A DNA stretch of 64,000 bases from NCBI RefSeq assembly GCF_011382965.1, contig NZ_CP049934.1, positions 744,001 to 808,000 on the forward strand. The letters run 5' to 3'. This document shows, one piece after another, positions 1 to 64,000 of this stretch (the first letter of the stretch is position 1; each line of letters opens with the position of its first letter). The position numbers and the translations under genes are program-made. A model generated the notes under the pieces. That model ran no database searches. It saw only the letters and a list, made by a program, of their open reading frames with translations, and was not told the origin of the DNA. The DNA comes from Leucobacter insecticola. Its GTDB lineage: Bacteria; Actinomycetota; Actinomycetes; Actinomycetales; Microbacteriaceae.

Positions 1-2
1 TG

Positions 3-86
3 CTGGGCAAGGAGCGCCCGAGCGCACCCCGGCCTCGGCGGAGAGGGGAGCCCCTGCGGGCCCCGGCCCCTCGCCCGAAACTTTGA
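3..86 (+). CDS. possible 3' end of an upstream gene (partial)
   Basis: A reading frame open from the window edge ends at a TGA at 84-86. The encoded tail is rich in Pro, Arg and Ala. The TGA overlaps the TTG start of the next gene (TTGA), which would suit translational coupling. A second frame is also open from the edge to about 122, so the choice is uncertain. No function can be assigned. Confidence 0.2.
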   Translation: MGKERPSAPRPRRRGEPLRAPAPRPKL

Positions 87-1531
87 AATTCCTGAACTCG
101 CGCTTCGCCAAAGATAACCTGATGCGCACCCCGAACTGGGTCCTCGCCCTCGTCGCGATCGCCTCCGTGTGGCCTGAGACCATGAGCGCGGTGGTCGCGT
201 TCGCGGTGTTTGGCGTGGTGCTCGGGGCAATACTTTACGCGCGTCGGCCTCGCAAACAGTCGAGACGCGGCATCTACATCATGTGGCTGCCACCGATCCT
301 GACGTGCCTGTTTTGTGGTCTGTTGTGGGAGCTGCCGACTCTGTTGGCGCCGCTCGTGATCCCCGCAGCGACCGCGATAGGGATCTGGATCGTCCAAAAA
401 CGTGAGCGGCTCACCGGTCCGCCGCTGCGGCTGGTCCAGAGCGACTGGGACGGGGTTGACGTTGTCGGGGCTGGGGCAATGAACTTTGACGTTCGAGCAC
501 TCTGGACGCCGGTATCGCGGCGGCAGCGGCGCGAGTTTCGCCGGGATCACCCTGATGTCCGTAACCAGGCAATGCGAGCGCGGGTGATCGCCGTGAACGT
601 GGTGGCGTGGCTGATGCCGATCGGCTTTCTTGCGCTCGCCACCGGAGTAAGTCAGGAGATTCGCGGCGGTGCCGACAACATGGTGTCGCAGTTGCTTGGT
701 ATGGCCTCCTTCTTGACGCTCATGCTCCTCGGTTGGGGAATTCTCATCTGGTGGGGTTTGCGAGCGAGCACACGAATCACCAAGGCGGAGGACCACATTC
801 GATACCTGCGTTTTGCCCAGGCGAATGGTCTGATCTACGACCCGGGTCCGCGAACACTCGCGGCCGGTCTTGGCGTGCTGACCCGCATACTGCGCGGTGG
901 TGCCGACGACTCCGTCGTGTTTGCGAACCGGGAGGCATCGGGTGGCGGGGAGCGCGAGTCCAACAGCTATTTCGGTGGCGTCTGCCGAGTAAAGCTCCCC
1001 GTCACGCTGCCGAATCTCGTGCTGCGCTCACGCCGCAACAGCGCTCCGACTTTCTCCGCCTACACGAGGCCGGCACCGTCGCAGCGGCTCTCGCTCGAGG
1101 GTGATTTTGATCGGCACTTCAGCCTGTTTTGCCCCCGCGGCTATGAGACAGATGCGCTGTACCTGTTCACACCCGACGTGATGGCGTGGCTCATTGACGA
1201 CGCCGGTGACTTCGACGTTGAGTTGGTAGACGACACCATCGTGCTCCGCAGCCGCGACGACCTGGTCTCCCGAGATCCGGCAAAATGGGCGCGGATCGCG
1301 CTTGCATTGCACGCGCTGGACGATCGGATTATGCAGTGGTCGCGGTGGCGGGACGACCGTGAGGACGCGCACCGCGACACGGCACGGCTGGCGATGGAGG
1401 ATCCGGGCGAGCGGCCATTGGTGGGTGCGAGCGGGCGACGAGTGCGGCTCAGCCTGGGCTTCGGCGGCGTGTTCGTGGGACTGTTTGGGGCTCTGTACCT
1501 GACCCTGTTGGTGCTCTCAAACTCGGTGTAG
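83..1531 (+). CDS. multi-pass membrane protein of unknown function
   Basis: I do not recognise a family for this 482-residue protein. Hydrophobic segments lie at about residues 18-52 (two helices), 66-102 (two helices), 170-190 and 205-225, with one more at the extreme C-terminus (about 455-480). Between these is a large soluble part (about 235-450) rich in Arg and Asp. The start is either TTG at 83, which overlaps an upstream TGA, or the in-frame ATG at 122, which gives a protein 13 residues shorter. It ends about 120 bases before an ABC exporter operon and may be unrelated to it. The combination of an N- and C-terminal membrane anchor around a soluble domain suggests an integral cytoplasmic-membrane protein; anything more would be guesswork. 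Confidence 0.75.
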   Translation: MKFLNSRFAKDNLMRTPNWVLALVAIASVWPETMSAVVAFAVFGVVLGAILYARRPRKQSRRGIYIMWLPPILTCLFCGLLWELPTLLAPLVIPAATAIGIWIVQKRERLTGPPLRLVQSDWDGVDVVGAGAMNFDVRALWTPVSRRQRREFRRDHPDVRNQAMRARVIAVNVVAWLMPIGFLALATGVSQEIRGGADNMVSQLLGMASFLTLMLLGWGILIWWGLRASTRITKAEDHIRYLRFAQANGLIYDPGPRTLAAGLGVLTRILRGGADDSVVFANREASGGGERESNSYFGGVCRVKLPVTLPNLVLRSRRNSAPTFSAYTRPAPSQRLSLEGDFDRHFSLFCPRGYETDALYLFTPDVMAWLIDDAGDFDVELVDDTIVLRSRDDLVSRDPAKWARIALALHALDDRIMQWSRWRDDREDAHRDTARLAMEDPGERPLVGASGRRVRLSLGFGGVFVGLFGALYLTLLVLSNSV

Positions 1532-1577
1532 CGCGGTGTAGTCGGGTAGCTCGGTGTTGGCCCCGTGCTCGCACCCC

Positions 1578-1612
1578 ATCCACCGGTCGGTGGATGTCAA
1601 AATCCATCGACC
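1578..1612. promoter_or_regulatory. overlapping inverted repeats, probable operator of the ABC/two-component operon
   Basis: Three copies of one 8-base motif occur in alternating orientation. ATCCACCG (1578-1585) and CGGTGGAT (1588-1595) form a perfect palindrome with a 2-base spacer. The second arm, extended to 1585-1595, pairs with 1602-1612 across a 6-base spacer with one mismatch in 11. The array lies 40-75 bases upstream of the chosen start of the ABC ATPase gene. It is well placed to bind a dimeric regulator, perhaps the operon's own response regulator or a TetR-like protein. Confidence 0.55.
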
Positions 1613-1653
1613 ACCCGCTGCCGCTTTGCCAAGGCTGCTGCGAGGCTGGACGC

Positions 1654-2616
1654 ATGACACAGCAATCCTCTTCGGGCAGCGCCGTGGTGCGCGTGCGCGG
1701 CCTCAGCAAACACTACGGCGACCGCGAGATCCTGCGCGGCATCGACCTCGACATCGCGGCGGGGGAAACCTACGCCCTGCTCGGGCCCAACGGCGCGGGC
1801 AAGAGCACCGCGATCGAGATACTCGAGGGCTTGCGGCGGCCAGACGCGGGTGAGATCCGGGTGCTGGGCCAGGATCCGCTCACCGCACCCCGCAGCTGGA
1901 AAGCGCGCATCGGCATCGTCGCGCAGGCGACCGCCGAATTCGGCCCGAACACCCCCCGCGAACTCCTCAATTACTTCAGCACGATCTACCCGAACCCGCG
2001 CGGCGTTGGCGAGGTGCTTGAGCTTGTGGGCCTGACCGCGCAGGCGGGCGTGCGCGCCAACAAGCTGTCGGGCGGTCAACAGCGGCGGCTTGATGTGGCG
2101 CTCGGGATCCTCGGGCAGCCCGAAATGCTCTTTCTCGATGAGCCGACGACCGGCTTTGATCCCGCGGCGCGGCGTCAGTTCTGGGACATGCTGCGCGGGC
2201 TCACCGCCGCTGGCACCGCGATCCTGCTGACCACCCACTACCTGGATGAGGCGGCGCAGCTGGCCGACCGCGTCGGAGTCCTCGCGGGCGGGCGCATCGT
2301 CGCTGAGGCACCGCCGGCCGAGCTGGGCGGGGTCGAAGCGCGCACCCCGGTAGTGACCTGGACCGATGCCGCGGGGCAGCCGCAACAGCAGCGCACCCTT
2401 GAGCCGGCGCGGCTGTGCACTGAGTTAGTGGAGGCCGCGGGAGGCGCGGAACCGCGCGAGGTGGAGGTGCGGCGGCCGCAGCTTGAAGATATCTATCTGG
2501 GGCTGCTCGCTGAGCACGCCGCGGATCCCGAACCCGCGTCGCAGCCCGGCGCAGCTGCGGCCCGCCAGGTGCCCGCATCCAACACCCACCCTGAGACCGC
2601 AGGAGCAGACGCATGA
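1654..2616 (+). CDS. ABC-2 type exporter, ATP-binding subunit (DrrA-like)
   Basis: This is a cytoplasmic ATPase that would power an ABC-2 exporter together with the next gene. Reading from ATG 1654 (320 residues), Walker A GPNGAGKST is at about residues 44-52, the signature LSGGQQ at 138-143 and Walker B LFLDEPTTG at 159-167, followed by the D-loop and a switch His in TTHYLDEA. The C-terminal part (about 215-320) is the extended accessory region typical of DrrA/NodI-type subunits. An in-frame ATG at 1594 would place the operator palindromes inside the gene, whereas 1654 has GAGG just upstream. The stop overlaps the permease ATG by 4 bases. Substrate is unknown; drugs, antimicrobial peptides or envelope components are the usual cargo of this family. 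Confidence 0.9.
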   Translation: MTQQSSSGSAVVRVRGLSKHYGDREILRGIDLDIAAGETYALLGPNGAGKSTAIEILEGLRRPDAGEIRVLGQDPLTAPRSWKARIGIVAQATAEFGPNTPRELLNYFSTIYPNPRGVGEVLELVGLTAQAGVRANKLSGGQQRRLDVALGILGQPEMLFLDEPTTGFDPAARRQFWDMLRGLTAAGTAILLTTHYLDEAAQLADRVGVLAGGRIVAEAPPAELGGVEARTPVVTWTDAAGQPQQQRTLEPARLCTELVEAAGGAEPREVEVRRPQLEDIYLGLLAEHAADPEPASQPGAAAARQVPASNTHPETAGADA

Positions 2617-3479
2617 CCGCAATCGCCTCGACCCCACCGGCACGATCGACTGCACCCGAGAGACGTGCACCCGGTGCGCTGCGCTCTGGCATCGCGGCGA
2701 TCGGTATCGAACTGCGCAGCTACGTGCGCACTCCTGACACTGTGTTTTTTGGATTCCTGTTTCCCGTGCTCATGCTCGGCATCTTTGGTGTCGCGTTTGG
2801 TGGGAACGGCGATATCGGCGAGTTGCCCGACGGCAGTGGCGGCGTGAACATGGCCGCGTACTACCTGCCCGGCATGGTGGCGGCGGGGGCGCTGCTGACG
2901 GGCATGCAGACGCTCGCCATTGACATCGCGCACGAGAAAAGCTCCGGGTGGTTGCGCAGGCTCGGCGGTACCTCGCTGTCGCCGGTGAGCTACTTCCTGG
3001 GCAAAGCCGGGCTGGTGTTGGTGACCTCGGCGGCGCAGCTCGTGCTGCTGCTGGCCTTTGCGGTGGTCGTGTTGCGGGTGGCACTGCCGAGTGACCCGGC
3101 GCTGTGGTCGAGGTTCGCGTGGGTGTACCTGCTCGGCTTGTTGACCATGACACTGCTCGGGATCGCGCTTTCGGCGCTGCCGCGCTCGGGGAAGACAGCG
3201 ACGGCGGTGGTGATTCCGATTGTGTTGCTGCTGCAGTTTATTTCGGGGGTCTATCTGCAGTTCTCGATGCTGCCGGAGTGGTTACAGAATGTTGCTGGGG
3301 TCTTCCCACTGAAGTGGCTGGCGCAGGGCATGCGCTCCGTGTTCTTGCCGGATCACTTCGCCGCGCTTGAAGCCTCGGGTGCCTGGGATCTGGGGCTCGT
3401 CGCGCTCAACCTTGGTGTGTGGTTGGCGGTCGGGCTCGTGCTGAGCCTCCTGACGTTTCGGTGGCAGCGGAAGTCGTAG
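2613..3479 (+). CDS. ABC-2 type exporter, permease subunit
   Basis: This 288-residue integral membrane protein has about six hydrophobic segments. The first is near residues 42-62, and the others lie in the stretches 85-105, 125-150, 160-180, 190-215 and 260-280. That is the normal layout of the ABC-2 permease family. The N-terminal 25 residues are Ala/Pro/Arg-rich and presumably cytoplasmic. The ATG overlaps the ATPase gene by 4 bases, so the two subunits are probably made in a fixed ratio. A histidine kinase and response regulator follow in the same direction, an arrangement typical of stress- or drug-responsive exporters. Substrate cannot be read from sequence. Confidence 0.88.
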   Translation: MTAIASTPPARSTAPERRAPGALRSGIAAIGIELRSYVRTPDTVFFGFLFPVLMLGIFGVAFGGNGDIGELPDGSGGVNMAAYYLPGMVAAGALLTGMQTLAIDIAHEKSSGWLRRLGGTSLSPVSYFLGKAGLVLVTSAAQLVLLLAFAVVVLRVALPSDPALWSRFAWVYLLGLLTMTLLGIALSALPRSGKTATAVVIPIVLLLQFISGVYLQFSMLPEWLQNVAGVFPLKWLAQGMRSVFLPDHFAALEASGAWDLGLVALNLGVWLAVGLVLSLLTFRWQRKS

Positions 3480-3516
3480 CTCGCGCTCTGTCGGTGGTGC
3501 CTGAAAGGCTTGAGCC

Positions 3517-4863
3517 ATGACAAGCTCCACACCAGATGCTGCCTTGGGTACCCGGGTTGAGGAGCCCGCACGCCCCACTGCGGCACGCCGCTGGCCGACG
3601 CGGTGGTGGGATCTTGCGGTCGGTGGTGGACTCGCCGCTATGCTCGTGCCGGGTGGTCTCGGCGCGGTGGAGTGGGGTCGTGACGGCACACTCTGGGGTA
3701 TGAGTCTCGTCGCGCTCGCGATCACGATGATCGGTTTGTTTGCGCTGCTCTACATGCTGCTGGGCCGCGGGGTGCTGCGTCGGGCAGTGCTGGGGCAGTC
3801 CGGCTTCAATGAGTCGCCGCCGATGCGGCGTGATGTCTTGTTTGTGGTGGCCTGGGTGCTGTTGCAGGGCGTCGCGACAGCGGTGAATCCGAGCTTTGCG
3901 ACACTGCAGTTTCTTTCGTATCCGATGCTGTGGTCGGTGCTCCAGCGCTACCGCGATTCGGTGCTCGGCTCGGGATGTCTCGCGCTGTTGGTGGGGCTCG
4001 GCTCGGGAGTCTCGTATGTGCGGCTCGGCATTCCCGAGCCGTGGCTCGTAGCGGCCCTCGTGGGGGCCGGTTCCTTCGGGTTCGCGGTGGCGATGGGCAC
4101 CTGGATCACGCGCATCTACGATCGCGGCGAGGCGCAGCGGCAACTCGTCCAGCAACTGCAAGCGACGCAACACGAAGTAGCGGTGTTGTCAGCAGAGTCG
4201 GGTGCCGCCGCCGAGCGCGAACGCCTGTCACGGGAACTACACGACACTCTCATGCAGTCCTTGACCGGGCTCGTGATGTTGAGCGAGCAGGCCGAGCGTG
4301 CGCTTGCTGCCGGTAAGCCAGAGATGGTACAAGATCGGCTCGCGCGGGTGCACGCCGCCGCACTAGATTCGCTGACCGAAGCGCGGGCACTCATTGCACA
4401 CACGCAACCGCTCGGGGATGGTGGGCTTGAGGTCACCCTGGCGCGGGTTGTCGAGAGGCTTCGCGCCGACACCGGGCTTGATGTTGACCTTGCTGTTGGC
4501 TCCTTCTCCCTCGACCGGGAGCGGCAGGTGGTGCTGCTCCGGGCAACCCAGGAAGGGCTCGCAAACGTCCGCAAACACGCCCGGGCCTCGGAGGTGTGGG
4601 TCTCACTGGCTGAAGATGCGGGCGATAGCGTCGCGGTGCTGCGGATCCTGGATAACGGGGTCGGGCCGGGTGATCTGGGCAGGTCTGGCTCCAGCGGCTT
4701 TGGCCTCAGTGGCCTCAGCGACCGCGTGCGTGCGGTGGGCGGCACCGTGAGCTTCGGATCCGGAGCTTCTGGTGGGGCCCTGCTTGAAGTGCGTCTGCCG
4801 CTTGCACGCGCCAAGACCCACAGTGTTGGAGGGCCGATCCACAAGCAGGAGGGGCAGTTATGA
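3517..4863 (+). CDS. membrane sensor histidine kinase, NarL/DesK-type (HisKA_3)
   Basis: This 448-residue two-component sensor has an N-terminal half with about five hydrophobic segments (residues 25-205) and no large external domain, suggesting it senses the membrane or its exporter partner. A coiled-coil linker (about 205-235) leads to the dimerisation/phosphoacceptor box RELHDTLMQSLTG, with the predicted phosphorylated His at residue 242. The HATPase_c domain follows, with the N-box region EGLANVRKHARA and the G-boxes DNGVGPG and SGFGLSGLSDR. The gene begins 37 bases after the permease and overlaps the response regulator by 4 bases (ATGA). The pair is expected to control the exporter operon or envelope stress genes; the signal is unknown. 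Confidence 0.92.
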   Translation: MTSSTPDAALGTRVEEPARPTAARRWPTRWWDLAVGGGLAAMLVPGGLGAVEWGRDGTLWGMSLVALAITMIGLFALLYMLLGRGVLRRAVLGQSGFNESPPMRRDVLFVVAWVLLQGVATAVNPSFATLQFLSYPMLWSVLQRYRDSVLGSGCLALLVGLGSGVSYVRLGIPEPWLVAALVGAGSFGFAVAMGTWITRIYDRGEAQRQLVQQLQATQHEVAVLSAESGAAAERERLSRELHDTLMQSLTGLVMLSEQAERALAAGKPEMVQDRLARVHAAALDSLTEARALIAHTQPLGDGGLEVTLARVVERLRADTGLDVDLAVGSFSLDRERQVVLLRATQEGLANVRKHARASEVWVSLAEDAGDSVAVLRILDNGVGPGDLGRSGSSGFGLSGLSDRVRAVGGTVSFGSGASGGALLEVRLPLARAKTHSVGGPIHKQEGQL

Positions 4864-5573
4864 TTCGCGTCATGGTCGTTGACGATCACCCCATCGTCCG
4901 GTCAGGCATTGTCGGCCTGCTCGAAACGGAACCCGATGTTGAGGTGGTCGCTGAGGCAGCATCCGGGGAGGAAGCCCTCGTGGTCTTAGACGCGCTCGGC
5001 GCTGCTCCTCCAGATGTGGTGCTGATGGACCTGCGCATGCCCGGCATCGGCGGAGTCGAGGCGACCGAAAGGATCACCCGTCCCACTGCCGCTCCGGGCA
5101 CGCCCGATGGGCCGGGTACATCGCCCCGCGTGCTGGTATTCACGACCTATGAAGACGACGACCAGATTCTTGCAGCGATTGAGGCCGGTGCGAGTGGATA
5201 CCTGCTGAAGGCCGCGCCCGCAGATGAGCTCGCCGCCGGTGTGCGGGCGGTGGCCGCCGGTGTGCGGGCGGTGGCCGCCGGGCAGACCGTGCTTGCACCC
5301 TCGATCGCGGCGCAGCTTGTCGCGCGCGCCGTTTCGCCGCGCGCCGATGTTCGGGCGAAACCGGAACTGACGCCGCGCGAGCACGAGATTCTGGCCCTTG
5401 TCGCGCAGGGGCTCAGTAATCCTGACATCGCCGTTCGCCTCTTCATTGGCGAATCCACCGTCAAGACACATCTGCTTCACGTCTTCGAAAAGTTGGAGGT
5501 GCGCGATCGCACCCGCGCTGTTACCCGCGCGATGGAGCTCGGGATCCTGGGTTACCGCGCTGGTGAAGTCTGA
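4860..5573 (+). CDS. NarL/LuxR-type response regulator with a 7-residue duplication
   Basis: This 237-residue DNA-binding response regulator is the partner of the kinase it overlaps. The receiver domain has the acidic pair D8-D9, the predicted phosphoacceptor D57 in LMDLRMPG, the switch Thr in FTTYEDD and the conserved Lys in YLLKAAP. The C-terminal LuxR helix-turn-helix contains LTPREHEILALVAQGLSN and STVKTHLLHVFEKL. Between the domains, the sequence GVRAVAA occurs twice because of a perfect 21-base tandem duplication at 5232-5273. Relatives carry this helix-5/linker motif once, so the protein is 7 residues longer than expected. A 15-bp terminator hairpin follows 25 bases downstream. Targets are probably the upstream ABC operon, where palindromes lie at 1578-1612. 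Confidence 0.92.
   Translation: MIRVMVVDDHPIVRSGIVGLLETEPDVEVVAEAASGEEALVVLDALGAAPPDVVLMDLRMPGIGGVEATERITRPTAAPGTPDGPGTSPRVLVFTTYEDDDQILAAIEAGASGYLLKAAPADELAAGVRAVAAGVRAVAAGQTVLAPSIAAQLVARAVSPRADVRAKPELTPREHEILALVAQGLSNPDIAVRLFIGESTVKTHLLHVFEKLEVRDRTRAVTRAMELGILGYRAGEV
5232..5273 (+). repeat. 21-bp perfect tandem duplication inside the response regulator gene
   Basis: Two identical adjacent 21-base units (5232-5252 and 5253-5273) encode AAGVRAV twice. The length is a multiple of three, so the frame is kept. Such slippage-prone repeats can expand or contract, which would alter the receiver-to-DNA-binding linker. Confidence 0.9.
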
Positions 5574-5597
5574 CGGGTAGCCGTTTTGTGTTGTGAA

Positions 5598-5640
5598 GAG
5601 GAGGGGGAGTCGAGATCTCGGATTTCGACTCCCCCTCCTT
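5598..5640. terminator. bidirectional terminator hairpin
   Basis: A 15-bp perfect stem (5599-5613 with 5625-5639) has a 11-base loop. It lies between the response regulator gene (+) and the RCC1-repeat surface protein gene (-), which converge here. There is only a short T tract, so it may be weak or factor-assisted. Confidence 0.75.
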
Positions 5641-5654
5641 ATGCGACAGGTCGG

Positions 5655-8117
5655 CTACTGGCCTGAGGTCTCGTCGTTCGTGTCTGAGCGCCGCTTGCGC
5701 ACGAGCAGGAACACGCCAGCAGCCAAGAGCAGCGCGGCAAGAGTCGACACGCCGATGATCGAAGCACCCGTCGCGGCAAGCCCATCACCCGGCTGCACCG
5801 CTCCACCATCCCTTGGACCGTTCGGGTCGGGCGTCGGGCCAGGCTTGCCCGGATTGGGGCCTGGCTTCTTGTCATCAGGGTCTGGCGCGGCGTCGTTCAC
5901 CGAGACGGACACCGTCAGGGTGGCGGTCTGATTCAGATCGTCGGTGAGCGTGACCTGCACCGAGTCCAAGCCGACGTACCCGGCGTCCGGGGTGTACGTG
6001 AGCACTCCCGCAGTTGTCAGTGCAACGGTCCCGTGAGCTGCGCGAGCCGGAGCAGCATAGGTGACGCCAACACCAGACACCTTTGATGACAGGTTTGCGG
6101 TCACGGGGGTGTCTCGGGTTGTAGTGATCGCGAGATCCGTGCCTTTCGGCGCAGCCTGGACCGTAATCGTCACCTCGGCGGTCGCCGTGTTGTTGGCCGA
6201 GTCGGTCACCGTGTAAGTGAACGAGTCCGAGTTCGTGCCAGCCGCCGGGGTAAACGACACCTCGTTGCCGACAATCGTGGCAGTTCCGCCCCCCGTCGGT
6301 GAGGTCAGGCTTGCAAGCGTCAGCCCGGTGCCCTCGTCGTTGCTGAGGACATCGAGGGTGCTGCTGCTTGAGGCAGGCACGGTGAAGGTGTCGTCGTTCG
6401 CAATCAAACTCGAGCGTACGGTGAGGGTTGCTGCGTTTGTGTCCACAGAACCCAGGCCGTTGCTAAAGACAGCTCGGTAGGAGTCGCCAGTGAAGGCATC
6501 CGCCGAAGCAACATTAAGCGTCGTTGAGGTAGCTCCCGAAACGTCGGTCCAGCTGCCTGTCGAAGTCTTCCTCTGCCATTGCACAGTAGGCGCCTCATCA
6601 CCCGAGGCAGCTGCGGTGAAGGACGCGGCCGAGCCAGCATCGATCTCTACGTCTGCGGGATGAGTGGTGATCACTGGCGCGGTGCCGTAGGTGTATCCAT
6701 CAACGAAAGTCTGAGTTGCGCCGTCTGACCAGGTGACGACGACGTCAACCACGCCTGCGGAGTGTGCCGGGGCGGTTGCCGTTACGGTGCTGGTGGTTGC
6801 GCCGGCGAGCGTCGCGGTAACACCGTCGAAGGTCACGCTGGAAATTGTTCCGAGCGCAAAGCCCGCTAGGGGGCTTGGCACGCTCGTGGAGGGGAACCCC
6901 TGCCGGTCGAGATATCCCCAGCCGACCAGGCCGTTGTCTGCGGTCTTCGCGATCATGGAGCCGGGGAAGATCCATAGATCCTTCACGTCTGAGACGCCGT
7001 TGATCTTGGCTGGCATGACGTTGTATCCGGACGTTTGGCCGTCGCCGCGGCGACCGTTGTTGCCGGGGCCCCACGTCCACACGTTGCCCTCGGAATCGAG
7101 CGCGCCACCCGCACCAACGCGGACAAACTCGACACCGGCCGGTGCCTCAACCCGAACACCGTCAACGGAGCAGGCGAATGCGGAGCAGGGGCCGCCAAGA
7201 ATCGATCCGTTCGTTTGGCCGGCGTTGTAGCCGCGCGCATACCAGTTGCCATCGCTCGCCTTTGCGTACAGGTTGTAGGTCGCAACCGTGTATTCACCGG
7301 TCCACGTTGCGCCCGCGGGTGCGGCCGGTGACATCACGACCTCAATCGGGAAACTCACCGTCGGGGTACTGACACCCAACTGACCATCTCCACTTGTGCC
7401 CCAGCCGAACAGTCTGCCGCTGGCTGTCGAGGTCACCACAAAGCTTCCCCCGGCCTGCACCGAAACGGCCTTCTCGCCCGCGGGGAGGGTGATCTTGACC
7501 GGGCTTACGACCTGGGTCGCGCTTCCGATCTTGGGGTTACCCCAACCGTAGAGGTCGCCATCCTCGGTAATCGCGAAGAAGGACTGGCCACCGGCACCGA
7601 TCTCTTTGAATACCAGGTCCTGCGGGACATCGAGGGGTCCAGGGAGGGACTGCTTGAGGCCCGTCGAACCGCCGTTGCCGAGATAGCCGCCGTAGTTTGA
7701 TCCCCAGCTCCAGAGATGCCCATCGCTATCGAGTGCCACCGCAGCGAGGCCGGTTTGGGCCAGCTTGGTGATCTTCACACCCTCGGGGAAGATCGCGGCA
7801 ACCGGTTCGGTCAGGGGAGTGGTGGAGAGATAACCGGCACCTGCCTGCCCTAGTTCGTTGTTGCCCCAGCTGACCACGGTGCCGTCAGCGAGCAGCGCAG
7901 AGAACCCTGCCTCGCCGCTCGCGGAGAGGACTTCTTCTTGGATGCGATCCATCGTGAAACTGACTTCGGTTCCGCCAGCAGTCGGCCCTGAAGTGATGCT
8001 CATGGAGCTCGCGGCCTGGGCTGGGCCAGCCACGAGCAGGGAAGTAAGGATTGCCCCTGCTGTGACAGCTCCGAGGCTGCTTCGACGCCACGTTCGGCGC
8101 GCAAGACGTGTGCTCAC
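5655..8117 (-). CDS. RCC1-repeat surface protein with LAxTG sortase anchor
   Basis: This is a secreted, cell-wall-anchored protein of 820 residues read from GTG 8117, which has GGGAG 9 bases upstream. An in-frame ATG further upstream (8198) lacks this. The signal peptide is an Arg-rich n-region, then GAILTSLLVAGPAQA. The first half, about residues 75-420, contains RCC1-like beta-propeller blades, visible as repeated SWGNNELGQ, WSWGSNYGG, FGWGTSGDGQLG and WTWGPGNNG. An IPT/TIG-like segment, an Ig-like domain (PVITTHPADVEIDAG...) and two cadherin/Big-like modules (ANDDTFTVPASSSSTLDVLSN, FTYTVTDS) follow. The C-terminus has a Pro/Gly-rich wall-spanning part, LAATG, a hydrophobic helix and RKRRS, the sortase signal. 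Expected roles are adhesion or surface binding. It converges with the two-component operon. Confidence 0.88.
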   Translation of the reverse strand: MSTRLARRTWRRSSLGAVTAGAILTSLLVAGPAQAASSMSITSGPTAGGTEVSFTMDRIQEEVLSASGEAGFSALLADGTVVSWGNNELGQAGAGYLSTTPLTEPVAAIFPEGVKITKLAQTGLAAVALDSDGHLWSWGSNYGGYLGNGGSTGLKQSLPGPLDVPQDLVFKEIGAGGQSFFAITEDGDLYGWGNPKIGSATQVVSPVKITLPAGEKAVSVQAGGSFVVTSTASGRLFGWGTSGDGQLGVSTPTVSFPIEVVMSPAAPAGATWTGEYTVATYNLYAKASDGNWYARGYNAGQTNGSILGGPCSAFACSVDGVRVEAPAGVEFVRVGAGGALDSEGNVWTWGPGNNGRRGDGQTSGYNVMPAKINGVSDVKDLWIFPGSMIAKTADNGLVGWGYLDRQGFPSTSVPSPLAGFALGTISSVTFDGVTATLAGATTSTVTATAPAHSAGVVDVVVTWSDGATQTFVDGYTYGTAPVITTHPADVEIDAGSAASFTAAASGDEAPTVQWQRKTSTGSWTDVSGATSTTLNVASADAFTGDSYRAVFSNGLGSVDTNAATLTVRSSLIANDDTFTVPASSSSTLDVLSNDEGTGLTLASLTSPTGGGTATIVGNEVSFTPAAGTNSDSFTYTVTDSANNTATAEVTITVQAAPKGTDLAITTTRDTPVTANLSSKVSGVGVTYAAPARAAHGTVALTTAGVLTYTPDAGYVGLDSVQVTLTDDLNQTATLTVSVSVNDAAPDPDDKKPGPNPGKPGPTPDPNGPRDGGAVQPGDGLAATGASIIGVSTLAALLLAAGVFLLVRKRRSDTNDETSGQ

Positions 8118-8350
8118 GTTGTTTTCTCCCTCAGGAATTCCTAATTCATGATTGCGGAGAATCAGAACGAGTCCTCGGGCGAAGGTTTTGTCCCCCACGC
8201 CGCGGGCTCATGCCCCGCAGAAGTGACACCAAGAGTCATGGAAAAGCGACATCTGAAGCCAAAGATTAATAGTAGTGAAACAAACAGCAAATTCCAAACC
8301 CAAAATGGGCATTCGCCAGGATGTGGATGGCTTGGTGTCGCCGGCTCCGC

Positions 8351-8400
8351 TTGACGCAACCCAGGCGAGGTGTGTAGGTTCATTAGTGAAGTAACTAACC
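8351..8400 (+). promoter_or_regulatory. candidate promoter and operator of the GntR/ABC operon
   Basis: TTGACG (8351-8356) and TAGGTT (8375-8380) are separated by 18 bases. Just downstream, TTAGT and ACTAA form a small inverted repeat within 8382-8399, a plausible site for the GntR regulator encoded next. The rest of the 324-base gap 8118-8441 is relatively AT-rich and holds the leader of the surface protein on the other strand; I see no gene in it. Confidence 0.45.
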
Positions 8401-8441
8401 AGTGAACTTCGTGCAGCACACATCCGAAAGTGAGGTGGGGA

Positions 8442-8801
8442 GTGTTCGACGACACACGCCCGATCTTCCTGCAGCTCGCAGACCAGCTCGCAAGCGATAT
8501 CTTGCGGGGAAAGTTTGCGGAGGAAGAACAGGTCCCCTCTACCAATGAGCTTGCAGCGCACATGCGCATTAACCCGGCGACGGCCGGCAAAGCTCTGAAC
8601 CTTCTCGTCGACGAAGGCATCCTCTACAAAAAACGCGGCATCGGCATGTTCGTTGCGGAGGGCGCGACCAAGCGCATCGCCGCCGAACGGCAGCAGGGGC
8701 TCACCGAAAGCTACGTGAAGCCGCTGCTCGCCGAAGCGCGAGTCCTCGGGCTGACCGCCCAAGACATCATCAGACTCATCGAAAAGGAATCCGAACAATG
8801 A
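8442..8801 (+). CDS. GntR-family transcriptional regulator, YtrA type
   Basis: This short (119-residue) GntR regulator has a winged helix (VFDDTRPIFLQLADQLASDI... then VPSTNELAAHMRINPATAGKA, and the wing GILYKKRGIGMFV) and only a short helical tail, which defines the YtrA subfamily. These repress ABC transporter operons responding to cell-wall or membrane-active compounds. GTG at 8442 is chosen because GAGG lies 6 bases upstream and family members begin at this residue; GTG 8430 is in frame too. It overlaps the downstream ATPase gene by 4 bases, so it is probably autoregulatory. Confidence 0.9.
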   Translation: MFDDTRPIFLQLADQLASDILRGKFAEEEQVPSTNELAAHMRINPATAGKALNLLVDEGILYKKRGIGMFVAEGATKRIAAERQQGLTESYVKPLLAEARVLGLTAQDIIRLIEKESEQ

Positions 8802-9733
8802 CCCAGATCGCCATCGAAACCCGCGGGCTGACCCGCCGGTTTAAGGGCGCGACGGCGCTTGACGACGTCTCGCTGCAGATCCACACCAACACCATCACGG
8901 GTCTGCTCGGCCGCAACGGTGCCGGAAAGACCACGTTCATGTCGCTCGTCACGGCGCAGGATCAGCCAAGCTCCGGCACGGTGCACGTCGACGGCCAGGC
9001 GCCCTTTGAGCGCGCCGAGATCATCGAGCAGATGTGCTTCATCCGCGACAACCAGCGCTACCCCGACGACTACAAGCTGAAGCACGCGATCCGCGCCGCG
9101 CGCATTTTCTACCCGAACTGGGATCAGGCGGTGGCGGATCGGCTCATCGAGGCGTTCCGGATCCCGAGCAAACCGGTTGTGAAGAAGTTCTCGCGCGGGC
9201 AACTCTCGGCGCTCGGCATCGTGCTCGGCCTCGCCTCGCGCTCACCGATCACTTTCTTCGACGAGCCGTACCTCGGCCTCGACGCCACCGCACGCGCGAT
9301 TTTCTACGACGAACTGCTCCGCGACTACGCCGAGCACCCGCGCACCATCATCCTGTCAACGCACCTCATCGATGAGATGGATCGCCTGCTTGAGCGGGTC
9401 ATCATTCTCGAACAGGGGCGGGTGGTGCGCCACGACGAGGTCGACACCCTCCGTGGCGGCGCGTTCCAGGTAGCGGGCAAGGCCGCGGCGCTCGACGCGT
9501 TTGTGGCCGACCGCAGCGTGTTGTCCCGTCGCAGCGTTGGTGGGCTTGCGACCGCGGTGATCGGCGAGCCGGTGCAAGCTCAGGATCGCGCCGCCGCCGA
9601 GGCCGCCGGTCTCGACATCACGGCGGTGTCCCTGCAAGAACTTGTCGCCGCCTACGGGGTGGGCGATCCCGAATCTGAATCGACAGCAACCACGGCGTTG
9701 CGCGCGCCGCAGACCGAACGGAGCGCAGCATGA
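8798..9733 (+). CDS. ABC transporter ATP-binding protein (YtrB-like)
   Basis: A cytoplasmic ATPase of 311 residues. Walker A GRNGAGKT is at about residues 38-45, the signature appears as FSRGQLSALGI (a weak form with RGQ in place of GGQ, common in this group) and Walker B as ITFFDEPYLGLD. The C-terminal about 90 residues are a less conserved tail. It sits between a YtrA-type repressor and a membrane subunit, all overlapping by 4 bases, so this is a compact three-gene operon. By family, it should energise export or protection against envelope-active molecules. Confidence 0.9.
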   Translation: MTQIAIETRGLTRRFKGATALDDVSLQIHTNTITGLLGRNGAGKTTFMSLVTAQDQPSSGTVHVDGQAPFERAEIIEQMCFIRDNQRYPDDYKLKHAIRAARIFYPNWDQAVADRLIEAFRIPSKPVVKKFSRGQLSALGIVLGLASRSPITFFDEPYLGLDATARAIFYDELLRDYAEHPRTIILSTHLIDEMDRLLERVIILEQGRVVRHDEVDTLRGGAFQVAGKAAALDAFVADRSVLSRRSVGGLATAVIGEPVQAQDRAAAEAAGLDITAVSLQELVAAYGVGDPESESTATTALRAPQTERSAA

Positions 9734-10439
9734 ACCGCACACTCAAGGTGACCCGCCTGCATCTGAACAAAATTGGCCACTTCGCGGGGATCCCGCCGCA
9801 GATTCTTGGCATGGTGATGCTGGTGTCGATCGTGATCGCGCTCGCTTTCCAGCGCGCCGGAAGTGCGCCCGGCTCCTTCGATTACATTGACGGCGCGCGT
9901 TGGAACAGTGGCGTCGTCTGGTCGCTGCCGGGGTTCCTCATCTACTACGGCGTGCAGACCGTCGCCAGCACCTACCCCTTTGCGCTCGCGGTGGGTGTCA
10001 CCAGGCGCAGCTTTGTGCTGGGCACCATCGTTGCAAACGCGCTGCAGGCCGCGTACATCGCGATCTTGCTCGTGATTCTGCTCGGGATCGAACTCGCGAC
10101 CGGCCACTGGTTCATGTCGGTCTACGTGCTCGATGTCTACACACTGGGCTCGGGGAATCCGCTGGTGCTTGGAGCGACCGCGTTCCTCGGGGTCATGTTC
10201 TGCCTCACTGTCGGTGGGTTCTTTGCGGCAATCTGGGTGCGGTTTGGACCGAAGGGCCGACTGCGGTGGCGACGGGCGTCGCGCTGTTGCTCGCTGTGAC
10301 CCTGCTGATCCTCGCCCCAAATCTTGGCGAGATCGTTGCCGGGATCACCGGTACGGCCCTCGCGCTCGCCGCGGTCGTGGTGATCGCGATCGCCCTCGTC
10401 GCGACCTGGTTCGCGATGCGCCGCGCCTCGGTACGTTAG
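9730..10439 (+). pseudogene. ABC transporter membrane subunit, frame broken by an apparent missing base
   Basis: The frame from ATG 9730 encodes a polytopic membrane protein (segments near residues 22-40, 58-80, 95-120 and 140-165) and then runs into unrelated Arg-rich residues, stopping at 10299. From about 10257 the next frame continues the expected protein (GPTAVATGVALLLAVTLLIL...) with two more hydrophobic helices to a TAA... stop at 10439. Inserting one base in AAGGGCC (10251-10257), as in AAGGGCCC, joins both parts into a 236-residue protein. It overlaps the ATPase gene by 4 bases and is the permease of that system. A single missing C in a G/C run argues for a sequencing error rather than true loss. 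Confidence 0.75.
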
Positions 10440-10473
10440 GTCCGCTGGGCGCACGTCAGCCGCCGCCAACACG

Positions 10474-10545
10474 TCAGCCGGTACTCACACGTCAGCCGGT
10501 CAGAATCCGCGTATTCTGACCGGCTGAGCGGTGAGTACCGGCTGA
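10474..10545. terminator. long two-part palindrome between convergent genes
   Basis: Two 15-base arms on the left (10474-10488 and 10492-10506) pair perfectly with 10513-10527 and 10531-10545, separated by a 3-by-3 internal mismatch and a 6-base loop. The arms share the motif TCAGCCGGT. It lies between the ABC membrane subunit gene (+) and the YCII gene (-), so it probably acts as a bidirectional terminator. No T tract is present. Confidence 0.65.
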
Positions 10546-10563
10546 ATTGCTCAGACCAGGCGG

Positions 10564-10980
10564 CTACTTCTCCTCAGCCGCCGCGATCCACTCCTTTTCC
10601 TTCTGCACCCACTCGTTGTCTTGTGGGAAGTCTTCGACGCCGTGAATGCGACGCACCTCGAGCTTGGATCCCGGGCCAAGTGGGCACTTCCTCGCCCACT
10701 CCATTGCCTCTTCACGCGAGGTAACTTCGAGGATCCAGAACCCGTTGAACAGCGACTCGGTCGGCCCGTAAGCCCCCTCAACGATGGCCGGCGGATCCGC
10801 CGCGAAGTCCACCACGAAGCCTTCCTCGGGCTCGGTGAGCCCGTCACCGCCGGCCATCACCCCGGCGTTCACCATCTCTTCGTTGTAGCGCCCCATGGTG
10901 GCGATCATTTCTTCGAACGGGATCTCCCGTGAAGCGGCAATCGCCTCGTCGGTCGCCCGCATGATCAGCATGTATTTCAT
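10564..10980 (-). CDS. YCII-domain protein
   Basis: This 138-residue small cytoplasmic protein of the YCII/DGPF superfamily starts MKYMLIMRATDEA. Its length matches actinobacterial DGPF-type proteins, and the usual DG(P/F) motif appears as GGDGLTEPEEGFVVDF. The strand-helix-strand ferredoxin-like fold and the C-terminal EVRRIHGVEDF match the family. ATG 10980 is preceded by GGGGAG. Members are often linked to ECF sigma factors or to chlorohydrolase-like chemistry, but no catalytic role is proven for this subgroup. No sigma factor neighbour is seen here. Hairpins lie on both sides, so it is probably a single-gene unit. Confidence 0.85.
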   Translation of the reverse strand: MKYMLIMRATDEAIAASREIPFEEMIATMGRYNEEMVNAGVMAGGDGLTEPEEGFVVDFAADPPAIVEGAYGPTESLFNGFWILEVTSREEAMEWARKCPLGPGSKLEVRRIHGVEDFPQDNEWVQKEKEWIAAAEEK

Positions 10981-11064
10981 GGTGCACTCCCCGCTATCTC
11001 TGTTGTGTGCACAACAGAGTACGCCGTGATCCCACCCGCCACCAGACACCCGCACCCCGAAAAG

Positions 11065-11137
11065 CGCCGAGGTTGCATCTCACTGCCGAGAGTGCAGTTA
11101 GGAACTGCAACTTCGATGGTGAGATGCAACCTCGGCG
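11065..11137. terminator. long nested palindrome downstream of the symporter gene
   Basis: The outer arms are 19 bp and perfect (11065-11083 with 11119-11137). Inside them is a second hairpin, TGCAGTT agg AACTGCA (11093-11109). It lies just after the stop of the symporter gene (-) and upstream of the YCII gene, so it probably ends symporter transcription. Confidence 0.65.
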
Positions 11138-11155
11138 AACTGGGTGGTTGAGCCC

Positions 11156-12562
11156 CTACTGGCTAACGAGCTTGGTGGGGGACCCGGGCGCACCCGGCTC
11201 GGCATCGCTGTTGTCGAAGGCGAGCCCTTGACGGGGTGCGTTGTAACGGTCGAGGTCGAGGATCCCCTCACGCCTCGCCACGATCGTTGGCACCAGGGCC
11301 TGGCCTGCGACATTGAGTGCGGTGCGGCCCATGTCGATAATGGGATCGACCGCGAGCAGCAGGCCCACGCCCTCGAGCGGTAGCCCGAGCGTCGACAGGG
11401 TCAGCGTCAGCATCACGGTCGCACCGGTCGTGCCGGCGGTAGCCGCCGATCCCACCACAGACACCAGCACAATCAACAGATACTGCACAAGCGTCAGCTC
11501 GATTCCGAAGAACTGCGCGATGAAGATCGCGGCCACCGCAGGGTAGACGGCGGCGCAACCGTCCATCTTGGTCGTCGCGCCGAGCGGCACCGCAAACGAG
11601 GCGTAGGCGCGGGGCACGCCGAGATTGCGTTCGGTGACACGCTCGGTGAGGGGCAGGGTGCCGATCGAGGAACGGCTGACGAAACCGAGCTGCACCGCAG
11701 GCCACACCCCGGAAAAATACTGGCGAACTGACAGCCCATGCGCGCGCACCAACACCGGGTACACCACGAACATTACAATCGCGAGGCCGATGTAGAGCAC
11801 CGCGACGAACCAGGTGAGCGACCCCATCTTGTTCCAGCCGTATTCGGCGACGGCGTTGCCGATGAGGCCGAGGGTGCCGATGGGGGCGATGCGGATGATC
11901 CACCACAGCACCTTCTGGATGATGGCGAGCGCCGACTCGGTCAAGCGAATAAACGGTTCCGCCTTCTCGCCGATCTTCAGCGCGGCGATCCCGATCGCAA
12001 CCGACACGACGATGACCTGGAGTACGTTGAACCCCGGGGTTGCCGAGACTGATCCGGTGTCAGCATTGAAGGATGCATTCACGCTCAGCCCGAGGAAGTT
12101 CGAAGGCACGAGGCCGATCAGGAAGTTCCACCAGGTACCCACGGCGTAGGGATCCCCGGGCTGCAAGGCAGAGTCCCCGGCCGCTGATGCGCCCGGCCGC
12201 AGGGTGACGCCGAGCAGGATCCCGATCGTCACGGCGATGAGGGCGGTGATCCCGAACCACAAGAGCGTTTGGCCCGCGAGCCTGGCCGCGTTGGTGACCT
12301 TCCGCAACCCGACGATGCTCGATACGATCGCGGTGAAGATCAGCGGTACGACCGCGGCGCGCAGCAGTGAGACGTAGCTGCTGCCGATCGTGGACAGTGT
12401 GGCGGTGAGGCCATTCGGGTTGTCCTCTGTGTCGGTGCCAATGGAGAGGGCGAGCGCGCCGAGTGCGAGGCCGAGGATGAGGGCAGCGAGGATCTGCCAA
12501 CCAAACGAGGTCATCCATTTGGGGAGGCGGCGCTTGGGCTCCGTCGCGGGGGTGGTCGACAC
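11156..12562 (-). CDS. dicarboxylate/amino acid:cation symporter (DAACS, SLC1-like)
   Basis: This 468-residue secondary transporter takes up acidic amino acids or C4-dicarboxylates with Na+ or H+. It has multiple hydrophobic helices, a Ser-rich re-entrant region (VSRSSIGTLPLTERV), the family signature around VPLGATTKMDGCAAVYP (normally GATxNMDG) and an Asp-rich final helix (LLAVDPIIDMGRTALNVAGQ). GTG 12562 is chosen because AAGGA lies 6 bases upstream and family members begin near here; an upstream in-frame extension to 12643 is not supported. A palindrome at 11065-11137 terminates it. Exact substrate is not certain. Confidence 0.9.
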   Translation of the reverse strand: MSTTPATEPKRRLPKWMTSFGWQILAALILGLALGALALSIGTDTEDNPNGLTATLSTIGSSYVSLLRAAVVPLIFTAIVSSIVGLRKVTNAARLAGQTLLWFGITALIAVTIGILLGVTLRPGASAAGDSALQPGDPYAVGTWWNFLIGLVPSNFLGLSVNASFNADTGSVSATPGFNVLQVIVVSVAIGIAALKIGEKAEPFIRLTESALAIIQKVLWWIIRIAPIGTLGLIGNAVAEYGWNKMGSLTWFVAVLYIGLAIVMFVVYPVLVRAHGLSVRQYFSGVWPAVQLGFVSRSSIGTLPLTERVTERNLGVPRAYASFAVPLGATTKMDGCAAVYPAVAAIFIAQFFGIELTLVQYLLIVLVSVVGSAATAGTTGATVMLTLTLSTLGLPLEGVGLLLAVDPIIDMGRTALNVAGQALVPTIVARREGILDLDRYNAPRQGLAFDNSDAEPGAPGSPTKLVSQ

Positions 12563-12744
12563 GGTGGTCCTTTCGGATAAGGGAATACGGGTGCCCGGAT
12601 GGGGGCGCGGCTCGGAACTCCAGGCCGGTGACGAGCATAGCAAGTATTCGTGTAGCTTATGTCACATATTACAAAAGACGCGTAGTTGGCTCGGGATCGC
12701 GGCCGCACGCCCCGCGTCCGGTGGGAGCCGGGTAGGGTGGAGGC

Positions 12745-13233
12745 ATGGCTGATTCTTCATTTGACGTAGTGAGCAAGGTCGACTCGATGGAGGTCGAGAA
12801 CGCCGTGAACCAGGCGCGCAAAGAGGTCGAGCAGCGCTACGACTTCAAGGGCGTGGGCGCCGATGTGTCGCTGAGCGGCGAGACCATCATGATCAAGGCG
12901 AACACTGAAGAGCGCGCGAACGCGGTGCTTGACGTGCTGCAGTCCAAGATCATCAAGCGCGGCATGTCGATCAAAGTGCTCGACACCGGCGAGCCCTACC
13001 CGAGCGGTAAGGAATACCGTATCGAGTCGAAGCTCAAAGAGGGCATCGACCAGGCCACCGCGAAGAAGCTCAACAAGATGATCCGCGACGAGGGCCCGAA
13101 GGGCGTCAAGAGCCAGATCCAGGGCGACGAGCTGCGCGTCAGCTCAAAGAGCCGCGACGACCTGCAGGCGACGATGGCGCTGCTCAAGACTGCCGACATC
13201 GACGTCGCGCTGCAGTTCGTGAACTACCGCTAA
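12745..13233 (+). CDS. YajQ-family nucleotide-binding protein
   Basis: This 162-residue cytoplasmic protein belongs to the UPF0234/YajQ family. The N-terminus [18 protein letters not shown], the central RYDFKG and the C-terminal [16 protein letters not shown] and LQFVNYR motifs match along the full length. Homologues bind cyclic di-GMP or RNA/nucleotides and modulate transcription; the ligand in actinomycetes is unproven. It is followed after 34 bases by the DUF3151 gene. No odd features. Confidence 0.93.
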
Positions 13234-13267
13234 CGGTGCTCCGCGCAGCTGTGCATAGACTGTCTCC

Positions 13268-13695
13268 ATGATTGGTGAGAATCTTCTTGGACCCGAACCC
13301 ACACTGCTTGCTGCGGATCCCGAGGTAGAGGCGGCGCTCGCCGCTTTCGTGCCTGCGACTCAGGTGGTTCGGGATCACCCCGAGTCACCGCTCGCCTGGG
13401 CAGTGCTTGCTGACGAGGCCGACGCCGCCGGCCGCGAGATCGAGGCATACGCGTTTGCGCGCGTGGGATATCACCGCGGGCTGGATCGGCTACGGAAGTC
13501 GGGTTGGCGCGGGCAGGACCTGTGCCCTGGTCGCACGAGCCGAATCGCGGTGTGCTGCGGGCGCTGTTTGCGTTGCGCAGGGCCGCGGGCAAGATCGGGG
13601 AGACGAGCGAGGTCGAGCGGCTGACGGAGTTCTTGAACGGCGCGGATCCCGCAGCGATTGAGCAGATTGAGCAGATCGAGGCAGGATCTCGCTAG
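13268..13695 (+). pseudogene. DUF3151 protein, frame broken by an apparent missing base
   Basis: The N-terminal frame (MIGENLLGPEPTLL..., AWAVLADEADAAG, AYAFARVGYHRGLDRLRKSGWRG) and a second frame (GPVPWSHEPNRGVLRALFAL, ending EQIEAGSR) together make a standard DUF3151 protein, an actinobacterial family of unknown function about 140 residues long. The join falls in the G run at 13511-13513: adding one G restores GWRGAGPVPWSHEPNRG. Read literally, the first frame stops at 13624 in nonsense. I consider this a sequencing error. The gene lies between yajQ and purA, a common neighbourhood for it. Confidence 0.75.
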
Positions 13696-13711
13696 CAGTT
13701 CCCCAAAGTAG

Positions 13712-13776
13712 CGACGAGAAAGCACTATTGCGACGAGAAGCCCCTCCCCGTGCGCCGGTGGAGTGCTTTCTCGTCG
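13712..13776. terminator. palindrome after the DUF3151 gene
   Basis: A 15-bp perfect stem (13712-13726 with 13762-13776) has a 35-base loop. Shorter copies of the same arm motif (CGACGAGAA at 13731, GCTTTCTCG at 13783) flank it, giving alternative foldings. It lies between the DUF3151 and purA genes, where it could end transcription. Confidence 0.55.
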
Positions 13777-13880
13777 AATCAATGCTTTCTCGACCGGCAT
13801 CGCTGGGGCCTGCGCGATCCGTGTCGGCGGTGCTCGCTAGACTAGGGCGGTAACTGCCACCGTCAAAGGAAGGGGCTGAA

Positions 13881-15166
13881 ATGCCCGCAGTGCTCATCAC
13901 CGGTGCCCAGTGGGGCGATGAGGGTAAGGGTCGAGCGACCGATCTGCTCGGAAGTCGCGTCGACTACGTCGTCAAATTCAACGGCGGAAATAATGCTGGT
14001 CACACCGTAGTGGTCGGCGAAGAGAAGTACGCGCTTCACCTGCTGCCCTCCGGGATCCTGACCCCGGGTGTCACGCCCGTCATCTCGAACGGCGTAGTGA
14101 TCGACCTTGAAGTCCTGAAGGGAGAGCTTGACGCGCTCAGCGGCCGCGGTGTCGACGTCTCCCGGCTCAAGGTCAGCGCGAACGCGCACGTCATCACCGC
14201 CTACCACCGCACCCTCGACAAGGTCACCGAGCGCTTCCTCGGCAAGCGCCAGATCGGCACGACGGGTCGTGGCATTGGCCCGGCCTACGCCGACAAGATC
14301 AACCGCGTCGGGATCCGGATCCAAGACATCTTCGACGAGGGGATTCTGCGCCAGAAGGTCGAGGCCGCGCTCGACTTCAAGAACCAGGTGCTCGTCAAGA
14401 TCTACAACCGCCGCGCGATTTCCGCTGACGAGATCGTCGATGATCTGCTCTCCTACCGCGAGATGCTCGAGCCGATGGTGTGCGACACGGGTCTATTGCT
14501 GCACGAGGCCATGCAGACCGACAAAACGATCCTCTTCGAAGCCGGACAGGCGACCATGCTCGATATTGACCACGGAACGTACCCCTTCGTCACCTCCTCG
14601 AACGCGACCGCTGGCGGTGCCAGCACGGGTTCGGGCTGCCTCCTGCACAGCTCGATCGCGTCATTTCCGTCATCAAGGCGTACACGACGCGCGTCGGCGC
14701 TGGCCCCTTCCCGACGGAGCTTTTCGACGAATCAGGTGACTACCTTCGCACGCAAGGCTTCGAGTTCGGCACCACCACCGGGCGGCCACGCCGCTGCGGT
14801 TGGTATGACGCCCCGATGGCGCGGTACTCGGCGCGCATCAACGGTGTCACCGACTTCGTGCTGACCAAACTTGACGTGCTCTCCGGCCTCGACACGATTC
14901 CGGTCTGTGTCGCCTACGACGTCAACGGTGTGCGTCACGACGAGATGCCCGTCAACCAGAGCGACTACCACCACGCGAAGCCGATTTACGAGGAGTTCCC
15001 GGGCTGGTCCGAGGACATCTCGGGCGCGCGCAACTTCGAGGATCTGCCGCAGAACGCGCAAGATTACATTCTTGCGCTCGAAGCGATGAGCGGATCGCGG
15101 ATCTCTGCCATCGGTGTTGGCCCCGAGCGGGAACAGGTCGTGGTTCGCCATGATCTGCTCGGATAA
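13881..15166 (+). pseudogene. purA: adenylosuccinate synthetase, frame broken by an apparent missing base
   Basis: PurA joins IMP and aspartate with GTP, the first committed step to AMP. The N-terminal part has the P-loop [17 protein letters not shown] (second Lys of GKGK replaced by Arg), NNAGHTVVV with the catalytic His, and [11 protein letters not shown]. At 14634-14637 (TCGGGCTG) the frame shifts: the original frame becomes nonsense and stops at 14864, while the next frame continues with [41 protein letters not shown] and [12 protein letters not shown] to the stop at 15166. Adding one base gives a full-length protein of about 428 residues. Since purA is normally essential for growth without purines, a sequencing error is the likely cause. 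Chorismate mutase follows after 9 bases. Confidence 0.88.
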
Positions 15167-15175
15167 GGCCGCGCA

Positions 15176-15481
15176 GTGACTGCCGCGCAGGATCCGCAGC
15201 AGCGGCTTGAGCGCCTGCGCTCGAGCATCGACAACATTGATGCCGCGCTTGTCCACATGCTTGCCGAGCGGTTCCGCTGCACCCAAGAGGTCGGGGAGCT
15301 GAAGGCCGAGAACGCGATGCCTGCGTCGGATCCGGATCGCGAGGCGCGTCAGACTGCCAGGCTGAAGAGCCTCGCGGAAGACGCGCACCTCGATCCCGAG
15401 TTCGCCGAAAAGTGGTTTAACTTTGTGGTCGCCGAGGTGATCCAGCACCACAACCACATCGCCGACCGGGCCCGCGACTAG
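15176..15481 (+). CDS. chorismate mutase (AroQ class)
   Basis: Converts chorismate to prephenate for phenylalanine and tyrosine synthesis. The 101-residue protein is the all-helical AroQ fold: LERLRSSIDNIDAALVHMLAERFRCTQEVGELKAENAMP, with the active-site Arg and Lys in the first helix and loop, and a second helix pair to the end. The start is GTG 15176, 10 bases after purA. The last 17 codons are duplicated 726 bases downstream (16207-16259), so an insertion has separated this gene from its former 3' flank while keeping a complete 3' end here. The stop TAG lies directly before a MITE-like element. Confidence 0.88.
   Translation: MTAAQDPQQRLERLRSSIDNIDAALVHMLAERFRCTQEVGELKAENAMPASDPDREARQTARLKSLAEDAHLDPEFAEKWFNFVVAEVIQHHNHIADRARD
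15428..15480 (+). repeat. 53-bp direct repeat, left copy (3' end of the chorismate mutase gene)
   Basis: Identical over 53 bases to 16207-16259. This copy is the functional 3' end of the gene up to the first two bases of its stop codon. The pattern resembles the att-site duplication made when an integrative element inserts at a gene's 3' end. Confidence 0.95.
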
Positions 15482-15482
15482 C

Positions 15483-15650
15483 ACTAGTGTCCTGTGTCGC
15501 AAATTCGCTTCACATATCCCGGCACTCCCGCGGCGCATCGCGTCGTTGTCGTCACTCGACGATGCAACGGCATCGCCTCACTCCTCCGCCTCGCGCTGCA
15601 TCCACCGGAGCACCGGGATCTGCAAGGCAACTTGCGACACAGGACACTAG
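15483..15650 (+). mobile_element. MITE-like element, copy A
   Basis: A 168-base non-coding element has imperfect terminal inverted repeats of about 50 bases: both ends read ACTAGTGTCCTGTGTCGCAA from the outside and continue with weaker symmetry (CGGCACTCC against CGGTGCTCC). A second copy in the opposite orientation lies at 24048-24216 with only scattered differences. It encodes nothing plausible. It is presumably moved in trans by a transposase recognising the CTAGTGTCC ends; the family cannot be named from sequence alone. It abuts the stop codon of the chorismate mutase gene and precedes the antitoxin gene. Confidence 0.85.
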
Positions 15651-15682
15651 CAGTCGCGGATATTTCCGTATACGATAATGCC

Positions 15683-15951
15683 ATGAGTGAACATCTCCTA
15701 CGCGGGAAGCTCGTCACCGATGAGCAGATTCAGGCGTGGGCCGATGAGGCCGAGGCGGGTTACGACCTTTCGAAATTGCCAAAGCCCCGTCGGGGACGGC
15801 CCCCGGTTGGTGAAGGCCCCGGTGTAGTGGTGCCCGTCCGCTTTGATGAGGCCACTATTGCCGCGCTGACAGCGCGTGCGCGGGCTGAGGGATCACGACG
15901 CGTTCAGAGGCCATCCGGGCAGCGGTACGCGAGTGGACGAATGTCGCCTGA
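15683..15951 (+). pseudogene. ribbon-helix-helix antitoxin, frame broken by an apparent missing base
   Basis: The N-terminal half MSEHLLRGKLVTDEQIQAW, then KLPKPRRGRPPVGEGPG and VPVRFDEATIAALTARA, is typical of CopG/RHH antitoxins that accompany small toxins. After AEG the frame changes at the G run 15889-15891; adding one G gives ITTRSEAIRAAVREWTNVA and a TGA at 15949-15951, an ideal RHH C-terminus (about 89 residues). The stop then overlaps the toxin start by 11 bases (ATG at 15941), the usual coupling in type II modules. The start is close behind a TATACGATAAT-like -10 box, so the transcript may be leaderless. I treat the frameshift as a probable sequencing error. Confidence 0.75.
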
Positions 15952-16198
15952 GCTACACCCATCTGCTCGAAAGCACTACCGACGTGACCGACTTGACGAC
16001 GAAGCTGTGCGGTACGCAGCAACTCACATTTTCAACTCGCGGCCGCTCGATGATGAAGACGATCCACGCCGCTGGCTCATGGTCGGGAGTGATCCTGCCG
16101 GACGACTCCTGGAACTGGTCATGCTCATCTTTGATGATGGCTACGAAATTATCATTCACGCAATGAAAGCCCGTCCCCAATTCATTGAGGAGCTCTGA
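15941..16198 (+). CDS. putative toxin of a type II toxin-antitoxin pair
   Basis: This 85-residue protein starts MSPELHPSARKHYRRDRLDDEAV and ends IIIHAMKARPQFIEEL. The layout (N-terminal helix with ARKH, central strands DDPRRWLMVGSDPAGRLLELVML, C-terminal HAMKARPQF) resembles small RelE/BrnT-like RNases encoded beside RHH antitoxins. I cannot assign the exact family. His and Arg in ARKH and HAMKAR are candidate catalytic residues by analogy. The ATG overlaps the end of the corrected antitoxin frame. The pair lies between the MITE-like element and the right 53-bp repeat, which marks it as an inserted cassette. Confidence 0.72.
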   Translation: MSPELHPSARKHYRRDRLDDEAVRYAATHIFNSRPLDDEDDPRRWLMVGSDPAGRLLELVMLIFDDGYEIIIHAMKARPQFIEEL

Positions 16199-16206
16199 CT
16201 GATCGC

Positions 16207-16259
16207 GTCGCCGAGGTGATCCAGCACCACAACCACATCGCCGACCGGGCCCGCGACTA
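16207..16259 (+). repeat. 53-bp direct repeat, right copy
   Basis: This is an exact copy of 15428-15480, the 3' end of the chorismate mutase gene, now without the rest of that gene. It is followed by AACGGCGC, presumably the ancestral downstream sequence. It starts 8 bases after the toxin stop. Confidence 0.95.
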
Positions 16260-16280
16260 ACGGCGCATTGCCGGCTCCAA

Positions 16281-16313
16281 CCGCCGGTTGAGCGAACGGA
16301 GTGAGTCGAAACC
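16281..16313 (+). repeat. REP-like repeat
   Basis: The pattern CCGCCGGTTGAGCGAA... GTGAGTCGAAACC is an imperfect hairpin. Related copies occur at 26845-26910 and inside ribD (29561-29632), with split halves near 31417-31510. These look like repetitive extragenic palindromes of this genome. Confidence 0.6.
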
Positions 16314-16355
16314 AAGGGAGACGTTCACCTTGATTTCGACTTGCCTACGGCTCGT

Positions 16356-17294
16356 TCAATCGGCGGATACGAGCTCCTGCCAAGAACGGGCCACGCGGAT
16401 CGCGGTGAGCACCCGCGTTCGTAGGGCGTTGCCGCGTTCGGTGAAACCGCGCTGCAGCTGGGTGTACTCGCGCTTGCCCTCGGGTGTTTCGATCGGGATC
16501 GCGGCAAGCCCGAGCGAAGACACATCGTAGGGCGAGGCCTGCATGTCGACCACACGAATATCGCGCGCGAGCTCGAAAGCGTCGAGCAGCAGTTCGCCCG
16601 GGATGATCGGGCCGAGCTTTGCCGCCCACTTGTAGACGTCCATGCCGGCGTGCAGGCAGCCCGCCTGCTCCAGCTCCGGCTGCGTCTCGCGCGTCGGCTG
16701 CACCGTGTTCAGCGGCGCCGCCTCGGGGGTGAAGAACCGGAACGCGTCGAAGTGGGTACACGCGATCGGATGTTCCTCCACCACCAGGTCGGTCGCCTCG
16801 TGGCCAATGCGCAGCGGCAGCGCGGCGTGGCGGATCTGCTCGGGGGTCATGCGGTAGACCATCGCCCACTCGTGCAGGCCGAAGCAGCCGTAGCGTGGGG
16901 TGCGTTCGAGGGTCGCAGTGAGGAGTTGCTCCACATAGTCGACGGTGGCGCCGCGCGTGGCGAAGAACTCGGTGAGGTCAACAACAGAGCCTGAAGCCTC
17001 GGATCCCGGCGCGATAGATGCCGCAGCGGTGCTGGTGTAGTGCCGCCAGGATCCGCGATCCGCGTCTTCAAGAAACACCCCGGCACCGGGGTGCCAACGT
17101 CGCAGCTCCCGCGGTTTCACGGAGTAGTAGGTCCACAGGAAGTCTTCGACCGGATGCTTCTCACCGCGCTGGCTTCGCTCGCGGTGTGCGAGGGAGAGCG
17201 CGTCGGCGCGTTGCTCGTGTGCTGCCGCGAGTGGTTGCCACTGTGCGGCGGGGATCCTGCGCACCGTGGAGGTCGAAATGCTGCTGGCGGTCAC
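16356..17294 (-). CDS. conserved actinobacterial protein, often labelled 3-methyladenine DNA glycosylase
   Basis: About 312 residues from GTG 17294. The conserved stretches HPVEDFLWTYYSVKPRELRRWHPGAGV, YGCFGLHEWAMVYR and HFDAFRFFTPEAAPLNTVQPTRE recur in an actinobacterial family that databases often call 3-methyladenine DNA glycosylase. I see no HhH-GPD or AAG motif that would prove that activity, so the name should be treated with caution. Several His, Tyr and Asp residues are strongly placed and suggest an enzyme. A GTG at 17372 allows 26 more N-terminal residues; it starts 6 bases after the S4-domain gene and would couple the two. I prefer the shorter form because conservation seems to begin near RRIPAAQW. 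Confidence 0.75.
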   Translation of the reverse strand: MTASSISTSTVRRIPAAQWQPLAAAHEQRADALSLAHRERSQRGEKHPVEDFLWTYYSVKPRELRRWHPGAGVFLEDADRGSWRHYTSTAAASIAPGSEASGSVVDLTEFFATRGATVDYVEQLLTATLERTPRYGCFGLHEWAMVYRMTPEQIRHAALPLRIGHEATDLVVEEHPIACTHFDAFRFFTPEAAPLNTVQPTRETQPELEQAGCLHAGMDVYKWAAKLGPIIPGELLLDAFELARDIRVVDMQASPYDVSSLGLAAIPIETPEGKREYTQLQRGFTERGNALRTRVLTAIRVARSWQELVSAD

Positions 17295-17377
17295 CCTGCG
17301 AGTGTACCCGGACCTTGCTGTCGACCCCGCGGGCCGCGTTCGTGGCTGCGGTTCACCGTCGAGCTCGTGCACGACCG

Positions 17378-17764
17378 TTACGCCGGCGGATCGGCGTCCC
17401 GCCCGCGGAGCCGATCGATGTCGCGCCGTTCCCGCTTCGTGGGCCTGCCTGCGCCGCGATCCCGAACGATGTCTGCCGGGCGCTCGACGCGGGGGAGCGG
17501 CGGCGGGGTGAGGTCTTCAAAATACTGCGCGGCCTCGGTCGCGCTGCCCCGTCTCGTCGCGAGACCGGTGACGCGGTAAATCTTGTCGAAGCCGTGCAGC
17601 CGCACGCGCACTTCGTCCCCGATCTTCACCTGCTGCGCGGCCTTGGCGGTCGCGGAATTGATGCGCACGTGGCCCCCGCGGCACAGGGCTGTCGCTTGAC
17701 TGCGCGTCTTCGCGAGGCGCACCGCCCACACCCAACTGTCAATTCGTACACCCACGCCTGACAC
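17378..17764 (-). CDS. S4-domain RNA-binding protein (Hsp15-like)
   Basis: This 128-residue protein has an S4 RNA-binding domain near the N-terminus (RIDSWVWAVRLAKTRSQATALCRGGHVRIN...KIGDEVRV), then a basic C-terminal tail (GAGRPTKRERRDIDRL). This is the layout of heat-shock protein 15, which binds stalled 50S subunits carrying nascent chains; the role here is by analogy. GTG start at 17764. It lies just upstream of the preceding annotated gene on the same strand and may be cotranscribed with it. Confidence 0.88.
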   Translation of the reverse strand: MSGVGVRIDSWVWAVRLAKTRSQATALCRGGHVRINSATAKAAQQVKIGDEVRVRLHGFDKIYRVTGLATRRGSATEAAQYFEDLTPPPLPRVERPADIVRDRGAGRPTKRERRDIDRLRGRDADPPA

Positions 17765-17791
17765 ACTACTGCCCCGGGCTCGGGATCCGCA

Positions 17792-18256
17792 TCACGGCGC
17801 CTCCGAGGAGGCGTGCACGGTCTGTTCACGCCGGGCTCGCAGGGCGCCCAGCGATCCGCAACTCCACAGCGCCCACAGCATGAGCAGCGGCTGGAAGACG
17901 AGGCGAACCCCGCGTGCGGTGTCGCTCGTCAGCCCGAACGCGTCGGTTCCGGTCATGAACTGTGAGATGTTGCCGGGGAACACGGCGAGAAAGAACGCCG
18001 CGGCGATCCAGCCGAGCGGCACACGAAACCTGGGGAGCACCACGAGGGTTGCGCCCAGCACAATCTCCACGATCCCGGAGGCCACCACCACAACATCCAC
18101 GTCGAGTGGCACCCAGCTTGGAACCTGTGCCTGAAATTCGGCCCGCGCGAAGCTCACGTGCGCGGTCCCTGCGAATACCAAGCCCGCTCCGAGAATCATA
18201 CGGGCGATGTGCTGGATCAGGGATCCTTGGGGGTGCCTGCCGTTGAGCTGTTCCAC
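17792..18256 (-). CDS. DoxX-family membrane protein
   Basis: A 154-residue membrane protein with four hydrophobic segments: IARMILGAGLVFAGTAHVSF, VVVASGIVEIVLGATLVVL, LGWIAAAFFLAVFPGNISQF and VRLVFQPLLMLWALWS. The pattern, with the Asn in PGNI between helices, is that of DoxX-like proteins. GTG 18256 is selected because AGAAGG lies upstream; an upstream ATG at 18358 would add a 34-residue non-hydrophobic, poorly supported extension that overlaps the divergent gene's start. DoxX proteins are linked to redox or thiosulfate chemistry in some bacteria, but the function here is not known. Confidence 0.85.
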   Translation of the reverse strand: MEQLNGRHPQGSLIQHIARMILGAGLVFAGTAHVSFARAEFQAQVPSWVPLDVDVVVVASGIVEIVLGATLVVLPRFRVPLGWIAAAFFLAVFPGNISQFMTGTDAFGLTSDTARGVRLVFQPLLMLWALWSCGSLGALRARREQTVHASSEAP

Positions 18257-18356
18257 TGGTCCCCGCCTTCTCTGCTGTTGGGTGCGGCTGCTTTGGTGCG
18301 GCGTGAATTTCCTGGCGCACCCCAACTGTAACCCCGCCGGGGTCGATAATAGAGAC

Positions 18357-18989
18357 ATGCCCGTCGACTACGTCACCATCGCCGGCGCTGTCGACTCGGA
18401 AATCGAAATCTCTCGTTCCCGGTTTCTTACCCGGCTTGAGCGGGTCAGCGACGAAGCCGCCGCCCGCGAGGTGATCGCGGCGGCCAGGAGCGCGCACCCG
18501 AGAGCCCGGCACCACTGCTCGGCCTTTGTGATCGGCCCCGATGCGCGGGTGCAGCGCTCCAACGATGATGGCGAACCGAGCGGCACCGCGGGCGCGCCGA
18601 TGCTCGACGCGCTGGTCTCGGCGGGGCTCAGTGATGTGGTGGCCGTGGTGACGCGCTACTTCGGCGGGGTGCTGCTTGGGGCTGGTGGCCTCACCCGTGC
18701 CTATCGGGCTGCGGTGGCGGAGGCGGTCCTCAAGGCCTCGCGTGTCGAGCGTGTGCTGCGGCGGGAGGTCCAGGTGAGCGCGGCCTACGATGTCGCCGCG
18801 CAGATCGAGGCGGAGGCGCGCCGCCGCGGCTACGGGGTCGGTGAGGCGAGCTATACCGAGCGCGTGACGCAGCAGTACTTACTCGCGGAGGAAGACTGCC
18901 ACGCGCTCGAGGCGCTCGCGGCCGAGCTCAGCGCGGGTGCCGCCGTGGTGGTGCCCGGCGAGTCACGCTACCTGGATCTGCGGGTCTAG
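18357..18989 (+). CDS. YigZ/IMPACT-family protein
   Basis: This 210-residue cytoplasmic protein of the IMPACT/UPF0029 family has the N-terminal domain with ISRSRFLTRLERV, HHCSAFVIG and DDGEPSGTAGAPMLDAL, then VVTRYFGGVLLGAGGLTRAYRAAV, the clearest family signature. The C-terminal about 70 residues form the small ferredoxin-like DUF1949 domain. Eukaryotic IMPACT regulates Gcn2 and the bacterial role is unknown, probably linked to translation or stress. ATG 18357 is preceded by the promoter region shared with the divergent DoxX gene. holB begins 50 bases downstream. Confidence 0.9.
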   Translation: MPVDYVTIAGAVDSEIEISRSRFLTRLERVSDEAAAREVIAAARSAHPRARHHCSAFVIGPDARVQRSNDDGEPSGTAGAPMLDALVSAGLSDVVAVVTRYFGGVLLGAGGLTRAYRAAVAEAVLKASRVERVLRREVQVSAAYDVAAQIEAEARRRGYGVGEASYTERVTQQYLLAEEDCHALEALAAELSAGAAVVVPGESRYLDLRV

Positions 18990-19039
18990 GGCCCCTTCAG
19001 GCGAACCACAGTGTCAGCGGCCCGCGATACGCTTGAGGA

Positions 19040-20191
19040 ATGGAATTCTGGGCAGAGATCGTCGGGCAGACCGATGCTGTGCGCATTCTGCAGCAGGAGG
19101 CCGCGGCGCCCGGGTCACACGCCTGGCTGATCACCGGGCCACCGGGATCCGGCCGTTCAAATCTGGCCTTCCGTTTCGCTGCCGCGCTGATCGCCCGCGA
19201 TGAGAGTGAACGCGAGGCGGTGTTCGCGCAGGTGCGGGCGCGCACGCACCCAGACCTTGGTGTGTTGACAACCCAGAAGCTCCTGATTGATATCAAGGCG
19301 GCCCGAGAGATCGTCACTACGGCGCACTACTCACCGGCCGCTGGTCGCTACCGCGTGATCGTCATCGAAGACGCCGATCGCATGCCCGAGCGCACCTCAA
19401 ATGTGCTCCTAAAGGCGCTCGAAGAACCTCCAGAGCGCACTATCTGGATCCTGTGCGCCCCGAGCGAAGCGGATCTGCTCCCCACGATCCGCTCGCGTGC
19501 CCGGTCGCTCAGGCTCGTCACCCCGAGCACCGCTGATATCGCGAAGCTCCTGCATGAACGTGACGGCATTGATGAGGTCGCCGCGGAGCGCGCTGCGCGG
19601 CTCGCGCAGAGCCATATCGGCATGGCGCGACGACTCGCGACGGATCCTGACTCGATGCAGCGTCGCGATCGTACGATCGAGATCGCACTTGGTATTGAGA
19701 CCCTCGGCGACGCGATGCGCGCCGCGGCCTCGCTCCTAAAAGTCGCAGAGGCAGATGCAGCCGCAATCACCGAACTGCTTGACACCCGCGAGCGCGAGGA
19801 CGCGGTTCGCAGTTTGGGCCTTGCGCCGGGGGCTGCGATCCCCGCGCAGATGCGATCGCAGATGAAGGCGCTCGAAGAGGATCAGAAGCGCCGCGCGACC
19901 CGTAGCCTGCGTGACGGGATCGACCGGATCCTGACCGACCTGCTCTCGCTGTATCGTGACGTGCTGTTGCGGGCGTTGGGCGCGGACCCTGAGCTCGTCA
20001 ACCTTGAGCAGGCGGGACGCATCGAGGAACTTGCTGAGCGCTGGAGTGCAGAGCAGGCGCTCGCAATGGTCACCGCGATTGAGACTGCGCGCGAGCGGCT
20101 CGCCCGCAGTGTCACCCCCGGACTAGTCCTTGAAGCGCTGTTTGCCAGCGTCGTAATGAGCAAGATTGCAGGAGCGGAGCAGTACGTATGA
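19040..20191 (+). CDS. holB: DNA polymerase III subunit delta'
   Basis: This 383-residue clamp-loader subunit has the AAA+ fold. The protein begins MEFWAEIVGQTDAVRILQQE, with Walker-like GPPGSGRSNLAFRFAAAL (the Lys of the P-loop is replaced by Arg, as expected for an ATP-inactive delta'). Next come the Walker B-like VIVIEDADRMPERTSNVLLKALEEPPE and the sensor 1 region IRSRARSLRL. The zinc module seen in enterobacterial delta' is reduced. It works with DnaX and HolA to load the sliding clamp. It overlaps the following hydrolase gene by 4 bases, a conserved actinobacterial pairing. Confidence 0.92.
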   Translation: MEFWAEIVGQTDAVRILQQEAAAPGSHAWLITGPPGSGRSNLAFRFAAALIARDESEREAVFAQVRARTHPDLGVLTTQKLLIDIKAAREIVTTAHYSPAAGRYRVIVIEDADRMPERTSNVLLKALEEPPERTIWILCAPSEADLLPTIRSRARSLRLVTPSTADIAKLLHERDGIDEVAAERAARLAQSHIGMARRLATDPDSMQRRDRTIEIALGIETLGDAMRAAASLLKVAEADAAAITELLDTREREDAVRSLGLAPGAAIPAQMRSQMKALEEDQKRRATRSLRDGIDRILTDLLSLYRDVLLRALGADPELVNLEQAGRIEELAERWSAEQALAMVTAIETARERLARSVTPGLVLEALFASVVMSKIAGAEQYV

Positions 20192-21816
20192 CCGAACAAC
20201 AGGGCGAGCAGTTCACCGCAGTCGAGCGGGAGGTTCCGGCCGAGCCCGCAGGCACGCAGGGCGGTTCCGTGCAGCGGCGTTTGCTCCGCTGGCCCGTCTT
20301 GATTGCCGTGGTGGCTGCGATCGTGCTCGTGGTGGGTGTCACCGTGCCACTGTTCTTCCTGACGGGTCAGTCAAAGTCGGAGGTAGGTCCGCTACCGACA
20401 CCGCCGAGCGATGAAATCGAGAGCTTCGGCGAGCAGGTACCCCTGTGGCGGGATTGTGCCGAAGGCATGCAATGCGCTGATGTGTATGCGCCGTTGGATT
20501 GGAATGATCCGGCGGGAGAACGAATCACACTAGCCCTCGTGAAGCAGCCCGCGACCGGTGGCGATCCAATTGGTTCGCTCTTCGTGAACCCCGGTGGCCC
20601 GGGCGCCTCTGGCCTCGATTACGTCAAAAGCAACATCGACGGTGCCGTGCAGCCTGAGGTGCAGCGCGCCTATGACGTGATTGGCTGGGATCCGCGCGGA
20701 GTCGGGCAGTCGACGCCCGTGGCCTGCGTCGATGCGCGAGAAATGGACGAGTACCTGTTCGGCAGCGAAGAAACCGACGATCTCACCCAGGGCAGCGACG
20801 AGTGGATCGACGCCGCACTCGAAGAGACCGCCAAGTTCGGCGAGGCCTGCGAAGAGCGCACCGGAGCGCTTCTCGGGCACGTTGATACGGCCTCGACCGT
20901 GCAGGATCTCGACATGCTGCGCGCGATCGTGGGGGATCCGAAGCTCAATTACCTGGGTTACTCCTACGGCACCTTCATCGGCGCGCTCTATGCCGATGCG
21001 TACCCCGAGCGCGTCGGACGTTTGGTGCTCGATGGTGCGATGGATCCCGCCGCGGATCTCAGCGATGTGATGCGAGAACAGACCCGCGGTTTCGAGCTTG
21101 CTCTTCGTGCCTACGTCACCGACTGCCTCGGACGGAATCTGTGCCCCTTCAGCGGCACCGTCGACGAGGCGATGGCGAAGATTGGGCAGATGCTCGACAG
21201 GGTAGATGCGACGCCGCTGAAGGGTTCAGACGGCCGCATGCTCACCTCGGGGACCATGCTCACCGCGATCATCACGCCGCTCTATTCGGAGAGCAACTGG
21301 TCGTACCTTGACGAGCTTTTCAGGACGGTAAACAAGGGGAATGCCGACGTGGCGTTGTCGCTCGCCGACTTCTACTATGACCGTGAAGACGGCAAATACC
21401 TGAGCAATTCGACCGAGGCATTCTCCGCGATCAACTGTCTCGACTATCCGAACGCCCTGGATCCCGAGCGCATGCGTGCAGAAGCGAAAGAGCTTGAGGA
21501 GATAGCGCCTACGATCGGGCGGTTCCAGGGCTACGGCGACGTCTCGTGCGCAAGCTGGCCGTTCCCGGGAGTTGCGGAGCGGAGCGGTGTCACTGGAGCG
21601 GGAGCGGATCCGATTCTTGTAGTCGGCACAACGGGGGATCCCGCAACGCCCTATCGCTGGGCCGAATCACTCGCAAACCAGCTTGAAAGTGGCACCCTGG
21701 TCACCTACGAGGGTGAAGGGCATACGGCGTACGGCAAGAACAGCTGCATCAACACAATCGTTGACGCGTACCTGCTGACGGGTGCGGTTCCTGAGGGGGA
21801 TCCGCGCTGTTCTTGA
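20188..21816 (+). CDS. alpha/beta hydrolase, tripeptidyl aminopeptidase type, membrane-anchored
   Basis: This 542-residue protein has a cytoplasmic N-terminus (about 30 residues), one transmembrane helix (LIAVVAAIVLVVGVTVPLFFL) and an extracellular hydrolase. The oxyanion motif NPGGPGASGLDY, the nucleophile elbow GYSYGTF, the acidic residue region VGTTGDPATPY and the final His in GEGHTAYGKN form the expected Ser-Asp-His triad, and the C-terminal part is the TAP-like domain. Homologues are secreted proline-type aminopeptidases or carboxylesterases of actinomycetes. ATG 20188 overlaps holB by 4 bases. Substrate is inferred, not shown. Confidence 0.9.
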   Translation: MTEQQGEQFTAVEREVPAEPAGTQGGSVQRRLLRWPVLIAVVAAIVLVVGVTVPLFFLTGQSKSEVGPLPTPPSDEIESFGEQVPLWRDCAEGMQCADVYAPLDWNDPAGERITLALVKQPATGGDPIGSLFVNPGGPGASGLDYVKSNIDGAVQPEVQRAYDVIGWDPRGVGQSTPVACVDAREMDEYLFGSEETDDLTQGSDEWIDAALEETAKFGEACEERTGALLGHVDTASTVQDLDMLRAIVGDPKLNYLGYSYGTFIGALYADAYPERVGRLVLDGAMDPAADLSDVMREQTRGFELALRAYVTDCLGRNLCPFSGTVDEAMAKIGQMLDRVDATPLKGSDGRMLTSGTMLTAIITPLYSESNWSYLDELFRTVNKGNADVALSLADFYYDREDGKYLSNSTEAFSAINCLDYPNALDPERMRAEAKELEEIAPTIGRFQGYGDVSCASWPFPGVAERSGVTGAGADPILVVGTTGDPATPYRWAESLANQLESGTLVTYEGEGHTAYGKNSCINTIVDAYLLTGAVPEGDPRCS

Positions 21817-21840
21817 GTGGGGAGGCGAGTCCGGGATGAT

Positions 21841-22497
21841 TTAGAACGCAAGGTTCTCTGACCCGGGCGCGGCGATCAGAAGTCCGGTGATCTTGCCCGA
21901 GTTGTTGTAGGCCACCCGACCGAGCCATTCACCTGCCTCGTGCTGCAGCGTCGTCTGCACGACCGTTCCCGCGATCAGCCGACGGTTCGCAAATTTACTC
22001 AGCGCGTTCGCGCCGTCCGGGGTCTGCGCGGTTGAGTCGACGCAGCCGGTGAGCTGGCCAGAGTCGGCCGTGACTTGGCTCCACACGCCCCTGATTTTGC
22101 GCTTGGTCAGCGCGCGAGCGCAAGTGTACGTCATGTGTGCCCGAACCGCCTCGTAGTTTTCGGCGCCAAGATCCTTGAACACCTGGTGGGTTCGCTCGAT
22201 CAGATCGATGGTGTGTGATGACATGAGTTCTCCTTCGTGTTGCGTGCTGAATCTCTTGAACGCTGCTTGTCGGCTGATGCCCAGGGCGTCTCCGATGGAT
22301 TGCCATGAAGTGCCGTGCTCACGCGCTGCCACCACCAGTTCATGGAGCAGCTCTCGTGAACGACGCGTGAGCTGGTCTGCGTGCTGGATCATCGCGATAT
22401 CTTCGTTCGGTGCGTCGGCTCCGGCTTCGAGGAGCGTTGCGAGAGCGACGAGCGTTGGGCTGCTCTGTGGTGGTGAATCGGCCGTGATCTGCTCCAT
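21841..22497 (-). CDS. HTH and DUF3887-like domain protein
   Basis: A 218-residue protein. The N-terminal half contains a helix-turn-helix resembling those of AsnC/ECF-like proteins (HGTSWQSIGDALGISRQAAFKRF). The C-terminal half (about residues 95-218, from IDLIERTHQVFKDLG) resembles DUF3887, a small cystatin-like domain usually found in secreted proteins: DFKDLGAE, GVWSQVTADSGQL, TVVQTTLQHEAGEW, LGRVAYNNSGKITGL. Fusion of a DNA-binding domain to this module suggests a ligand-sensing regulator; the ligand is unknown. ATG 22497 is chosen because a promoter with its -10 box at 22505-22510 places the transcription start at or next to the ATG. Confidence 0.75.
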   Translation of the reverse strand: MEQITADSPPQSSPTLVALATLLEAGADAPNEDIAMIQHADQLTRRSRELLHELVVAAREHGTSWQSIGDALGISRQAAFKRFSTQHEGELMSSHTIDLIERTHQVFKDLGAENYEAVRAHMTYTCARALTKRKIRGVWSQVTADSGQLTGCVDSTAQTPDGANALSKFANRRLIAGTVVQTTLQHEAGEWLGRVAYNNSGKITGLLIAAPGSENLAF

Positions 22498-22504
22498 GAC
22501 ACGA

Positions 22505-22553
22505 AGGCTATGCGGCAAAAGTGTGAATGTCAACCAAATGGCGATATTCACAC
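22505..22553 (-). promoter_or_regulatory. promoter and inverted repeat of the HTH/DUF3887 gene
   Basis: On the minus strand TTGACA (22528-22533) and TAGCCT (22505-22510) are 17 bases apart; transcription would start at about the ATG, giving a leaderless mRNA. GTGTGAAT (22521-22528) and ATTCACAC (22546-22553) form a perfect 8-base inverted repeat around the -35 box, a likely autoregulatory operator. Confidence 0.55.
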
Positions 22554-22637
22554 ATTTGCGGTGCTCGCCTCGATGTGTGGCCGGGGGCTCCTGCATGCTA
22601 GAGTGTTACCTCGTGTGCGAGAGCAATTTCGCGCCAG

Positions 22638-22712
22638 GCCGCCTTAGCTCAGGGGTAGAGCAGTTCCCTCGTAAAGAACAGGTCGTCGGTTCAAATCCGA
22701 CAGGCGGCTCCA
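22638..22712 (+). tRNA. tRNA-Thr (CGT)
   Basis: The acceptor stem GCCGCCT pairs with AGGCGGC (22702-22708). The D arm is GCTCAGGGGTAGAGC, the anticodon loop CTCGTAA with anticodon CGT, and the T arm GTCGGTTCAAATCCGAC. The discriminator T (22709) is followed by an encoded CCA (22710-22712). Confidence 0.95.
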
Positions 22713-22747
22713 TGAGAATGGAGGCCTTCTAGATCTCTGGGGTGCGG

Positions 22748-22768
22748 TTGGATTTGAACCGCCGACCT
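22748..22768 (-). other. inverted tRNA T-arm fragment
   Basis: The reverse complement of these 21 bases matches the T arm of the adjacent tRNA-Thr at about 19 of 21 positions, including GGTTCAAATCC. No complete tRNA fold can be drawn around it. It may be a remnant of a tRNA duplicate or of an attachment site. Confidence 0.5.
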
Positions 22769-22855
22769 ACGGTCGTGCGGGCCGGTGCCGCCCACGGCGG
22801 CAGCCCACGGAGCGTAGCGCGGGGTGGGGACTCCACAAGCCCATAAGCTAGAAGG

Positions 22856-24052
22856 GTGAGCGACAATCCGAGAGCAGTCCCAATCGCGGATCCCATGATC
22901 GACCCGAAAACTGCCGAGGTAGCCGCAGAAGCGGCAGTGTCTGTATCCCAAAAGGCATCCGGGTCCGCAGCATCGAAGCCCCGGATCGCGGTCTGGGACA
23001 ATGCCCGTTTTGTCCTGATCGCGCTTGTGGTCATCGGTCACACTATTTCGACGGTGCGCACCGATTCAGACTTTGCATTCGGTCTCTACGCCTACATCTA
23101 TCTCTTTCATATGCCTGCAATGATCCTGCTCTCCGGCATGTTCTCTCGAACCGAGGTCAATGCGAAGGCTTTCCGCGGTGTCGTGCAACTGATCGTGCTG
23201 TGGTTGGTCTGGGAGGGGATCTGGGCGATCCTGAATTTCTGGGTGGAGGGCAGGCCTCTCGGCAAGAACTTCCTCGTGTCGCCCGCGTGGACGCTCTGGT
23301 TCATCGTCACCCTCGTAACGATGCGCATTCTGTTGCCGTACATCGCGAGACTTCGCCACCCGCTCATGTTCTCGATCGCTATCGCGCTCATCGCCGGGCT
23401 CAGCCCGGAGATCGGCAGCCAGTTCTCTGCCTCGCGCACCCTCTGTTTTTTCCCCTTCTTTGTCGCGGGGTGGCTGATTCGGGATCGCGGTGTGCTCGAC
23501 GGCGCCTGGTTCATGAGCCCTGCCCGGGCGGCTCGCGCGACGGGGTGGGCTTTGCTCGGAGCGATCGGGATCGCCTTCTTGCTTGTGCCCCAGCTGCGCA
23601 GTGAGTGGCGCATCGACAAGTGGCTCACCTGGCGCGACAGCTATGGCTGGTTGTTTGCGAATGCTCCGCTTGGAGACTGGAAGCCGAGCGAGTGGTTTGC
23701 GATTTCAGGCGGCGGGATCGTTGTGGCTGCGTCACTATTGCTGCTCGCCGGGGCCATGACGCTCGCGCTCCTTCTGGTGGTGCCGCGTCGGGCTAGCGTC
23801 ATAACGGTGTGGGGATCCCGCACCCTCTTTGTCTACCTGTTGCACGGCCCGGTTGTCTGGGTGCTGCGTGAGACGGGCAGCATTGCCGCGATCAACTCGC
23901 TCACGATTGGGCCGATTTCGGTCGGCGTACCGGTGATGATTTTGGGGGCGGTCGTGTTGACCATGCTGCTGTCGATGACCTGGGTGACTCGGGCCTTCAA
24001 ACCGATTATCGAACCCTCTGTCGATTGGATGCTACAGCGCCCGTCACACTAG
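22856..24052 (+). CDS. acyltransferase 3-type multi-pass membrane protein
   Basis: A 398-residue membrane protein begins, after a soluble 45-residue N-terminus, with WDNARFVLIALVVIGHTIS. This holds the catalytic-type His and the Arg of the acyltransferase 3 superfamily. About ten hydrophobic helices follow, including YIYLFHMPAMILLSGMF and the final ones near residues 325-385. Such proteins transfer acetyl or succinyl groups to exopolysaccharides, lipids or peptidoglycan. GTG 22856 has AAGG just upstream. The stop codon TAG (24050-24052) lies inside the terminal repeat of the MITE-like element, so the original C-terminus may have been slightly different. Confidence 0.87.
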   Translation: MSDNPRAVPIADPMIDPKTAEVAAEAAVSVSQKASGSAASKPRIAVWDNARFVLIALVVIGHTISTVRTDSDFAFGLYAYIYLFHMPAMILLSGMFSRTEVNAKAFRGVVQLIVLWLVWEGIWAILNFWVEGRPLGKNFLVSPAWTLWFIVTLVTMRILLPYIARLRHPLMFSIAIALIAGLSPEIGSQFSASRTLCFFPFFVAGWLIRDRGVLDGAWFMSPARAARATGWALLGAIGIAFLLVPQLRSEWRIDKWLTWRDSYGWLFANAPLGDWKPSEWFAISGGGIVVAASLLLLAGAMTLALLLVVPRRASVITVWGSRTLFVYLLHGPVVWVLRETGSIAAINSLTIGPISVGVPVMILGAVVLTMLLSMTWVTRAFKPIIEPSVDWMLQRPSH

Positions 24053-24216
24053 TGTCCCGTGTCGCAAGTTGCTTTGCAGATACCGGTGCTCCGGTGGATG
24101 CATCGCGAGGCGGAGGAGTGAGGCGATGCCGTTGCATCGTCGAGTGACGACAACGACGCGATGCGCCGCCGGAGTGCCGGGATATGTGAAGCGAATTTGC
24201 GACACGGGACACTAGT
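24048..24216 (-). mobile_element. MITE-like element, copy B
   Basis: About 169 bases, the reverse complement of copy A at 15483-15650 with scattered substitutions, and the same ACTAGTGTCC(C/T)GTGTCGCAA termini. It lies exactly between the convergent acyltransferase and ABC exporter genes. One end supplies the stop codon of the first gene; the other end forms the palindrome GGACACTAGTGTCC (24207-24220) touching the last codons of the second. The stem-rich structure may serve as a terminator. Confidence 0.85.
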
Positions 24217-24219
24217 GTC

Positions 24220-26214
24220 CTACGCCTTTGTCTCAGGCACGAGCAACTGGTGCTGCGCGAGCTCCCGATACAGTGGTGTGCTTTCGATGAGCTCCGCGTG
24301 AGTCCCCTCACCGATCACTCGGCCCTCGTCGAGTACGACAATCTTGTCGGAGTCGACGACCGTTGAGAGTCGGTGCGCGATGACCACCAGCGTCCGGCCG
24401 GTTGAGACGGAGTCGAGGGCCTCGCGCATGAGCCGCTCGTTGAGCCCGTCAAGGCTCGCGGTCGACTCGTCAAGTAACAGGATCGGCGGCGCGGTGAGCA
24501 GCGCCCGCGCAATAGCGAGCCTCTGCTTCTCCCCGCCCGAGAGCATCACGCCGTTTTCGCCGACTTGCAGGTCGAGGGCAGAGGTGAGCGGCGTGCTCTC
24601 AGCAGTCCGATCAAGCAGACCGCCGAGATTCACAGCGCGGAGCACTCTCTCGCAGGCGGCATCCGTCGCTTCGGGCGCTCCGAGGCGAAGATTGTCACGC
24701 AGGCTCCCGGCCAGCACAGGCGCATCCTGCTCGACGTAGCCGAGCTGGGCGCGCAATTCGCCCCGCTCGATCGTGCGAATGTCTGCGCCGTGCAGCGAAA
24801 CAAAACCTGATTCGGGATCATAGAAACGCTCGATCAAGCCGAGAATTGTCGACTTGCCAGCGCCCGAGGGTCCGACGAGGGCGACCCGAGATCCGCGCGG
24901 CACCTCGAAGCTAACGCCGTGCAGCACCGGGGTTTCTATGATCTTGGGCGGCGCGGCCTCCGTGTCACGTCGCGTACCGCGGCGCACCAGTTCGCGAGCA
25001 TCCGCGCGGTCGGGCGCTGCTGAACGATAGGTGAAACGCACGTCCGTGAAGCTGATCGCGGGGGCGTCCTCTCGCTGTACCTCACCGAGCGGCATGATGC
25101 GGCCGAGTGGTGAGAGCTGTGCATCATTGTCGGTTTCCGAGGGCAGATTGGATATTTCCTGAATTCGCCCGAGTGCACCGAGTGCTTGGTTCACCGCGCT
25201 GATCGCGCCAAAGGCTTGGCCGAGCGGCATGATCATGAGGAACAGGAAGATGATAAAGGTGACCAGCTGCGCAATGGTGATTGAGCCGGTTGCTACACGG
25301 TAACCGCCAAGCCCGAGTACCACGAGGAACGAGATCTGCACCGCGAGAAAGGAAACCGGCACAATGAACGCCGAGATCTTGGCTACCTTCACACCGAGCA
25401 GATAGGCCTCAGTTGCGTCGCCCTCGGTGGCGCGCTGTTCACGTTCGGCGGCCCCCGCGGCGCGGATTGTGCGAATTGACGAGATCGAACGGTCGACCTG
25501 CGCGGCGAGGTCGCCCACCTTCTCTTGCGAACGGGCAACAGCCGGGCGGATCCTGCTTGAGACGAACACAACAACAACGAGGGCGAGCAGGATCACGCCA
25601 AAGGTGATCCCGAACAGCACCGGATCGATTACGAGCATGCCGATCAGCGCGCCCACAAACACGAGCAACCCGCTGATCGCCTCGACAAACCCCTGCGTGA
25701 GTACTGCGCGCAGCAGTGTTGTGTCACTGCCCACCCGCGACACGAGATCCCCGGTGCGGCGCCGGTCAAACTGTGAGATGGGTAGGTGCAGGATCTTGGC
25801 GATGAGTCGTTTCCGGCTGTGCAGCACGACGCCCTCACCCATGCGTTGCAGCACGTAATGCTGCAGCCCACTGAGCACGGCGTCAACCAACACAATGCTA
25901 ACGAGCACCCCGAGTAGCCAGCCGAGGGCCTGGCCGGCTTCCACTCTCGTGATGATCTGCCCGAGCAGGACCGGTTGCACGAGCGAGGCGACTGCCGACA
26001 CGAGTCCGAGCGCCAACGCGAGAGTGAGCAGGGCGCGCTGCGCGAAGAGGTAGGGGACAAGCTCGCCTATGGACGCCCGTGGTCCCTGGGGTGTGCCGTT
26101 CGCGGAGCCAGTACCGCGCCGCGACTTCGACTTGGATCGCTTGCGGGATCCCGAATTGGGGGAGGAGGGATCGTTTGCCCCTGAGCCGTCGACGTCCGCG
26201 TTTTGCACTGCCAC
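24220..26214 (-). CDS. ABC exporter, fused membrane and ATPase domains
   Basis: A 664-residue half-transporter with a basic, Ser/Gly-rich N-terminal extension (about 45 residues), six transmembrane helices (about 60-340) and a C-terminal ATPase. Walker A GPSGAGKSTILG, Q-loop YVEQDAPVLAG, signature MLSGGEKQRLAIARA, Walker B ILLLDESTASLD and the H-loop VIAHRLSTV are all intact. A linker of about 50 residues (RSAAPDRADARELVRRGTRR) is inserted in the early ATPase domain, which is unusual in length. It probably exports lipids, peptides or drugs as a homodimer. GTG start at 26214. It converges with the acyltransferase gene. Confidence 0.9.
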   Translation of the reverse strand: MAVQNADVDGSGANDPSSPNSGSRKRSKSKSRRGTGSANGTPQGPRASIGELVPYLFAQRALLTLALALGLVSAVASLVQPVLLGQIITRVEAGQALGWLLGVLVSIVLVDAVLSGLQHYVLQRMGEGVVLHSRKRLIAKILHLPISQFDRRRTGDLVSRVGSDTTLLRAVLTQGFVEAISGLLVFVGALIGMLVIDPVLFGITFGVILLALVVVVFVSSRIRPAVARSQEKVGDLAAQVDRSISSIRTIRAAGAAEREQRATEGDATEAYLLGVKVAKISAFIVPVSFLAVQISFLVVLGLGGYRVATGSITIAQLVTFIIFLFLMIMPLGQAFGAISAVNQALGALGRIQEISNLPSETDNDAQLSPLGRIMPLGEVQREDAPAISFTDVRFTYRSAAPDRADARELVRRGTRRDTEAAPPKIIETPVLHGVSFEVPRGSRVALVGPSGAGKSTILGLIERFYDPESGFVSLHGADIRTIERGELRAQLGYVEQDAPVLAGSLRDNLRLGAPEATDAACERVLRAVNLGGLLDRTAESTPLTSALDLQVGENGVMLSGGEKQRLAIARALLTAPPILLLDESTASLDGLNERLMREALDSVSTGRTLVVIAHRLSTVVDSDKIVVLDEGRVIGEGTHAELIESTPLYRELAQHQLLVPETKA

Positions 26215-26305
26215 GGTCCTACTGTAGGCCCCCGCCCTGGCAGTTTGCTTGCCGCCCGTGCCCGCTTAGCGAAACCATATGGTCTCGGCAGGATACGGGG
26301 TCGGC

Positions 26306-26818
26306 CTAGGGCCGCGCGGCGCCCGGAGCTCGATGCGTGGTTGATCCCTCGTCGCGGATCCGGCGCAGCTGAACCGCAAGGTGCAGCGCGGCCTCGGTGG
26401 CTTCTTGCCCCTTCGACTCTGGTGCGCCCGGTCTCCCAGAACGGTCAAGTGCCTGCTGCTCGGTGTCCGTGGTGAGCACGCCAAAGCCAACTGGCTTACC
26501 GGTGTCGAGCTGCACCCGGGTAAGGCCGTCGGTAACGGCATTGCAGACATAGTCGAAGTGGGGGGTGCCGCCACGAATGATCACGCCGAGGCACACAGCG
26601 GCGTCAAAGCCGCTCTTCAGTGCCGCCTGCGCGGCGGCGGGCAACTCAAAGGCTCCGGCTACCCGGAACAGTGTGTGATCCGCTCCCGCTGCATTCGCGG
26701 TTGCCTGCGCCCCGGCGATGAGGGGAGACATGATTTCCTCGTGCCAACTCCCAGCGATGATGGCGACACGCAGTCCGCTCGCGTCGACGGTCAGATCCGG
26801 GGCTCCTGCTCCGCTCAT
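26306..26818 (-). CDS. ribH: 6,7-dimethyl-8-ribityllumazine synthase
   Basis: Condenses the pyrimidine product of the RibD step with 3,4-dihydroxybutanone 4-phosphate, the penultimate step to riboflavin. The 170-residue protein has VAIIAGSWHEEIMSPL, RVAGAFELPAAAQAAL, CLGVIIRGGTPHFDYVCNAV with the catalytic His, and PVGFGVLTTDTEQQALDRSG. ATG 26818 is preceded by a strong AAGGAGG. It is the last gene of the rib operon, separated from ribBA by a REP-like repeat. Confidence 0.95.
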   Translation of the reverse strand: MSGAGAPDLTVDASGLRVAIIAGSWHEEIMSPLIAGAQATANAAGADHTLFRVAGAFELPAAAQAALKSGFDAAVCLGVIIRGGTPHFDYVCNAVTDGLTRVQLDTGKPVGFGVLTTDTEQQALDRSGRPGAPESKGQEATEAALHLAVQLRRIRDEGSTTHRAPGAARP

Positions 26819-26844
26819 GGGTCCTCCTTGGTGTGAGACGAGTG

Positions 26845-26910
26845 CGATACCCGCCGATTGAAACGAGTGCGACACCCGCCGATTGAGCGAGCTTGCGAGT
26901 CGAAATCAAG
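26845..26910. repeat. REP-like repeat cluster between ribBA and ribH
   Basis: CCGCCGATTGA occurs twice (about 26850 and 26876), the second followed by GCGAGCTTGCGAGTCGAAATC. It belongs to the same family as the repeats at 16281 and inside ribD. It lies in the transcribed spacer of the rib operon and could set the relative amount of ribH mRNA. Confidence 0.6.
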
Positions 26911-26945
26911 GCCCCCGACGCGCAAGCTCGCCCGCTGAGTCTGGA

Positions 26946-28208
26946 CTACGAAATATCGATCGGCAGCGTGTGGCCCATTCGGTCACGCTTCGCGTTCAGG
27001 TAACCGACGTTGACGTCGTTCACGCCGACAAGCAAGGGGACCCGCTCGGTGATCGTTACCCCGTGCTCCTCGAGCTGCGCAATTTTGTCTGGGTTATTGG
27101 TGAGGAGTCGCACCCGGTTGATACCCAGGTCGCTCAGGATCTCGGCTGCTGCCGTGTAGTCGCGGGCGTCGGCAGGAAGCCCGAGCTGCAGGTTCGCGTC
27201 GAGAGTGTCGACACCCTGCTCCTGCAACTGGTAGGCGCGCAACTTGTTCGCCAGGCCGATCCCGCGCCCTTCATGCCCTCGCAGGTATACGACAACGCCA
27301 CCGTGCTCGTAGACCTGGGCGAGGGCAGCGTCCAGCTGTGGTCCGCACTCGCATTTGAGCGAGCCGAAGGCCTCGCCGGTGATGCACTCGGAGTGGACGC
27401 GCACGAGCGCGTTGTCGCCGGGCAGCTCACCGTCAGGCCCGGGAGCGACGAGCGCGACATGGTCGATGCCGGCTCGGAGATCCCGGTACGCCAGGGCGCG
27501 GAAGTCACCGTGTCGCGTCGGCAACGCGGTGTCAGCCCGCAGGCTCACTCGGCGGTGCTGGCTCTCTTGCGGCGCTCCCTCGGGATCGATTTCGTTGAGA
27601 TATGCGATCAGCTGTTCGATCGTGATCACGGGGATGTTTTCGCGGTTTCCGAGCTGGATCAGCTCGGGCAGTCGCATCATCTCGCCGTCTTCCTCCACGA
27701 TCTCGGCGATGACGGCGACGGGGCGCAAACCCGCGAGACGCATCAGCTCGACTCCGGCCTCGGTGTGCCCGTCACGGGCACGCACCCCACCATCGACGGC
27801 GCGAAGCGGGAGCACGTGGCCGGGGCGTCGAACATCCGTGGGCACAGCATCCCGGTTGGCGAGGGCCCGCACGGTGGCGGTGCGGTCACTCGCGCTGATG
27901 CCGGTGGTGACCCCGTGGCTTGCGTCGACAGTGACGGTGTATGCCGTTCCGCGTACGTCCTCGTTGTTGCTGACCATCATGGGCAGCTCAAGCTGATCTG
28001 CGACCTCGTTCGACATGGGGGCGCACAGCAGCCCTGAAGACCAGCGCACGGTCCAGGCGATCCATTCGGCCGTGGCGAGTTCCGCGGAGAGAATCACATC
28101 CCCCTCGTTTTCGCGGTTCTCGTTGTCGGCGACGATCACAGGCCGACCGGCCTTGATCGCTGCGATGGCCTCTTCGATGTTGGAGATGCCCGTGCTGCTA
28201 GTCGTCAT
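26946..28208 (-). CDS. ribBA: bifunctional 3,4-dihydroxy-2-butanone-4-phosphate synthase / GTP cyclohydrolase II
   Basis: Feeds both branches of riboflavin synthesis. The N-terminal RibB domain (about 1-205) has the metal-binding DNENRENEGDVI and the His/Glu region HTEAGVELMRLAGL. The C-terminal RibA domain (about 210-420) has VRVHSECITGEAFGSLKCECGPQL, containing the three zinc-binding Cys, and YLRGHEGRGIGLANKLRAY. The 420-residue length is normal. One deviation is RRPGHVLPLRAVDGG, within normal family variation. ATG 28208 overlaps the end of ribE by 4 bases. Expression is under the upstream FMN riboswitch. Confidence 0.95.
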   Translation of the reverse strand: MTTSSTGISNIEEAIAAIKAGRPVIVADNENRENEGDVILSAELATAEWIAWTVRWSSGLLCAPMSNEVADQLELPMMVSNNEDVRGTAYTVTVDASHGVTTGISASDRTATVRALANRDAVPTDVRRPGHVLPLRAVDGGVRARDGHTEAGVELMRLAGLRPVAVIAEIVEEDGEMMRLPELIQLGNRENIPVITIEQLIAYLNEIDPEGAPQESQHRRVSLRADTALPTRHGDFRALAYRDLRAGIDHVALVAPGPDGELPGDNALVRVHSECITGEAFGSLKCECGPQLDAALAQVYEHGGVVVYLRGHEGRGIGLANKLRAYQLQEQGVDTLDANLQLGLPADARDYTAAAEILSDLGINRVRLLTNNPDKIAQLEEHGVTITERVPLLVGVNDVNVGYLNAKRDRMGHTLPIDIS

Positions 28209-28891
28209 GAGTGTGATCCTTCGATGCTGGGGAGAGGTGCTGCTTGAGTATTGAAAGCGTTGGTTTCGACGACGCCGAGGCGGAGCATGCGCGCGACGTG
28301 GCGGGCGAGAATGTCGGTCTCGACGTTGACGCGATCCCCGGGCCGGAGCTCACCCAGGATCGTCGCCGAGAGGGTCTCGGGAATGAGGGACACCTCGAAC
28401 CACTGCTCGCTCTCCTGCTCGGCGGCGATCGCCGAGACGGTGAGCGAGACTCCGGAGAGGGTGACCGATCCCTTATCGACGAGCAGCGGTGCAAGGGCGG
28501 CGTCGAGGCTGAAGCGCAGCACCTGCCACGCATCCCCCGGGGTGACCGACAGCAGCGTCGCGGTGCCGTCGACGTGCCCCTGCACGATGTGGCCACCAAG
28601 CCGGGTGTCTACCCGCACCGCGCGCTCGAGGTTCACCGCATCGCCGGGAGTGAGCTCCCCGAGCGTCGACATCCTGATTGACTGTGCCATCACATCTGCA
28701 GTGAAGGTGCCGCGGCCGTCGTTGGTGTGGCCCTGCTCGATCACGGTGAGGCACACGCCTGACACGCAGACCGAGGCGCCGTGGCTGGCGTCGCTCGTCA
28801 CGAGGGGCCCAGCAACCGTGAGGCGGAGTGAGTCTTCGAGCGTTTCGACGGCGACAATTTCGCCGATCTCTTCGATGAGTCCTGTGAACAT
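28205..28891 (-). CDS. ribE: riboflavin synthase, alpha chain
   Basis: Dismutates two lumazine molecules to riboflavin. The 228-residue protein shows the two-fold repeated barrel: MFTGLIEEIGEIV, SVCVSGVCLTV and MAQSIRMSTLG in the first half, then GGHIVQGHVDGTA, GSVTLSGVSLTVS and ETDILARHVARML in the second. The C-terminal about 20 residues are a variable tail. It lies 10 bases after the ribD reductase part and overlaps ribBA by 4 bases. Confidence 0.94.
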   Translation of the reverse strand: MFTGLIEEIGEIVAVETLEDSLRLTVAGPLVTSDASHGASVCVSGVCLTVIEQGHTNDGRGTFTADVMAQSIRMSTLGELTPGDAVNLERAVRVDTRLGGHIVQGHVDGTATLLSVTPGDAWQVLRFSLDAALAPLLVDKGSVTLSGVSLTVSAIAAEQESEQWFEVSLIPETLSATILGELRPGDRVNVETDILARHVARMLRLGVVETNAFNTQAAPLPSIEGSHS

Positions 28892-28901
28892 GGGATCCTT
28901 C

Positions 28902-30094
28902 CTATGCCTGAACTGCCGGGTTGGTGGGTGAAGGGGTGGCGTACGAGACGAGCGATCCGCGCAGCAGCAGGTCGGCGCCCAGCATGGCCATATGCTGAAC
29001 GCGCACGCGCCGGATCCCGGCCATGCTGTCTACCCCGATGTCGCCGAGCGCGAGATGCTGCCCGCCGAGGAGCGCGGGCGCGATGTACACCAGCAAATCG
29101 TCGACGAGACCGGTGGCGAGGAACGCGCTTGCAACAGACGGGCCTCCCTCAACGAAGAGCCGGGTGATACCCATGTCGTGGAGCTCCGCGAGCATGCCGG
29201 GGATATCGTCGCCGGAGAACTGCAGCGGGGCCGCGAGCCCGCGTGCGGCAAGGGCGGGATGCTCGCGCAGTTTCGCTTTCGCTGGGATCTCGCGGCGCCC
29301 GAGCACGATCGGCACCGGTTGTTCAGCCGCGGGAACCAGCAGCCCGCCGGTCTCCGCGCGCGCGGTGAGCGCCGGATCGTCGGCAAGCAGGGTACCGGTG
29401 CCGACCAGGATCGCGTCGGCCTCCGCACGGCGGCGGTGTACATCGCCGCGGGCATCGACGCCCGTGATCCACTGGCTTGAGCCATCTGCGGCGGCCGCCC
29501 GCCCGTCAAGCGTCTGCGCCCACTTCACCGTGACGTGCGGGCGGGGGAGGTCGGGGGAGTGATTTCGACTTCTCGCTGCGCTCGTCGCTCAATCGGCGGA
29601 GTGGGAGTGCTGGCGGCGTCTTGAATCGGCGGAGTGGGGGCTGCAGGCACCCGCGCCAGCCAGGGGCCGATCACGGCCCGAGCCTCGCCGGGAAGTACTC
29701 CAGCGATGACCTCAACCCCAGCTGCCCGCAGCGTTGCCGCCCCTCCAGAGGAGGCGTCACCCGGATCGCTCAGCGCATACACAACAGTGCCGATCCCGAA
29801 CTCGCTCAGCGCCACCGCGCACGGCCCGGTGCGGCCGGTGTGGTTGCAGGGTTCGAGGGTGACGACGGCCGTGAGTTCGCGGGAGCGGCGGCGCCACTCC
29901 TCAGGAACCCTGCTGAGAGCGTCGACCTCGGCGTGTGGTGTGCCGGCTCCGCGGTGCCAGCCCTCGGAGACAATGCGACCCTCTGGATCGAGCACTACAC
30001 ACCCGACCTGCGGGTTGATGTCGCCCGCCGGACCGCGCCTCGCGATCACGAGCGCGCGACGCATGGCGTCCGTCAAGATCTCTCGCTCTACCAT
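28902..30094 (-). pseudogene. ribD: RibD deaminase/reductase, frame broken by an apparent missing base in the linker
   Basis: RibD performs the deaminase and reductase steps of riboflavin synthesis. The deaminase part (29525-30094) has the zinc motifs GTPHAEVDAL and VVTLEPCNHTGRTGPC. The reductase part (28902-29528) starts VKWAQTLDGRAAA and contains LFVEGGPSVASAF. As read, the two are separate frames overlapping as GTGA. Adding one C to the run 29543-29547 gives RPHVTVKWAQ and fuses them into a normal bifunctional protein of about 398 residues, so a sequencing error is more likely than a natural split. The linker between domains is unusually long because a REP-like repeat is inserted in frame (29561-29632). 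It is the first gene after the FMN riboswitch. Confidence 0.85.
29561..29632 (-). repeat. REP-like repeat inside ribD
   Basis: On the minus strand CCGCCGATT occurs twice, the second copy continuing GAGCGACGAGCGCAGCGAGAAGTCGAAATC, the same family as the intergenic copies. It encodes TPPIQ... and PPIERRAQREVEI in the interdomain linker, where extra residues are tolerated. Confidence 0.65.
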
Positions 30095-30145
30095 CCGGTC
30101 TCACTGTCTGTGCGCGGACCGGGTGTGCAGGGTTTACGAAAGCCG

Positions 30146-30292
30146 TGACCCTGCGTTCCTCTCATCCGGACTAGGTGTACGTAACCGCACACCATCACCG
30201 TCGGTACCGGAATTCCACCGGTTCAGCCTCGCGGGAGCGAGGGTCGCGGACTTTGACCGCCGGTTCGGATTCTCACCGACCCCGGAACACGC
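30146..30292 (-). promoter_or_regulatory. FMN riboswitch (RFN element)
   Basis: On the minus strand the conserved blocks appear in order: GGGGTCGGTGAGAATCCG, AACCGGCGGT, AGTCCGCGACCC, GAACCGGTGGAATTCCGGTA, CCGACGGTGATG and AGTCCGGATGAGAGGAACGC. This is the full six-helix FMN-binding aptamer. It lies 52 bases upstream of ribD, so FMN should switch off the ribD-ribE-ribBA-ribH operon, in actinomycetes most likely at translation initiation. Confidence 0.95.
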
Positions 30293-30370
30293 TTCCTACT
30301 GTAGACCCTGTGGCGGCCCGGTGGGGCGTGTTCGCTGACAGCTTGCTGGGGGCTCGGATGTCCGGCTTCG

Positions 30371-31525
<1,155 letters not shown>

Positions 31526-32383
31526 TTATGCGCGATAGTCGACGATCACGGGGGCGTGATCGGACCAGCGAGTGTCGTAGGAGGGGTAGCGATCCACCCG
31601 ATAGTCTTCGACCCTTTCGGCGAGAGCCGGGGTGACGACCTGATAGTCGATCCGCCAGCCGGTGTCGTTGTCGAAGGCCTGGCCGCGATTGGACCACCAG
31701 GTGTAGGGCCCGTCGACCTCTCCCGCGAAACGGCGGCCCACGTCGATCCAGCCGTAACCCGCGCCCTCGGTGCCATCGACGCCTGTGACGATCTCGCCGC
31801 GGGGCCCGAAGAAACGATCAAAGTAGGAGCGTTCACGCGGCAGGAAGCCGCTGCGCTTCACGTTGCCGCGCCAATTTTTGATGTCAAGCTCGCGGTGGCC
31901 GACATTGAAGTCGCCCACGATCGCGACAAACTCGCGCTCATCCATCAGCTCGTTCATGCGCTCGCCCATGGCGTCGAGGAACGCCCATTTGGCTTCCTGC
32001 TTCGGCGTATCAACCTCGCCGGAGTGTGTGTAATTGCTGATCACCGTGATCGGGGTGCTGCCGAGCATGAAGTCAGCTTCGAGCCAGCGGCCGGAGGACT
32101 GGATCGACTCCTGCGTATCAGGGGCGCCGAGGCCGATGCGATGCGCCGTTGACGGCATGCGGCTCGCAATTGCGACACCGGCGCGGCCCTTGATCTGGCA
32201 GGGATCGTGCAGGATGTGCCAGTCGCCGCCGAGCAGTTCTTCGATGTGCGAATTGTCGGCACGCACTTCTTGGAGCGCGAGCACATCCACGCCGCTCGTT
32301 GCCAACCACTCACCCATGCCCTTGCGGAAGGCTGCACGAATGCCATTAACGTTTACAGACGCAACGCGAAGAGTCTCAGCCAT
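31526..32383 (-). CDS. exodeoxyribonuclease III family protein (paralogue 1)
   Basis: This 285-residue endonuclease/exonuclease/phosphatase-fold protein has VASVNVNGIRAAFRKG, the metal ligand Glu in LALQEVRA, the active-site VGDFNVGHRELDIKN, GWIDVGRRF and the final WSDHAPVIVDY with the catalytic His. This is a full AP-endonuclease set, for repairing abasic sites. A second family member is encoded immediately upstream (32404-33282) and differs clearly, so the two have probably specialised. Confidence 0.93.
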   Translation of the reverse strand: MAETLRVASVNVNGIRAAFRKGMGEWLATSGVDVLALQEVRADNSHIEELLGGDWHILHDPCQIKGRAGVAIASRMPSTAHRIGLGAPDTQESIQSSGRWLEADFMLGSTPITVISNYTHSGEVDTPKQEAKWAFLDAMGERMNELMDEREFVAIVGDFNVGHRELDIKNWRGNVKRSGFLPRERSYFDRFFGPRGEIVTGVDGTEGAGYGWIDVGRRFAGEVDGPYTWWSNRGQAFDNDTGWRIDYQVVTPALAERVEDYRVDRYPSYDTRWSDHAPVIVDYRA

Positions 32384-32403
32384 GCCGACCAGTCTACTTC
32401 TCC

Positions 32404-33282
32404 CTAGAACACCATCGGGCGGTCGTACTCGTCTTCAAAGGTGCCCCCGAAAAGTGATGGATCGACGTCACAGACGACGGGCACGTGGTCGCTGGGAGCA
32501 TCACCCTTGCGTTCGTCGCGGTCGATGCTCGCGCCCGTTACCGCATCGGCGAAGGCTTCGGAGCCCATAATGAAGTCGATGCGCATGCCCTCGTTCTTCG
32601 GGAAGCGGCCGGCCTTGTAATCCCAAAAGGTGTAGCCCTCCGGCACGATCGGACGAACGACATCGGAGACAGACGGCGCGAAGGACGCAAACATCGCGCG
32701 TTCTTCCGCGGAGACATGCGTAGAGACACCCGGCGTGAAGCTGGGGTCGCCCATGTCGGCGTCGAAGGGGGCAATGTTCCAGTCGCCCATGAGCGCGAGC
32801 GGCAGCTCGGGATCCTCCGCCAGCCACGCCTCGGTGTTCGTGCGAAGCGCTTCGAGCCAGGCGAGCTTATAGGAGAAGTGCGGATCCTCAAGCCCGCGGC
32901 CGTTGGGAACGTAGAGGCTCCACAGGCGGAGATCCCCGACGGTCACGCCGAGGGCGCGCGCCTCGAGCGGCAACCCGTTGGGGCCCTCACCCTGCACGGC
33001 TTCCTGCCCCTTGATCGGTTTGCCAAAGCCCGGCATCGCGTCAAAGCCGCGAGAGACCTCAGTCATCTCGTGTTTGCTTGCGAACGCGACGCCGTTCCAC
33101 TGATTCAGCCCGTGAATCTCGAGCTGATACCCGGCCTGCTCGAAGGCCTCGACGGGGAACTGTTCGGGCTTGCACTTGATCTCCTGCATCGCGAGGACAT
33201 CAACGTCGTTGCGGACGAGCCAGTCAACGACGCGGCCATAGCGGGTGCGGATCGAGTTCACATTCCAGGTGGCAATACGCAT
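32404..33282 (-). CDS. exodeoxyribonuclease III family protein (paralogue 2)
   Basis: Second AP-endonuclease-like protein, 292 residues from ATG 33282. It has MRIATWNVNSIRTRYGRVVDWL, LAMQEIKCKPEQFP with the metal Glu, the Asn/Asp pair in MGDWNIAPFDADM, GYTFWDYKAGRFPKNEGMRIDFIMGS and PSDHVPVVCDV. This form, with WDY and RIDFIMGS, is the classic Xth type. An in-frame GTG at 33303 precedes the ATG without better support. It is the first gene of the two-gene nuclease unit. Confidence 0.93.
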   Translation of the reverse strand: MRIATWNVNSIRTRYGRVVDWLVRNDVDVLAMQEIKCKPEQFPVEAFEQAGYQLEIHGLNQWNGVAFASKHEMTEVSRGFDAMPGFGKPIKGQEAVQGEGPNGLPLEARALGVTVGDLRLWSLYVPNGRGLEDPHFSYKLAWLEALRTNTEAWLAEDPELPLALMGDWNIAPFDADMGDPSFTPGVSTHVSAEERAMFASFAPSVSDVVRPIVPEGYTFWDYKAGRFPKNEGMRIDFIMGSEAFADAVTGASIDRDERKGDAPSDHVPVVCDVDPSLFGGTFEDEYDRPMVF

Positions 33283-33348
33283 GCCATCCAGCTTAAGGGT
33301 CACTCATCGGGTATCCCGCCCCGGCCGGTCAACTCCTCGGCAGCGGGC

Positions 33349-33404
33349 TCAGGTGTCACGGATGTGTAGTTCGCGGTGCTGAAGTACACATCCGTGACAC
33401 CTGA
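33349..33404. terminator. 20-bp perfect palindrome between surface-protein and nuclease genes
   Basis: 33349-33368 pairs perfectly with 33385-33404; the loop is 16 bases. It lies after the LRR protein gene (-) and upstream of the nuclease genes (-), so it should end LRR transcription. No T tract follows. Confidence 0.65.
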
Positions 33405-33434
33405 ACGTAGTTTGTGTGCTTGGGACGCCAGAGA

Positions 33435-35114
33435 CTACTCGCTGCTGCGCGCGGCGCGGGCGCGGCGAGCAACCAGCATCAGCGAACCGCCGAGCAGGAG
33501 GCTCGCGAAGATGCCCGCCAGGAAGGTGGTGGAGGCCGGGTTGCCACCGGTCACCGCCAGCCCGCCGGTGTTCGGTGCGGTATCGGGCCGTGGCGTCGCG
33601 GGGACGACCGGCTTCACCTCCGGCTTCACCTCGGGCTTCTCCTCGGGAGCGACAGGTGGCACGACGGCCGGCGCTTTCCCGACGACGACGTTGTACACGT
33701 GGTCAATCATGTTGCCGTAGACGTCGGTGCGGCGCACGGAAAGCGGGAAGGTGCCCTCGGTCGTCGGCGCGCCAACGAACTTGCCGGTCTCGTCGAGCGT
33801 CAGGCCGGGAACCTCGCCATCGACGATGGTGAAGGGGCCATCCAGGAACCCATCAGTGACGGTGAACTGGAACTGCGGGGTGACGCCCACGGCCAGCACC
33901 GGATCAGCGTTGGTGAAGTCTGCGCGGCTGAGCGGGTAGCTCAGTGATGCAGAGTAGACGGTTCCGTAGAAGTTTCCCGAAACGTTGGCCGTCAGCTCGG
34001 TAGCATCTGCGGGGATGTCTTCCCAGACGGTCAGGCCTTCGGGGGTGGTCGTGGCCGATCCGGTGGCCTGCAGCACGATCCCCTCAGGCATCTTGAAGGA
34101 TGCAGTCGTGGCTTCTGTCGTCCGGTAAGTCGACTCCGTCGCTGAGGCGAAGACAGGGGTGCCCGTCACTCGCTGGTTCATGAAGCCGACCACGGCAATA
34201 TTCGGCCAGGTAGCGATCATCGTGAGGTCGGAGACTCGAGCACCATTGACGTTGAGGGTCCTGAGCCGCGGAAGGCCGGCGATCACGCTCAGGTCCGAAA
34301 CCTCGGTGTCTGGCGCAGAGATTGTCGTGAGCTTCGGCAGCCCCGCGAGCGGGCTAAGGTCGCTGACGGTGGTCTCCTGGAAGTAAATGTTCAGGAGCTC
34401 ATTGAATCCGCTGACCGGTGCGATACTCGACACCTGGGTTCCCGCGAGTTCCAGCTGGAACATCCTCGTCAGACCGCGCACGGGCTCGAGATCCGAAACG
34501 TCGGTCCAGTTGATGCGCAGGTACTCCAAGATCGGCATCGTCGACACTGCATCGATGTCGGTGATGAGGGTGGTGCTGATGTTCAGCTGACGCACCGTCG
34601 CGAGACCGCGCAGCGGTTCGATTGACGTGATCGGGTTCTTGGACAGATCCACAATGGCAAGCTTGCTTGCGTACTCGAGGCCGGTGAGATCGGTGATCCC
34701 CCGGTCGTTTGCGGTGAGAGACTGAAGTTTGCGTAGGGCACCGCGATTAATCACGCTGCCGCCGACTTCCCGGAGTACTGCTGCGCGAAGGTTCGCGTCG
34801 GGCATATCCACCAGTTCGTTGTCGTCTGGGAGCGCAGCGAAAGTCGCTACGCCCTGCGGCGCGCTCTCCGCCGGGATCGGCGCAGCAGCAAAGAGGTCGG
34901 AACCATCGCCAACCTCTGCTCCTCCGACCGGGATGCTCGTGAGCTGCGCGGTGTTGTTCTCCGCCGCAAACGCGGCGTCTACCGGAGATGGCAATGCCGC
35001 TGGAGCGAGCAGCGCAGCTGCGACACCTGCTGCGGCGAGCACGCGCAGACGCGAAGACGCGAAAACGTGTGCGTTCCGAATTTGGGCAGCGCCCTTTGAA
35101 TATCTAACCAACAT
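33435..35114 (-). CDS. leucine-rich repeat surface protein with LAxTG sortase anchor
   Basis: A 559-residue secreted protein. Signal peptide: basic start, VLAAAGVAAALLAPAALPSPVDA. An internalin-like LRR block (about residues 100-310) shows repeats of 22 residues such as LTGLEYASKLAIVDLSKNPI, SIEPLRGLATVRQLNISTTL and DLSPLAGLPKLTTISAPDTE. An Ig/cadherin-like region with VGVTPQFQFTVTDG follows, then a Pro/Glu/Lys wall-spanning stretch (KPEVKPEVKPVVP). LAVTG, a hydrophobic helix and RRARAARSSE form a sortase signal of the class E type. ATG 35114 has GGGGG directly upstream. It is probably involved in protein-protein contact at the cell surface. It is divergent from a LAL regulator, a likely control partner. 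Confidence 0.9.
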   Translation of the reverse strand: MLVRYSKGAAQIRNAHVFASSRLRVLAAAGVAAALLAPAALPSPVDAAFAAENNTAQLTSIPVGGAEVGDGSDLFAAAPIPAESAPQGVATFAALPDDNELVDMPDANLRAAVLREVGGSVINRGALRKLQSLTANDRGITDLTGLEYASKLAIVDLSKNPITSIEPLRGLATVRQLNISTTLITDIDAVSTMPILEYLRINWTDVSDLEPVRGLTRMFQLELAGTQVSSIAPVSGFNELLNIYFQETTVSDLSPLAGLPKLTTISAPDTEVSDLSVIAGLPRLRTLNVNGARVSDLTMIATWPNIAVVGFMNQRVTGTPVFASATESTYRTTEATTASFKMPEGIVLQATGSATTTPEGLTVWEDIPADATELTANVSGNFYGTVYSASLSYPLSRADFTNADPVLAVGVTPQFQFTVTDGFLDGPFTIVDGEVPGLTLDETGKFVGAPTTEGTFPLSVRRTDVYGNMIDHVYNVVVGKAPAVVPPVAPEEKPEVKPEVKPVVPATPRPDTAPNTGGLAVTGGNPASTTFLAGIFASLLLGGSLMLVARRARAARSSE

Positions 35115-35346
35115 TCCCCCACAGGAAAAGCAACAAATGTTGCAGATTTTTCTGATAATTTCTTTGAATACTTGCCAAGACTATGGCCATCGTGGAGCAT
35201 ACTCCTTAACTGGTCCCGCAACAAGTTTGATGAGACACATGAACTCCATTTGTGCTCCATTTGTGCGCGACGTGTGCCGCCAAGAGCGCCGACTTGCTAA
35301 ATATTGCTGCTCCGCGAATAATCTGAAGCAGCGAATCGGAGATGGT

Positions 35347-38022
35347 ATGCGGCCAGGACACAGTGAAGCGGGGCCTCTGCCTTGGGTGAGCCTGCGGGCT
35401 TCCCTGCAGGCGATTGGCAGCGACACCGCGCGTCTCGAACGCGTGATTTCAGCGGCCGAGCCGGAGGCGTCAATCACCGTTTTGCTCGGCGAACTCGGCA
35501 ACGGCAAGGCCTTCCTCGCGGAACAGGCCGCCGGTGCGCTCGCAGAACGCATCGGGATCCCGACCGAAGTCATCATTCTGCCGCAGCCCCCGCGCCCCGC
35601 AAGCGGGGTCGTGTCGGTGTTTGCGGCCGCAGCCCCCACCGTGTTTATGGAGGCAATGGATGATGATCCTGCGCATGAGGATCTGCTCCAGGACCCGGCG
35701 GCTCTCGCCGCGATTCTTCGCGACTCCCTCGAACAAGCTGCAGGCGGCCGCGCGCTTGTGCTTGTTGCGCCGAACATCGATGCCTACCCCGCACGTGACA
35801 TCCAGATTCTTGATGCCCTCGTGCAGCAGCGACGGCTGAGGATCATTGCGACCGCGACGACCCTGAGCGGTGCCGCGGGTCGTATCGGCGGGGGCGCCCG
35901 GGCGCACAGCATTTCGATTGGGCCCATCGACATCGAGGAGGCCGCGACGTATCTGTGCGCCCTACTCGGGGTCGAGCAGATCGAGCAGGAGACGCTTCGA
36001 CGATGGTATGCGGTGTCGGGCGGCAATAGCTACGCCCTCGCAGCGCAGGCACTTGCGAGTGACCAGGCCGGAGCGCTGCGCCGGAGCCGCGGAACAGCCT
36101 GGGTGGCAAGCGGTGACGACGCCGTGCCCGGTGAGTTTGCGACGGTGCTTGCTGGCTCGTGTACCGAAGAGGAGTGGGAGGCACTCGAGCTGATTGCGCA
36201 AGCAGAGCCGATTCTTGAGCCGGCCCTGCTGCGCAGTCTTGACGCGGCCTGCCTGTCGACCCTGTTCGAACGAAACCTGGTGAAGTCGATTCCGCGGCCT
36301 GGCGTCGGTGTCTCGCTGATGACGGGACATTCGCTGCTGGGTGCGTCCCTGCGTGCGCGGATATCTCCGCTGCGGCGTCTGCAGCTCAACGATCAGATCT
36401 TTCAGGTGCTTGATGATGCGCGCGGGACAGATGATCCGCGGCACACGCCAGACTTGCTACTGAGGCTCGTCGTGTTTGGGATCGAGGGCGGGCGAAAGCT
36501 GCCTGCCTCATGGCTCTGGGCTGCGTTCGAGCTTGTGGTGCGTGGCGGCGATCCCCGATTGGTGCTCAGCCTGGCGATGGCGATTGCCGGTCACGCCGAT
36601 GCCGAACCTCAACAGGCCGGTACCGCAGTGCTCCTCGGTAATCGCATCGCCCGCACCATCGGAGATATCGGAAGCCTGCGTGCATCGCTCGATCTCATGC
36701 GCGGACTGCTCGATGAACCGGCACGCGCAGCTGGACTGAGTGACATGCTCCGGGTCGGGCTGCAGCTCGCGATCATTCGGCAGCGTGTATGGGACGACGA
36801 TCCGGTTGAGGAGATTCTCGCGGCGCATGCGGCCCTGGCCGAAGGGCTTCCTGAGGACGAGGCCCTGGCTGAGCAGGTGCGCAGTTCCCTGGTGGTTGTT
36901 CTGGCCTATACCGGGCGGCTGCGGGAAGCCGCAGAAAAGGGTCCCGATCCGGTACCGTCAGGGGACCTCAAGACCGAATGGCTCCGTTCGCCCGCCCGTG
37001 CCGTCGTTTCGCTGATCCTGGAGCAACGGGGAGAGATCTCTGCGGCGATTGCGAGCGCAGAGAATGCGCGCAAGCTGAGCCAGCTCGGATCCCGCGCGAG
37101 ACCGGAAAACGTCGATTTTCAGGGATTCTGCTGGCTGCTTGGCTACTGGGTGGGTGGCAGTGCCGAAGCCGCCCGGCAGGTGTTGAGCGAACTGGAGCAG
37201 GGGGCGTCCGCGACAACGCACGCCGAGACCTACTACTCGGGCCTGGTGGAGGCGGGGGCTGTGCTCCTGGCGGTGCAGGAAGGGCGGTGGCGCGATGCTG
37301 CCCAGAGCGCCGAGCGGCTGCTGGATCGTTTGAGCCGCCATGACAGCTACGGAATTGCGCCGCTGATCCAGGCCGCCCTCGCGCTCGCGCTTGCGGTGCT
37401 CGGAGAGCGAGATGCTGCAGTCTTGGCGATTCGTGCGGCGGAGCTGCCGAAGCGTGGGATCGGGCAGGCGCTTGCCGGACATCGGAGGCTGTTGACGCTG
37501 CGGGCTCGGCAGTGGCTCCGTGAAGGCGATGTGCTTTCTGAGGCCGAACGGCTCGCGGAGTGGGCGGGCTCTGAAGGGCTCGCGTTGATCGAGCTGCAGG
37601 CGGTTCACGCGATCGCGTTCGAGACCCGTGCGGCGCCGCCAGAGTTGGTCGCCCGCGCGCGGCAGCTCGCTGATGCTGTTGACCCACCGCTCGGATTGGC
37701 GCTCTTCTCGCACATCGATCGGATCGCAGTGGGCGTGGCCGTGGGTGAGGGTCCCAAAGAGAGCGAAGATCCCGAAGTTCGACTGCTCGCTGAACTGGGC
37801 GTTTGGTTGCCGCTTCCTCCCGCTCCCGGACTGACCTCACGGGAGCGCGAGGTTGTGCTGCTCGCGGCACTCGGGCACAGCAGCAAGTTCATCGCGGAGC
37901 GGCTGCACATTTCAGTGCGTACCGTCGAAACTCATCTCTCCAACGCGTTTGGCAAACTCTCGCTCGATAATCGCGATGATCTGCGGCGTTGGGCGGGCCG
38001 GGAGCGCATGCGAACGCTGTGA
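35347..38022 (+). CDS. large LuxR-type (LAL/MalT-like) transcriptional regulator
   Basis: This 891-residue cytoplasmic regulator has an N-terminal STAND-type ATPase with a degenerate P-loop (LLGELGNGKAFLAEQAAG, about residues 45-62) and an ALVLVAPNIDAYP Walker B-like strand. A long helical TPR-like middle follows (about 330-800), and then a C-terminal LuxR helix-turn-helix (LTSREREVVLLAALGHSSKFIAERLHISVRTVETHLSNAFGKL). ATG 35347 with GGAG 8 bases upstream is chosen; the frame is open much further back (to 34729) but that part is antisense to the LRR gene. It is divergent from that gene, with a 232-base AT-richer spacer that must hold both promoters. Ligand unknown. Confidence 0.88.
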   Translation: MRPGHSEAGPLPWVSLRASLQAIGSDTARLERVISAAEPEASITVLLGELGNGKAFLAEQAAGALAERIGIPTEVIILPQPPRPASGVVSVFAAAAPTVFMEAMDDDPAHEDLLQDPAALAAILRDSLEQAAGGRALVLVAPNIDAYPARDIQILDALVQQRRLRIIATATTLSGAAGRIGGGARAHSISIGPIDIEEAATYLCALLGVEQIEQETLRRWYAVSGGNSYALAAQALASDQAGALRRSRGTAWVASGDDAVPGEFATVLAGSCTEEEWEALELIAQAEPILEPALLRSLDAACLSTLFERNLVKSIPRPGVGVSLMTGHSLLGASLRARISPLRRLQLNDQIFQVLDDARGTDDPRHTPDLLLRLVVFGIEGGRKLPASWLWAAFELVVRGGDPRLVLSLAMAIAGHADAEPQQAGTAVLLGNRIARTIGDIGSLRASLDLMRGLLDEPARAAGLSDMLRVGLQLAIIRQRVWDDDPVEEILAAHAALAEGLPEDEALAEQVRSSLVVVLAYTGRLREAAEKGPDPVPSGDLKTEWLRSPARAVVSLILEQRGEISAAIASAENARKLSQLGSRARPENVDFQGFCWLLGYWVGGSAEAARQVLSELEQGASATTHAETYYSGLVEAGAVLLAVQEGRWRDAAQSAERLLDRLSRHDSYGIAPLIQAALALALAVLGERDAAVLAIRAAELPKRGIGQALAGHRRLLTLRARQWLREGDVLSEAERLAEWAGSEGLALIELQAVHAIAFETRAAPPELVARARQLADAVDPPLGLALFSHIDRIAVGVAVGEGPKESEDPEVRLLAELGVWLPLPPAPGLTSREREVVLLAALGHSSKFIAERLHISVRTVETHLSNAFGKLSLDNRDDLRRWAGRERMRTL

Positions 38023-38084
38023 AAGAAACTTCGATTTCCGCGCGCCGTATGATCAAGCTAGGATGTATCACGTTGTTCTCTCTT

Positions 38085-38174
38085 GGAGACGTGCCAGAGC
38101 GGCCGAATGGACTTCACTGCTAATGAAGGGTCGGGGTTAACTCGACCGGGGGTTCAAATCCCCCGTCTCCGCCA
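38085..38174 (+). tRNA. tRNA-Ser (GCT)
   Basis: A class II tRNA with acceptor GGAGACG pairing with CGTCTCC (38164-38170), anticodon arm TTCACTGCTAATGAA with anticodon GCT, a long variable arm (GGTCGGGGTTAACTCGACC) and T arm GGGGGTTCAAATCCCCC. An encoded CCA follows at 38172-38174. Confidence 0.96.
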
Positions 38175-38186
38175 CTAGAACAACAC

Positions 38187-38221
38187 AAAACCCCGAATCT
38201 CTGCGGAAGTTCGGGGGTTTT
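38187..38221 (+). terminator. intrinsic terminator after tRNA-Ser
   Basis: AAAACCCCGAA pairs with TTCGGGGGTTTT around a 12-base loop, ending in a T run. This is the most classical rho-independent terminator in the window. Confidence 0.85.
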
Positions 38222-38294
38222 GCTTTGCCAGGGGTGTCTGATCGCCCGTAGGCGGAAGCTCCCAAGGATCACCTGAAGTGAGAGGAGTAATTGG

Positions 38295-38449
38295 GTGGCG
38301 GTTCCGACGCGTTTAGCACGTCATGCCGGAACCGCCACGCCATTGGAGGCATTGACCCGGGGAAAGGCGCCGCCTCCTGCGGGGGCGAACGCCGGGTGTC
38401 GAGAAATTTGGGGAGACCGACACTCCGGGTTGGACGTCAGGAAACTGAC
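38295..38449. ncRNA. candidate structured RNA in a gene-free stretch
   Basis: The 465 bases 38222-38686 contain no convincing gene. Within them are four successive hairpins: a 12-bp perfect stem (38295-38306 with 38327-38338), a GC-rich stem (about 38366-38393), GTGTCG/CGACAC (38396-38401 with 38418-38423) and GTCAG-GAAA-CTGAC with a GNRA tetraloop (38436-38449). An outer pairing of GGCGGTT with AACCGCC (38451-38457) is also possible. I cannot match it to tmRNA, RNase P, SRP or 6S motifs. The remaining part to 38686 is AT-richer and featureless. Confidence 0.35.
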
Positions 38450-38686
38450 TAACCGCCCTTCGCAATCACTACTCTCGCATCGTAAGCGCTGGTGTGGGTG
38501 AGGAAGTCGATGGTTTAGGTGGAAATTGACGATCTTGCAGTGGAGAATCGCTCAAATTCCGTGCAAAAATGAGACTTTCTGAGGTGGATCCCTCAAAGTG
38601 TGTATCACGGAAAGCAGTGAGGGCTGTCTCTTTCATCCCAGATAACACATCCTATGCCATGTAATGTTTTTGTTCGATTTGTTGCT

Positions 38687-39562
38687 TCATTTCCGTCTGA
38701 GGCCCGGGATCAGCGCCGGCGTTCGTGCCCGATACGCCTGGTAATCGGGGTCGTCGCCCCACTTCTTCGCGGCCTTGTGCTCGAGTGTCGGAATGCCGCT
38801 GACGCGGGTCAGCAGCAGGATCACAAAGACTGGTGAGAGCAGCGCGACCCACTGCCAGCCCTGCAGGACAGGCACCGCGATGATGAGCACCCCGATCCAG
38901 AGGAGGATCTCGCCCAGATAGTTAGGGTGCCGCACGATCGACCACAACCCACTCGTGATAAAGCGATCCGCATTTGCGGGGTCGGCCTTGAAGCGACTCT
39001 TCTGCAGGTCTGCTGTCACCTCAGTGACGAAGCCGAGGATCCAGATTGCGATCCCGAGCCAGGTTGTCCAGCCTAGCGGGGCAGAGTGCTCCGAGGTGAT
39101 GGTGATCCAGGCTGCCGCCGCGGTGAGGCTCACCCAAAGACCCTGCACGGTCCAGATCGACAGGAAACGAAGCTTCGAGGTCTTGATCTCATCGAATCGA
39201 TCGTCGGTGCCGGATCGTCGATTGCGTAGGAACAGGAAGGTGCCCAGGCGTGCCGCCCACACCACGATGAGTGCCGTCAGAATGATGCTTCGCGGATCGA
39301 GTCGTGGTGATAGCGCCAGCATCAGCAGCGTGACTGAGATGTAGGTGGCGGCGCCAGTGGCGTCGAACACACGATCCGATTGGGCGATCGCGGAGGGGAT
39401 ATAGACGAGCCACTGCACGGCGAACGCGATGATGATCGCGAGCGCGAAGCCCGGGATCTCGCCGACGCGCCACCCATCGACGCTGCCCGCAAGTGCGAGC
39501 AGGGTGCTCAGAATGATGGTGGCGGCGATCAGGATGATTGAGCGAGAGGGGGGCTGTGGCAT
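38687..39562 (-). CDS. DUF1295 membrane protein (steroid reductase / isoprenylcysteine methyltransferase-like)
   Basis: This 291-residue polytopic membrane protein has about seven hydrophobic segments. The diagnostic region is near the C-terminus: SRFKADPANADRFITSGLWSIVRHPNYLGEILLWIGV, where RHPNYLGE is the family signature of DUF1295/ICMT proteins that bind a nucleotide cofactor. It ends KAAKKWGDDPDYQAYRARTPALIPG. These proteins reduce or methylate lipidic substrates; the exact reaction is unknown. ATG 39562 follows a GAGGAAT-like site. Confidence 0.9.
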   Translation of the reverse strand: MPQPPSRSIILIAATIILSTLLALAGSVDGWRVGEIPGFALAIIIAFAVQWLVYIPSAIAQSDRVFDATGAATYISVTLLMLALSPRLDPRSIILTALIVVWAARLGTFLFLRNRRSGTDDRFDEIKTSKLRFLSIWTVQGLWVSLTAAAAWITITSEHSAPLGWTTWLGIAIWILGFVTEVTADLQKSRFKADPANADRFITSGLWSIVRHPNYLGEILLWIGVLIIAVPVLQGWQWVALLSPVFVILLLTRVSGIPTLEHKAAKKWGDDPDYQAYRARTPALIPGLRRK

Positions 39563-39613
39563 GAGGATTCCTCGGGTTGAAAGTGGGTTCCGGGAGGGAT
39601 AAGTGCGCGAAGC

Positions 39614-41479
39614 TCAGGAATATAGCTCGGAGATGATGGGGGCGGCTTCTTGGAGCAACGCCTGACGCTTGAGCTTCATCGTGGGGGTGATAAATTCGGG
39701 TGCGCGATCCTCGCCGATCACGACGGCTCGCCAGGCTTGCACGCGCTCCGAGGGAGAGGCAGCAGCGTTTGCCGTTTCGATTGCCCCGGATATTTCCGAG
39801 GTGAGTCGGCCATCTACGCAGGGGCGAACGCCCTTGGTGTCGAGCGCGTGGGGGAGGGCATCCCCGCGTTCACGGAACCACTCGCGCGTAGCTTCCACAT
39901 CCACCACCACGAGCGCGGTGAGGTAAGGCCGATCCGTGCCCACGAGCGCGGCGTGCGCAACGAGGGGATGGATCTCCACCGCAGATTCCCAGCGCTCGGG
40001 AGAGATGGTGCGCCCGGTTGAGGTGACGATCACGTGTTTCAGGCGACCGGTGAGGGTGAGCGCGCCGGCTGAGTTCAGATAGCCCAGGTCACCCGTGCGG
40101 AAATAGCCGTCAACGAAGGCGTCGGCGTCGTGTGCGCTGTTGCGGTATCCCGCGAATACCCCGACGCCGTGCGCGAGCACCTCCCCGTTCTCGGCGATTC
40201 GCACGGCGTTGCCCGGGATCGGTGTGCCGACGGAACCTGCAACGAGTTGCCCAGGGCGGCCACCGGTGAGCGGCGCCGTGGTTTCGGTGAGGCCGTAGCC
40301 CTCGATCACGGGCACACCAATGCCGCGAAAGAACCTCGGGAGCTCAGGGCGAAGTGTCGCCGCACCCGAGAGGAGGTAGTTGATGCGGGATCCCATCACT
40401 GAGCGCAGGCGCCCAAAGAAGACCCGCTCGAAGAGGGCATGCTTCATTCGCAGTCCGAGCGGCGCGGTCAAAGAGGGATCCTGATCCCGATCCTCAAGAT
40501 ATTGCCCCCACGCTACGGCGGTGCGGTGAGCTGCGCGCCACAGTGGCAGCACGTGTTTCTCGCGTGCGGAAGCTTCGGCGGCCGCCTCGATCTTCTCCAG
40601 TACCCGTGGCACGACGACCAAGAACGTCGGCTTCAGGATCGCGAGTGCCTGCACTACTTCCTTCGGATCCGAAAGGTGAGCAACTCGCATGCCATTCGCG
40701 ATGCAGATCAGCTGCAGGGCCCTCCCGAGCACGTGGGTGAGTGGAAGGAACAGGACCGTATTGCCTGATTCCTGAACAACTTCAGAGTAGGCGGCAGCCG
40801 TGTTGAGCACCTGGCCGACAAGGTTGCGGTGGGTGATGAGCGCGCCCTTGGGATCTCCCGTCGTTCCCGAGGTGTAGACGATTGTGGCGACGTCACCAAG
40901 TTCCGCGGCGAGGCGGCGCGACTCCAATTCTGCGTCTGTCACTCCCGCACCAAGTTCCGTCAGCGCATCAAGCGAGCGAGTCTCGGGATCAAGGATCCAC
41001 ACCGCCTCTGTGGTGAGTGGTGCGCCGTATCCTTCCGCCGCTTCAACGATGCGGTCGCGCAGTTCAGCCGTGCCCGTGAAGGCGACGCTCGGCTCGGCGT
41101 CGGCGATGATTGCGCCAAGCTGCGCGTCCGAGGCCGTGTCGTACACCGGCACGACGACTGCTCCCGCGAAGAGCGCAGCGTGATCGACAACCGCCCACAG
41201 GTACTGGGTGGGCGCCATGATGATGACGGTGTCTCCGGCCTGCACCCCTGAAGCGATGAGACCCTTCGCGAGGTTTGAGACCTGTTCGGCAAACTCGCGC
41301 GTGCTGATCCCGGTCCACGGGGCGTCGAGAGGGGATCCGGGGGACCGCAGCTCGAACGCGATGTGCTCAGGTGCATCGCGGAGGCGCCGCATCAAGAGCT
41401 CGGTGACGTTCTGCACCTGTTCGATGTCGACCGATTGCGGGGTCGACGTGAGCTGAATCTCGGATACGGGGTGGCGCAT
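39614..41479 (-). CDS. long-chain acyl-CoA synthetase (AMP-forming)
   Basis: A 621-residue ANL-superfamily enzyme that activates fatty acids with ATP and CoA. Motif A3 is VYTSGTTGDPKGALITHRNL, A5 VIEGYGLTETTAP, A7 YFRTGDLGYLN and the hinge TGRLKHVIVTSTGRTISPE. The C-terminal Lys-containing loop ends TPTMKLKRQALLQEA. Length and motif spacing fit FadD15-type enzymes of actinomycetes. It probably supplies acyl-CoA for lipid synthesis or beta-oxidation. It is transcribed in the same direction as the glutamate decarboxylase gene upstream, with a 75-base AT-rich gap that suggests its own promoter. Confidence 0.92.
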   Translation of the reverse strand: MRHPVSEIQLTSTPQSVDIEQVQNVTELLMRRLRDAPEHIAFELRSPGSPLDAPWTGISTREFAEQVSNLAKGLIASGVQAGDTVIIMAPTQYLWAVVDHAALFAGAVVVPVYDTASDAQLGAIIADAEPSVAFTGTAELRDRIVEAAEGYGAPLTTEAVWILDPETRSLDALTELGAGVTDAELESRRLAAELGDVATIVYTSGTTGDPKGALITHRNLVGQVLNTAAAYSEVVQESGNTVLFLPLTHVLGRALQLICIANGMRVAHLSDPKEVVQALAILKPTFLVVVPRVLEKIEAAAEASAREKHVLPLWRAAHRTAVAWGQYLEDRDQDPSLTAPLGLRMKHALFERVFFGRLRSVMGSRINYLLSGAATLRPELPRFFRGIGVPVIEGYGLTETTAPLTGGRPGQLVAGSVGTPIPGNAVRIAENGEVLAHGVGVFAGYRNSAHDADAFVDGYFRTGDLGYLNSAGALTLTGRLKHVIVTSTGRTISPERWESAVEIHPLVAHAALVGTDRPYLTALVVVDVEATREWFRERGDALPHALDTKGVRPCVDGRLTSEISGAIETANAAASPSERVQAWRAVVIGEDRAPEFITPTMKLKRQALLQEAAPIISELYS

Positions 41480-41554
41480 ATCGCTGAGAATAGCGGAATA
41501 TAACTAGATAAGCTAGACAGTTGACCGCAGCTCAACAAGTGTTGCCGGACGAGA

Positions 41555-42919
41555 TTAGTGGTGGAAACCGGGGTGGTCGGGGGCCGTCGGCATGGGGGCG
41601 TCGAGGGCCTTAAGGTAGGCTACCTCGGCTTTGAAGTCCGCGAAAAACTTCTCGGCCATGTCGAGCGACAGATCCCGGCGCACCACGATGCGCTGCACCG
41701 TCAGGTCCTGTAGGTCCGCCGGCATTGGGTAGGCGGGCACGATCCAACCCCGCGTGCGCAGCCGATCCGCGAGGTGATACAGATCCCACTTGTCGGTGTA
41801 GTTCGGGATCATCGACCACGCGAACACCGGAATATCGGTGCCGTCGTTCCACAGTTGGAACGGCCCCAGCTTGCTGATCTGCTGCGCCAGGAACACGGCA
41901 ACATCTTGTGCACCCTGCTGCATTTCGGTGTAGCCAGCGAAACCCAGGCGCAGGAACATGTAGTACTGCAGCAGCACCTGGGAGCCTGGCCGCGAAAAGT
42001 TCAGCGCAAAGGTCGGCATGTCCCCGCCCAGGTAGCTCACCCGAAAGACGAGATCCTCCGGGAGCCACTTCTCCTCCCGCCACACTACCCAGCCGACGCC
42101 GGGGTAGACGCCACCGTATTTGTGGCCGGAGGTCGAGATTGAGTGCACGCGCTCGAGGCGGAAATCCCACTCAAGATCCGGCTGCAGGAACGGGGCGATC
42201 ATAGCTCCCGATGCCCCGTCGACGTGGATCGGGATATCGAGCCCGGTCTTCTGCTGGATCTCGTCGAGCTTCGCCGCGATCTCGCGCACCGGCTCGTACA
42301 TGCCCGTGTAAGTGACGCCCATGATCGCGACGACACCGATGGTGTTTTCGTCGACGTAGTTCTCGAGGTCGTGGCCGTCGAGCACCTTGTGGTCCTCGCT
42401 GATCGGCACGAGCCGCATCTCAACGTCCCAGTAGTTGCAGAACTTCTCCCAGCACACTTGCACGGCGCTCGACATCACGAGGTTCGGCTTCGAGGTGTCC
42501 TTGCCCTCGGCGCGGCGCCGGTGCTGCCAGAGGCGCTTGAAGGCGAGACCTCCCAGCATGCACGCCTCGCTGGATCCGGTGGTTGAGGTGCCGATCGCGG
42601 CGTCGATATTGGGTGCGCTCCACAGGTTCGCAAGGATCTTCCAGCAGTGTTCCTCGACCGCTGCCGTCGAGGGGTACTCGTCTTTGTCGATCATGTTCTT
42701 GTCGAAGGTCTCGGCGTAGAGGCGGTCGGCGTCATTGTCCATCCACGTGCTGACAAACGTTGCGAGATTCAGCCTGGCGTTGCCGTCGAGCAGCGCTGCA
42801 TCGTGGACCAGCTGATAGGCGGTTTCTGGGAGGAGGGGCTCGGCGCCCAAGCGGTTGCGATCGGCGGCGGTGTGCCGGGTATTGCGGTCAAACACCGGGG
42901 TAAATTCGCTGTTTGTCAT
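41555..42919 (-). CDS. gadB: glutamate decarboxylase
   Basis: Pyridoxal-phosphate enzyme that converts glutamate to GABA, consuming a proton (acid resistance). The 454-residue protein has IGTSTTGSSEACMLGGLAFK, the PLP-contacting HVDGASGAMIAPFLQPDLEWDF and the Schiff-base Lys in SISTSGHKYGGVYPGVGW. The C-terminal histidine pair (DHPGFHH) matches the autoinhibitory tail of bacterial GadB, which opens at low pH. The ATG at 42919 is preceded by AAGGGAAG. A small membrane protein and a larger one are encoded upstream; no GABA antiporter is seen in the window. Confidence 0.93.
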   Translation of the reverse strand: MTNSEFTPVFDRNTRHTAADRNRLGAEPLLPETAYQLVHDAALLDGNARLNLATFVSTWMDNDADRLYAETFDKNMIDKDEYPSTAAVEEHCWKILANLWSAPNIDAAIGTSTTGSSEACMLGGLAFKRLWQHRRRAEGKDTSKPNLVMSSAVQVCWEKFCNYWDVEMRLVPISEDHKVLDGHDLENYVDENTIGVVAIMGVTYTGMYEPVREIAAKLDEIQQKTGLDIPIHVDGASGAMIAPFLQPDLEWDFRLERVHSISTSGHKYGGVYPGVGWVVWREEKWLPEDLVFRVSYLGGDMPTFALNFSRPGSQVLLQYYMFLRLGFAGYTEMQQGAQDVAVFLAQQISKLGPFQLWNDGTDIPVFAWSMIPNYTDKWDLYHLADRLRTRGWIVPAYPMPADLQDLTVQRIVVRRDLSLDMAEKFFADFKAEVAYLKALDAPMPTAPDHPGFHH

Positions 42920-42931
42920 CTTCGCTTCCCT

Positions 42932-43176
42932 TCACGAGGTGCTGGTGGTGGGCGGCGCTGGGGAGTCTGCCCGTGACGCATCCGTAGTTGTAGTGTGCCA
43001 CGCCGATCGGCGATAGCGCGGGATTCCAGCGCACAGCGCGACCACGAGTCCCCAACAAGCGTTGCGCTGTCATTGCCGCGCTGCTCGACGGTGAGCGGGA
43101 TCAGGCGCGGGGCGACGCCCAGCACCATCATCCCGACGAGGGCGTAGGCCGAATGCCAGGGTTCAGTCCAGCGCAC
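42932..43176 (-). pseudogene. small two-helix membrane protein, frame probably broken by a missing base
   Basis: Starts MRWTEPWHSAYALVGMMVLG, then APRLIPLTVEQRGNDSATLVG. As read, the frame becomes Arg-rich and stops at 42916. Adding one G to the run at 43050-43053 gives GLVVALCAGIPRYRRSAW, a second hydrophobic helix, and a stop at 42932-42934 (about 81 residues). The N-terminus also resembles the first helix of MFS transporters, so a truncated MFS remnant is an alternative. It begins 4 bases after the preceding membrane protein gene and precedes gadB, so it is probably cotranscribed. Confidence 0.5.
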
Positions 43177-43180
43177 ATCT

Positions 43181-43738
43181 TTACATTTTGGGTTCAGGCA
43201 CCTTCGCGTCAGCGGGATCCTTCTTCGGCCATAAGGTGTAGCTCACAGCCCAGATCAGCTCAAGCACCAGGATCGTGCCGAGGACGCGGAAGGTGCCGGT
43301 GAGGGCCCCGGTGCTCGAGTCGTCGGCGGCGATCCAGATTAGCAACGTGAGCACACCGGCGGAGATGCCGACGGCGAAGAGCGTGCGGATCACGTCGGCC
43401 CAGCAGGCTTGCGTGTAGGCGACGCCGGTGAGTTTGACCGGGGCGGGGCCGTGCGCGAAACGGTGGGCGAAGTGCAGGTCTGCCCAGGCGATCATGCGGT
43501 GGCCGTAGGCGATCGAGAAACCGAGGTAGATGGCGGCGAGAGAGTGGGCGAAGGTGGCGATGCCGCCGTGCGCGAGATCCCAGCCGGCTGCCACGAGCAG
43601 AATGAGGTCGACGAGCGGGGTCATAGCGAGCAGCACTGCTCCGAGCTTGCGTCGCCGCAGGAGATAGCGTGCGGTGAGGCCGAGCGCGATGAAAACCCAG
43701 AATCCGATTTCGCAGCCGATGATGATCGCAATAATCAC
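43181..43738 (-). CDS. membrane protein of unknown function
   Basis: This 185-residue protein has four or five hydrophobic segments (about residues 1-25, 32-52, 60-80, 118-140, 150-170). A His-rich loop with HRMIAWADLHFAHRFAH and a Pro/Lys tail (WPKKDPADAKVPEPKM) stand out. A similar layout is seen in actinobacterial proteins annotated only as membrane proteins, and I do not recognise a characterised family. GTG 43738 has GGGGAGGAA upstream. Two operator-like palindromes lie just upstream, so expression is probably controlled by a repressor not encoded nearby. Confidence 0.75.
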   Translation of the reverse strand: MIIAIIIGCEIGFWVFIALGLTARYLLRRRKLGAVLLAMTPLVDLILLVAAGWDLAHGGIATFAHSLAAIYLGFSIAYGHRMIAWADLHFAHRFAHGPAPVKLTGVAYTQACWADVIRTLFAVGISAGVLTLLIWIAADDSSTGALTGTFRVLGTILVLELIWAVSYTLWPKKDPADAKVPEPKM

Positions 43739-43774
43739 GCGCTTGGTTCCTCCCCAGGGGTCTGTACCCTCTGT

Positions 43775-43817
43775 GGCACGAGTGTGCTGGAAGTTTATAT
43801 TAGCACGAGTGTGCTAA
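43775..43817. promoter_or_regulatory. paired palindromic operators
   Basis: GGCACGAGTGTGCTGG (43775-43790) and TTAGCACGAGTGTGCTAA (43800-43817) share the core AGCAC-GAGT-GTGCT. The second has perfect 7-base arms around a 4-base spacer. They flank an AT-rich block (TTTATAT, 43794-43800) that reads as a -10 region on the minus strand, so a bound repressor would cover the promoter of the membrane protein gene at 43738. Confidence 0.6.
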
Positions 43818-43821
43818 ATGT

Positions 43822-44787
43822 TTAGGGGTCCTTGGCAGGAGAATTCAGGCGCCTGGCCGAGATCAGCTCGCCGAGCTTCACCGTCACCACCCCGATAATC
43901 ACGAGTGCCGCGCCGACCCACTGCATCACCGACGGCGCAATCGCGAGCAGCAGGATCGTCCACAGGATCCCGAAAATCGGTTCGGAGTATCCGGTGAAGC
44001 TCGCCATGGTTGCGCCGAGATGTCTCGCCGCCGCGACGCCGAGCACGTAGGAGATCACCGTGGAGATGAGCACCATGCCGGCGACGACCAGCACCGGCGA
44101 CACCTGCGTATCGAAGAGCGTGGTGGGATCCAGATTTGCCGCAAAGGGGAGGAATCCCGTCGCACTCACAATGATCAGAGCGCCGGCTCCGATCCCAAGC
44201 CCCAGGCCCACGAAGGGCAGCGGAGGAATGCCGTGATCGCTGCTCGCTCCGGCCGCGAAATACGATGCGTTGCCGACCGCGGCAACGAGCGCGAGCAGCA
44301 CGCCGAGCGGGTGGAGAGTGGCGCCGGTTGCAACGCCCGCGACGGCGGCAAGGCCGAGTACCGCGATCCCGGCCCCAAGTAGCGTGACGCCCGATGGCCG
44401 CACCCGCGTGCGCGCCCAGTACCAAAACACCAGCATCACCGGGCCGAGAAACTCGATCAGCAGGGCGAGGCTCGGTGGAATGTACTGCACGGCCATGAAA
44501 AACGCGAGCTGGCAGGCGACGATCGCGAGCAGACCGAAGAGCAGTAGCGGACCCCAGGCGCGTCGCACCCGGTCCCATTTGCCGCGCAACATGATCGCGG
44601 TCGGAATTGCGAGCACGAGCGCCGCAAAGGTGATGCGCGCCGTGACTGCCGCGCCAGGGCTCCACCCGGAGGAAAGCAGTGCGCTCGCAAAGATTCCGGA
44701 GAGCGCGAAACAGCCCGCGGAGCCGAGCGCGAGGAGGAATCCCGTGACGGGAACGGATCTGCGCCGGGCAGAATTGTGAATCACCAT
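43822..44787 (-). CDS. EamA/DMT-family transporter
   Basis: A 321-residue protein with ten predicted helices in two repeated halves, the drug/metabolite transporter layout: LLALGSAGCFALSGIFASAL in the first and VGNASYFAAGASSDHG... in the second, where the EamA domain repeats. RhtA-type members export amino acids (threonine, homoserine) or metabolites. The protein has no signal beyond its first helix. The gene ends 5 bases after the operator pair that controls the next gene downstream, so the promoter of that gene sits in a very short gap. Confidence 0.88.
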   Translation of the reverse strand: MVIHNSARRRSVPVTGFLLALGSAGCFALSGIFASALLSSGWSPGAAVTARITFAALVLAIPTAIMLRGKWDRVRRAWGPLLLFGLLAIVACQLAFFMAVQYIPPSLALLIEFLGPVMLVFWYWARTRVRPSGVTLLGAGIAVLGLAAVAGVATGATLHPLGVLLALVAAVGNASYFAAGASSDHGIPPLPFVGLGLGIGAGALIIVSATGFLPFAANLDPTTLFDTQVSPVLVVAGMVLISTVISYVLGVAAARHLGATMASFTGYSEPIFGILWTILLLAIAPSVMQWVGAALVIIGVVTVKLGELISARRLNSPAKDP

Positions 44788-44818
44788 TTGCGCTCAGCCT
44801 ATGCGAAGATGCCGATTT

Positions 44819-45637
44819 TCATACCTTGTTATCCGCTCGCTTCTTCGAGCGTCGCACGAGCACCCACGCGATCCCCGCCACAACAACAGCCCCGATCGCG
44901 AGCACAACATCCGGAACCCCCTTTGTGGCGGTGAGCACCCACCCCTCAAGCCGAGCTTGATCTGTCGCCCCGAGGATCCCGCCGAGAGACGCGGTGCCCT
45001 GTGTGAGGAGCAGAAAAACACCGATGCCGATGGTCAGGATCCCGCCCACCAGTCCGGTCCAGGTGTTGCGCCAGCGGCCGATGCGGACCTCGCGCGGGCG
45101 CACCAGCCTGCGAACCACCGGGAGTCTCGACCACAGCAGGGCGATGAGGAGCAGCGGCAGCGCCATGCCCGCTGCGAAGACGAGCAGCACGATGCCCCCG
45201 TAGAGAGCGCTGCTACTCATTGCGGCAATCGTGAGCACTGCGCCGAGCATCGGGCCCGCGCACACCCCGGCGAGACCGTAGACCATGCCGAGTGCGTAGA
45301 CCGATACAGCGGAGGTGTTTGACAGGCCCGATGCGCCGCGAAGCCTGAGGAAGGGCAGATTCAGCGCCATCACGACGCCGAGCGCGATGACGATGCTGGC
45401 CGCGATCGTGAGGAAGAGCGTCCGGTTCTGGTTGAGGAAGGTGCCGATGGAGCCGGCCAAGATCCCGAGCGGCACGAGTGTGGTGATGAGGCCGAGGTAG
45501 AACACCCCTGTGCGCGAGAGCACCTGCCGCGGGGTCGTGAAGGCGTAGGAGAAGAACGCGGGGAGCAGCATCACCGAGCACGGGCTCAGCAGGGTCAGGA
45601 TCCCGCCTAGAAAGGCTCCGAGAAGCCCGATACTCAC
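44819..45637 (-). CDS. CcdA-like thiol:disulfide transmembrane protein
   Basis: About 272 residues from GTG 45637. Its helices include GAFLGGILTLLSPCSVMLLPAFFSY, in which the Cys in LSPC is the first redox centre. The partner Cys sits in GLAGVCAGPMLGAVL, the hallmark of the CcdA/DsbD core. It passes electrons from cytoplasmic thioredoxin to extracytoplasmic thiol proteins, for example for cytochrome c maturation. It starts 7 bases after the DsbA-like gene, so the two form a redox operon. An in-frame ATG at 45748 lies within the DsbA gene and is not used. Confidence 0.88.
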   Translation of the reverse strand: MSIGLLGAFLGGILTLLSPCSVMLLPAFFSYAFTTPRQVLSRTGVFYLGLITTLVPLGILAGSIGTFLNQNRTLFLTIAASIVIALGVVMALNLPFLRLRGASGLSNTSAVSVYALGMVYGLAGVCAGPMLGAVLTIAAMSSSALYGGIVLLVFAAGMALPLLLIALLWSRLPVVRRLVRPREVRIGRWRNTWTGLVGGILTIGIGVFLLLTQGTASLGGILGATDQARLEGWVLTATKGVPDVVLAIGAVVVAGIAWVLVRRSKKRADNKV

Positions 45638-45644
45638 GGTGCCC

Positions 45645-46412
45645 TCACTTCTTGTCGGCGGGTTCTGCCTTGGCGAGGGCGGCCTCGATGAATTCGCGGA
45701 AGTTTTCGAGGGGTTGTGCGCCGGCCATGGTGATGTCGCCCGCGACAAAGTACGGCACGCTCTTCACGCCGATCTGTTGCGCGTCTGCCGTGCTCGTCAG
45801 CACCGCAGACCGCAACTGTGGGTCCGCGAGATCAGTCTCGAAACGGGCCAGGTCTGGAACCCCAGCGGCCTGCGCGAAGCCCATCAGCTTGTCCTTGGGC
45901 ATGTCCGGATGACCGGATTCAGGGGCGGCGGCATACAGCGTCTCAATGTACTCGAAGTACTTTCCCTGGTTGCCTGCGGCGCGGGCGGCAACGGCGGCGT
46001 CGACTGACTGCTCCTCGAAGAAGGCGACGTCGTTAATCTCGATGCGCAGTTTCCCCGCGTCAACGTACTCCTTGACGATCTGGGGCATGGTGTCGCGGGA
46101 ATAGACGGCGCAGAAGGGGCAGCGCATGTCGGTCCACTCGATGAGTGTCACGGGGGCGTCGGGGCGGCCGAGTGCCATGGGGTCGTTGGGGGTGTTGCGG
46201 ACGAGTGCGGCCAGGAAGGAGCGTTGTGAGTTCTCCGATTCTGATTCTGCCGTGTCTGATTCTGCTGCGGTCGGCGCCGTGGGCTCTCGTGTGGACTGGG
46301 CTATGAGAGAGACGCCGAGGATGGCACACACCCCAAGCAGAGCGTAAGTAAACGTGAGTAGGCGGCGGTACTTCGTGGCGGGCACGGTGGCCACGCTCTT
46401 GGTCTCAGACAT
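45645..46412 (-). CDS. membrane-anchored DsbA-like thioredoxin-fold protein
   Basis: This 255-residue protein has an N-terminal helix (LLTFTYALLGVCAILGVSL) that anchors a thioredoxin-fold domain outside the membrane. The active site reads DMRCPFCAVY, a CPFC motif close to DsbA's CPHC, and the cis-Pro region is VKSVPYFVAGD. Its partner CcdA is encoded next. Expected role: forming or reducing disulfides in exported proteins. ATG 46412 follows a TATCCT -10 box by 6 bases, so the mRNA is probably leaderless; the divergent GntR gene and its operator lie just upstream. Confidence 0.88.
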   Translation of the reverse strand: MSETKSVATVPATKYRRLLTFTYALLGVCAILGVSLIAQSTREPTAPTAAESDTAESESENSQRSFLAALVRNTPNDPMALGRPDAPVTLIEWTDMRCPFCAVYSRDTMPQIVKEYVDAGKLRIEINDVAFFEEQSVDAAVAARAAGNQGKYFEYIETLYAAAPESGHPDMPKDKLMGFAQAAGVPDLARFETDLADPQLRSAVLTSTADAQQIGVKSVPYFVAGDITMAGAQPLENFREFIEAALAKAEPADKK

Positions 46413-46415
46413 GCG

Positions 46416-46440
46416 TCTAGGATACAAGTAGAATCCTAGA
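46416..46440. promoter_or_regulatory. GntR-type operator between the redox operon and its divergent regulator
   Basis: TCTAGGAT (46416-46423) and ATCCTAGA (46433-46440) are perfect 8-base arms around a 9-base spacer. The site covers the -10 region of the DsbA gene and lies 53 bases upstream of the GntR start, so it could control both. Confidence 0.65.
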
Positions 46441-46492
46441 TGTCGCCTGGGTGGTGGGTTCTGACTTCTGGGTTGGTCGAGAGTGGGTGCGC

Positions 46493-47128
46493 GTGGAGTT
46501 TCAGGGCGGTTCGGCAGCAGAGCGGGCGTACCTGTATCTCCGCGACGCGATCCTTGAAGGCCGTGTCGCGAAGGGGGAGATGCTCGGTGAGGCCACCGTT
46601 GCCGCCGAAATCGGTGTCAGCCGGACCCCGGTGCGGGCCGCGCTCGTGCGCCTGCAAGAGGAACAGTGGATCACGATCTACCCCAAGCGCGGCGCTCTCG
46701 TTAACGGGCTCGCCGACGATGCCGTTGCCGATCTCATTGACGCCCGCTTCGTGCTTGAATCCGCCGCGGTGCAGCGGGTGGGGGTCGAGGGGCTGCAAGA
46801 TCTGACGCGGCGGCTGCGTGAGCAGATTCGGGATCAACGCCGTGCGCTCGAATCGGAGGACCGGAGGCGATTCATTGAGCTCACGACTGGCTTCCATCAC
46901 GCCTTTGTTGCGGCGAGCGGCAACTCCGTGCTTGTTGAGTTGAGTGAGCGGCTTGAGGATCGGCAACGCTACTCCCTGTTCCTGCTCGGTGAGCGGCTGC
47001 TGGATCGCTGTCGGGAGATCATCGACGAGCACGAACAGCTGGTCGAGGCGCTTGAGGATCAGGATCCCGCCCGCTTCACCGAGACCCTGCGACGCCACAT
47101 CAACGACGTCCACAGCAAGCCCCAATAG
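46493..47128 (+). CDS. GntR/FadR-family (FCD) transcriptional regulator
   Basis: This 211-residue regulator has an N-terminal winged helix (AERAYLYLRDAILEGRVAKGEMLGEATVAAEIGVSRTPVRAALVRLQEEQWITIYPKRGALV). Its C-terminal helical FCD ligand domain has RFVLESAAVQRV and the metal-type HHAFVAASGN and RRHINDVH. FCD regulators typically bind organic acids. GTG 46493 is chosen because the conserved part begins here; GTG 46451 is also in frame. It is divergent from the DsbA/CcdA operon and shares an operator with it. A bidirectional terminator follows. Confidence 0.88.
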   Translation: MEFQGGSAAERAYLYLRDAILEGRVAKGEMLGEATVAAEIGVSRTPVRAALVRLQEEQWITIYPKRGALVNGLADDAVADLIDARFVLESAAVQRVGVEGLQDLTRRLREQIRDQRRALESEDRRRFIELTTGFHHAFVAASGNSVLVELSERLEDRQRYSLFLLGERLLDRCREIIDEHEQLVEALEDQDPARFTETLRRHINDVHSKPQ

Positions 47129-47170
47129 GCGCAAGTGGGTTTGGGTGGGTGCTCACCGCGGGCGAAAACA

Positions 47171-47207
47171 AAACACCCGGCGGGAAATGAATTCCTGCCG
47201 GGTGTTT
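47171..47207. terminator. bidirectional terminator
   Basis: AAACACCCGGCGGGAA (47171-47186) pairs with TTCCTGCCGGGTGTTT (47192-47207) with one mismatch; A and T runs flank both sides. It serves the GntR gene (+) and tRNA-Arg (-). Confidence 0.85.
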
Positions 47208-47214
47208 CTCTGTG

Positions 47215-47288
<74 letters not shown>

Positions 47289-47418
47289 ATGTTGGTTACC
47301 CAACCTGAAAGACTTTACACGACCCGGCTCCAAAATGAAAATCTAGCGCCAAGATTGCTGTGTACCCCCAAGTCGGACCACAGCAAGCCAGGCCGCGGAG
47401 TCAGGTACCCTGGATCCC

Positions 47419-47991
47419 GTGGCAACGAACGCAACGAACAATCAGCTTGACCTTCCGCACTTCCCTGAACCCAGCGACGCGCTGAGGCGGGCTGAGTCGT
47501 TGATCCTTGAGATTCCCGACTACCCCGTCGAGGGGATCCTGTTCCGCGACATCACCCCGCTGCTCGCCGATGGACCAGCGCTGCGTGCCACCATTGACGC
47601 ACTCATTGCCCCTTTCGCTGGGACCTACGACTACATTGCGGGGCTTGAAGCGCGCGGGTTCCTGCTCGCGAGCGCCGCGTCTTACGCGAGTGGTAAGGGG
47701 CTGGTGCCGATCCGCAAGGCCGGTAAACTCCCGCGCCCAGCAGCCGCAGTGGGCTACGAGCTTGAGTATGGCGTTGCCGAGGTTGACGTTCACGCAGACA
47801 TGCCGCGCGGCAGCCGGGTGCTTGTCGTCGACGATGTGCTCGCCACCGGAGGTACCCTGGCCGCAGCCCACACACTCCTGCGCAAGCTTGATTACGAGAT
47901 TGCTGGCACCGCAATTCTCTTCGAAATCGAGGGTCTCGGTGGGCGAGACACGGTGAATGATCCGCGGCTGCACACGGTCTTTCACAGCTGA
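47419..47991 (+). CDS. apt: adenine phosphoribosyltransferase
   Basis: Salvages adenine to AMP. The 190-residue protein has the conserved FRDITPLLADG, GLEARGFLLASAASYASGKGLVPIRKAGKLPRP and the PRPP-binding loop VLVVDDVLATGGTLAAAHTLL. The start is GTG 47419. The N-terminal 20 residues are variable. About 230 bases follow to the next gene, including inverted-repeat traces related to the REP-like motif (47998-48025). No operon partners. Confidence 0.93.
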   Translation: MATNATNNQLDLPHFPEPSDALRRAESLILEIPDYPVEGILFRDITPLLADGPALRATIDALIAPFAGTYDYIAGLEARGFLLASAASYASGKGLVPIRKAGKLPRPAAAVGYELEYGVAEVDVHADMPRGSRVLVVDDVLATGGTLAAAHTLLRKLDYEIAGTAILFEIEGLGGRDTVNDPRLHTVFHS

Positions 47992-48219
47992 TTCGAGATC
48001 TCGCCATCACTCAATTGGTGGGTTCGAATGCTGACGCAGGATCGCCCCAGCGCTCGAGGCATCGCGGAGCGTGGAGGTGAGCACGAAGAGTGCGTACCAG
48101 AGTCATGCCGCGGCGCTGAAGCGTGACGGCCGGGCTCACGAGCCCGGCTTGCGGGCCAGAAACAGACAGAAATCACGGCACGACGCACGAATGTCGCTCG
48201 CACACGACAGAATGGACGC

Positions 48220-49977
48220 ATGACTTCCACCGAGACCTCTGAAGCCACCGACGCCTTCTTTGCTGCCCGAGACTCTCTGCTCGCAGTCGCCGGCGATCCC
48301 GACCGCGCCCGTGCGGAGTTCCGCTGGCCCGAGGTCGGGTCGCGCTTCAACTGGGCGCACGACGTGTTCGACGTGATCGCGGAAGGCAACGACACCTGTG
48401 CCCTGTGGATCGTGGAGCAAGACGGCACCGAACTCAAGCGCAGCTTCGCGCAGATGAAGCAGCGCTCGGACCAGGTCGCGAATTGGCTCCTAAGCATTGG
48501 CGCGCGCCGTGGTGATGTCGCCATGCTGATGCTCGGCAATCGGGTCGAGCTGTGGGAGATCATGCTCGCCGCGATGAAGATCGGCGTCGTCATTCTGCCG
48601 ACCTCGGTGGTGCTCGGCGCCCACGAGCTCGAGGATCGCGTCGCCCGCGGCACCGTGCGGTGGGTGTTCGCCACCGCCGAAGACGCGATGAAGTTTGCGG
48701 CCGTGCCGGGCGCGTGGCGCGGGATCGGCGTGGGCCTGAACGAGGCCACCGCCGACCAGCGGGCCGCGCTCTACGACTGGACCCGTTACGAGGAATCGAG
48801 CGCCGCCTCACTCGCAGCGATCGTAAAGGACACGGTGAGTGAGGATCCCGCGCTCATCTACTTCACCTCCGGCACCACCAACCTGCCCAAGATCGTCGTG
48901 CACTCGCACACGAGCTACCCCCTCGGACACCTCACCACGATGTCGTGGCTGGGCGTGCGCCCAGGCGACACGCACCTGGTGATCAGCGCGCCCGGCTGGG
49001 GTAAACACGCCTGGTCGAGTTTCTATGCTCCGTGGCACGTCGGGGCCACGATCTTCGTGGCGAACTACACGCGATTCGATGCGGAGTTTTTGGTCACCGA
49101 GCTGGATCGCGCCGGAGTCAATACCTTCTGCGCTCCGCCGACCGTGTGGCGCATGCTCATTCAGCAGCGCCTCGCCACGAAGCCGCACGCGCTGCGTGAG
49201 ATTGTCTCCGCGGGCGAGCCCCTCAACCCGGAGGTGATCGCGCGCATCCGTGAGTGGTGGGGGCTCGAGATTCGCGACGGCTACGGCCAGACCGAAACGA
49301 CGGCGCTGATCGCGAACATGCCCGGCGACCCGATTGTGCCCGGCGCGATGGGCCTGCCGCTGCCCGGCGTCGACGCCGTATTGGTGGATCCCCTGACCGG
49401 CAAAGAAACCGACGAGGGCGAGATCTGCCTGCGCATGGTCGATCCCGAATCGGGTCGCACCCACCCCATCAACCTCATGCCCGGGTACTACGGTGACGAG
49501 GCAGCGACCGCGCGCGCGATTCACGATGGCTACTTTCATACCGGCGACGTCGCACAGCGCGGCGACAACGGCGTGCTGACGTTTGTTGGCCGCACGGATG
49601 ACATCTTCAAATCCAGTGACTTCAAGGTGTCGCCGTTTGAGGTCGAGAGCGCGCTGATCGAGAGCGAACTCGTCGCAGAAGCAGCGGTGGTGGGAGCCCC
49701 AGACGAAACCCGGCTCAACGTCACCAAGGCCTACGTGGCGCTCGCCGCAGGGGCCGCGCCCGATGCCGACACGGCTCGGGCGATCCTCGCTCACGCCCGC
49801 GAGGCGCTGCCGCCCTACATGCGGGTGCGGCGGGTGGAGTTCTTCGAGCTGCCGAAGACGAGCTCCGGCAAGATCCGCCGGGTCGAGTTGCGTCGGCGCG
49901 AAGAGGCTGCGTTCGAGGCGGGGGATCGGATCCCGAGCGAGTGGCGCGAGGAGGATTTTCCCGGCCTCAAGGGGTAG
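48220..49977 (+). CDS. medium-chain acyl-CoA synthetase (AMP-forming)
   Basis: A 585-residue ANL-superfamily enzyme with A3 motif YFTSGTTNLPKIVVHSHTSYP, A5 RDGYGQTETTALIANM, A7 YFHTGDVAQRGDNG and hinge VGRTDDIFKSSDFKVSP. The catalytic Lys lies in PKTSSGKIRRVELRRRE. The spacing is that of the medium-chain acyl-CoA/AcsA-like group rather than the long-chain ligase at 39614. It probably activates a medium-chain or aromatic acid. It starts at ATG 48220 and converges with the DUF1177 gene across a 21-bp palindrome. Confidence 0.91.
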   Translation: MTSTETSEATDAFFAARDSLLAVAGDPDRARAEFRWPEVGSRFNWAHDVFDVIAEGNDTCALWIVEQDGTELKRSFAQMKQRSDQVANWLLSIGARRGDVAMLMLGNRVELWEIMLAAMKIGVVILPTSVVLGAHELEDRVARGTVRWVFATAEDAMKFAAVPGAWRGIGVGLNEATADQRAALYDWTRYEESSAASLAAIVKDTVSEDPALIYFTSGTTNLPKIVVHSHTSYPLGHLTTMSWLGVRPGDTHLVISAPGWGKHAWSSFYAPWHVGATIFVANYTRFDAEFLVTELDRAGVNTFCAPPTVWRMLIQQRLATKPHALREIVSAGEPLNPEVIARIREWWGLEIRDGYGQTETTALIANMPGDPIVPGAMGLPLPGVDAVLVDPLTGKETDEGEICLRMVDPESGRTHPINLMPGYYGDEAATARAIHDGYFHTGDVAQRGDNGVLTFVGRTDDIFKSSDFKVSPFEVESALIESELVAEAAVVGAPDETRLNVTKAYVALAAGAAPDADTARAILAHAREALPPYMRVRRVEFFELPKTSSGKIRRVELRRREEAAFEAGDRIPSEWREEDFPGLKG

Positions 49978-50006
49978 CATCCGCCCTGGGCGTCATCCTG
50001 AAGTGT

Positions 50007-50057
50007 GTGTCGCCGTGTTGCCGGTTCGGTGATCCTGAACCGGCAACACGGCGACAC
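50007..50057. terminator. 21-bp perfect palindrome between convergent genes
   Basis: 50007-50027 pairs perfectly with 50037-50057 around a 9-base loop. It lies between the acyl-CoA synthetase gene (+) and the DUF1177 gene (-). Probable bidirectional terminator without T tract. Confidence 0.7.
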
Positions 50058-50088
50058 TGTTTGGGTGGGGTGGGGGCTGGTGTGGGCG

Positions 50089-51023
50089 CTATGCCGCGGA
50101 TGCCCGCTGCAGCCGGTGCATCGAACCGTAGATCTTGATGAGACGCGAGAACTCTGCCTCGTCCACAAGGTGCGCGTTCCCCCGCGTGAAGTCCTTGGCG
50201 AGTTCGACCGCAAATCGCACCGCTTGATCGATCACGACAACGCTGCTGGCTCCGGTTGCTGAGCCGGCGACGGCGCTCTCCGCGGTGATGGCGAGGCCAA
50301 CGACTGGGGACGGTGTGGCAACCGCCGGCTGCACGATTGAGTTCACGTGGTAAATGTCATTGCCGTAGGGGTGATGTCTTGCATGGTGATGGGCATGACC
50401 ATTGGAGCGCTGCCCGTGACACGTTCCGCGATCGACAGTAGATCCTCCGCCACCCGCAGGATCCATCCTGATTTGATCGTGGGAGTGATCGCGATGCCGT
50501 TGTGATTGCACACGCGGTTCCCTTTGGTCGTATCGATGGTCAGGATCGCATCCATCTCGGGCAGTACTTCGTGTGTGTTGTTGACTGCGTCGTGGGTCGC
50601 GGACCCCATAAACGGCACCGGATTGTGAGGAATCACTGGTGCGTCCGGGTCGATCTGGGTCGTCACGATGACATCACCCGGCAGCGTATCGCCCACCGTC
50701 GCCATCCGGATGAGCTTTGCAGCGGTCGCGAGGGCCGCCACGGCACCGTCTCCGTCTGAAACGAGGCCGATCTGCGCTGGGCGAGCACCGATGCCGCCGA
50801 GGCGTCCGATGATTCCGAGCGTTGGTGTGGATTCTCCCGCTCTGTGGCCTGAGGTGCCAGGGATGATCACTCGAATGAAATCGGTGGCCCCGGCTTCTCC
50901 GCTGACCGGGGTGATGGCAACCTCGGCTGAGCCGAGCGAACGTAGGTACGCTGCGACTCGTTCGCCGCTCGCACGGGGGTTGTCGAGCAAATCCAACAAT
51001 TCGAGTGTTCGTGTCAGTGTCAT
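50089..51023 (-). pseudogene. DUF1177 protein, frame broken by an apparent missing base
   Basis: The N-terminal frame (MTLTRTLELLDLLDNPRASG, TDFIRVIIPGTSGH, TLGIIGRLGGIGARP, ALATAAKLIRMATVGDTLPG) reaches ITMQDITP and then ends in nonsense at 50343. The next frame continues YGNDIYHVNSIVQPAVATPS and AVAGSATGASSVVVIDQAVRF to a stop at 50089. Adding one C at the run 50368-50371 joins them into a DUF1177 protein of about 311 residues. DUF1177 proteins are of unknown function and typically lie beside OPT oligopeptide transporters, as here; a metallopeptidase- or racemase-like role in peptide use is conjecture. I treat this as a sequencing error. Confidence 0.8.
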
Positions 51024-51031
51024 GTTTCTCC

Positions 51032-51073
51032 TTGATTCCCGAAGGTGCCGAGTTGATTCCCGAAGGTGCCGAG
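51032..51073 (-). repeat. 21-bp tandem duplication in the DUF1177 leader
   Basis: Two perfect adjacent copies (51032-51052 and 51053-51073) lie between the OPT stop and the DUF1177 start, ending just before its AAGGAGAAAC ribosome binding site. Confidence 0.9.
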
Positions 51074-51100
51074 TTGGTCTGTGCGGGGATGCCGCGGGCG

Positions 51101-52734
51101 TTATCGCGGTACCAGGATCTGGCCGACGGAGAACAGCGAGTCTCCTGCGATGATCCCGGCTCCAAATACCGACATATTGCGTTCGGCATCAGCTCCTCCG
51201 AATCGTCGCCACACGAACCGCAGGATCAGCGCGGCGAGGACCATCCAGCCCGCATTGGGGCGGAGATCAGCAGGCCGGTAGCAAGGAGCACGCCCATTTG
51301 CCGTTTCGAACCGCCGATGATCTGAATGATTGCGCCCGGAATTGCGGCGAGGAACATGTTGCGCAGGATCGTAGGGTCGCTAATTCCGGCCAGTATGGTG
51401 TCGGCGTAGACGCGGGCAATGGGTGGGAACTGATTGTTGGCGAACAGCGGTTGCCACGCGATGGCGACGACGCCGATAGCGGTCGCGAACCCAATGAACG
51501 CTGCCTTCAACTGCTCCCGACGCCCCTGCAACTCGAATACCGTATACGGCCACGCCCGGCGCCTGAGCACCCATCCGGCCTTCAGATCGTCCCCCATGTC
51601 CGAGAATGCGGGGCCTGTCACCGCGCAGTACCCGACAAGGAGCATGAGTGGCACATCGGGGAGGCCCAGAAACATCCCGATGACCAAGAAGATGAGGGCC
51701 ACTGCGAAGGCGGGGAACCATCCGGAGTGCATAGCGGCGAGCCCGACGATGATTTCGTGAACGATGGCGGCCACTCCGGCGAGCAATACCCAGCCGATGA
51801 TCCCGAGCATCGACATCTCGGTCCACAATCCGGCCGCGAGTCCAAGCACCATCGCACCGCCAACAAACAGGAGATAACCCGTGCCGAATGCCCTGCGGAG
51901 TGCCTTCTGGTTCACCGTGGGGATCAGTGAAGGATCCGGATCGACCTCGGTGATGACCGTGTCGAGCACGGACGTGGTCCGCTTCCTGAAGATGAGGCGT
52001 CCGGCCTGCACCAGCGCAACCGTTCCGGCTCCGATCATCACGCCGTGTGGAATGTACAGGCCAAGCAGTGAGACGTCGAACAGGATAGGGAAGTACTGGT
52101 TCAGCAGGAGCCCGATCCCGAACATGAGCAGGGCCCAGATATTGCCGATGAGGGCGACACCCGCAGCAGACATCGAGAGGCCGGCGATGGAACCGCCGAT
52201 GCCCACGACGGCGCCGAAGCCGAGGAGCAGTGCCTGTTTGCCCCCGACGTCGCCGGCCTTAATGGTTTCGGCGGAGGCGCGGCCAGAGGGCCAGGTCGCG
52301 GTGGCGGGGATGAACTCTGATCCGAACACGCGGTAGAGCATCCAGGCGTCGAGGATCAGTCCGACAGAGGCGCCGATAAACATTGGCCAGATCATGTCGG
52401 GGCGGCCGAGGGCAAAAGGAATCGCGATCGGTGTCAGGATCGAGTTTGCCGCGCCGAAAGTGCCGGCGGAGATCGCCGACTGTGCGAGGTTTTGGCGGTG
52501 AATGTTGCGCATTCTGGAGAGACCAAAGAACCCGATACGCCCGATGATCATCGCGATGAGTGCTCCGATGACCGAGGTGCTGGGTGATACGCCCAGGGTG
52601 GTGATGACGTGGATACCAATGACCACTCCGAGGCCGCTGAGGAGAAGGAGGAGTACAAACATGCCCGGCTCGAAACTTCGTGGATGGCGTTTGGGCGCTT
52701 CGGCTTCGCTCTCGGTCTGTGTGAGTTCGGTCAC
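51101..52734 (-). pseudogene. OPT-family oligopeptide transporter, frame broken near its 3' end
   Basis: A polytopic membrane protein with about fourteen hydrophobic segments. It starts at GTG 52734 with GAGGAGAC upstream (VTELTQTESEAEAPKRHPRSFEPGMF...). The OPT/YSL pattern includes LGVSPSTSVIGALIAMIIGRIG, NSILTPIAIPFALGRP and PDVPLMLLVGYCAVTGPAFSDMGDDLKAGW. The frame ends prematurely at 51226, but adding one C at 51257-51260 continues NAGWMVLAALILRFVWRRFG, SVFGAGIIAGDSLFSVGQIL to a stop at 51101 (about 544 residues), the expected C-terminus. Imports peptides or metal-chelate complexes by proton symport. Flanked by DUF1177 downstream and a divergent IclR regulator upstream. Error in sequence is likely. 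Confidence 0.82.
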
Positions 52735-52841
52735 GTTGGGTCTCCTCGTCGAGTGTGGTGTCCGGTTTCTTCCCTCTGTTAGGGTGACGAGTATTGGCCA
52801 GATGATGCAATAGCATCCCAAATAGTGACGAAGGGTGTGTC

Positions 52842-53647
52842 GTGATCCGGAATCCACGCGGCGAAGCCCCGCTGCAGACCGTAGACAGGGCGCTGCAGGT
52901 GCTGTCGAGCTTTAGCGAACAGCATCGTTCGTGGTCAGTGGGAGAACTCGCCGAAGCGTTTGAACTCACCACCTCCACGGCGCACCGGCTGCTCGCGGCG
53001 CTCGCGGCCCGCGGATATCTCAACGTTGATCAAGCTACGCGACGGTATTCGCTCGGGCCGGCGGTGTGGCGCATCTCTGGGCTGTACGAGCGTTCGGGCG
53101 GGCTTGCAAGCCTCGCGAACACCTTCCTTGCGCCACTTGCCGCGCACACCGGAATGAGTACGGAGTTTGCCGTGCCGGACGGGTCTCATCTGCGCTGTGT
53201 TTCGGCCGTTGACGGCGATACCGGCCCGACACAACATCACCCCTGGGTTGACACGATGTACCCCGCGTACGCGGGGCCACACCGCGCGCTTACTTCGCTT
53301 TTCTGCCGCGCCGTGAGCAACACACTCTGCTCAACGCGCTCCCGCTCGTGCGATTCACGCCGCATACACCGGTCGATTTGGAGCAGATCTTCGCCGAATA
53401 CGACGAGACGCTGACACGGGGCTGGGCATATTCTGCGGGGGAGTACAACCTGCACTCCGAGGTGATCTCCGCGCCGATCATGCTCGGTTCTCGACCCAAG
53501 GGAGCGATCTCAGTGGTGCGCATCAGCGAGAAGAGGATTGGGCGGGCGGCACTGGAGGCCTATGTGCCCGCCCTGTTGCAGAGTACTGAGGAGTTCTCTG
53601 CGACGCTGTCGTTTCGACTTGCGTCAGCTCAGGATGAGAGCAACTGA
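52842..53647 (+). pseudogene. IclR-family regulator, frame broken by an apparent missing base
   Basis: The N-terminal winged helix is clear: LQTVDRALQVLSSFSEQHRS, WSVGELAEAFELTTSTAHRLLAAL, ARGYLNVDQATRRYSLGPAV. The effector domain follows (TEFAVPDGSHLRCVSAVDG). At 53273-53276 a G is apparently missing: with it the protein reads YAGATPRAYFAFLPRREQHTL... and continues through VRFTPHTPVDLEQIFAEY and GAISVVRISEKRI to 53647 (about 268 residues). It is divergent from the OPT gene and probably regulates the OPT/DUF1177 unit. The 3' end overlaps menC by 19 bases, tail to tail. Confidence 0.82.
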
Positions 53648-54638
53648 TAGCACCGGGTGATGCGCTCACGCCACCACCTGGTACGCTCAGGGGAGGCCGC
53701 AAACTGGGTGAGCCGTGCGGTGTCGAGGTTCGGGCGACGCAGCGCAATTGCGCCGTCCACGGGGAGTAGCGGATCGTCGGTGACGTCGCCGTCGAGCAGC
53801 GCGACCGTGCCGAGCCCGCAAGCTCCAGCGAGTTGATCCTCGGGCAGGGCCGCCGCCAGCGTGAGCCCCATTGCGATCCCAACGGAGGTGTCGAGCGCGC
53901 TGGAGACAATGACGGGAAGGCCCGCCAGGGCCACGATGTCGAGCGCGCGTTGGATCCCGCCCAACGGTTGCGCTTTCACGATCAGGAGATCTGCGGCTCC
54001 CGCGCGGGCGACGGCGAGTGGATCCTCTGCCTTGCGTACACTCTCGTCAGCGGCGATCCGGGTAGCGTATGCGGTGCCGGCGATTCGTGTTCGCACCTCA
54101 CCGAGCTCCGCCACCGTCGCGCACGGCTGTTCGGCGTAGTCGAGGTCATACGGTGCGAGCGCTTCGAGCGCTTCCACTGTCTCTTCGACCGACCAGCCAG
54201 CGTTCGCGTCGATGCGCACGAGCCCCGCGTCGCCCATGGCCTCGCGCACGGCTCGCACTCGAGCGACGTCGTCTGCGAGCGACTGACCGCGCTCGGCGAC
54301 TTTCACCTTCGCGGTGCGGCAGCCGGGAAACCGCGCCAACAGTTCGGGAACCGCGGCGGCAGGCACCGCGGGGATTGTTGCGTTGACCTCAATCGCGTTG
54401 CGCAGCGGAGCGGGCTGCTGCCGCCACCCAAAATCGAGCGCGGCCGCAAGCCACTGCACGGCCTCGGCGTCACCGTATTCGGTGAACGGGGAGAATTCGC
54501 TGGGCCCCTCGGGGCATCGAAGATGACAGCCTCGCGCACGCTCACCCCGCGAAACCTGGTGCGGGTTGGAATCGCGACCACCCGCGCCGCCGCCAGCACC
54601 TCGTCGAGCGAGGGGAGCTGGTGTGGGAGCGTGAGCAT
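53629..54638 (-). pseudogene. menC: o-succinylbenzoate synthase, frame broken by an apparent missing base
   Basis: MenC is an enolase-superfamily enzyme that dehydrates SHCHC to o-succinylbenzoate in menaquinone synthesis. The first frame (MLTLPHQLPSLDEVLAAARVVAIPTRTRFRGVSVREAVIFDAP) meets the second (GPSEFSPFTEYGDAEAVQWLAAALDFG...) at the run 54511-54514; one extra base gives a full protein of about 336 residues. The active-site pattern is complete: TAKVKVAERGQSLADD (KxK), VRIDANAGWSVEE and LDYAEQPC (metal Asp and Glu), IAADESV, and LIVKAQPLGG. Divergent from menB, with a palindrome in between. Error in sequence is the likely cause. Confidence 0.85.
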
Positions 54639-54678
54639 GGATCCAGCCTAGATGTTCGGGCCCGTCCCTCGCCCGTAG

Positions 54679-54744
54679 GGCACCGATTCGGCCAAGAACA
54701 CCTGATATCACAGACTCTGAGGTGTTCTACGCGTGATCGGTGCC
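54679..54744. promoter_or_regulatory. nested palindrome in the menC-menB divergent promoter region
   Basis: GGCACCGAT (54679-54687) pairs with ATCGGTGCC (54736-54744), and inside it AGAACACCT (54695-54703) pairs with AGGTGTTCT (54720-54728). The gap carries the promoters of both men genes, so the site may be an operator; equally it may be one of the palindromes scattered at gene borders in this genome. Confidence 0.5.
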
Positions 54745-54788
54745 ATAGCTGTGAATGGCTTTCTCGGTCGCACCCTTAGGCTGGGATC

Positions 54789-55720
54789 ATGACGCAGCAG
54801 GACGCACAGCCCCAGACGGTCTCTGAACTCTTCGATCCCTCCGAGTGGGAAGTGGCCCCGGGGCCGCTGGCTACACCGACATCACCGCGCATCTCAGCCG
54901 CGACGGCAAGATCGCGCGGGTCGCGTTCAACCGGCCCGAGGTGCGCAATGCGTTTCGTCCGCACACGGTTGATGAACTTTACGACGCGCTTGATCGCGCG
55001 CGCACGAACCCGCGGATCGGGGTGGTGCTGCTGACCGGGAATGGGCCGAGCCCGAAGGATGGCGGGTGGGCGTTCTGCTCCGGCGGGGACCAGCGGATCC
55101 GGGGCCGCGACGGCTACAAGTATGCCGAGTCCGAGGCGGAGGTGGGTACCGAGGAGCGCGCCCGGGCCGGACGGCTCCACATTCTTGAGGTGCAGCGGCT
55201 GATCCGGTTCATGCCGAAGGTCGTTATCGCGCTCGTGCCCGGCTGGGCGGCGGGCGGCGGGCACTCGCTGAACGTGGTGTGCGACCTCACCATCGCCTCG
55301 CGCGAGCACGCAAAGTTTAAGCAGACTGACGCGGATGTCGGATCCTTTGATGCGGGTTACGGCAGCGCCTATTTTGCCCGTCAGGTGGGTCAGAAATTCG
55401 CGCGCGAGATCTTTTTCCTGGCCAGGGAGTACTCCGCTGACCGCGCCCGCGAGATCGGCGCCGTGAACGAGGTCGTGCCGCACGCAGAGCTGGAACGCAC
55501 CGGGATCGCGTGGGCGCGCACGATCCTCGGCAAGTCGCCAACGGCGATCCGGATGCTGAAGTACGCGATGAATGCGGTCGATGACGGCATCGTCGGCCAG
55601 CAGCTCTTCGCGGGTGAAGCGACCCGGCTCGCATACGGTACCGACGAGGCTGTTGAGGGTCGGGATTCGTTCTTGGAGAAGCGGGATCCCGACTGGAGCC
55701 CTTTCCCGTATCACTTCTAG
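54789..55720 (+). pseudogene. menB: 1,4-dihydroxy-2-naphthoyl-CoA synthase, frame broken near the 5' end
   Basis: MenB is a crotonase-fold enzyme that closes the naphthalene ring in menaquinone synthesis. The N-terminus MTQQDAQPQTVSELFDPSEWE ends at a G run (54860-54863); adding one G joins it to AAGYTDITAHLSRDGKIARVAFNRPEVRNAFRP. The rest has the oxyanion and substrate motifs AFCSGGDQRIRGRDGYKY, PGWAAGGGHSLNVVCDLTIAS and DVGSFDAGYGSAYFARQVG, and ends DWSPFPYHF as in all MenB. Length about 311 residues. A sequencing error is likely, since the pathway is otherwise complete here. Confidence 0.86.
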
Positions 55721-55742
55721 GCAGGCGACGCCCGCGCGGAGC

Positions 55743-55775
55743 CACTAAAGCCTTTGCCGTTCCTGTGCTTTAGTG
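55743..55775 (+). terminator. hairpin after menB
   Basis: CACTAAAGC (55743-55751) pairs with GCTTTAGTG (55767-55775) around a 15-base loop, about 22 bases after the menB stop. It separates menB from the surface-protein gene. The remainder of 55776-55930 holds the latter's promoter, with an AT-rich block near 55805-55835. Confidence 0.6.
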
Positions 55776-55930
55776 AAGGCTTGCTGAAGCTTCGCCTGTC
55801 GGCTAAAATAGCTCTGTTCTGAAAAACTTTAGGTTGGCTACGGCAGCATTCGCGTCTGTGCTGCGAGTGTTTGCTGAGTGGTGGGATATTCATATATCCC
55901 CATACGACCAAGACACTCCATGAGGAATCC

Positions 55931-58900
55931 ATGCACTTGCGCACTAACAAGTCTGTGTCAACTTCGCGTTGGAAATATCTGCGCTCCATCTTCACTGTAC
56001 TTCTCGTCCTCGTGGGGCTTTTGCTCCCCGGGAACGCCGCGTTCGCGGCGCCGGATCCGGTCGCGGATGATGCGCCAGTGCTGCTGGTTGAGTGGAACCC
56101 AGAGTCCGCGGCGACCCGATACTCGGGGCAGATTTTCACCTACTCCGGCTCGGTGTCGTGTTCGACCGTCACCGATGTTCCCTGTACTGATGTGACGCTC
56201 ACGATCCCGTTCCCCACCGATCTTGTGACACCGGCGGGCGCGACGGCGTTCGCGAACTGGGTCAAGAGTGCCACTCAGAAACTGAGCAGCGCGACGGCTT
56301 CGTCGCCGGCGACCATCTCGATCAGTGGCAACAACCTTGTCATCAACCTCGGGACCATTCCTGCGGGCGAATACAGCTACGTCACGCTCACCGTGACGCC
56401 TCCGAACTACACAACTCCGAATAACTCGACGTGGACGCTCACGCCGACCGCGTCTGCAACGGGAGCGGAGCCGGTCACCGGTCCTTCGGTGACCTACAAA
56501 GCACTTGCCACAGCCAGCGCGGTGCTGACCAAAACCTACGCCGATGGAACGACTGATACTCCGATCGTGTATCCCGGCCAGCTCATTACCTACAAGATTG
56601 CCGCGGGTCGCAGTACCGCGAGCGTTGGCATTATCGGGCTCGACCCGGCGGCGTCGGTCACGGTTACCGATCCGCTCCCCGCAAATGTCGAGTTTGTGTC
56701 ATGTACCGCAGGCTGCGTCGAGAACGCGGGTTCCGTCAGCTGGACGCTGCCCCAGTCTTCCTCCTTGCTCAGCAACCTGCAGGTCACGGTGCGAGTGAAG
56801 AGCGACGTTGCGGCAAATGCTACGCTGGACAACACAGCCTCCGCCGTCTTTACGCCGCTCTTTGGCGTTCCGACGTTCACCAAAAAAACGAATACCGTGA
56901 GCGCCGTAGCGAAGACGGCGCCGGATCCGGCCGGCATTTTCAAGAAGCTCGCGATCCCGAACATGGGATCTGACGTGCCCGCTGGATCCGGGTTGATCAA
57001 CACAACCTCTGACTCGGGCTATCGCCTCACCGTCAAGGCACAGGCTGTCGCGTTCGATTATCAGATGGTCGATCCGCTGCCGTGCATGAATGGCAGCGGC
57101 TCACCATACGTCTCGAACAGCTATGACAGCAGCGCGGTCTGCAGCGATCCCGCATTCATTACGGAGCGCATCAAGGTCACGAGCCTTGCCGCGCCAGTCA
57201 GCTATCCCGTCAATTTGAAGATCACCTTTGCGGATGGATCCTCAGCGAACTTTACGGCGAATGCGACGGGCAGCACCTACACTGTTCCTGCCGGAAAGAC
57301 TGTCGCTCGGGTTGATGTCACCGGCTCCATGGCCGTGGGAACCGGTCAGATCGCCATCGACTTCTTGGGCAAGCCCAAGGCTGGGCTGGGCGATGGGGAC
57401 ATCTTGGACAACACCGCTGGCTTCGGCGCCGCTGTTGCGGGCGGGGGCGGATCCATTGACTTGGTGCCGGGGAGCGGCGACCTGAATATCCGCGAGCGCA
57501 TCGGTGCGAGCATCCCGTGGCAATCTCCGAAAGTTGATGACACGTGGCAGACACTCCAGGTGGGTTCTGCTGGCGGTCGAACCTCGCCGGGCCTGCCGTG
57601 GTCCGCGGACTTCTTCTCGACTCAAGAGCAGATGACGGATTCGGGGGCCGCGGCCCTCATTCTGCCCAAGGGATTCACCTATGCGAGCCCGATCCAGATG
57701 CCCGTGGCGGATGAGTTTGAGGGCCAGACGCGCTACCTCACTCTGCCAGGAAAGGGCAACTGGGGTACCGATATGCAGCGTTACATCAGTATCGACGCCG
57801 GTGTCGCGCCAGGGCTGTACCCCTATGACATCTACGTCGGGTTTAAGGACACGACCTTCGATCAGTGCCTCATGCATGACGGCACCGATGTGAACCTCAA
57901 CAACACCGCGCCCACCAAGCAGAACCAGATGATCGTGGATACGACCGGGATCATCGGCTCGACGCCGGGAGTGCCGACCACGCTGTGCAAGGTCTCCGGC
58001 CTGATCCTCGTCAAGTCGGATGACCCCGGTGCCGCTCTGACCAAGCAGGTCATCACCTCGGAATCAGGGGGCGTGTGGCAGCAGGGGCAGAATGCTCTCG
58101 CCGAAATCGGCGCGGACGGCAAGGTCGACTTCCGTCTGACGTGGGCAAACTACGGCAGCCGCGACCTGTCCGACGTCGCGCTCTACGATGTGTTCCCGCG
58201 TGCGACGGATGATGTGACCGCGTTCGGCAAGCCTCGTGGCTCGCAGATGGATCTTGAACTGCAGGAGATCACGGGCGTTCCCGCGACCGGCTGGGAGCTC
58301 AGCTATTCAACCGCGGACAATCCCTGCCGCCCGGAGGTTCTGCCCACGAACCCCGGTTGTGTTGACGACTGGAGCACCACCGCGCCTGACCTCAGTACCG
58401 TCACCGCGATTCGTTTGAAGAACACGGCTCCGGCCAAGATCACGACAGTCCTCAACATTGATCTTGGATTTAAGGCTGGAGCCCTCGAGATCGGTGAGCC
58501 ACTGCGCGCCTGGAATACGGCGGCGATGCGTAACGGCTACGTTGCCCCCGGCGGTGGGACCAACTATCTGGCACCTCTTGAGACCCCGCGTGTGGGTGCT
58601 GCGGGCCAGGTCGATGCTGTGTCGGAGTTGGAGCTTGTGAAGACGGGCTCGCTTGACGGAACAGCTGCAGTGGGAAGCGACATTGACTGGTCGTTCACGC
58701 TGACCAACTGGGGCAACGTTGTGGTCAAGGACCTCACCCTGAGCGACGAGCTTGAGGGTCTCACCAATATTGAGTGGGACTGGGCCGGATCCGGCGTCGC
58801 TACCGAGGGTGAATTGGCTCCGAACGAGTCGGTGTCGATCCGCGCAACCTCCCCCATTTCCGCGGCGCTGTACCCGACGGGCACGGTGACCAACACGGCG

Positions 58901-59911
58901 CAGGCGAGCGGAACGGACAGCTCCGGCGATCCCGTTGACTCGAACGAAGCTGAGGCCACGGTGACCTGGCCGTTCGTTGCCGCGCCCGCGCTGAGCCTCA
59001 CAAAGGCCGGCTCGGTGCACGGCGGTACGGCGGCAACCGGTGGTCTGATCGACTGGACCTTCACGCTGAGCAACACTGGAAACGTGACGGTGAGCGATCT
59101 TGAGCTGAACGACGAGCTTGCTGGTCTCGCAGACGTTGAGTGGCACTGGGACGAAGCGACCGTGGCAAATGCCGAGGAGCTCGCACCGGGCGAGTCGGTC
59201 GACATCTCTGCGACGTCGCCCATCACCTGGGACGTGTTCGCGAACGGCGGGGTGGAGAACACCGCGACGGTGACCGGCAGCTACAACGGCTCCGCGGTCG
59301 ACTCCAACGAGGCCGATGCGGAGGTCACGTGGCCGTTTGTTGCCGCGCCAAGTGTGGCGCTCAAGAAGAGCGGCGCGCTCGAAGGCACGGAGGCAGAGAA
59401 CGGAACGGTGAAGTGGACCTTCGAGGTAACAAACACCGGCAACGTCGCGCTGTCAGATCTGGTGCTGAATGATGAACTCGATGGGCTCTCAGACGTTGTC
59501 TGGGCATGGGATGATGCTGCCGATCCGACGCTGATTCCTGGCGCTTCGGTCACGGGAACGGCGACCTCCCCCATTGATAGTGCGCTCTACAAGACCGGCG
59601 AGGTCACCAACGTTGCGACGGTTGGGGCATCGGCTGGGAGCGACACTGTCACCTCAGAAGAGAGCGAAGCGACCGTCAAGTGGCAGGCTCCTGAAGATGG
59701 CGGATCGGGGACGCAAGGACCCGGCGGCGGTGAGTCCGGTGGCGCTAAGCCCGGTAATTCGGGTGGCACCGTGAATCCGCAGAACCCTGCGGATACCGCT
59801 GGAAACGGCTTGGCTACCACCGGTGGAGAAATGCAGTTCGCGCTGAGCCTGGGCGTCCTCCTGGTCGCGTTGGCATCGGGGATTCTGCTTTCTCGACGCA
59901 AGCGCGCGTAA
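55931..59911 (+). CDS. large adhesin-like surface protein with DUF11/DUF7507-type repeats and LATTG anchor
   Basis: This 1326-residue protein has a signal peptide (TVLLVLVGLLLPGNAAFA). The first about 870 residues form several beta-rich isopeptide/SdrD-type modules (for example TVTDPLPANVEFVSCTAGCV, DNTASAVFTPLFG). Three tandem repeats of about 115 residues follow (roughly 895-1260), each opening like LELVKTGSLDGTA or LSLTKAGSVHGG and containing WxFTLxNxGNVxVxDLxLxDEL and a closing VTWPFVAAP. A Gly-rich wall region, LATTG, a hydrophobic helix and SRRKRA complete a class E sortase signal. ATG 55931 has GAGGAA 4 bases upstream. Likely an adhesin. It splits the menB-menE neighbourhood. Confidence 0.9.
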   Translation: MHLRTNKSVSTSRWKYLRSIFTVLLVLVGLLLPGNAAFAAPDPVADDAPVLLVEWNPESAATRYSGQIFTYSGSVSCSTVTDVPCTDVTLTIPFPTDLVTPAGATAFANWVKSATQKLSSATASSPATISISGNNLVINLGTIPAGEYSYVTLTVTPPNYTTPNNSTWTLTPTASATGAEPVTGPSVTYKALATASAVLTKTYADGTTDTPIVYPGQLITYKIAAGRSTASVGIIGLDPAASVTVTDPLPANVEFVSCTAGCVENAGSVSWTLPQSSSLLSNLQVTVRVKSDVAANATLDNTASAVFTPLFGVPTFTKKTNTVSAVAKTAPDPAGIFKKLAIPNMGSDVPAGSGLINTTSDSGYRLTVKAQAVAFDYQMVDPLPCMNGSGSPYVSNSYDSSAVCSDPAFITERIKVTSLAAPVSYPVNLKITFADGSSANFTANATGSTYTVPAGKTVARVDVTGSMAVGTGQIAIDFLGKPKAGLGDGDILDNTAGFGAAVAGGGGSIDLVPGSGDLNIRERIGASIPWQSPKVDDTWQTLQVGSAGGRTSPGLPWSADFFSTQEQMTDSGAAALILPKGFTYASPIQMPVADEFEGQTRYLTLPGKGNWGTDMQRYISIDAGVAPGLYPYDIYVGFKDTTFDQCLMHDGTDVNLNNTAPTKQNQMIVDTTGIIGSTPGVPTTLCKVSGLILVKSDDPGAALTKQVITSESGGVWQQGQNALAEIGADGKVDFRLTWANYGSRDLSDVALYDVFPRATDDVTAFGKPRGSQMDLELQEITGVPATGWELSYSTADNPCRPEVLPTNPGCVDDWSTTAPDLSTVTAIRLKNTAPAKITTVLNIDLGFKAGALEIGEPLRAWNTAAMRNGYVAPGGGTNYLAPLETPRVGAAGQVDAVSELELVKTGSLDGTAAVGSDIDWSFTLTNWGNVVVKDLTLSDELEGLTNIEWDWAGSGVATEGELAPNESVSIRATSPISAALYPTGTVTNTAQASGTDSSGDPVDSNEAEATVTWPFVAAPALSLTKAGSVHGGTAATGGLIDWTFTLSNTGNVTVSDLELNDELAGLADVEWHWDEATVANAEELAPGESVDISATSPITWDVFANGGVENTATVTGSYNGSAVDSNEADAEVTWPFVAAPSVALKKSGALEGTEAENGTVKWTFEVTNTGNVALSDLVLNDELDGLSDVVWAWDDAADPTLIPGASVTGTATSPIDSALYKTGEVTNVATVGASAGSDTVTSEESEATVKWQAPEDGGSGTQGPGGGESGGAKPGNSGGTVNPQNPADTAGNGLATTGGEMQFALSLGVLLVALASGILLSRRKRA

Positions 59912-59916
59912 GTGAT

Positions 59917-59955
59917 GCGGAGAGGTGGCGCGCTGATCCGCGCCCACCTCTCCGC
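59917..59955 (+). terminator. terminator hairpin after the adhesin gene
   Basis: GCGGAGAGGTGG (59917-59928) pairs with CCACCTCTCCGC (59944-59955), extended by an inner CGCG/CGCG pairing. It begins 6 bases after the stop codon. Confidence 0.75.
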
Positions 59956-60006
59956 CGCGGCGCTCTCGGGTGTCGCGCCCAAAGCAACACCGAGTAATCT
60001 GGACAG

Positions 60007-61257
60007 GTGACTTCGCAACACGCGCTCCGCGCAATTCCCTCGGAGGATCGCGCCTGGCTGTTGGCCGCGCTCGCCGACGCGCTCGGAGACGGCGCTCCAG
60101 TGCTTCCCCTGCCACCGGGCACCGAACCGAGTGACGTCGAAGCCCTCCTAGACGCTCCGCTTCCCGCGGAAACCGCCCTGGTGATTCGAACCTCTGGATC
60201 GACGGGGGTGCCGAAGGCTGTGGCGCTCTCCGCGAGTTCTTTGCTGGCGAGTGCGCGGTTCACTCACGAAGCCCTTGGCGGTCCTGGCGGGTGGTTGGTG
60301 ACGCTCCCCAGCCACCTCATCTCCGGCGCACAGATGCTGGTGCGCAGTGTTGTCTCCGGCATCGACCCGGTGTTCCTTGACGGCCACTTTGATCCGGCCT
60401 CACTGGTGCATACCGCGGAGCGCATGAGCGCCGAACGGCGGTATGTGTCGCTGGTGCCGGTGCAGTTTTCGCGGCTGCTTGATCTTGCCGAGCAGGATCC
60501 GGACGCCGCCGACACACTCCGTCGCTTCGACGCCGTCCTCGTGGGCGGCCAAGCGGTGTCGCTCGAGCTGCGCAGACGCGCCCACGACCTCGGCGTCGCG
60601 CTGCGCCGTAGCTACGGGATGACCGAAACCTCCGGCGGGTGTGTCTACGACGGGGTCGAGATTGGCGATACACGGGTGCGGATTCGCGGCGGCGAGGTGC
60701 AGCTTGCAGGATCGACGCTGGCGCTCGGCTACGTCGATGCCCCGGAGGCCATCGCCGACCGGTTTATTGAGGAGTGTGGGCGGGACGGTGAGATGACGCG
60801 CTGGTATCGGACGGGCGATGCCGGCGAGCTGCTCGGGGGTATGCTCACGGTCACCGGACGCCTCGACCGGGTGCTCGTGTCGGGTGGCGTGAACGTGTCG
60901 CTTGACCGTATCGAGGAGGTCGCGCGGGAGCAGCGCGGCTGGGAGTCCGCGATCGCACTCGCGACGCCGCATCCCGAGTGGGGTCAGCGCCCCACGCTGG
61001 TCATTGAGACGGTGGCGGATGCGGTGCCGTTCGATGACGTGCAGGCCGCGATCCGGGATCGCCTCGGCCCGGCGGCGGTGCCCGAATGGGCGAACGAGAT
61101 GGCCGAGATTCCCCGCCTACTGGGCGGAAAGCCCGATCTGATCGCCGTGGAGGCGTGGGTGCAGCAACTTCGCCAGAGCTTCCGTGAGATTCGCGACGCC
61201 GAGACTGGATCTCGGCGCACAGATGCCCATACCGTTCACCGAGAGGACCACGCGTGA
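60007..61257 (+). CDS. menE: o-succinylbenzoate-CoA ligase
   Basis: Activates o-succinylbenzoate with CoA and ATP. The 416-residue ANL enzyme is of the short actinobacterial type. A3 motif VIRTSGSTGVPKAVALSASS, LPSHLISGAQMLVRSV, A5 RRSYGMTETSGGCVYDG, A7 WYRTGDAGELLGG and hinge TGRLDRVLVSGGVNVSLDRIEE are present, and the catalytic Lys is in PRLLGGKPDL. GTG 60007 start. It overlaps menA by 4 bases, so the two form an operon, while menB lies upstream beyond the adhesin gene. Confidence 0.92.
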   Translation: MTSQHALRAIPSEDRAWLLAALADALGDGAPVLPLPPGTEPSDVEALLDAPLPAETALVIRTSGSTGVPKAVALSASSLLASARFTHEALGGPGGWLVTLPSHLISGAQMLVRSVVSGIDPVFLDGHFDPASLVHTAERMSAERRYVSLVPVQFSRLLDLAEQDPDAADTLRRFDAVLVGGQAVSLELRRRAHDLGVALRRSYGMTETSGGCVYDGVEIGDTRVRIRGGEVQLAGSTLALGYVDAPEAIADRFIEECGRDGEMTRWYRTGDAGELLGGMLTVTGRLDRVLVSGGVNVSLDRIEEVAREQRGWESAIALATPHPEWGQRPTLVIETVADAVPFDDVQAAIRDRLGPAAVPEWANEMAEIPRLLGGKPDLIAVEAWVQQLRQSFREIRDAETGSRRTDAHTVHREDHA

Positions 61258-62213
61258 ATCACCAGCCAAAGGATCTGCGTCGCTCAGGAAACCCCGCTCG
61301 CCGCGCCGCGGCCAAACGTCAGATCGACGCGGGCGCGCCTCCTCGCATCACCTGGCGCAATTGGGTGGGCGGTGCCCGCCTGCGGACGCTGCCGCTCGCG
61401 GTCGCCCCTGTCGCGGCCGGGGCCGGGATCGCCCACATGCTGCAGGCGTTTTCGTGGCCGTTGACCCTCCTCGCGCTCGCTGTTGCGGTGTTCCTGCAGG
61501 TCGGCGTGAATTACGCGAACGACTATTCTGACGGGATCCGCGGCACCGACGAGTTTCGGGTTGGCCCAGCCAGGCTCACCGGCTCGGGGCTTGTGAACCC
61601 GAAACGGGTGCTGGCGCTCGCGCTGGTGTTCTTCGGCCTCGCCGCGGTTGCCGGGCTTGGCGCCGTGGTGCTCAGTGGGCGCTGGTGGTTCCTTGCGTTG
61701 GGTGTGGTCGCGATCCTCGCAGCCTGGTTCTACACCGGCGGTAAGCGGCCATACGGGTACGCGGGTCTCGGCGAGGTGATGGTGTTCATCTTCTTCGGAA
61801 TCGTCGCGACCGCCGGCACCGTGTGGCTACAGACCGATATCGAGAATCAGGAGACGTGGATCGCCGGCGCGGGCGTGGGGCTCTTCGCGGTAGCGGTGCT
61901 CGTGGTGAACAACCTCCGCGACATTCCGACCGACACACTCGCGGGCAAACGAACCCTCGCGGTGCGGATGGGGGAACGAGCCTCCCGGGCCCTCTATATT
62001 GCCTGCGTATTGTTGCCGTTTGCGCTGCCGCTCATTTACGGTCCACTGCAGTCGGGGATGATCCTGGTGTGGTTTGTGCTGCTCCTGGTCGCGCCCGCGA
62101 TCCTCATTGTACTGACGGCTAAGACACCCCGAGAGCTCATCCTGGTGCTGCAGCTGACGAGCTTCGCGGCCCTCGCATACGGCGTGCTGCTCGGCAGCGC
62201 CTTCGCCTTCTAG
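61254..62213 (+). CDS. menA: 1,4-dihydroxy-2-naphthoate polyprenyltransferase
   Basis: Attaches the polyprenyl tail to dihydroxynaphthoate at the membrane, giving demethylmenaquinone. The 319-residue UbiA-family protein has about eight helices. The first Asp-rich motif is YANDYSDGIRGTD (DxxxD type), the second NNLRDIPTDTLAGKRTLAVR, both needed to bind magnesium-pyrophosphate. A basic N-terminal extension (about 35 residues, RRAAAKRQIDAG) precedes the first helix. GTG 61254 overlaps menE by 4 bases. Confidence 0.93.
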   Translation: MNHQPKDLRRSGNPARRAAAKRQIDAGAPPRITWRNWVGGARLRTLPLAVAPVAAGAGIAHMLQAFSWPLTLLALAVAVFLQVGVNYANDYSDGIRGTDEFRVGPARLTGSGLVNPKRVLALALVFFGLAAVAGLGAVVLSGRWWFLALGVVAILAAWFYTGGKRPYGYAGLGEVMVFIFFGIVATAGTVWLQTDIENQETWIAGAGVGLFAVAVLVVNNLRDIPTDTLAGKRTLAVRMGERASRALYIACVLLPFALPLIYGPLQSGMILVWFVLLLVAPAILIVLTAKTPRELILVLQLTSFAALAYGVLLGSAFAF

Positions 62214-62319
62214 CGCCCGCCTGATGTACGGCCTCTCCTGTGACGGCCGAGATTCTGCCGTTTGCGGGCTTGCTAGTCCCACTGGGGTCACAGCGCCGCG
62301 GCACCCCATTGAGCCCAGT

Positions 62320-62407
62320 GCACCCCTTTCCGCTAAACGCACCCCCGGGTGCCGAACGCACCCCTTTCGCACCGTAACTGAGGGGTGCGTTTAGCGGAAA
62401 GGGGTGC
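62320..62407. terminator. 26-bp perfect palindrome after menA
   Basis: 62320-62345 pairs perfectly with 62382-62407. The 36-base loop carries a further partial copy of the arm (GCACCCCTTTCGC). It lies about 105 bases after menA and 98 bases before the small ORF. Confidence 0.7.
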
Positions 62408-62504
62408 GGGGCTCTCCGGCAGTGCTGCACGTCGTGCTCTTGCGCGTTGCGTCGGCTCCTCGATAGGCTGATCCGGTTACCGCTCAACCCGGAAGGAGAA
62501 GACC

Positions 62505-62570
62505 ATGGCGTATCCCATCAAGCCCATCGCGTTCACTCTTCCGGGCATCCAGCCGCTCGGCGACCACTAG
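62505..62570 (+). CDS. 21-residue peptide, possible leader of the ABC exporter gene
   Basis: ATG 62505 is preceded by GGAAGGAG with ideal spacing. The peptide [21 protein letters not shown] is Pro-rich with no signal. The ORF is followed by a hairpin (CTGAGC and GTGTC at 62682-62695, pairing with GACAC and GCTCAG at 62699-62710) that ends 18 bases before the ABC gene start. A translated short ORF followed by a hairpin near the next start suits ribosome-mediated attenuation, but nothing in the sequence proves this. It could also be a functional microprotein. Confidence 0.5.
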
Positions 62571-62681
62571 CAGAACACGGGCGAGAGTTCCGTCTCCCGC
62601 CCCATGCCCCGTCGCCCCGCGCTCACCCGAGCCCACTGAGAAGCACCGCCGTGCCGGATCGCCTCTCGCACCCCACTCACC

Positions 62682-62710
62682 CTGAGCAGCGTGTCCAAGA
62701 CACCGCTCAG
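62682..62710 (+). promoter_or_regulatory. hairpin before the ABC exporter start
   Basis: CTGAGC (62682-62687) and GTGTC (62691-62695) pair with GACAC (62699-62703) and GCTCAG (62705-62710) around a CAA loop, with small bulges. The hairpin ends 18 bases before ATG 62729 and close to its ribosome binding site AGGGA. Confidence 0.45.
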
Positions 62711-62728
62711 CGCACACCCCCAGGGAAC

Positions 62729-64000
62729 ATGACCATTCACTCCGCGCCGAATCAGGCCACCCCACAACGTCCACCCCGCGCGTCGGCCGCGAACGAGTCG
62801 CCGCCGCGCCAACCCACGCTGAAGGCGCTCGCGCGCCTGCTACCCTTCGCGAAACCGGCGCTGCCGCGCCTGATCGCCGGTGCGGTTGTCGGCCTCGGCG
62901 CAGCGCTCGCGAGCCTCGCGATCCCGCTCGTTCTGCAGTGGGTGATTGACGGTCCGCTGCGTTCCGGCGACCGCTCTCTGATCGTCTGGGCCACCCTTGG
63001 GGTGCTCGGGCTGGGAGCTGCGGAGGCCGCGCTCGTGTTCACGCGGAGGATGCTCGTGCTCGCGCCGGCGACGGAGGTCGAATACGCGCTGCGCCGCGGC
63101 TTTACCGAGCGGCTCTTGAACCTGCAGGTTGCGTTTCACGATCGCTGGCAGTCGGGTCAGCTGCTGAGTCGCATGATGCAGGACATCAGCCTGATCCGGC
63201 GCTGGCTCGCCTTCGGTTCGATCCTGCTGCTCATCAACCTCGTCACGATCGTCGTCGGCACGGCGCTGCTGTTTCGCTGGCACTGGTTGCTCGGCGTGGT
63301 GTTTGTGGTGTGCTCAATCCCGATCTGGGGCGCCGGGTTTCGCTTCGAACAACGCTACGGCAGCCTCTCTCGCAGCAGCCAGGATCAGGCCGGTGACCTC
63401 GCAACCTCCGTGGAGGAGAGTGTGCACGGGATCCGAGTGCTGAAGGCGTTCGGGCGCGGCGGGCACGCGATGAGCAAGTTTGTGCGGCAGGCCGAAACGC
63501 TGCGCGATACGGAGTTGCAGAAGGGCCGAGAGGTGGGCCTGCTGTGGTTCTGGTATGACCTGGTGCCGGTGCTCGCGCTCGGCTTGAACCTGATGACCGG
63601 CATCTGGCTGGTGAGCCGGGGGCAACTCACCGTGGGTGAGCTGTTCGCTTTCTTCGCAATGGCGACGGCGCTGCGCTGGCCCATGGGGTCGCTCGGGTTC
63701 CTGTTCTCCTTCTTGATCGACACCCGCACTGCGACCGATCGCGTGTTTGAGGTGTTCGACTCGCAGGTGGTGATTCAGGATCCCGCCGAGCCGAAGACGA
63801 TCACGGCGCCCCGGGGTGAGCTCGCGTTCCGCGGCGTTCATTTCCATTACCCCGACGCGCGTGAGGGCGACACCGACATCATCAACGGCCTCGACCTGAC
63901 GCTCAGGCCCGGGGAGACGATGGCCCTCGTGGGGGCCACGGGCTGTGGCAAAACGACACTCACGACGCTGCCATCGCGGCTCTACGACGTCACCGGCGGC
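62729..64000 (+). CDS. ABC exporter, fused membrane and ATPase domains (3' truncated by window end)
   Basis: The frame runs from ATG 62729 ([20 protein letters not shown]...) to the window edge, about 424 residues. A soluble N-terminus of about 45 residues precedes six helices ([22 protein letters not shown] through [21 protein letters not shown] segments). The intracellular loop motif is [13 protein letters not shown]. The ATPase domain begins near [11 protein letters not shown], with Walker [14 protein letters not shown] just before the edge. The signature and Walker B are beyond the window. This is a half-transporter of the multidrug/lipid exporter type; in many actinomycetes such genes come in heterodimeric pairs, so a partner may follow. 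Confidence 0.9.

Follow-up and report, generated by a model that had tools for sequence, protein, structure and literature searches.

A toxin-antitoxin operon between duplicated ends of the chorismate mutase gene in Leucobacter insecticola, and a possible origin by insertion with long target duplication

In Leucobacter insecticola a small operon of a type II toxin-antitoxin (TA) family is flanked by two identical copies of the last 53 bases of the chorismate mutase gene (cm). In the reading that we prefer, to which we assign a probability of about one half, the 3' end of cm captured a bare TA operon through an illegitimate insertion, in the course of which 53 bp of the target were duplicated. 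This reading is built on the repeat itself, on one empty site in a congener, on boundaries of the shared DNA that coincide with the bare operon, and on the recurrence of the arrangement at other genes with other lengths of duplication. How small TA operons enter chromosomes without a visible mobile element is an old question, and the duplicated ends of protein genes beside such operons may be the footprint of the event.

Results

The window analyzed here is a stretch of 64 kb, positions 744001-808000 of a single 2.9-Mb contig, and all coordinates of the cm locus refer to it. As evidenced by self-comparison of the window, the bases 15428-15480 recur as a direct repeat at 16207-16259 with 53/53 identities and a spacing of 779, just as the preliminary description of this DNA had claimed. 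No other direct repeat of at least 40 bases is found in the 64-kb window, and a match of 53 bases is far above chance. The first copy (15428..15480, forward strand) is the 3' end of cm (15176..15481, forward strand; Pfam CM_2, E 6.1e-23; NCBIfam PRK09239.1 above cut-off) and reaches as far as the second base of the stop codon, so that only the final base of the gene is missing from it. The host gene was said to keep an intact 3' end, and its frame 15176-15481 is indeed whole, with the CM_2 match. The second copy (16207..16259, forward strand), an orphan duplicate of the cm end, starts 8 bases past the toxin stop codon (16196-16198) and lies within no recognized gene. Further downstream follows a convergent gene on the reverse strand (16356..17372), a homologue of which is present near cm in 7 of the 29 loci from relatives. 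On the other side of cm, purA is split across two overlapping frames, 13881-14864 and 14816-15166.

The interval of 726 bases between the repeat copies contains one MITE copy and the TA operon, and nothing else. The MITE copy (15484..15650, no strand assigned) measures 167 bp including a CTAG at each end; its inverted ends span 27 nt each (15484-15510 and 15624-15650), and the genome carries 13 further near-full-length copies of it; the inverted ends and these copies confirm the MITE-like element that had been proposed between the repeats. Given the 13 other genomic copies, the MITE at cm is a separate arrival, and its position inside the unit suggests that it inserted after the TA operon. A second copy within the window, at 24049-24217, is inverted and 96% complementary. 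We rejected the MITE as the carrier of the cassette, as its inverted ends enclose only the 167 bp of 15484-15650, with the TA operon outside. Once the MITE and a single CTAG are subtracted, the TA unit at cm comprises 563 bp and is without a transposase, an integrase or terminal inverted repeats of its own.

In relatives, the TA pair consists of overlapping genes with a ribbon-helix-helix antitoxin ahead of the toxin, as in type II systems, and by family the cassette is a type II TA operon, toxicity and neutralization being putative. The toxin gene (15941..16198, forward strand) encodes 85 amino acids and was assigned from its database relatives and from a weak BrnT/RelE-like fold resemblance. 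Ahead of it lies the antitoxin gene region (15683..15940, forward strand), identified by ORF reading and by intact relatives that match RHH_1. Its frame is broken: starting from the ATG at 15683 there is no stop before the toxin frame, and the conserved C-terminal residues are found in a different frame. A profile search with this local antitoxin piece yielded no ribbon-helix-helix match, and the same type of search found RHH_1 in 3/3 tested antitoxins of relatives. The region preceding the antitoxin (15651..15682, forward strand) is the presumed promoter, and DNA in common with other TA units starts at 15647-15668 in the best matches. The antitoxin/toxin pair noted previously is thus real as a family, with RHH_1 in 3/3 antitoxins and 257 relatives of the toxin, but in this assembly the antitoxin frame does not stand. 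Because of this break, present addiction at the cm locus is doubtful, unless the break is an assembly error, which is conceivable since purA is likewise split.

The 257 database relatives of the toxin were obtained at E 1e-3 or better, and those that carry a name among the best 120 of the 257 belong to Actinomycetota as far as names tell. The toxin occurs in 16/60 genomes at the level of close relatives, in 41/299 of the family and in 93/396 of the order, with the own genome counted in each set. There are 34 plasmid records with a toxin match, and p545, a 3.6-kb plasmid of Propionibacterium freudenreichii, carries one such TA unit. No Pfam or NCBIfam model, the BrnT profile included, matched the toxins tested. 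With the predicted toxin model (pLDDT 84.9), Foldseek returned no match at E 0.001 or better; the first was 7vd7, a TA complex from Salmonella, at E 0.02, followed by BrnT (3u97) with a TM of 0.65 and E 0.07, and the model is also weakly like HigB2. A toxin profile run against solved chains found 9sdc_C, named Toxin, at E 2e-6. A virus origin of the toxin was discarded, as none of the 116 stretches that the pattern matched in viral contigs encodes it. When window positions 15176-16400 were compared with other TA loci, all matches of at least 300 bases fell inside 15647-16201, so that the operon is what the different hosts share.

We further compared the cm locus among relatives. With the cm of the window as a query, a match was obtained in 51 of 60 genomes including the own one (50/59 relatives), and a second cm 3' end was found in none of the 59 relatives, the own genome alone having one. 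Note that this query is blunt because the cm ends of the relatives differ from that of the window; 3 of 29 loci are without a match of 34/53. In the congener G023, the distance from cm to the convergent gene, counted up to the base at which the alignment of the latter starts, is 189 bp, with a single copy of the cm end and no cassette, and in five other relatives 1.1 to 1.4 kb lie between cm and the convergent gene. The empty-site comparison is one with congeners and includes no strain of the same species. In several of the loci (L044, L045, L049, L052 and L060) a palindrome, GAACATATGTTC, precedes the next gene downstream of cm; in these congeners we take it to be SOS-box-like.

In addition we compared the cm end of each relative itself with up to 1.5 kb of downstream sequence. 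In 28 of the 29 loci the score is at most 12, and in one it reaches 35, against 53 for the window. In this one locus (L051 of genome G028, 1760-1890), 35/35 bases of the cm end appear again 96 bases on, with no TA operon between them, and the second cm end stands behind a C/G-rich low-complexity tract. Either an artefact of the assembly or a genuine small duplication could explain this repeat. The insertion with duplication put forward in the preliminary description is accordingly supported by the empty site of G023 and by the finding of a second 3' end in 0/59 relatives with the blunt window query, and a relative that lacks the cassette and yet has both copies, which formally counts as a refutation of that proposal, was encountered once, as L051 among the 29 loci.

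Members of the TA family also stand between duplications of other protein genes. These are an LPXTG surface gene (L027/L251, 95/102 identities, starting from the last 16 bases of the gene), AIM24 (L088, 237/245), ogt (L159, 152/157), the 5' end of nucS (158/160 in L129/L247 and 66/73 in L123/L248) and an unnamed gene (L113/L249, 129/137 plus a further block at 88%). Across the insertions, duplications of 53, 102, 157, 160 and 245 are found. The two nucS loci, L123 and L129, may go back to one shared ancestral insertion. Genome-wide copy counts cover four of the six protein genes, cm among them, and give two copies plus short matches for the LPXTG repeat, two for AIM24, and two plus one 25-base match for ogt. 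In four congeners of the L159 case (G727, G055, G749 and G718) ogt is without an adjoining TA operon, and G749 carries, 55 bases from ogt, a segment that is 74% like part of the left flank.

Some of these loci show additional features. On the reverse strand of L159, a dispersed element of ~335 bp (~825-1159), with five further matches in the genome, lies between the first repeat copy and the TA operon, placed like the MITE in the window. On the reverse strand of L123 (1127-3087) the TA operon is flanked by two nucS 5' fragments of different divergence, the second of which is followed by an HNH endonuclease-like gene, as judged by eye, and then by another nucS-like stretch. In L088, an antitoxin-like fragment (1917-1988), ~80% like the antitoxin of that locus, is found upstream of the first repeat copy.

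A further group of repeats involves structural RNA genes. In L091, from Isoptericola halotolerans (3903-5375), the 3' end of rnpB is repeated over 29 bp on either side of the TA operon, and the C-terminal remnant of an integrase leads directly into it, both within the rnpB repeats. The 3' ends of tRNA genes are repeated around the operon in L244 and L218; the repeat of L221 reads as a tRNA end by eye, and ARAGORN finds none there. Several other loci were tried as target duplications and rejected: the 60-bp palindrome of L106 (Promicromonospora) has 99 matches in that genome, the repeats of L166 and L183 are dispersed in the genome, and those of L177 are resolvase genes. The repeat pairs of L222, L223 and L175 are 92-97% alike, with relatives at 75-84% elsewhere in the same genomes, and look as if they were kept alike within the genome by recombination. 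All three, L222 and L223 (tRNA-Thr adjoining) and L175 (similar lipoprotein gene), come from one genus, and by eye their repeats are very different between species. Repeats in L250 and L217 are short.

To put numbers on flanking repeats across the family, the 900 bases upstream of each TA operon were locally aligned with the 900 bases downstream. As controls we used positions displaced from the operon, by 1.9 to 3.3 kb in a first run and 1.5 to 3.3 kb in later ones. At a score of at least 25, repeats were present in 10/83 TA loci versus 2/189 shifted positions in the first run and in 23/130 versus 6/262 in the second, and merging of loci with identical toxin ends gave 20/122 versus 6/244. Merging folded in 8 of 131 loci that share a toxin end, among them L089, L163 and L161 with earlier scores of 27, 27 and 29, and L090 was left out. 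With six negatives of the first run restored (L033, L035, L036, L040, L042 and L120), the final count is 20/128 TA loci versus 6/244 shifted positions (Fisher p 5e-6), and at a score of at least 40 it is 15/128 versus 3/244 (p 2e-5). Removal of three plainly dispersed cases leaves 17/119. The flanks were long enough for controls in 70 of the 122 loci, 15 of which pass the score of 25, and the census left out many weak toxin matches as well as L034 and L121 at contig ends. Three control positions were strongly positive; L231 (tRNA-like) and L248 (nucS) fall inside repeats at TA loci, and L243 is a repeat of 195 columns.

The 20 positive loci comprise seven ends of protein genes, representing six genes, four cases of tRNA, tRNA-like sequence or rnpB, six dispersed repeats or their kin, one case of resolvase genes and two short repeats. 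For the ends of protein genes alone, the count is 7/128 against 3/244 control positives that were not classified (p 0.02). Taken over flanking repeats of every kind, the family-wide pattern is strong; restricted to the ends of protein genes, it is modest. As a comparison, ParE loci (PF05016) showed a flanking repeat in 1 of 30 cases, a fraction not clearly below 20/122 (p 0.08). In this one case, L186 (360-1945), the mutM 3' end is repeated over 89 columns, and the two copies enclose a ParE-family TA pair and a further small gene.

Discussion

An insertion with long target duplication is the preferred reading because the lengths of the duplications, the spacing between operon and repeats and the targets all vary, and because the unit is without inverted ends. 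We envisage two routes by which this could have come about. In a break-repair route, a TA-bearing fragment would serve as filler in a broken or nicked region, and the overhang would be copied on both sides. In a template-switch route, a strand would leave its template, copy the TA operon and rejoin upstream of the point of departure. The copied end would leave the struck gene whole. A deletion between the repeats would then remove the source of antitoxin together with the toxin, so that cells losing the operon would be counterselected, and direct repeats that normally collapse might persist through addiction. The MITE would have arrived later than the TA operon. More tentatively, and somewhat short of even odds, bare TA operons may be mobile in their own right via long target duplication, with addiction freezing the repeats, and the same survivorship may whittle islands down to remnants in which a TA operon is left between attachment sites, as with rnpB in Isoptericola.

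The main rival, owing to the rnpB case in L091, is that the repeats represent the attL and attR sites of an integrative element at the cm 3' end that lost its integrase and shrank to the TA operon, or was moved in trans by an integrase encoded at another place in the genome. The 3' ends of genes are classical targets of integrative elements, and an identical 53-bp duplication of such an end would fit an att core. The integrase remnant running into the TA operon between rnpB 3'-end repeats provides a parallel, and a real one also for the island remnant that the preliminary description had considered; the tRNA 3' ends repeated in L244 and L218 point the same way, and the genome of L. insecticola itself holds four Phage_integrase matches. 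The nearest of these (PF00589), however, is ~389 kb away from the cm repeat and the nearest Resolvase match (PF00239) ~202 kb, and a profile search for both families found no match of either within 200 kb. A larger element at the cm 3' end was not seen with the window cm as a query in 59 relatives, a query that is blunt where the ends diverge, and the cm 3'-end pattern has 0 occurrences in viral contigs. The other TA units of the family are found at unrelated genes, where the duplications span 102 to 245 bp, and by-eye reading of the ORFs between their repeats revealed no integrase. The preliminary description had stated that the unit contains no integrase, and only the TA operon and the MITE copy are indeed found between the repeats. 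The attachment-site mechanism that it suggested is not supported, in view of the missing PF00589 and PF00239 matches within 200 kb and of the larger element that was not seen, and the presence of the same TA family between duplications of other genes speaks against a fixed attachment site. We consider this explanation unlikely, albeit the best of those competing with a long target duplication.

Less probable still is a one-sided homologous recombination, by which a fragment or small plasmid with the TA operon beside a cm 3' end would have recombined through the 53 bp. That a 3.6-kb plasmid carries such an operon is consistent with this route, and so are the partial nucS copies of unequal divergence beside the operon in L123/L248; on the other hand, no plasmid or relative was met in which the TA operon stands beside a cm end, and the identity of both 53-bp copies would require a donor from this species or one very close to it. 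It is very improbable that the repeat is an artefact of the assembly, or a tandem duplication that arose by chance and independently of the TA operon: the split purA and the broken antitoxin frame do make small assembly errors possible and L051 has a 35-bp cm-end repeat without TA, but 53 exact bases at a spacing of 779 bp in one 2.9-Mb contig argue against it, as do the coherent operon that the copies enclose and the difference between their outer flanks.

Among known systems, integrative elements at the 3' ends of protein genes share with the insertion at cm a duplicated gene end and an intact host gene; here, in contrast, there is no integrase and no larger element was seen, and the length of the duplication varies between TA insertions. 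With BrnT/BrnA the operon has in common a ribbon-helix-helix antitoxin and, going by the predicted model, a toxin with some resemblance in fold, whereas the toxin has no significant profile match. A literature search over titles and the openings of abstracts retrieved no TA pair inserted with target duplication, save a direct-repeat module from Microcystis. This TA module, downstream of MaOC1, is bounded on both sides by direct repeats of 152 bp (PMC7935541). The common feature is that a TA pair behind a gene is enclosed by two identical direct repeats; the Microcystis pair is ParE/ParD-like, however, and its repeats contain an inverted repeat and begin past the stop codon of the gene (PMC7935541).

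The closest likeness is to restriction-modification systems, which insert with long and variable duplications (PMC3874152); insertion of their genes with long target duplication is treated in PMC3874152, PMC3031569 and PMC2654758, citing Nobusato et al. 2000 and Furuta et al. 2010. According to PMC2654758, they also have addiction and an apparent mobility in common with TA systems. The correspondence consists in an addictive unit without a transposase of its own, in a long and variable target duplication, and in the comparison with genomes that lack the unit. What differs is the nature of the unit, here a ~0.56-kb operon of a type II TA pair in Actinomycetota, and the part that is copied, which is the 3' end of the gene in 5 of the 7 protein-gene cases. 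The pattern ties TA pairs to a mode of insertion known for restriction-modification systems, and the toxin family offers a direct test of whether addiction stabilizes direct repeats.
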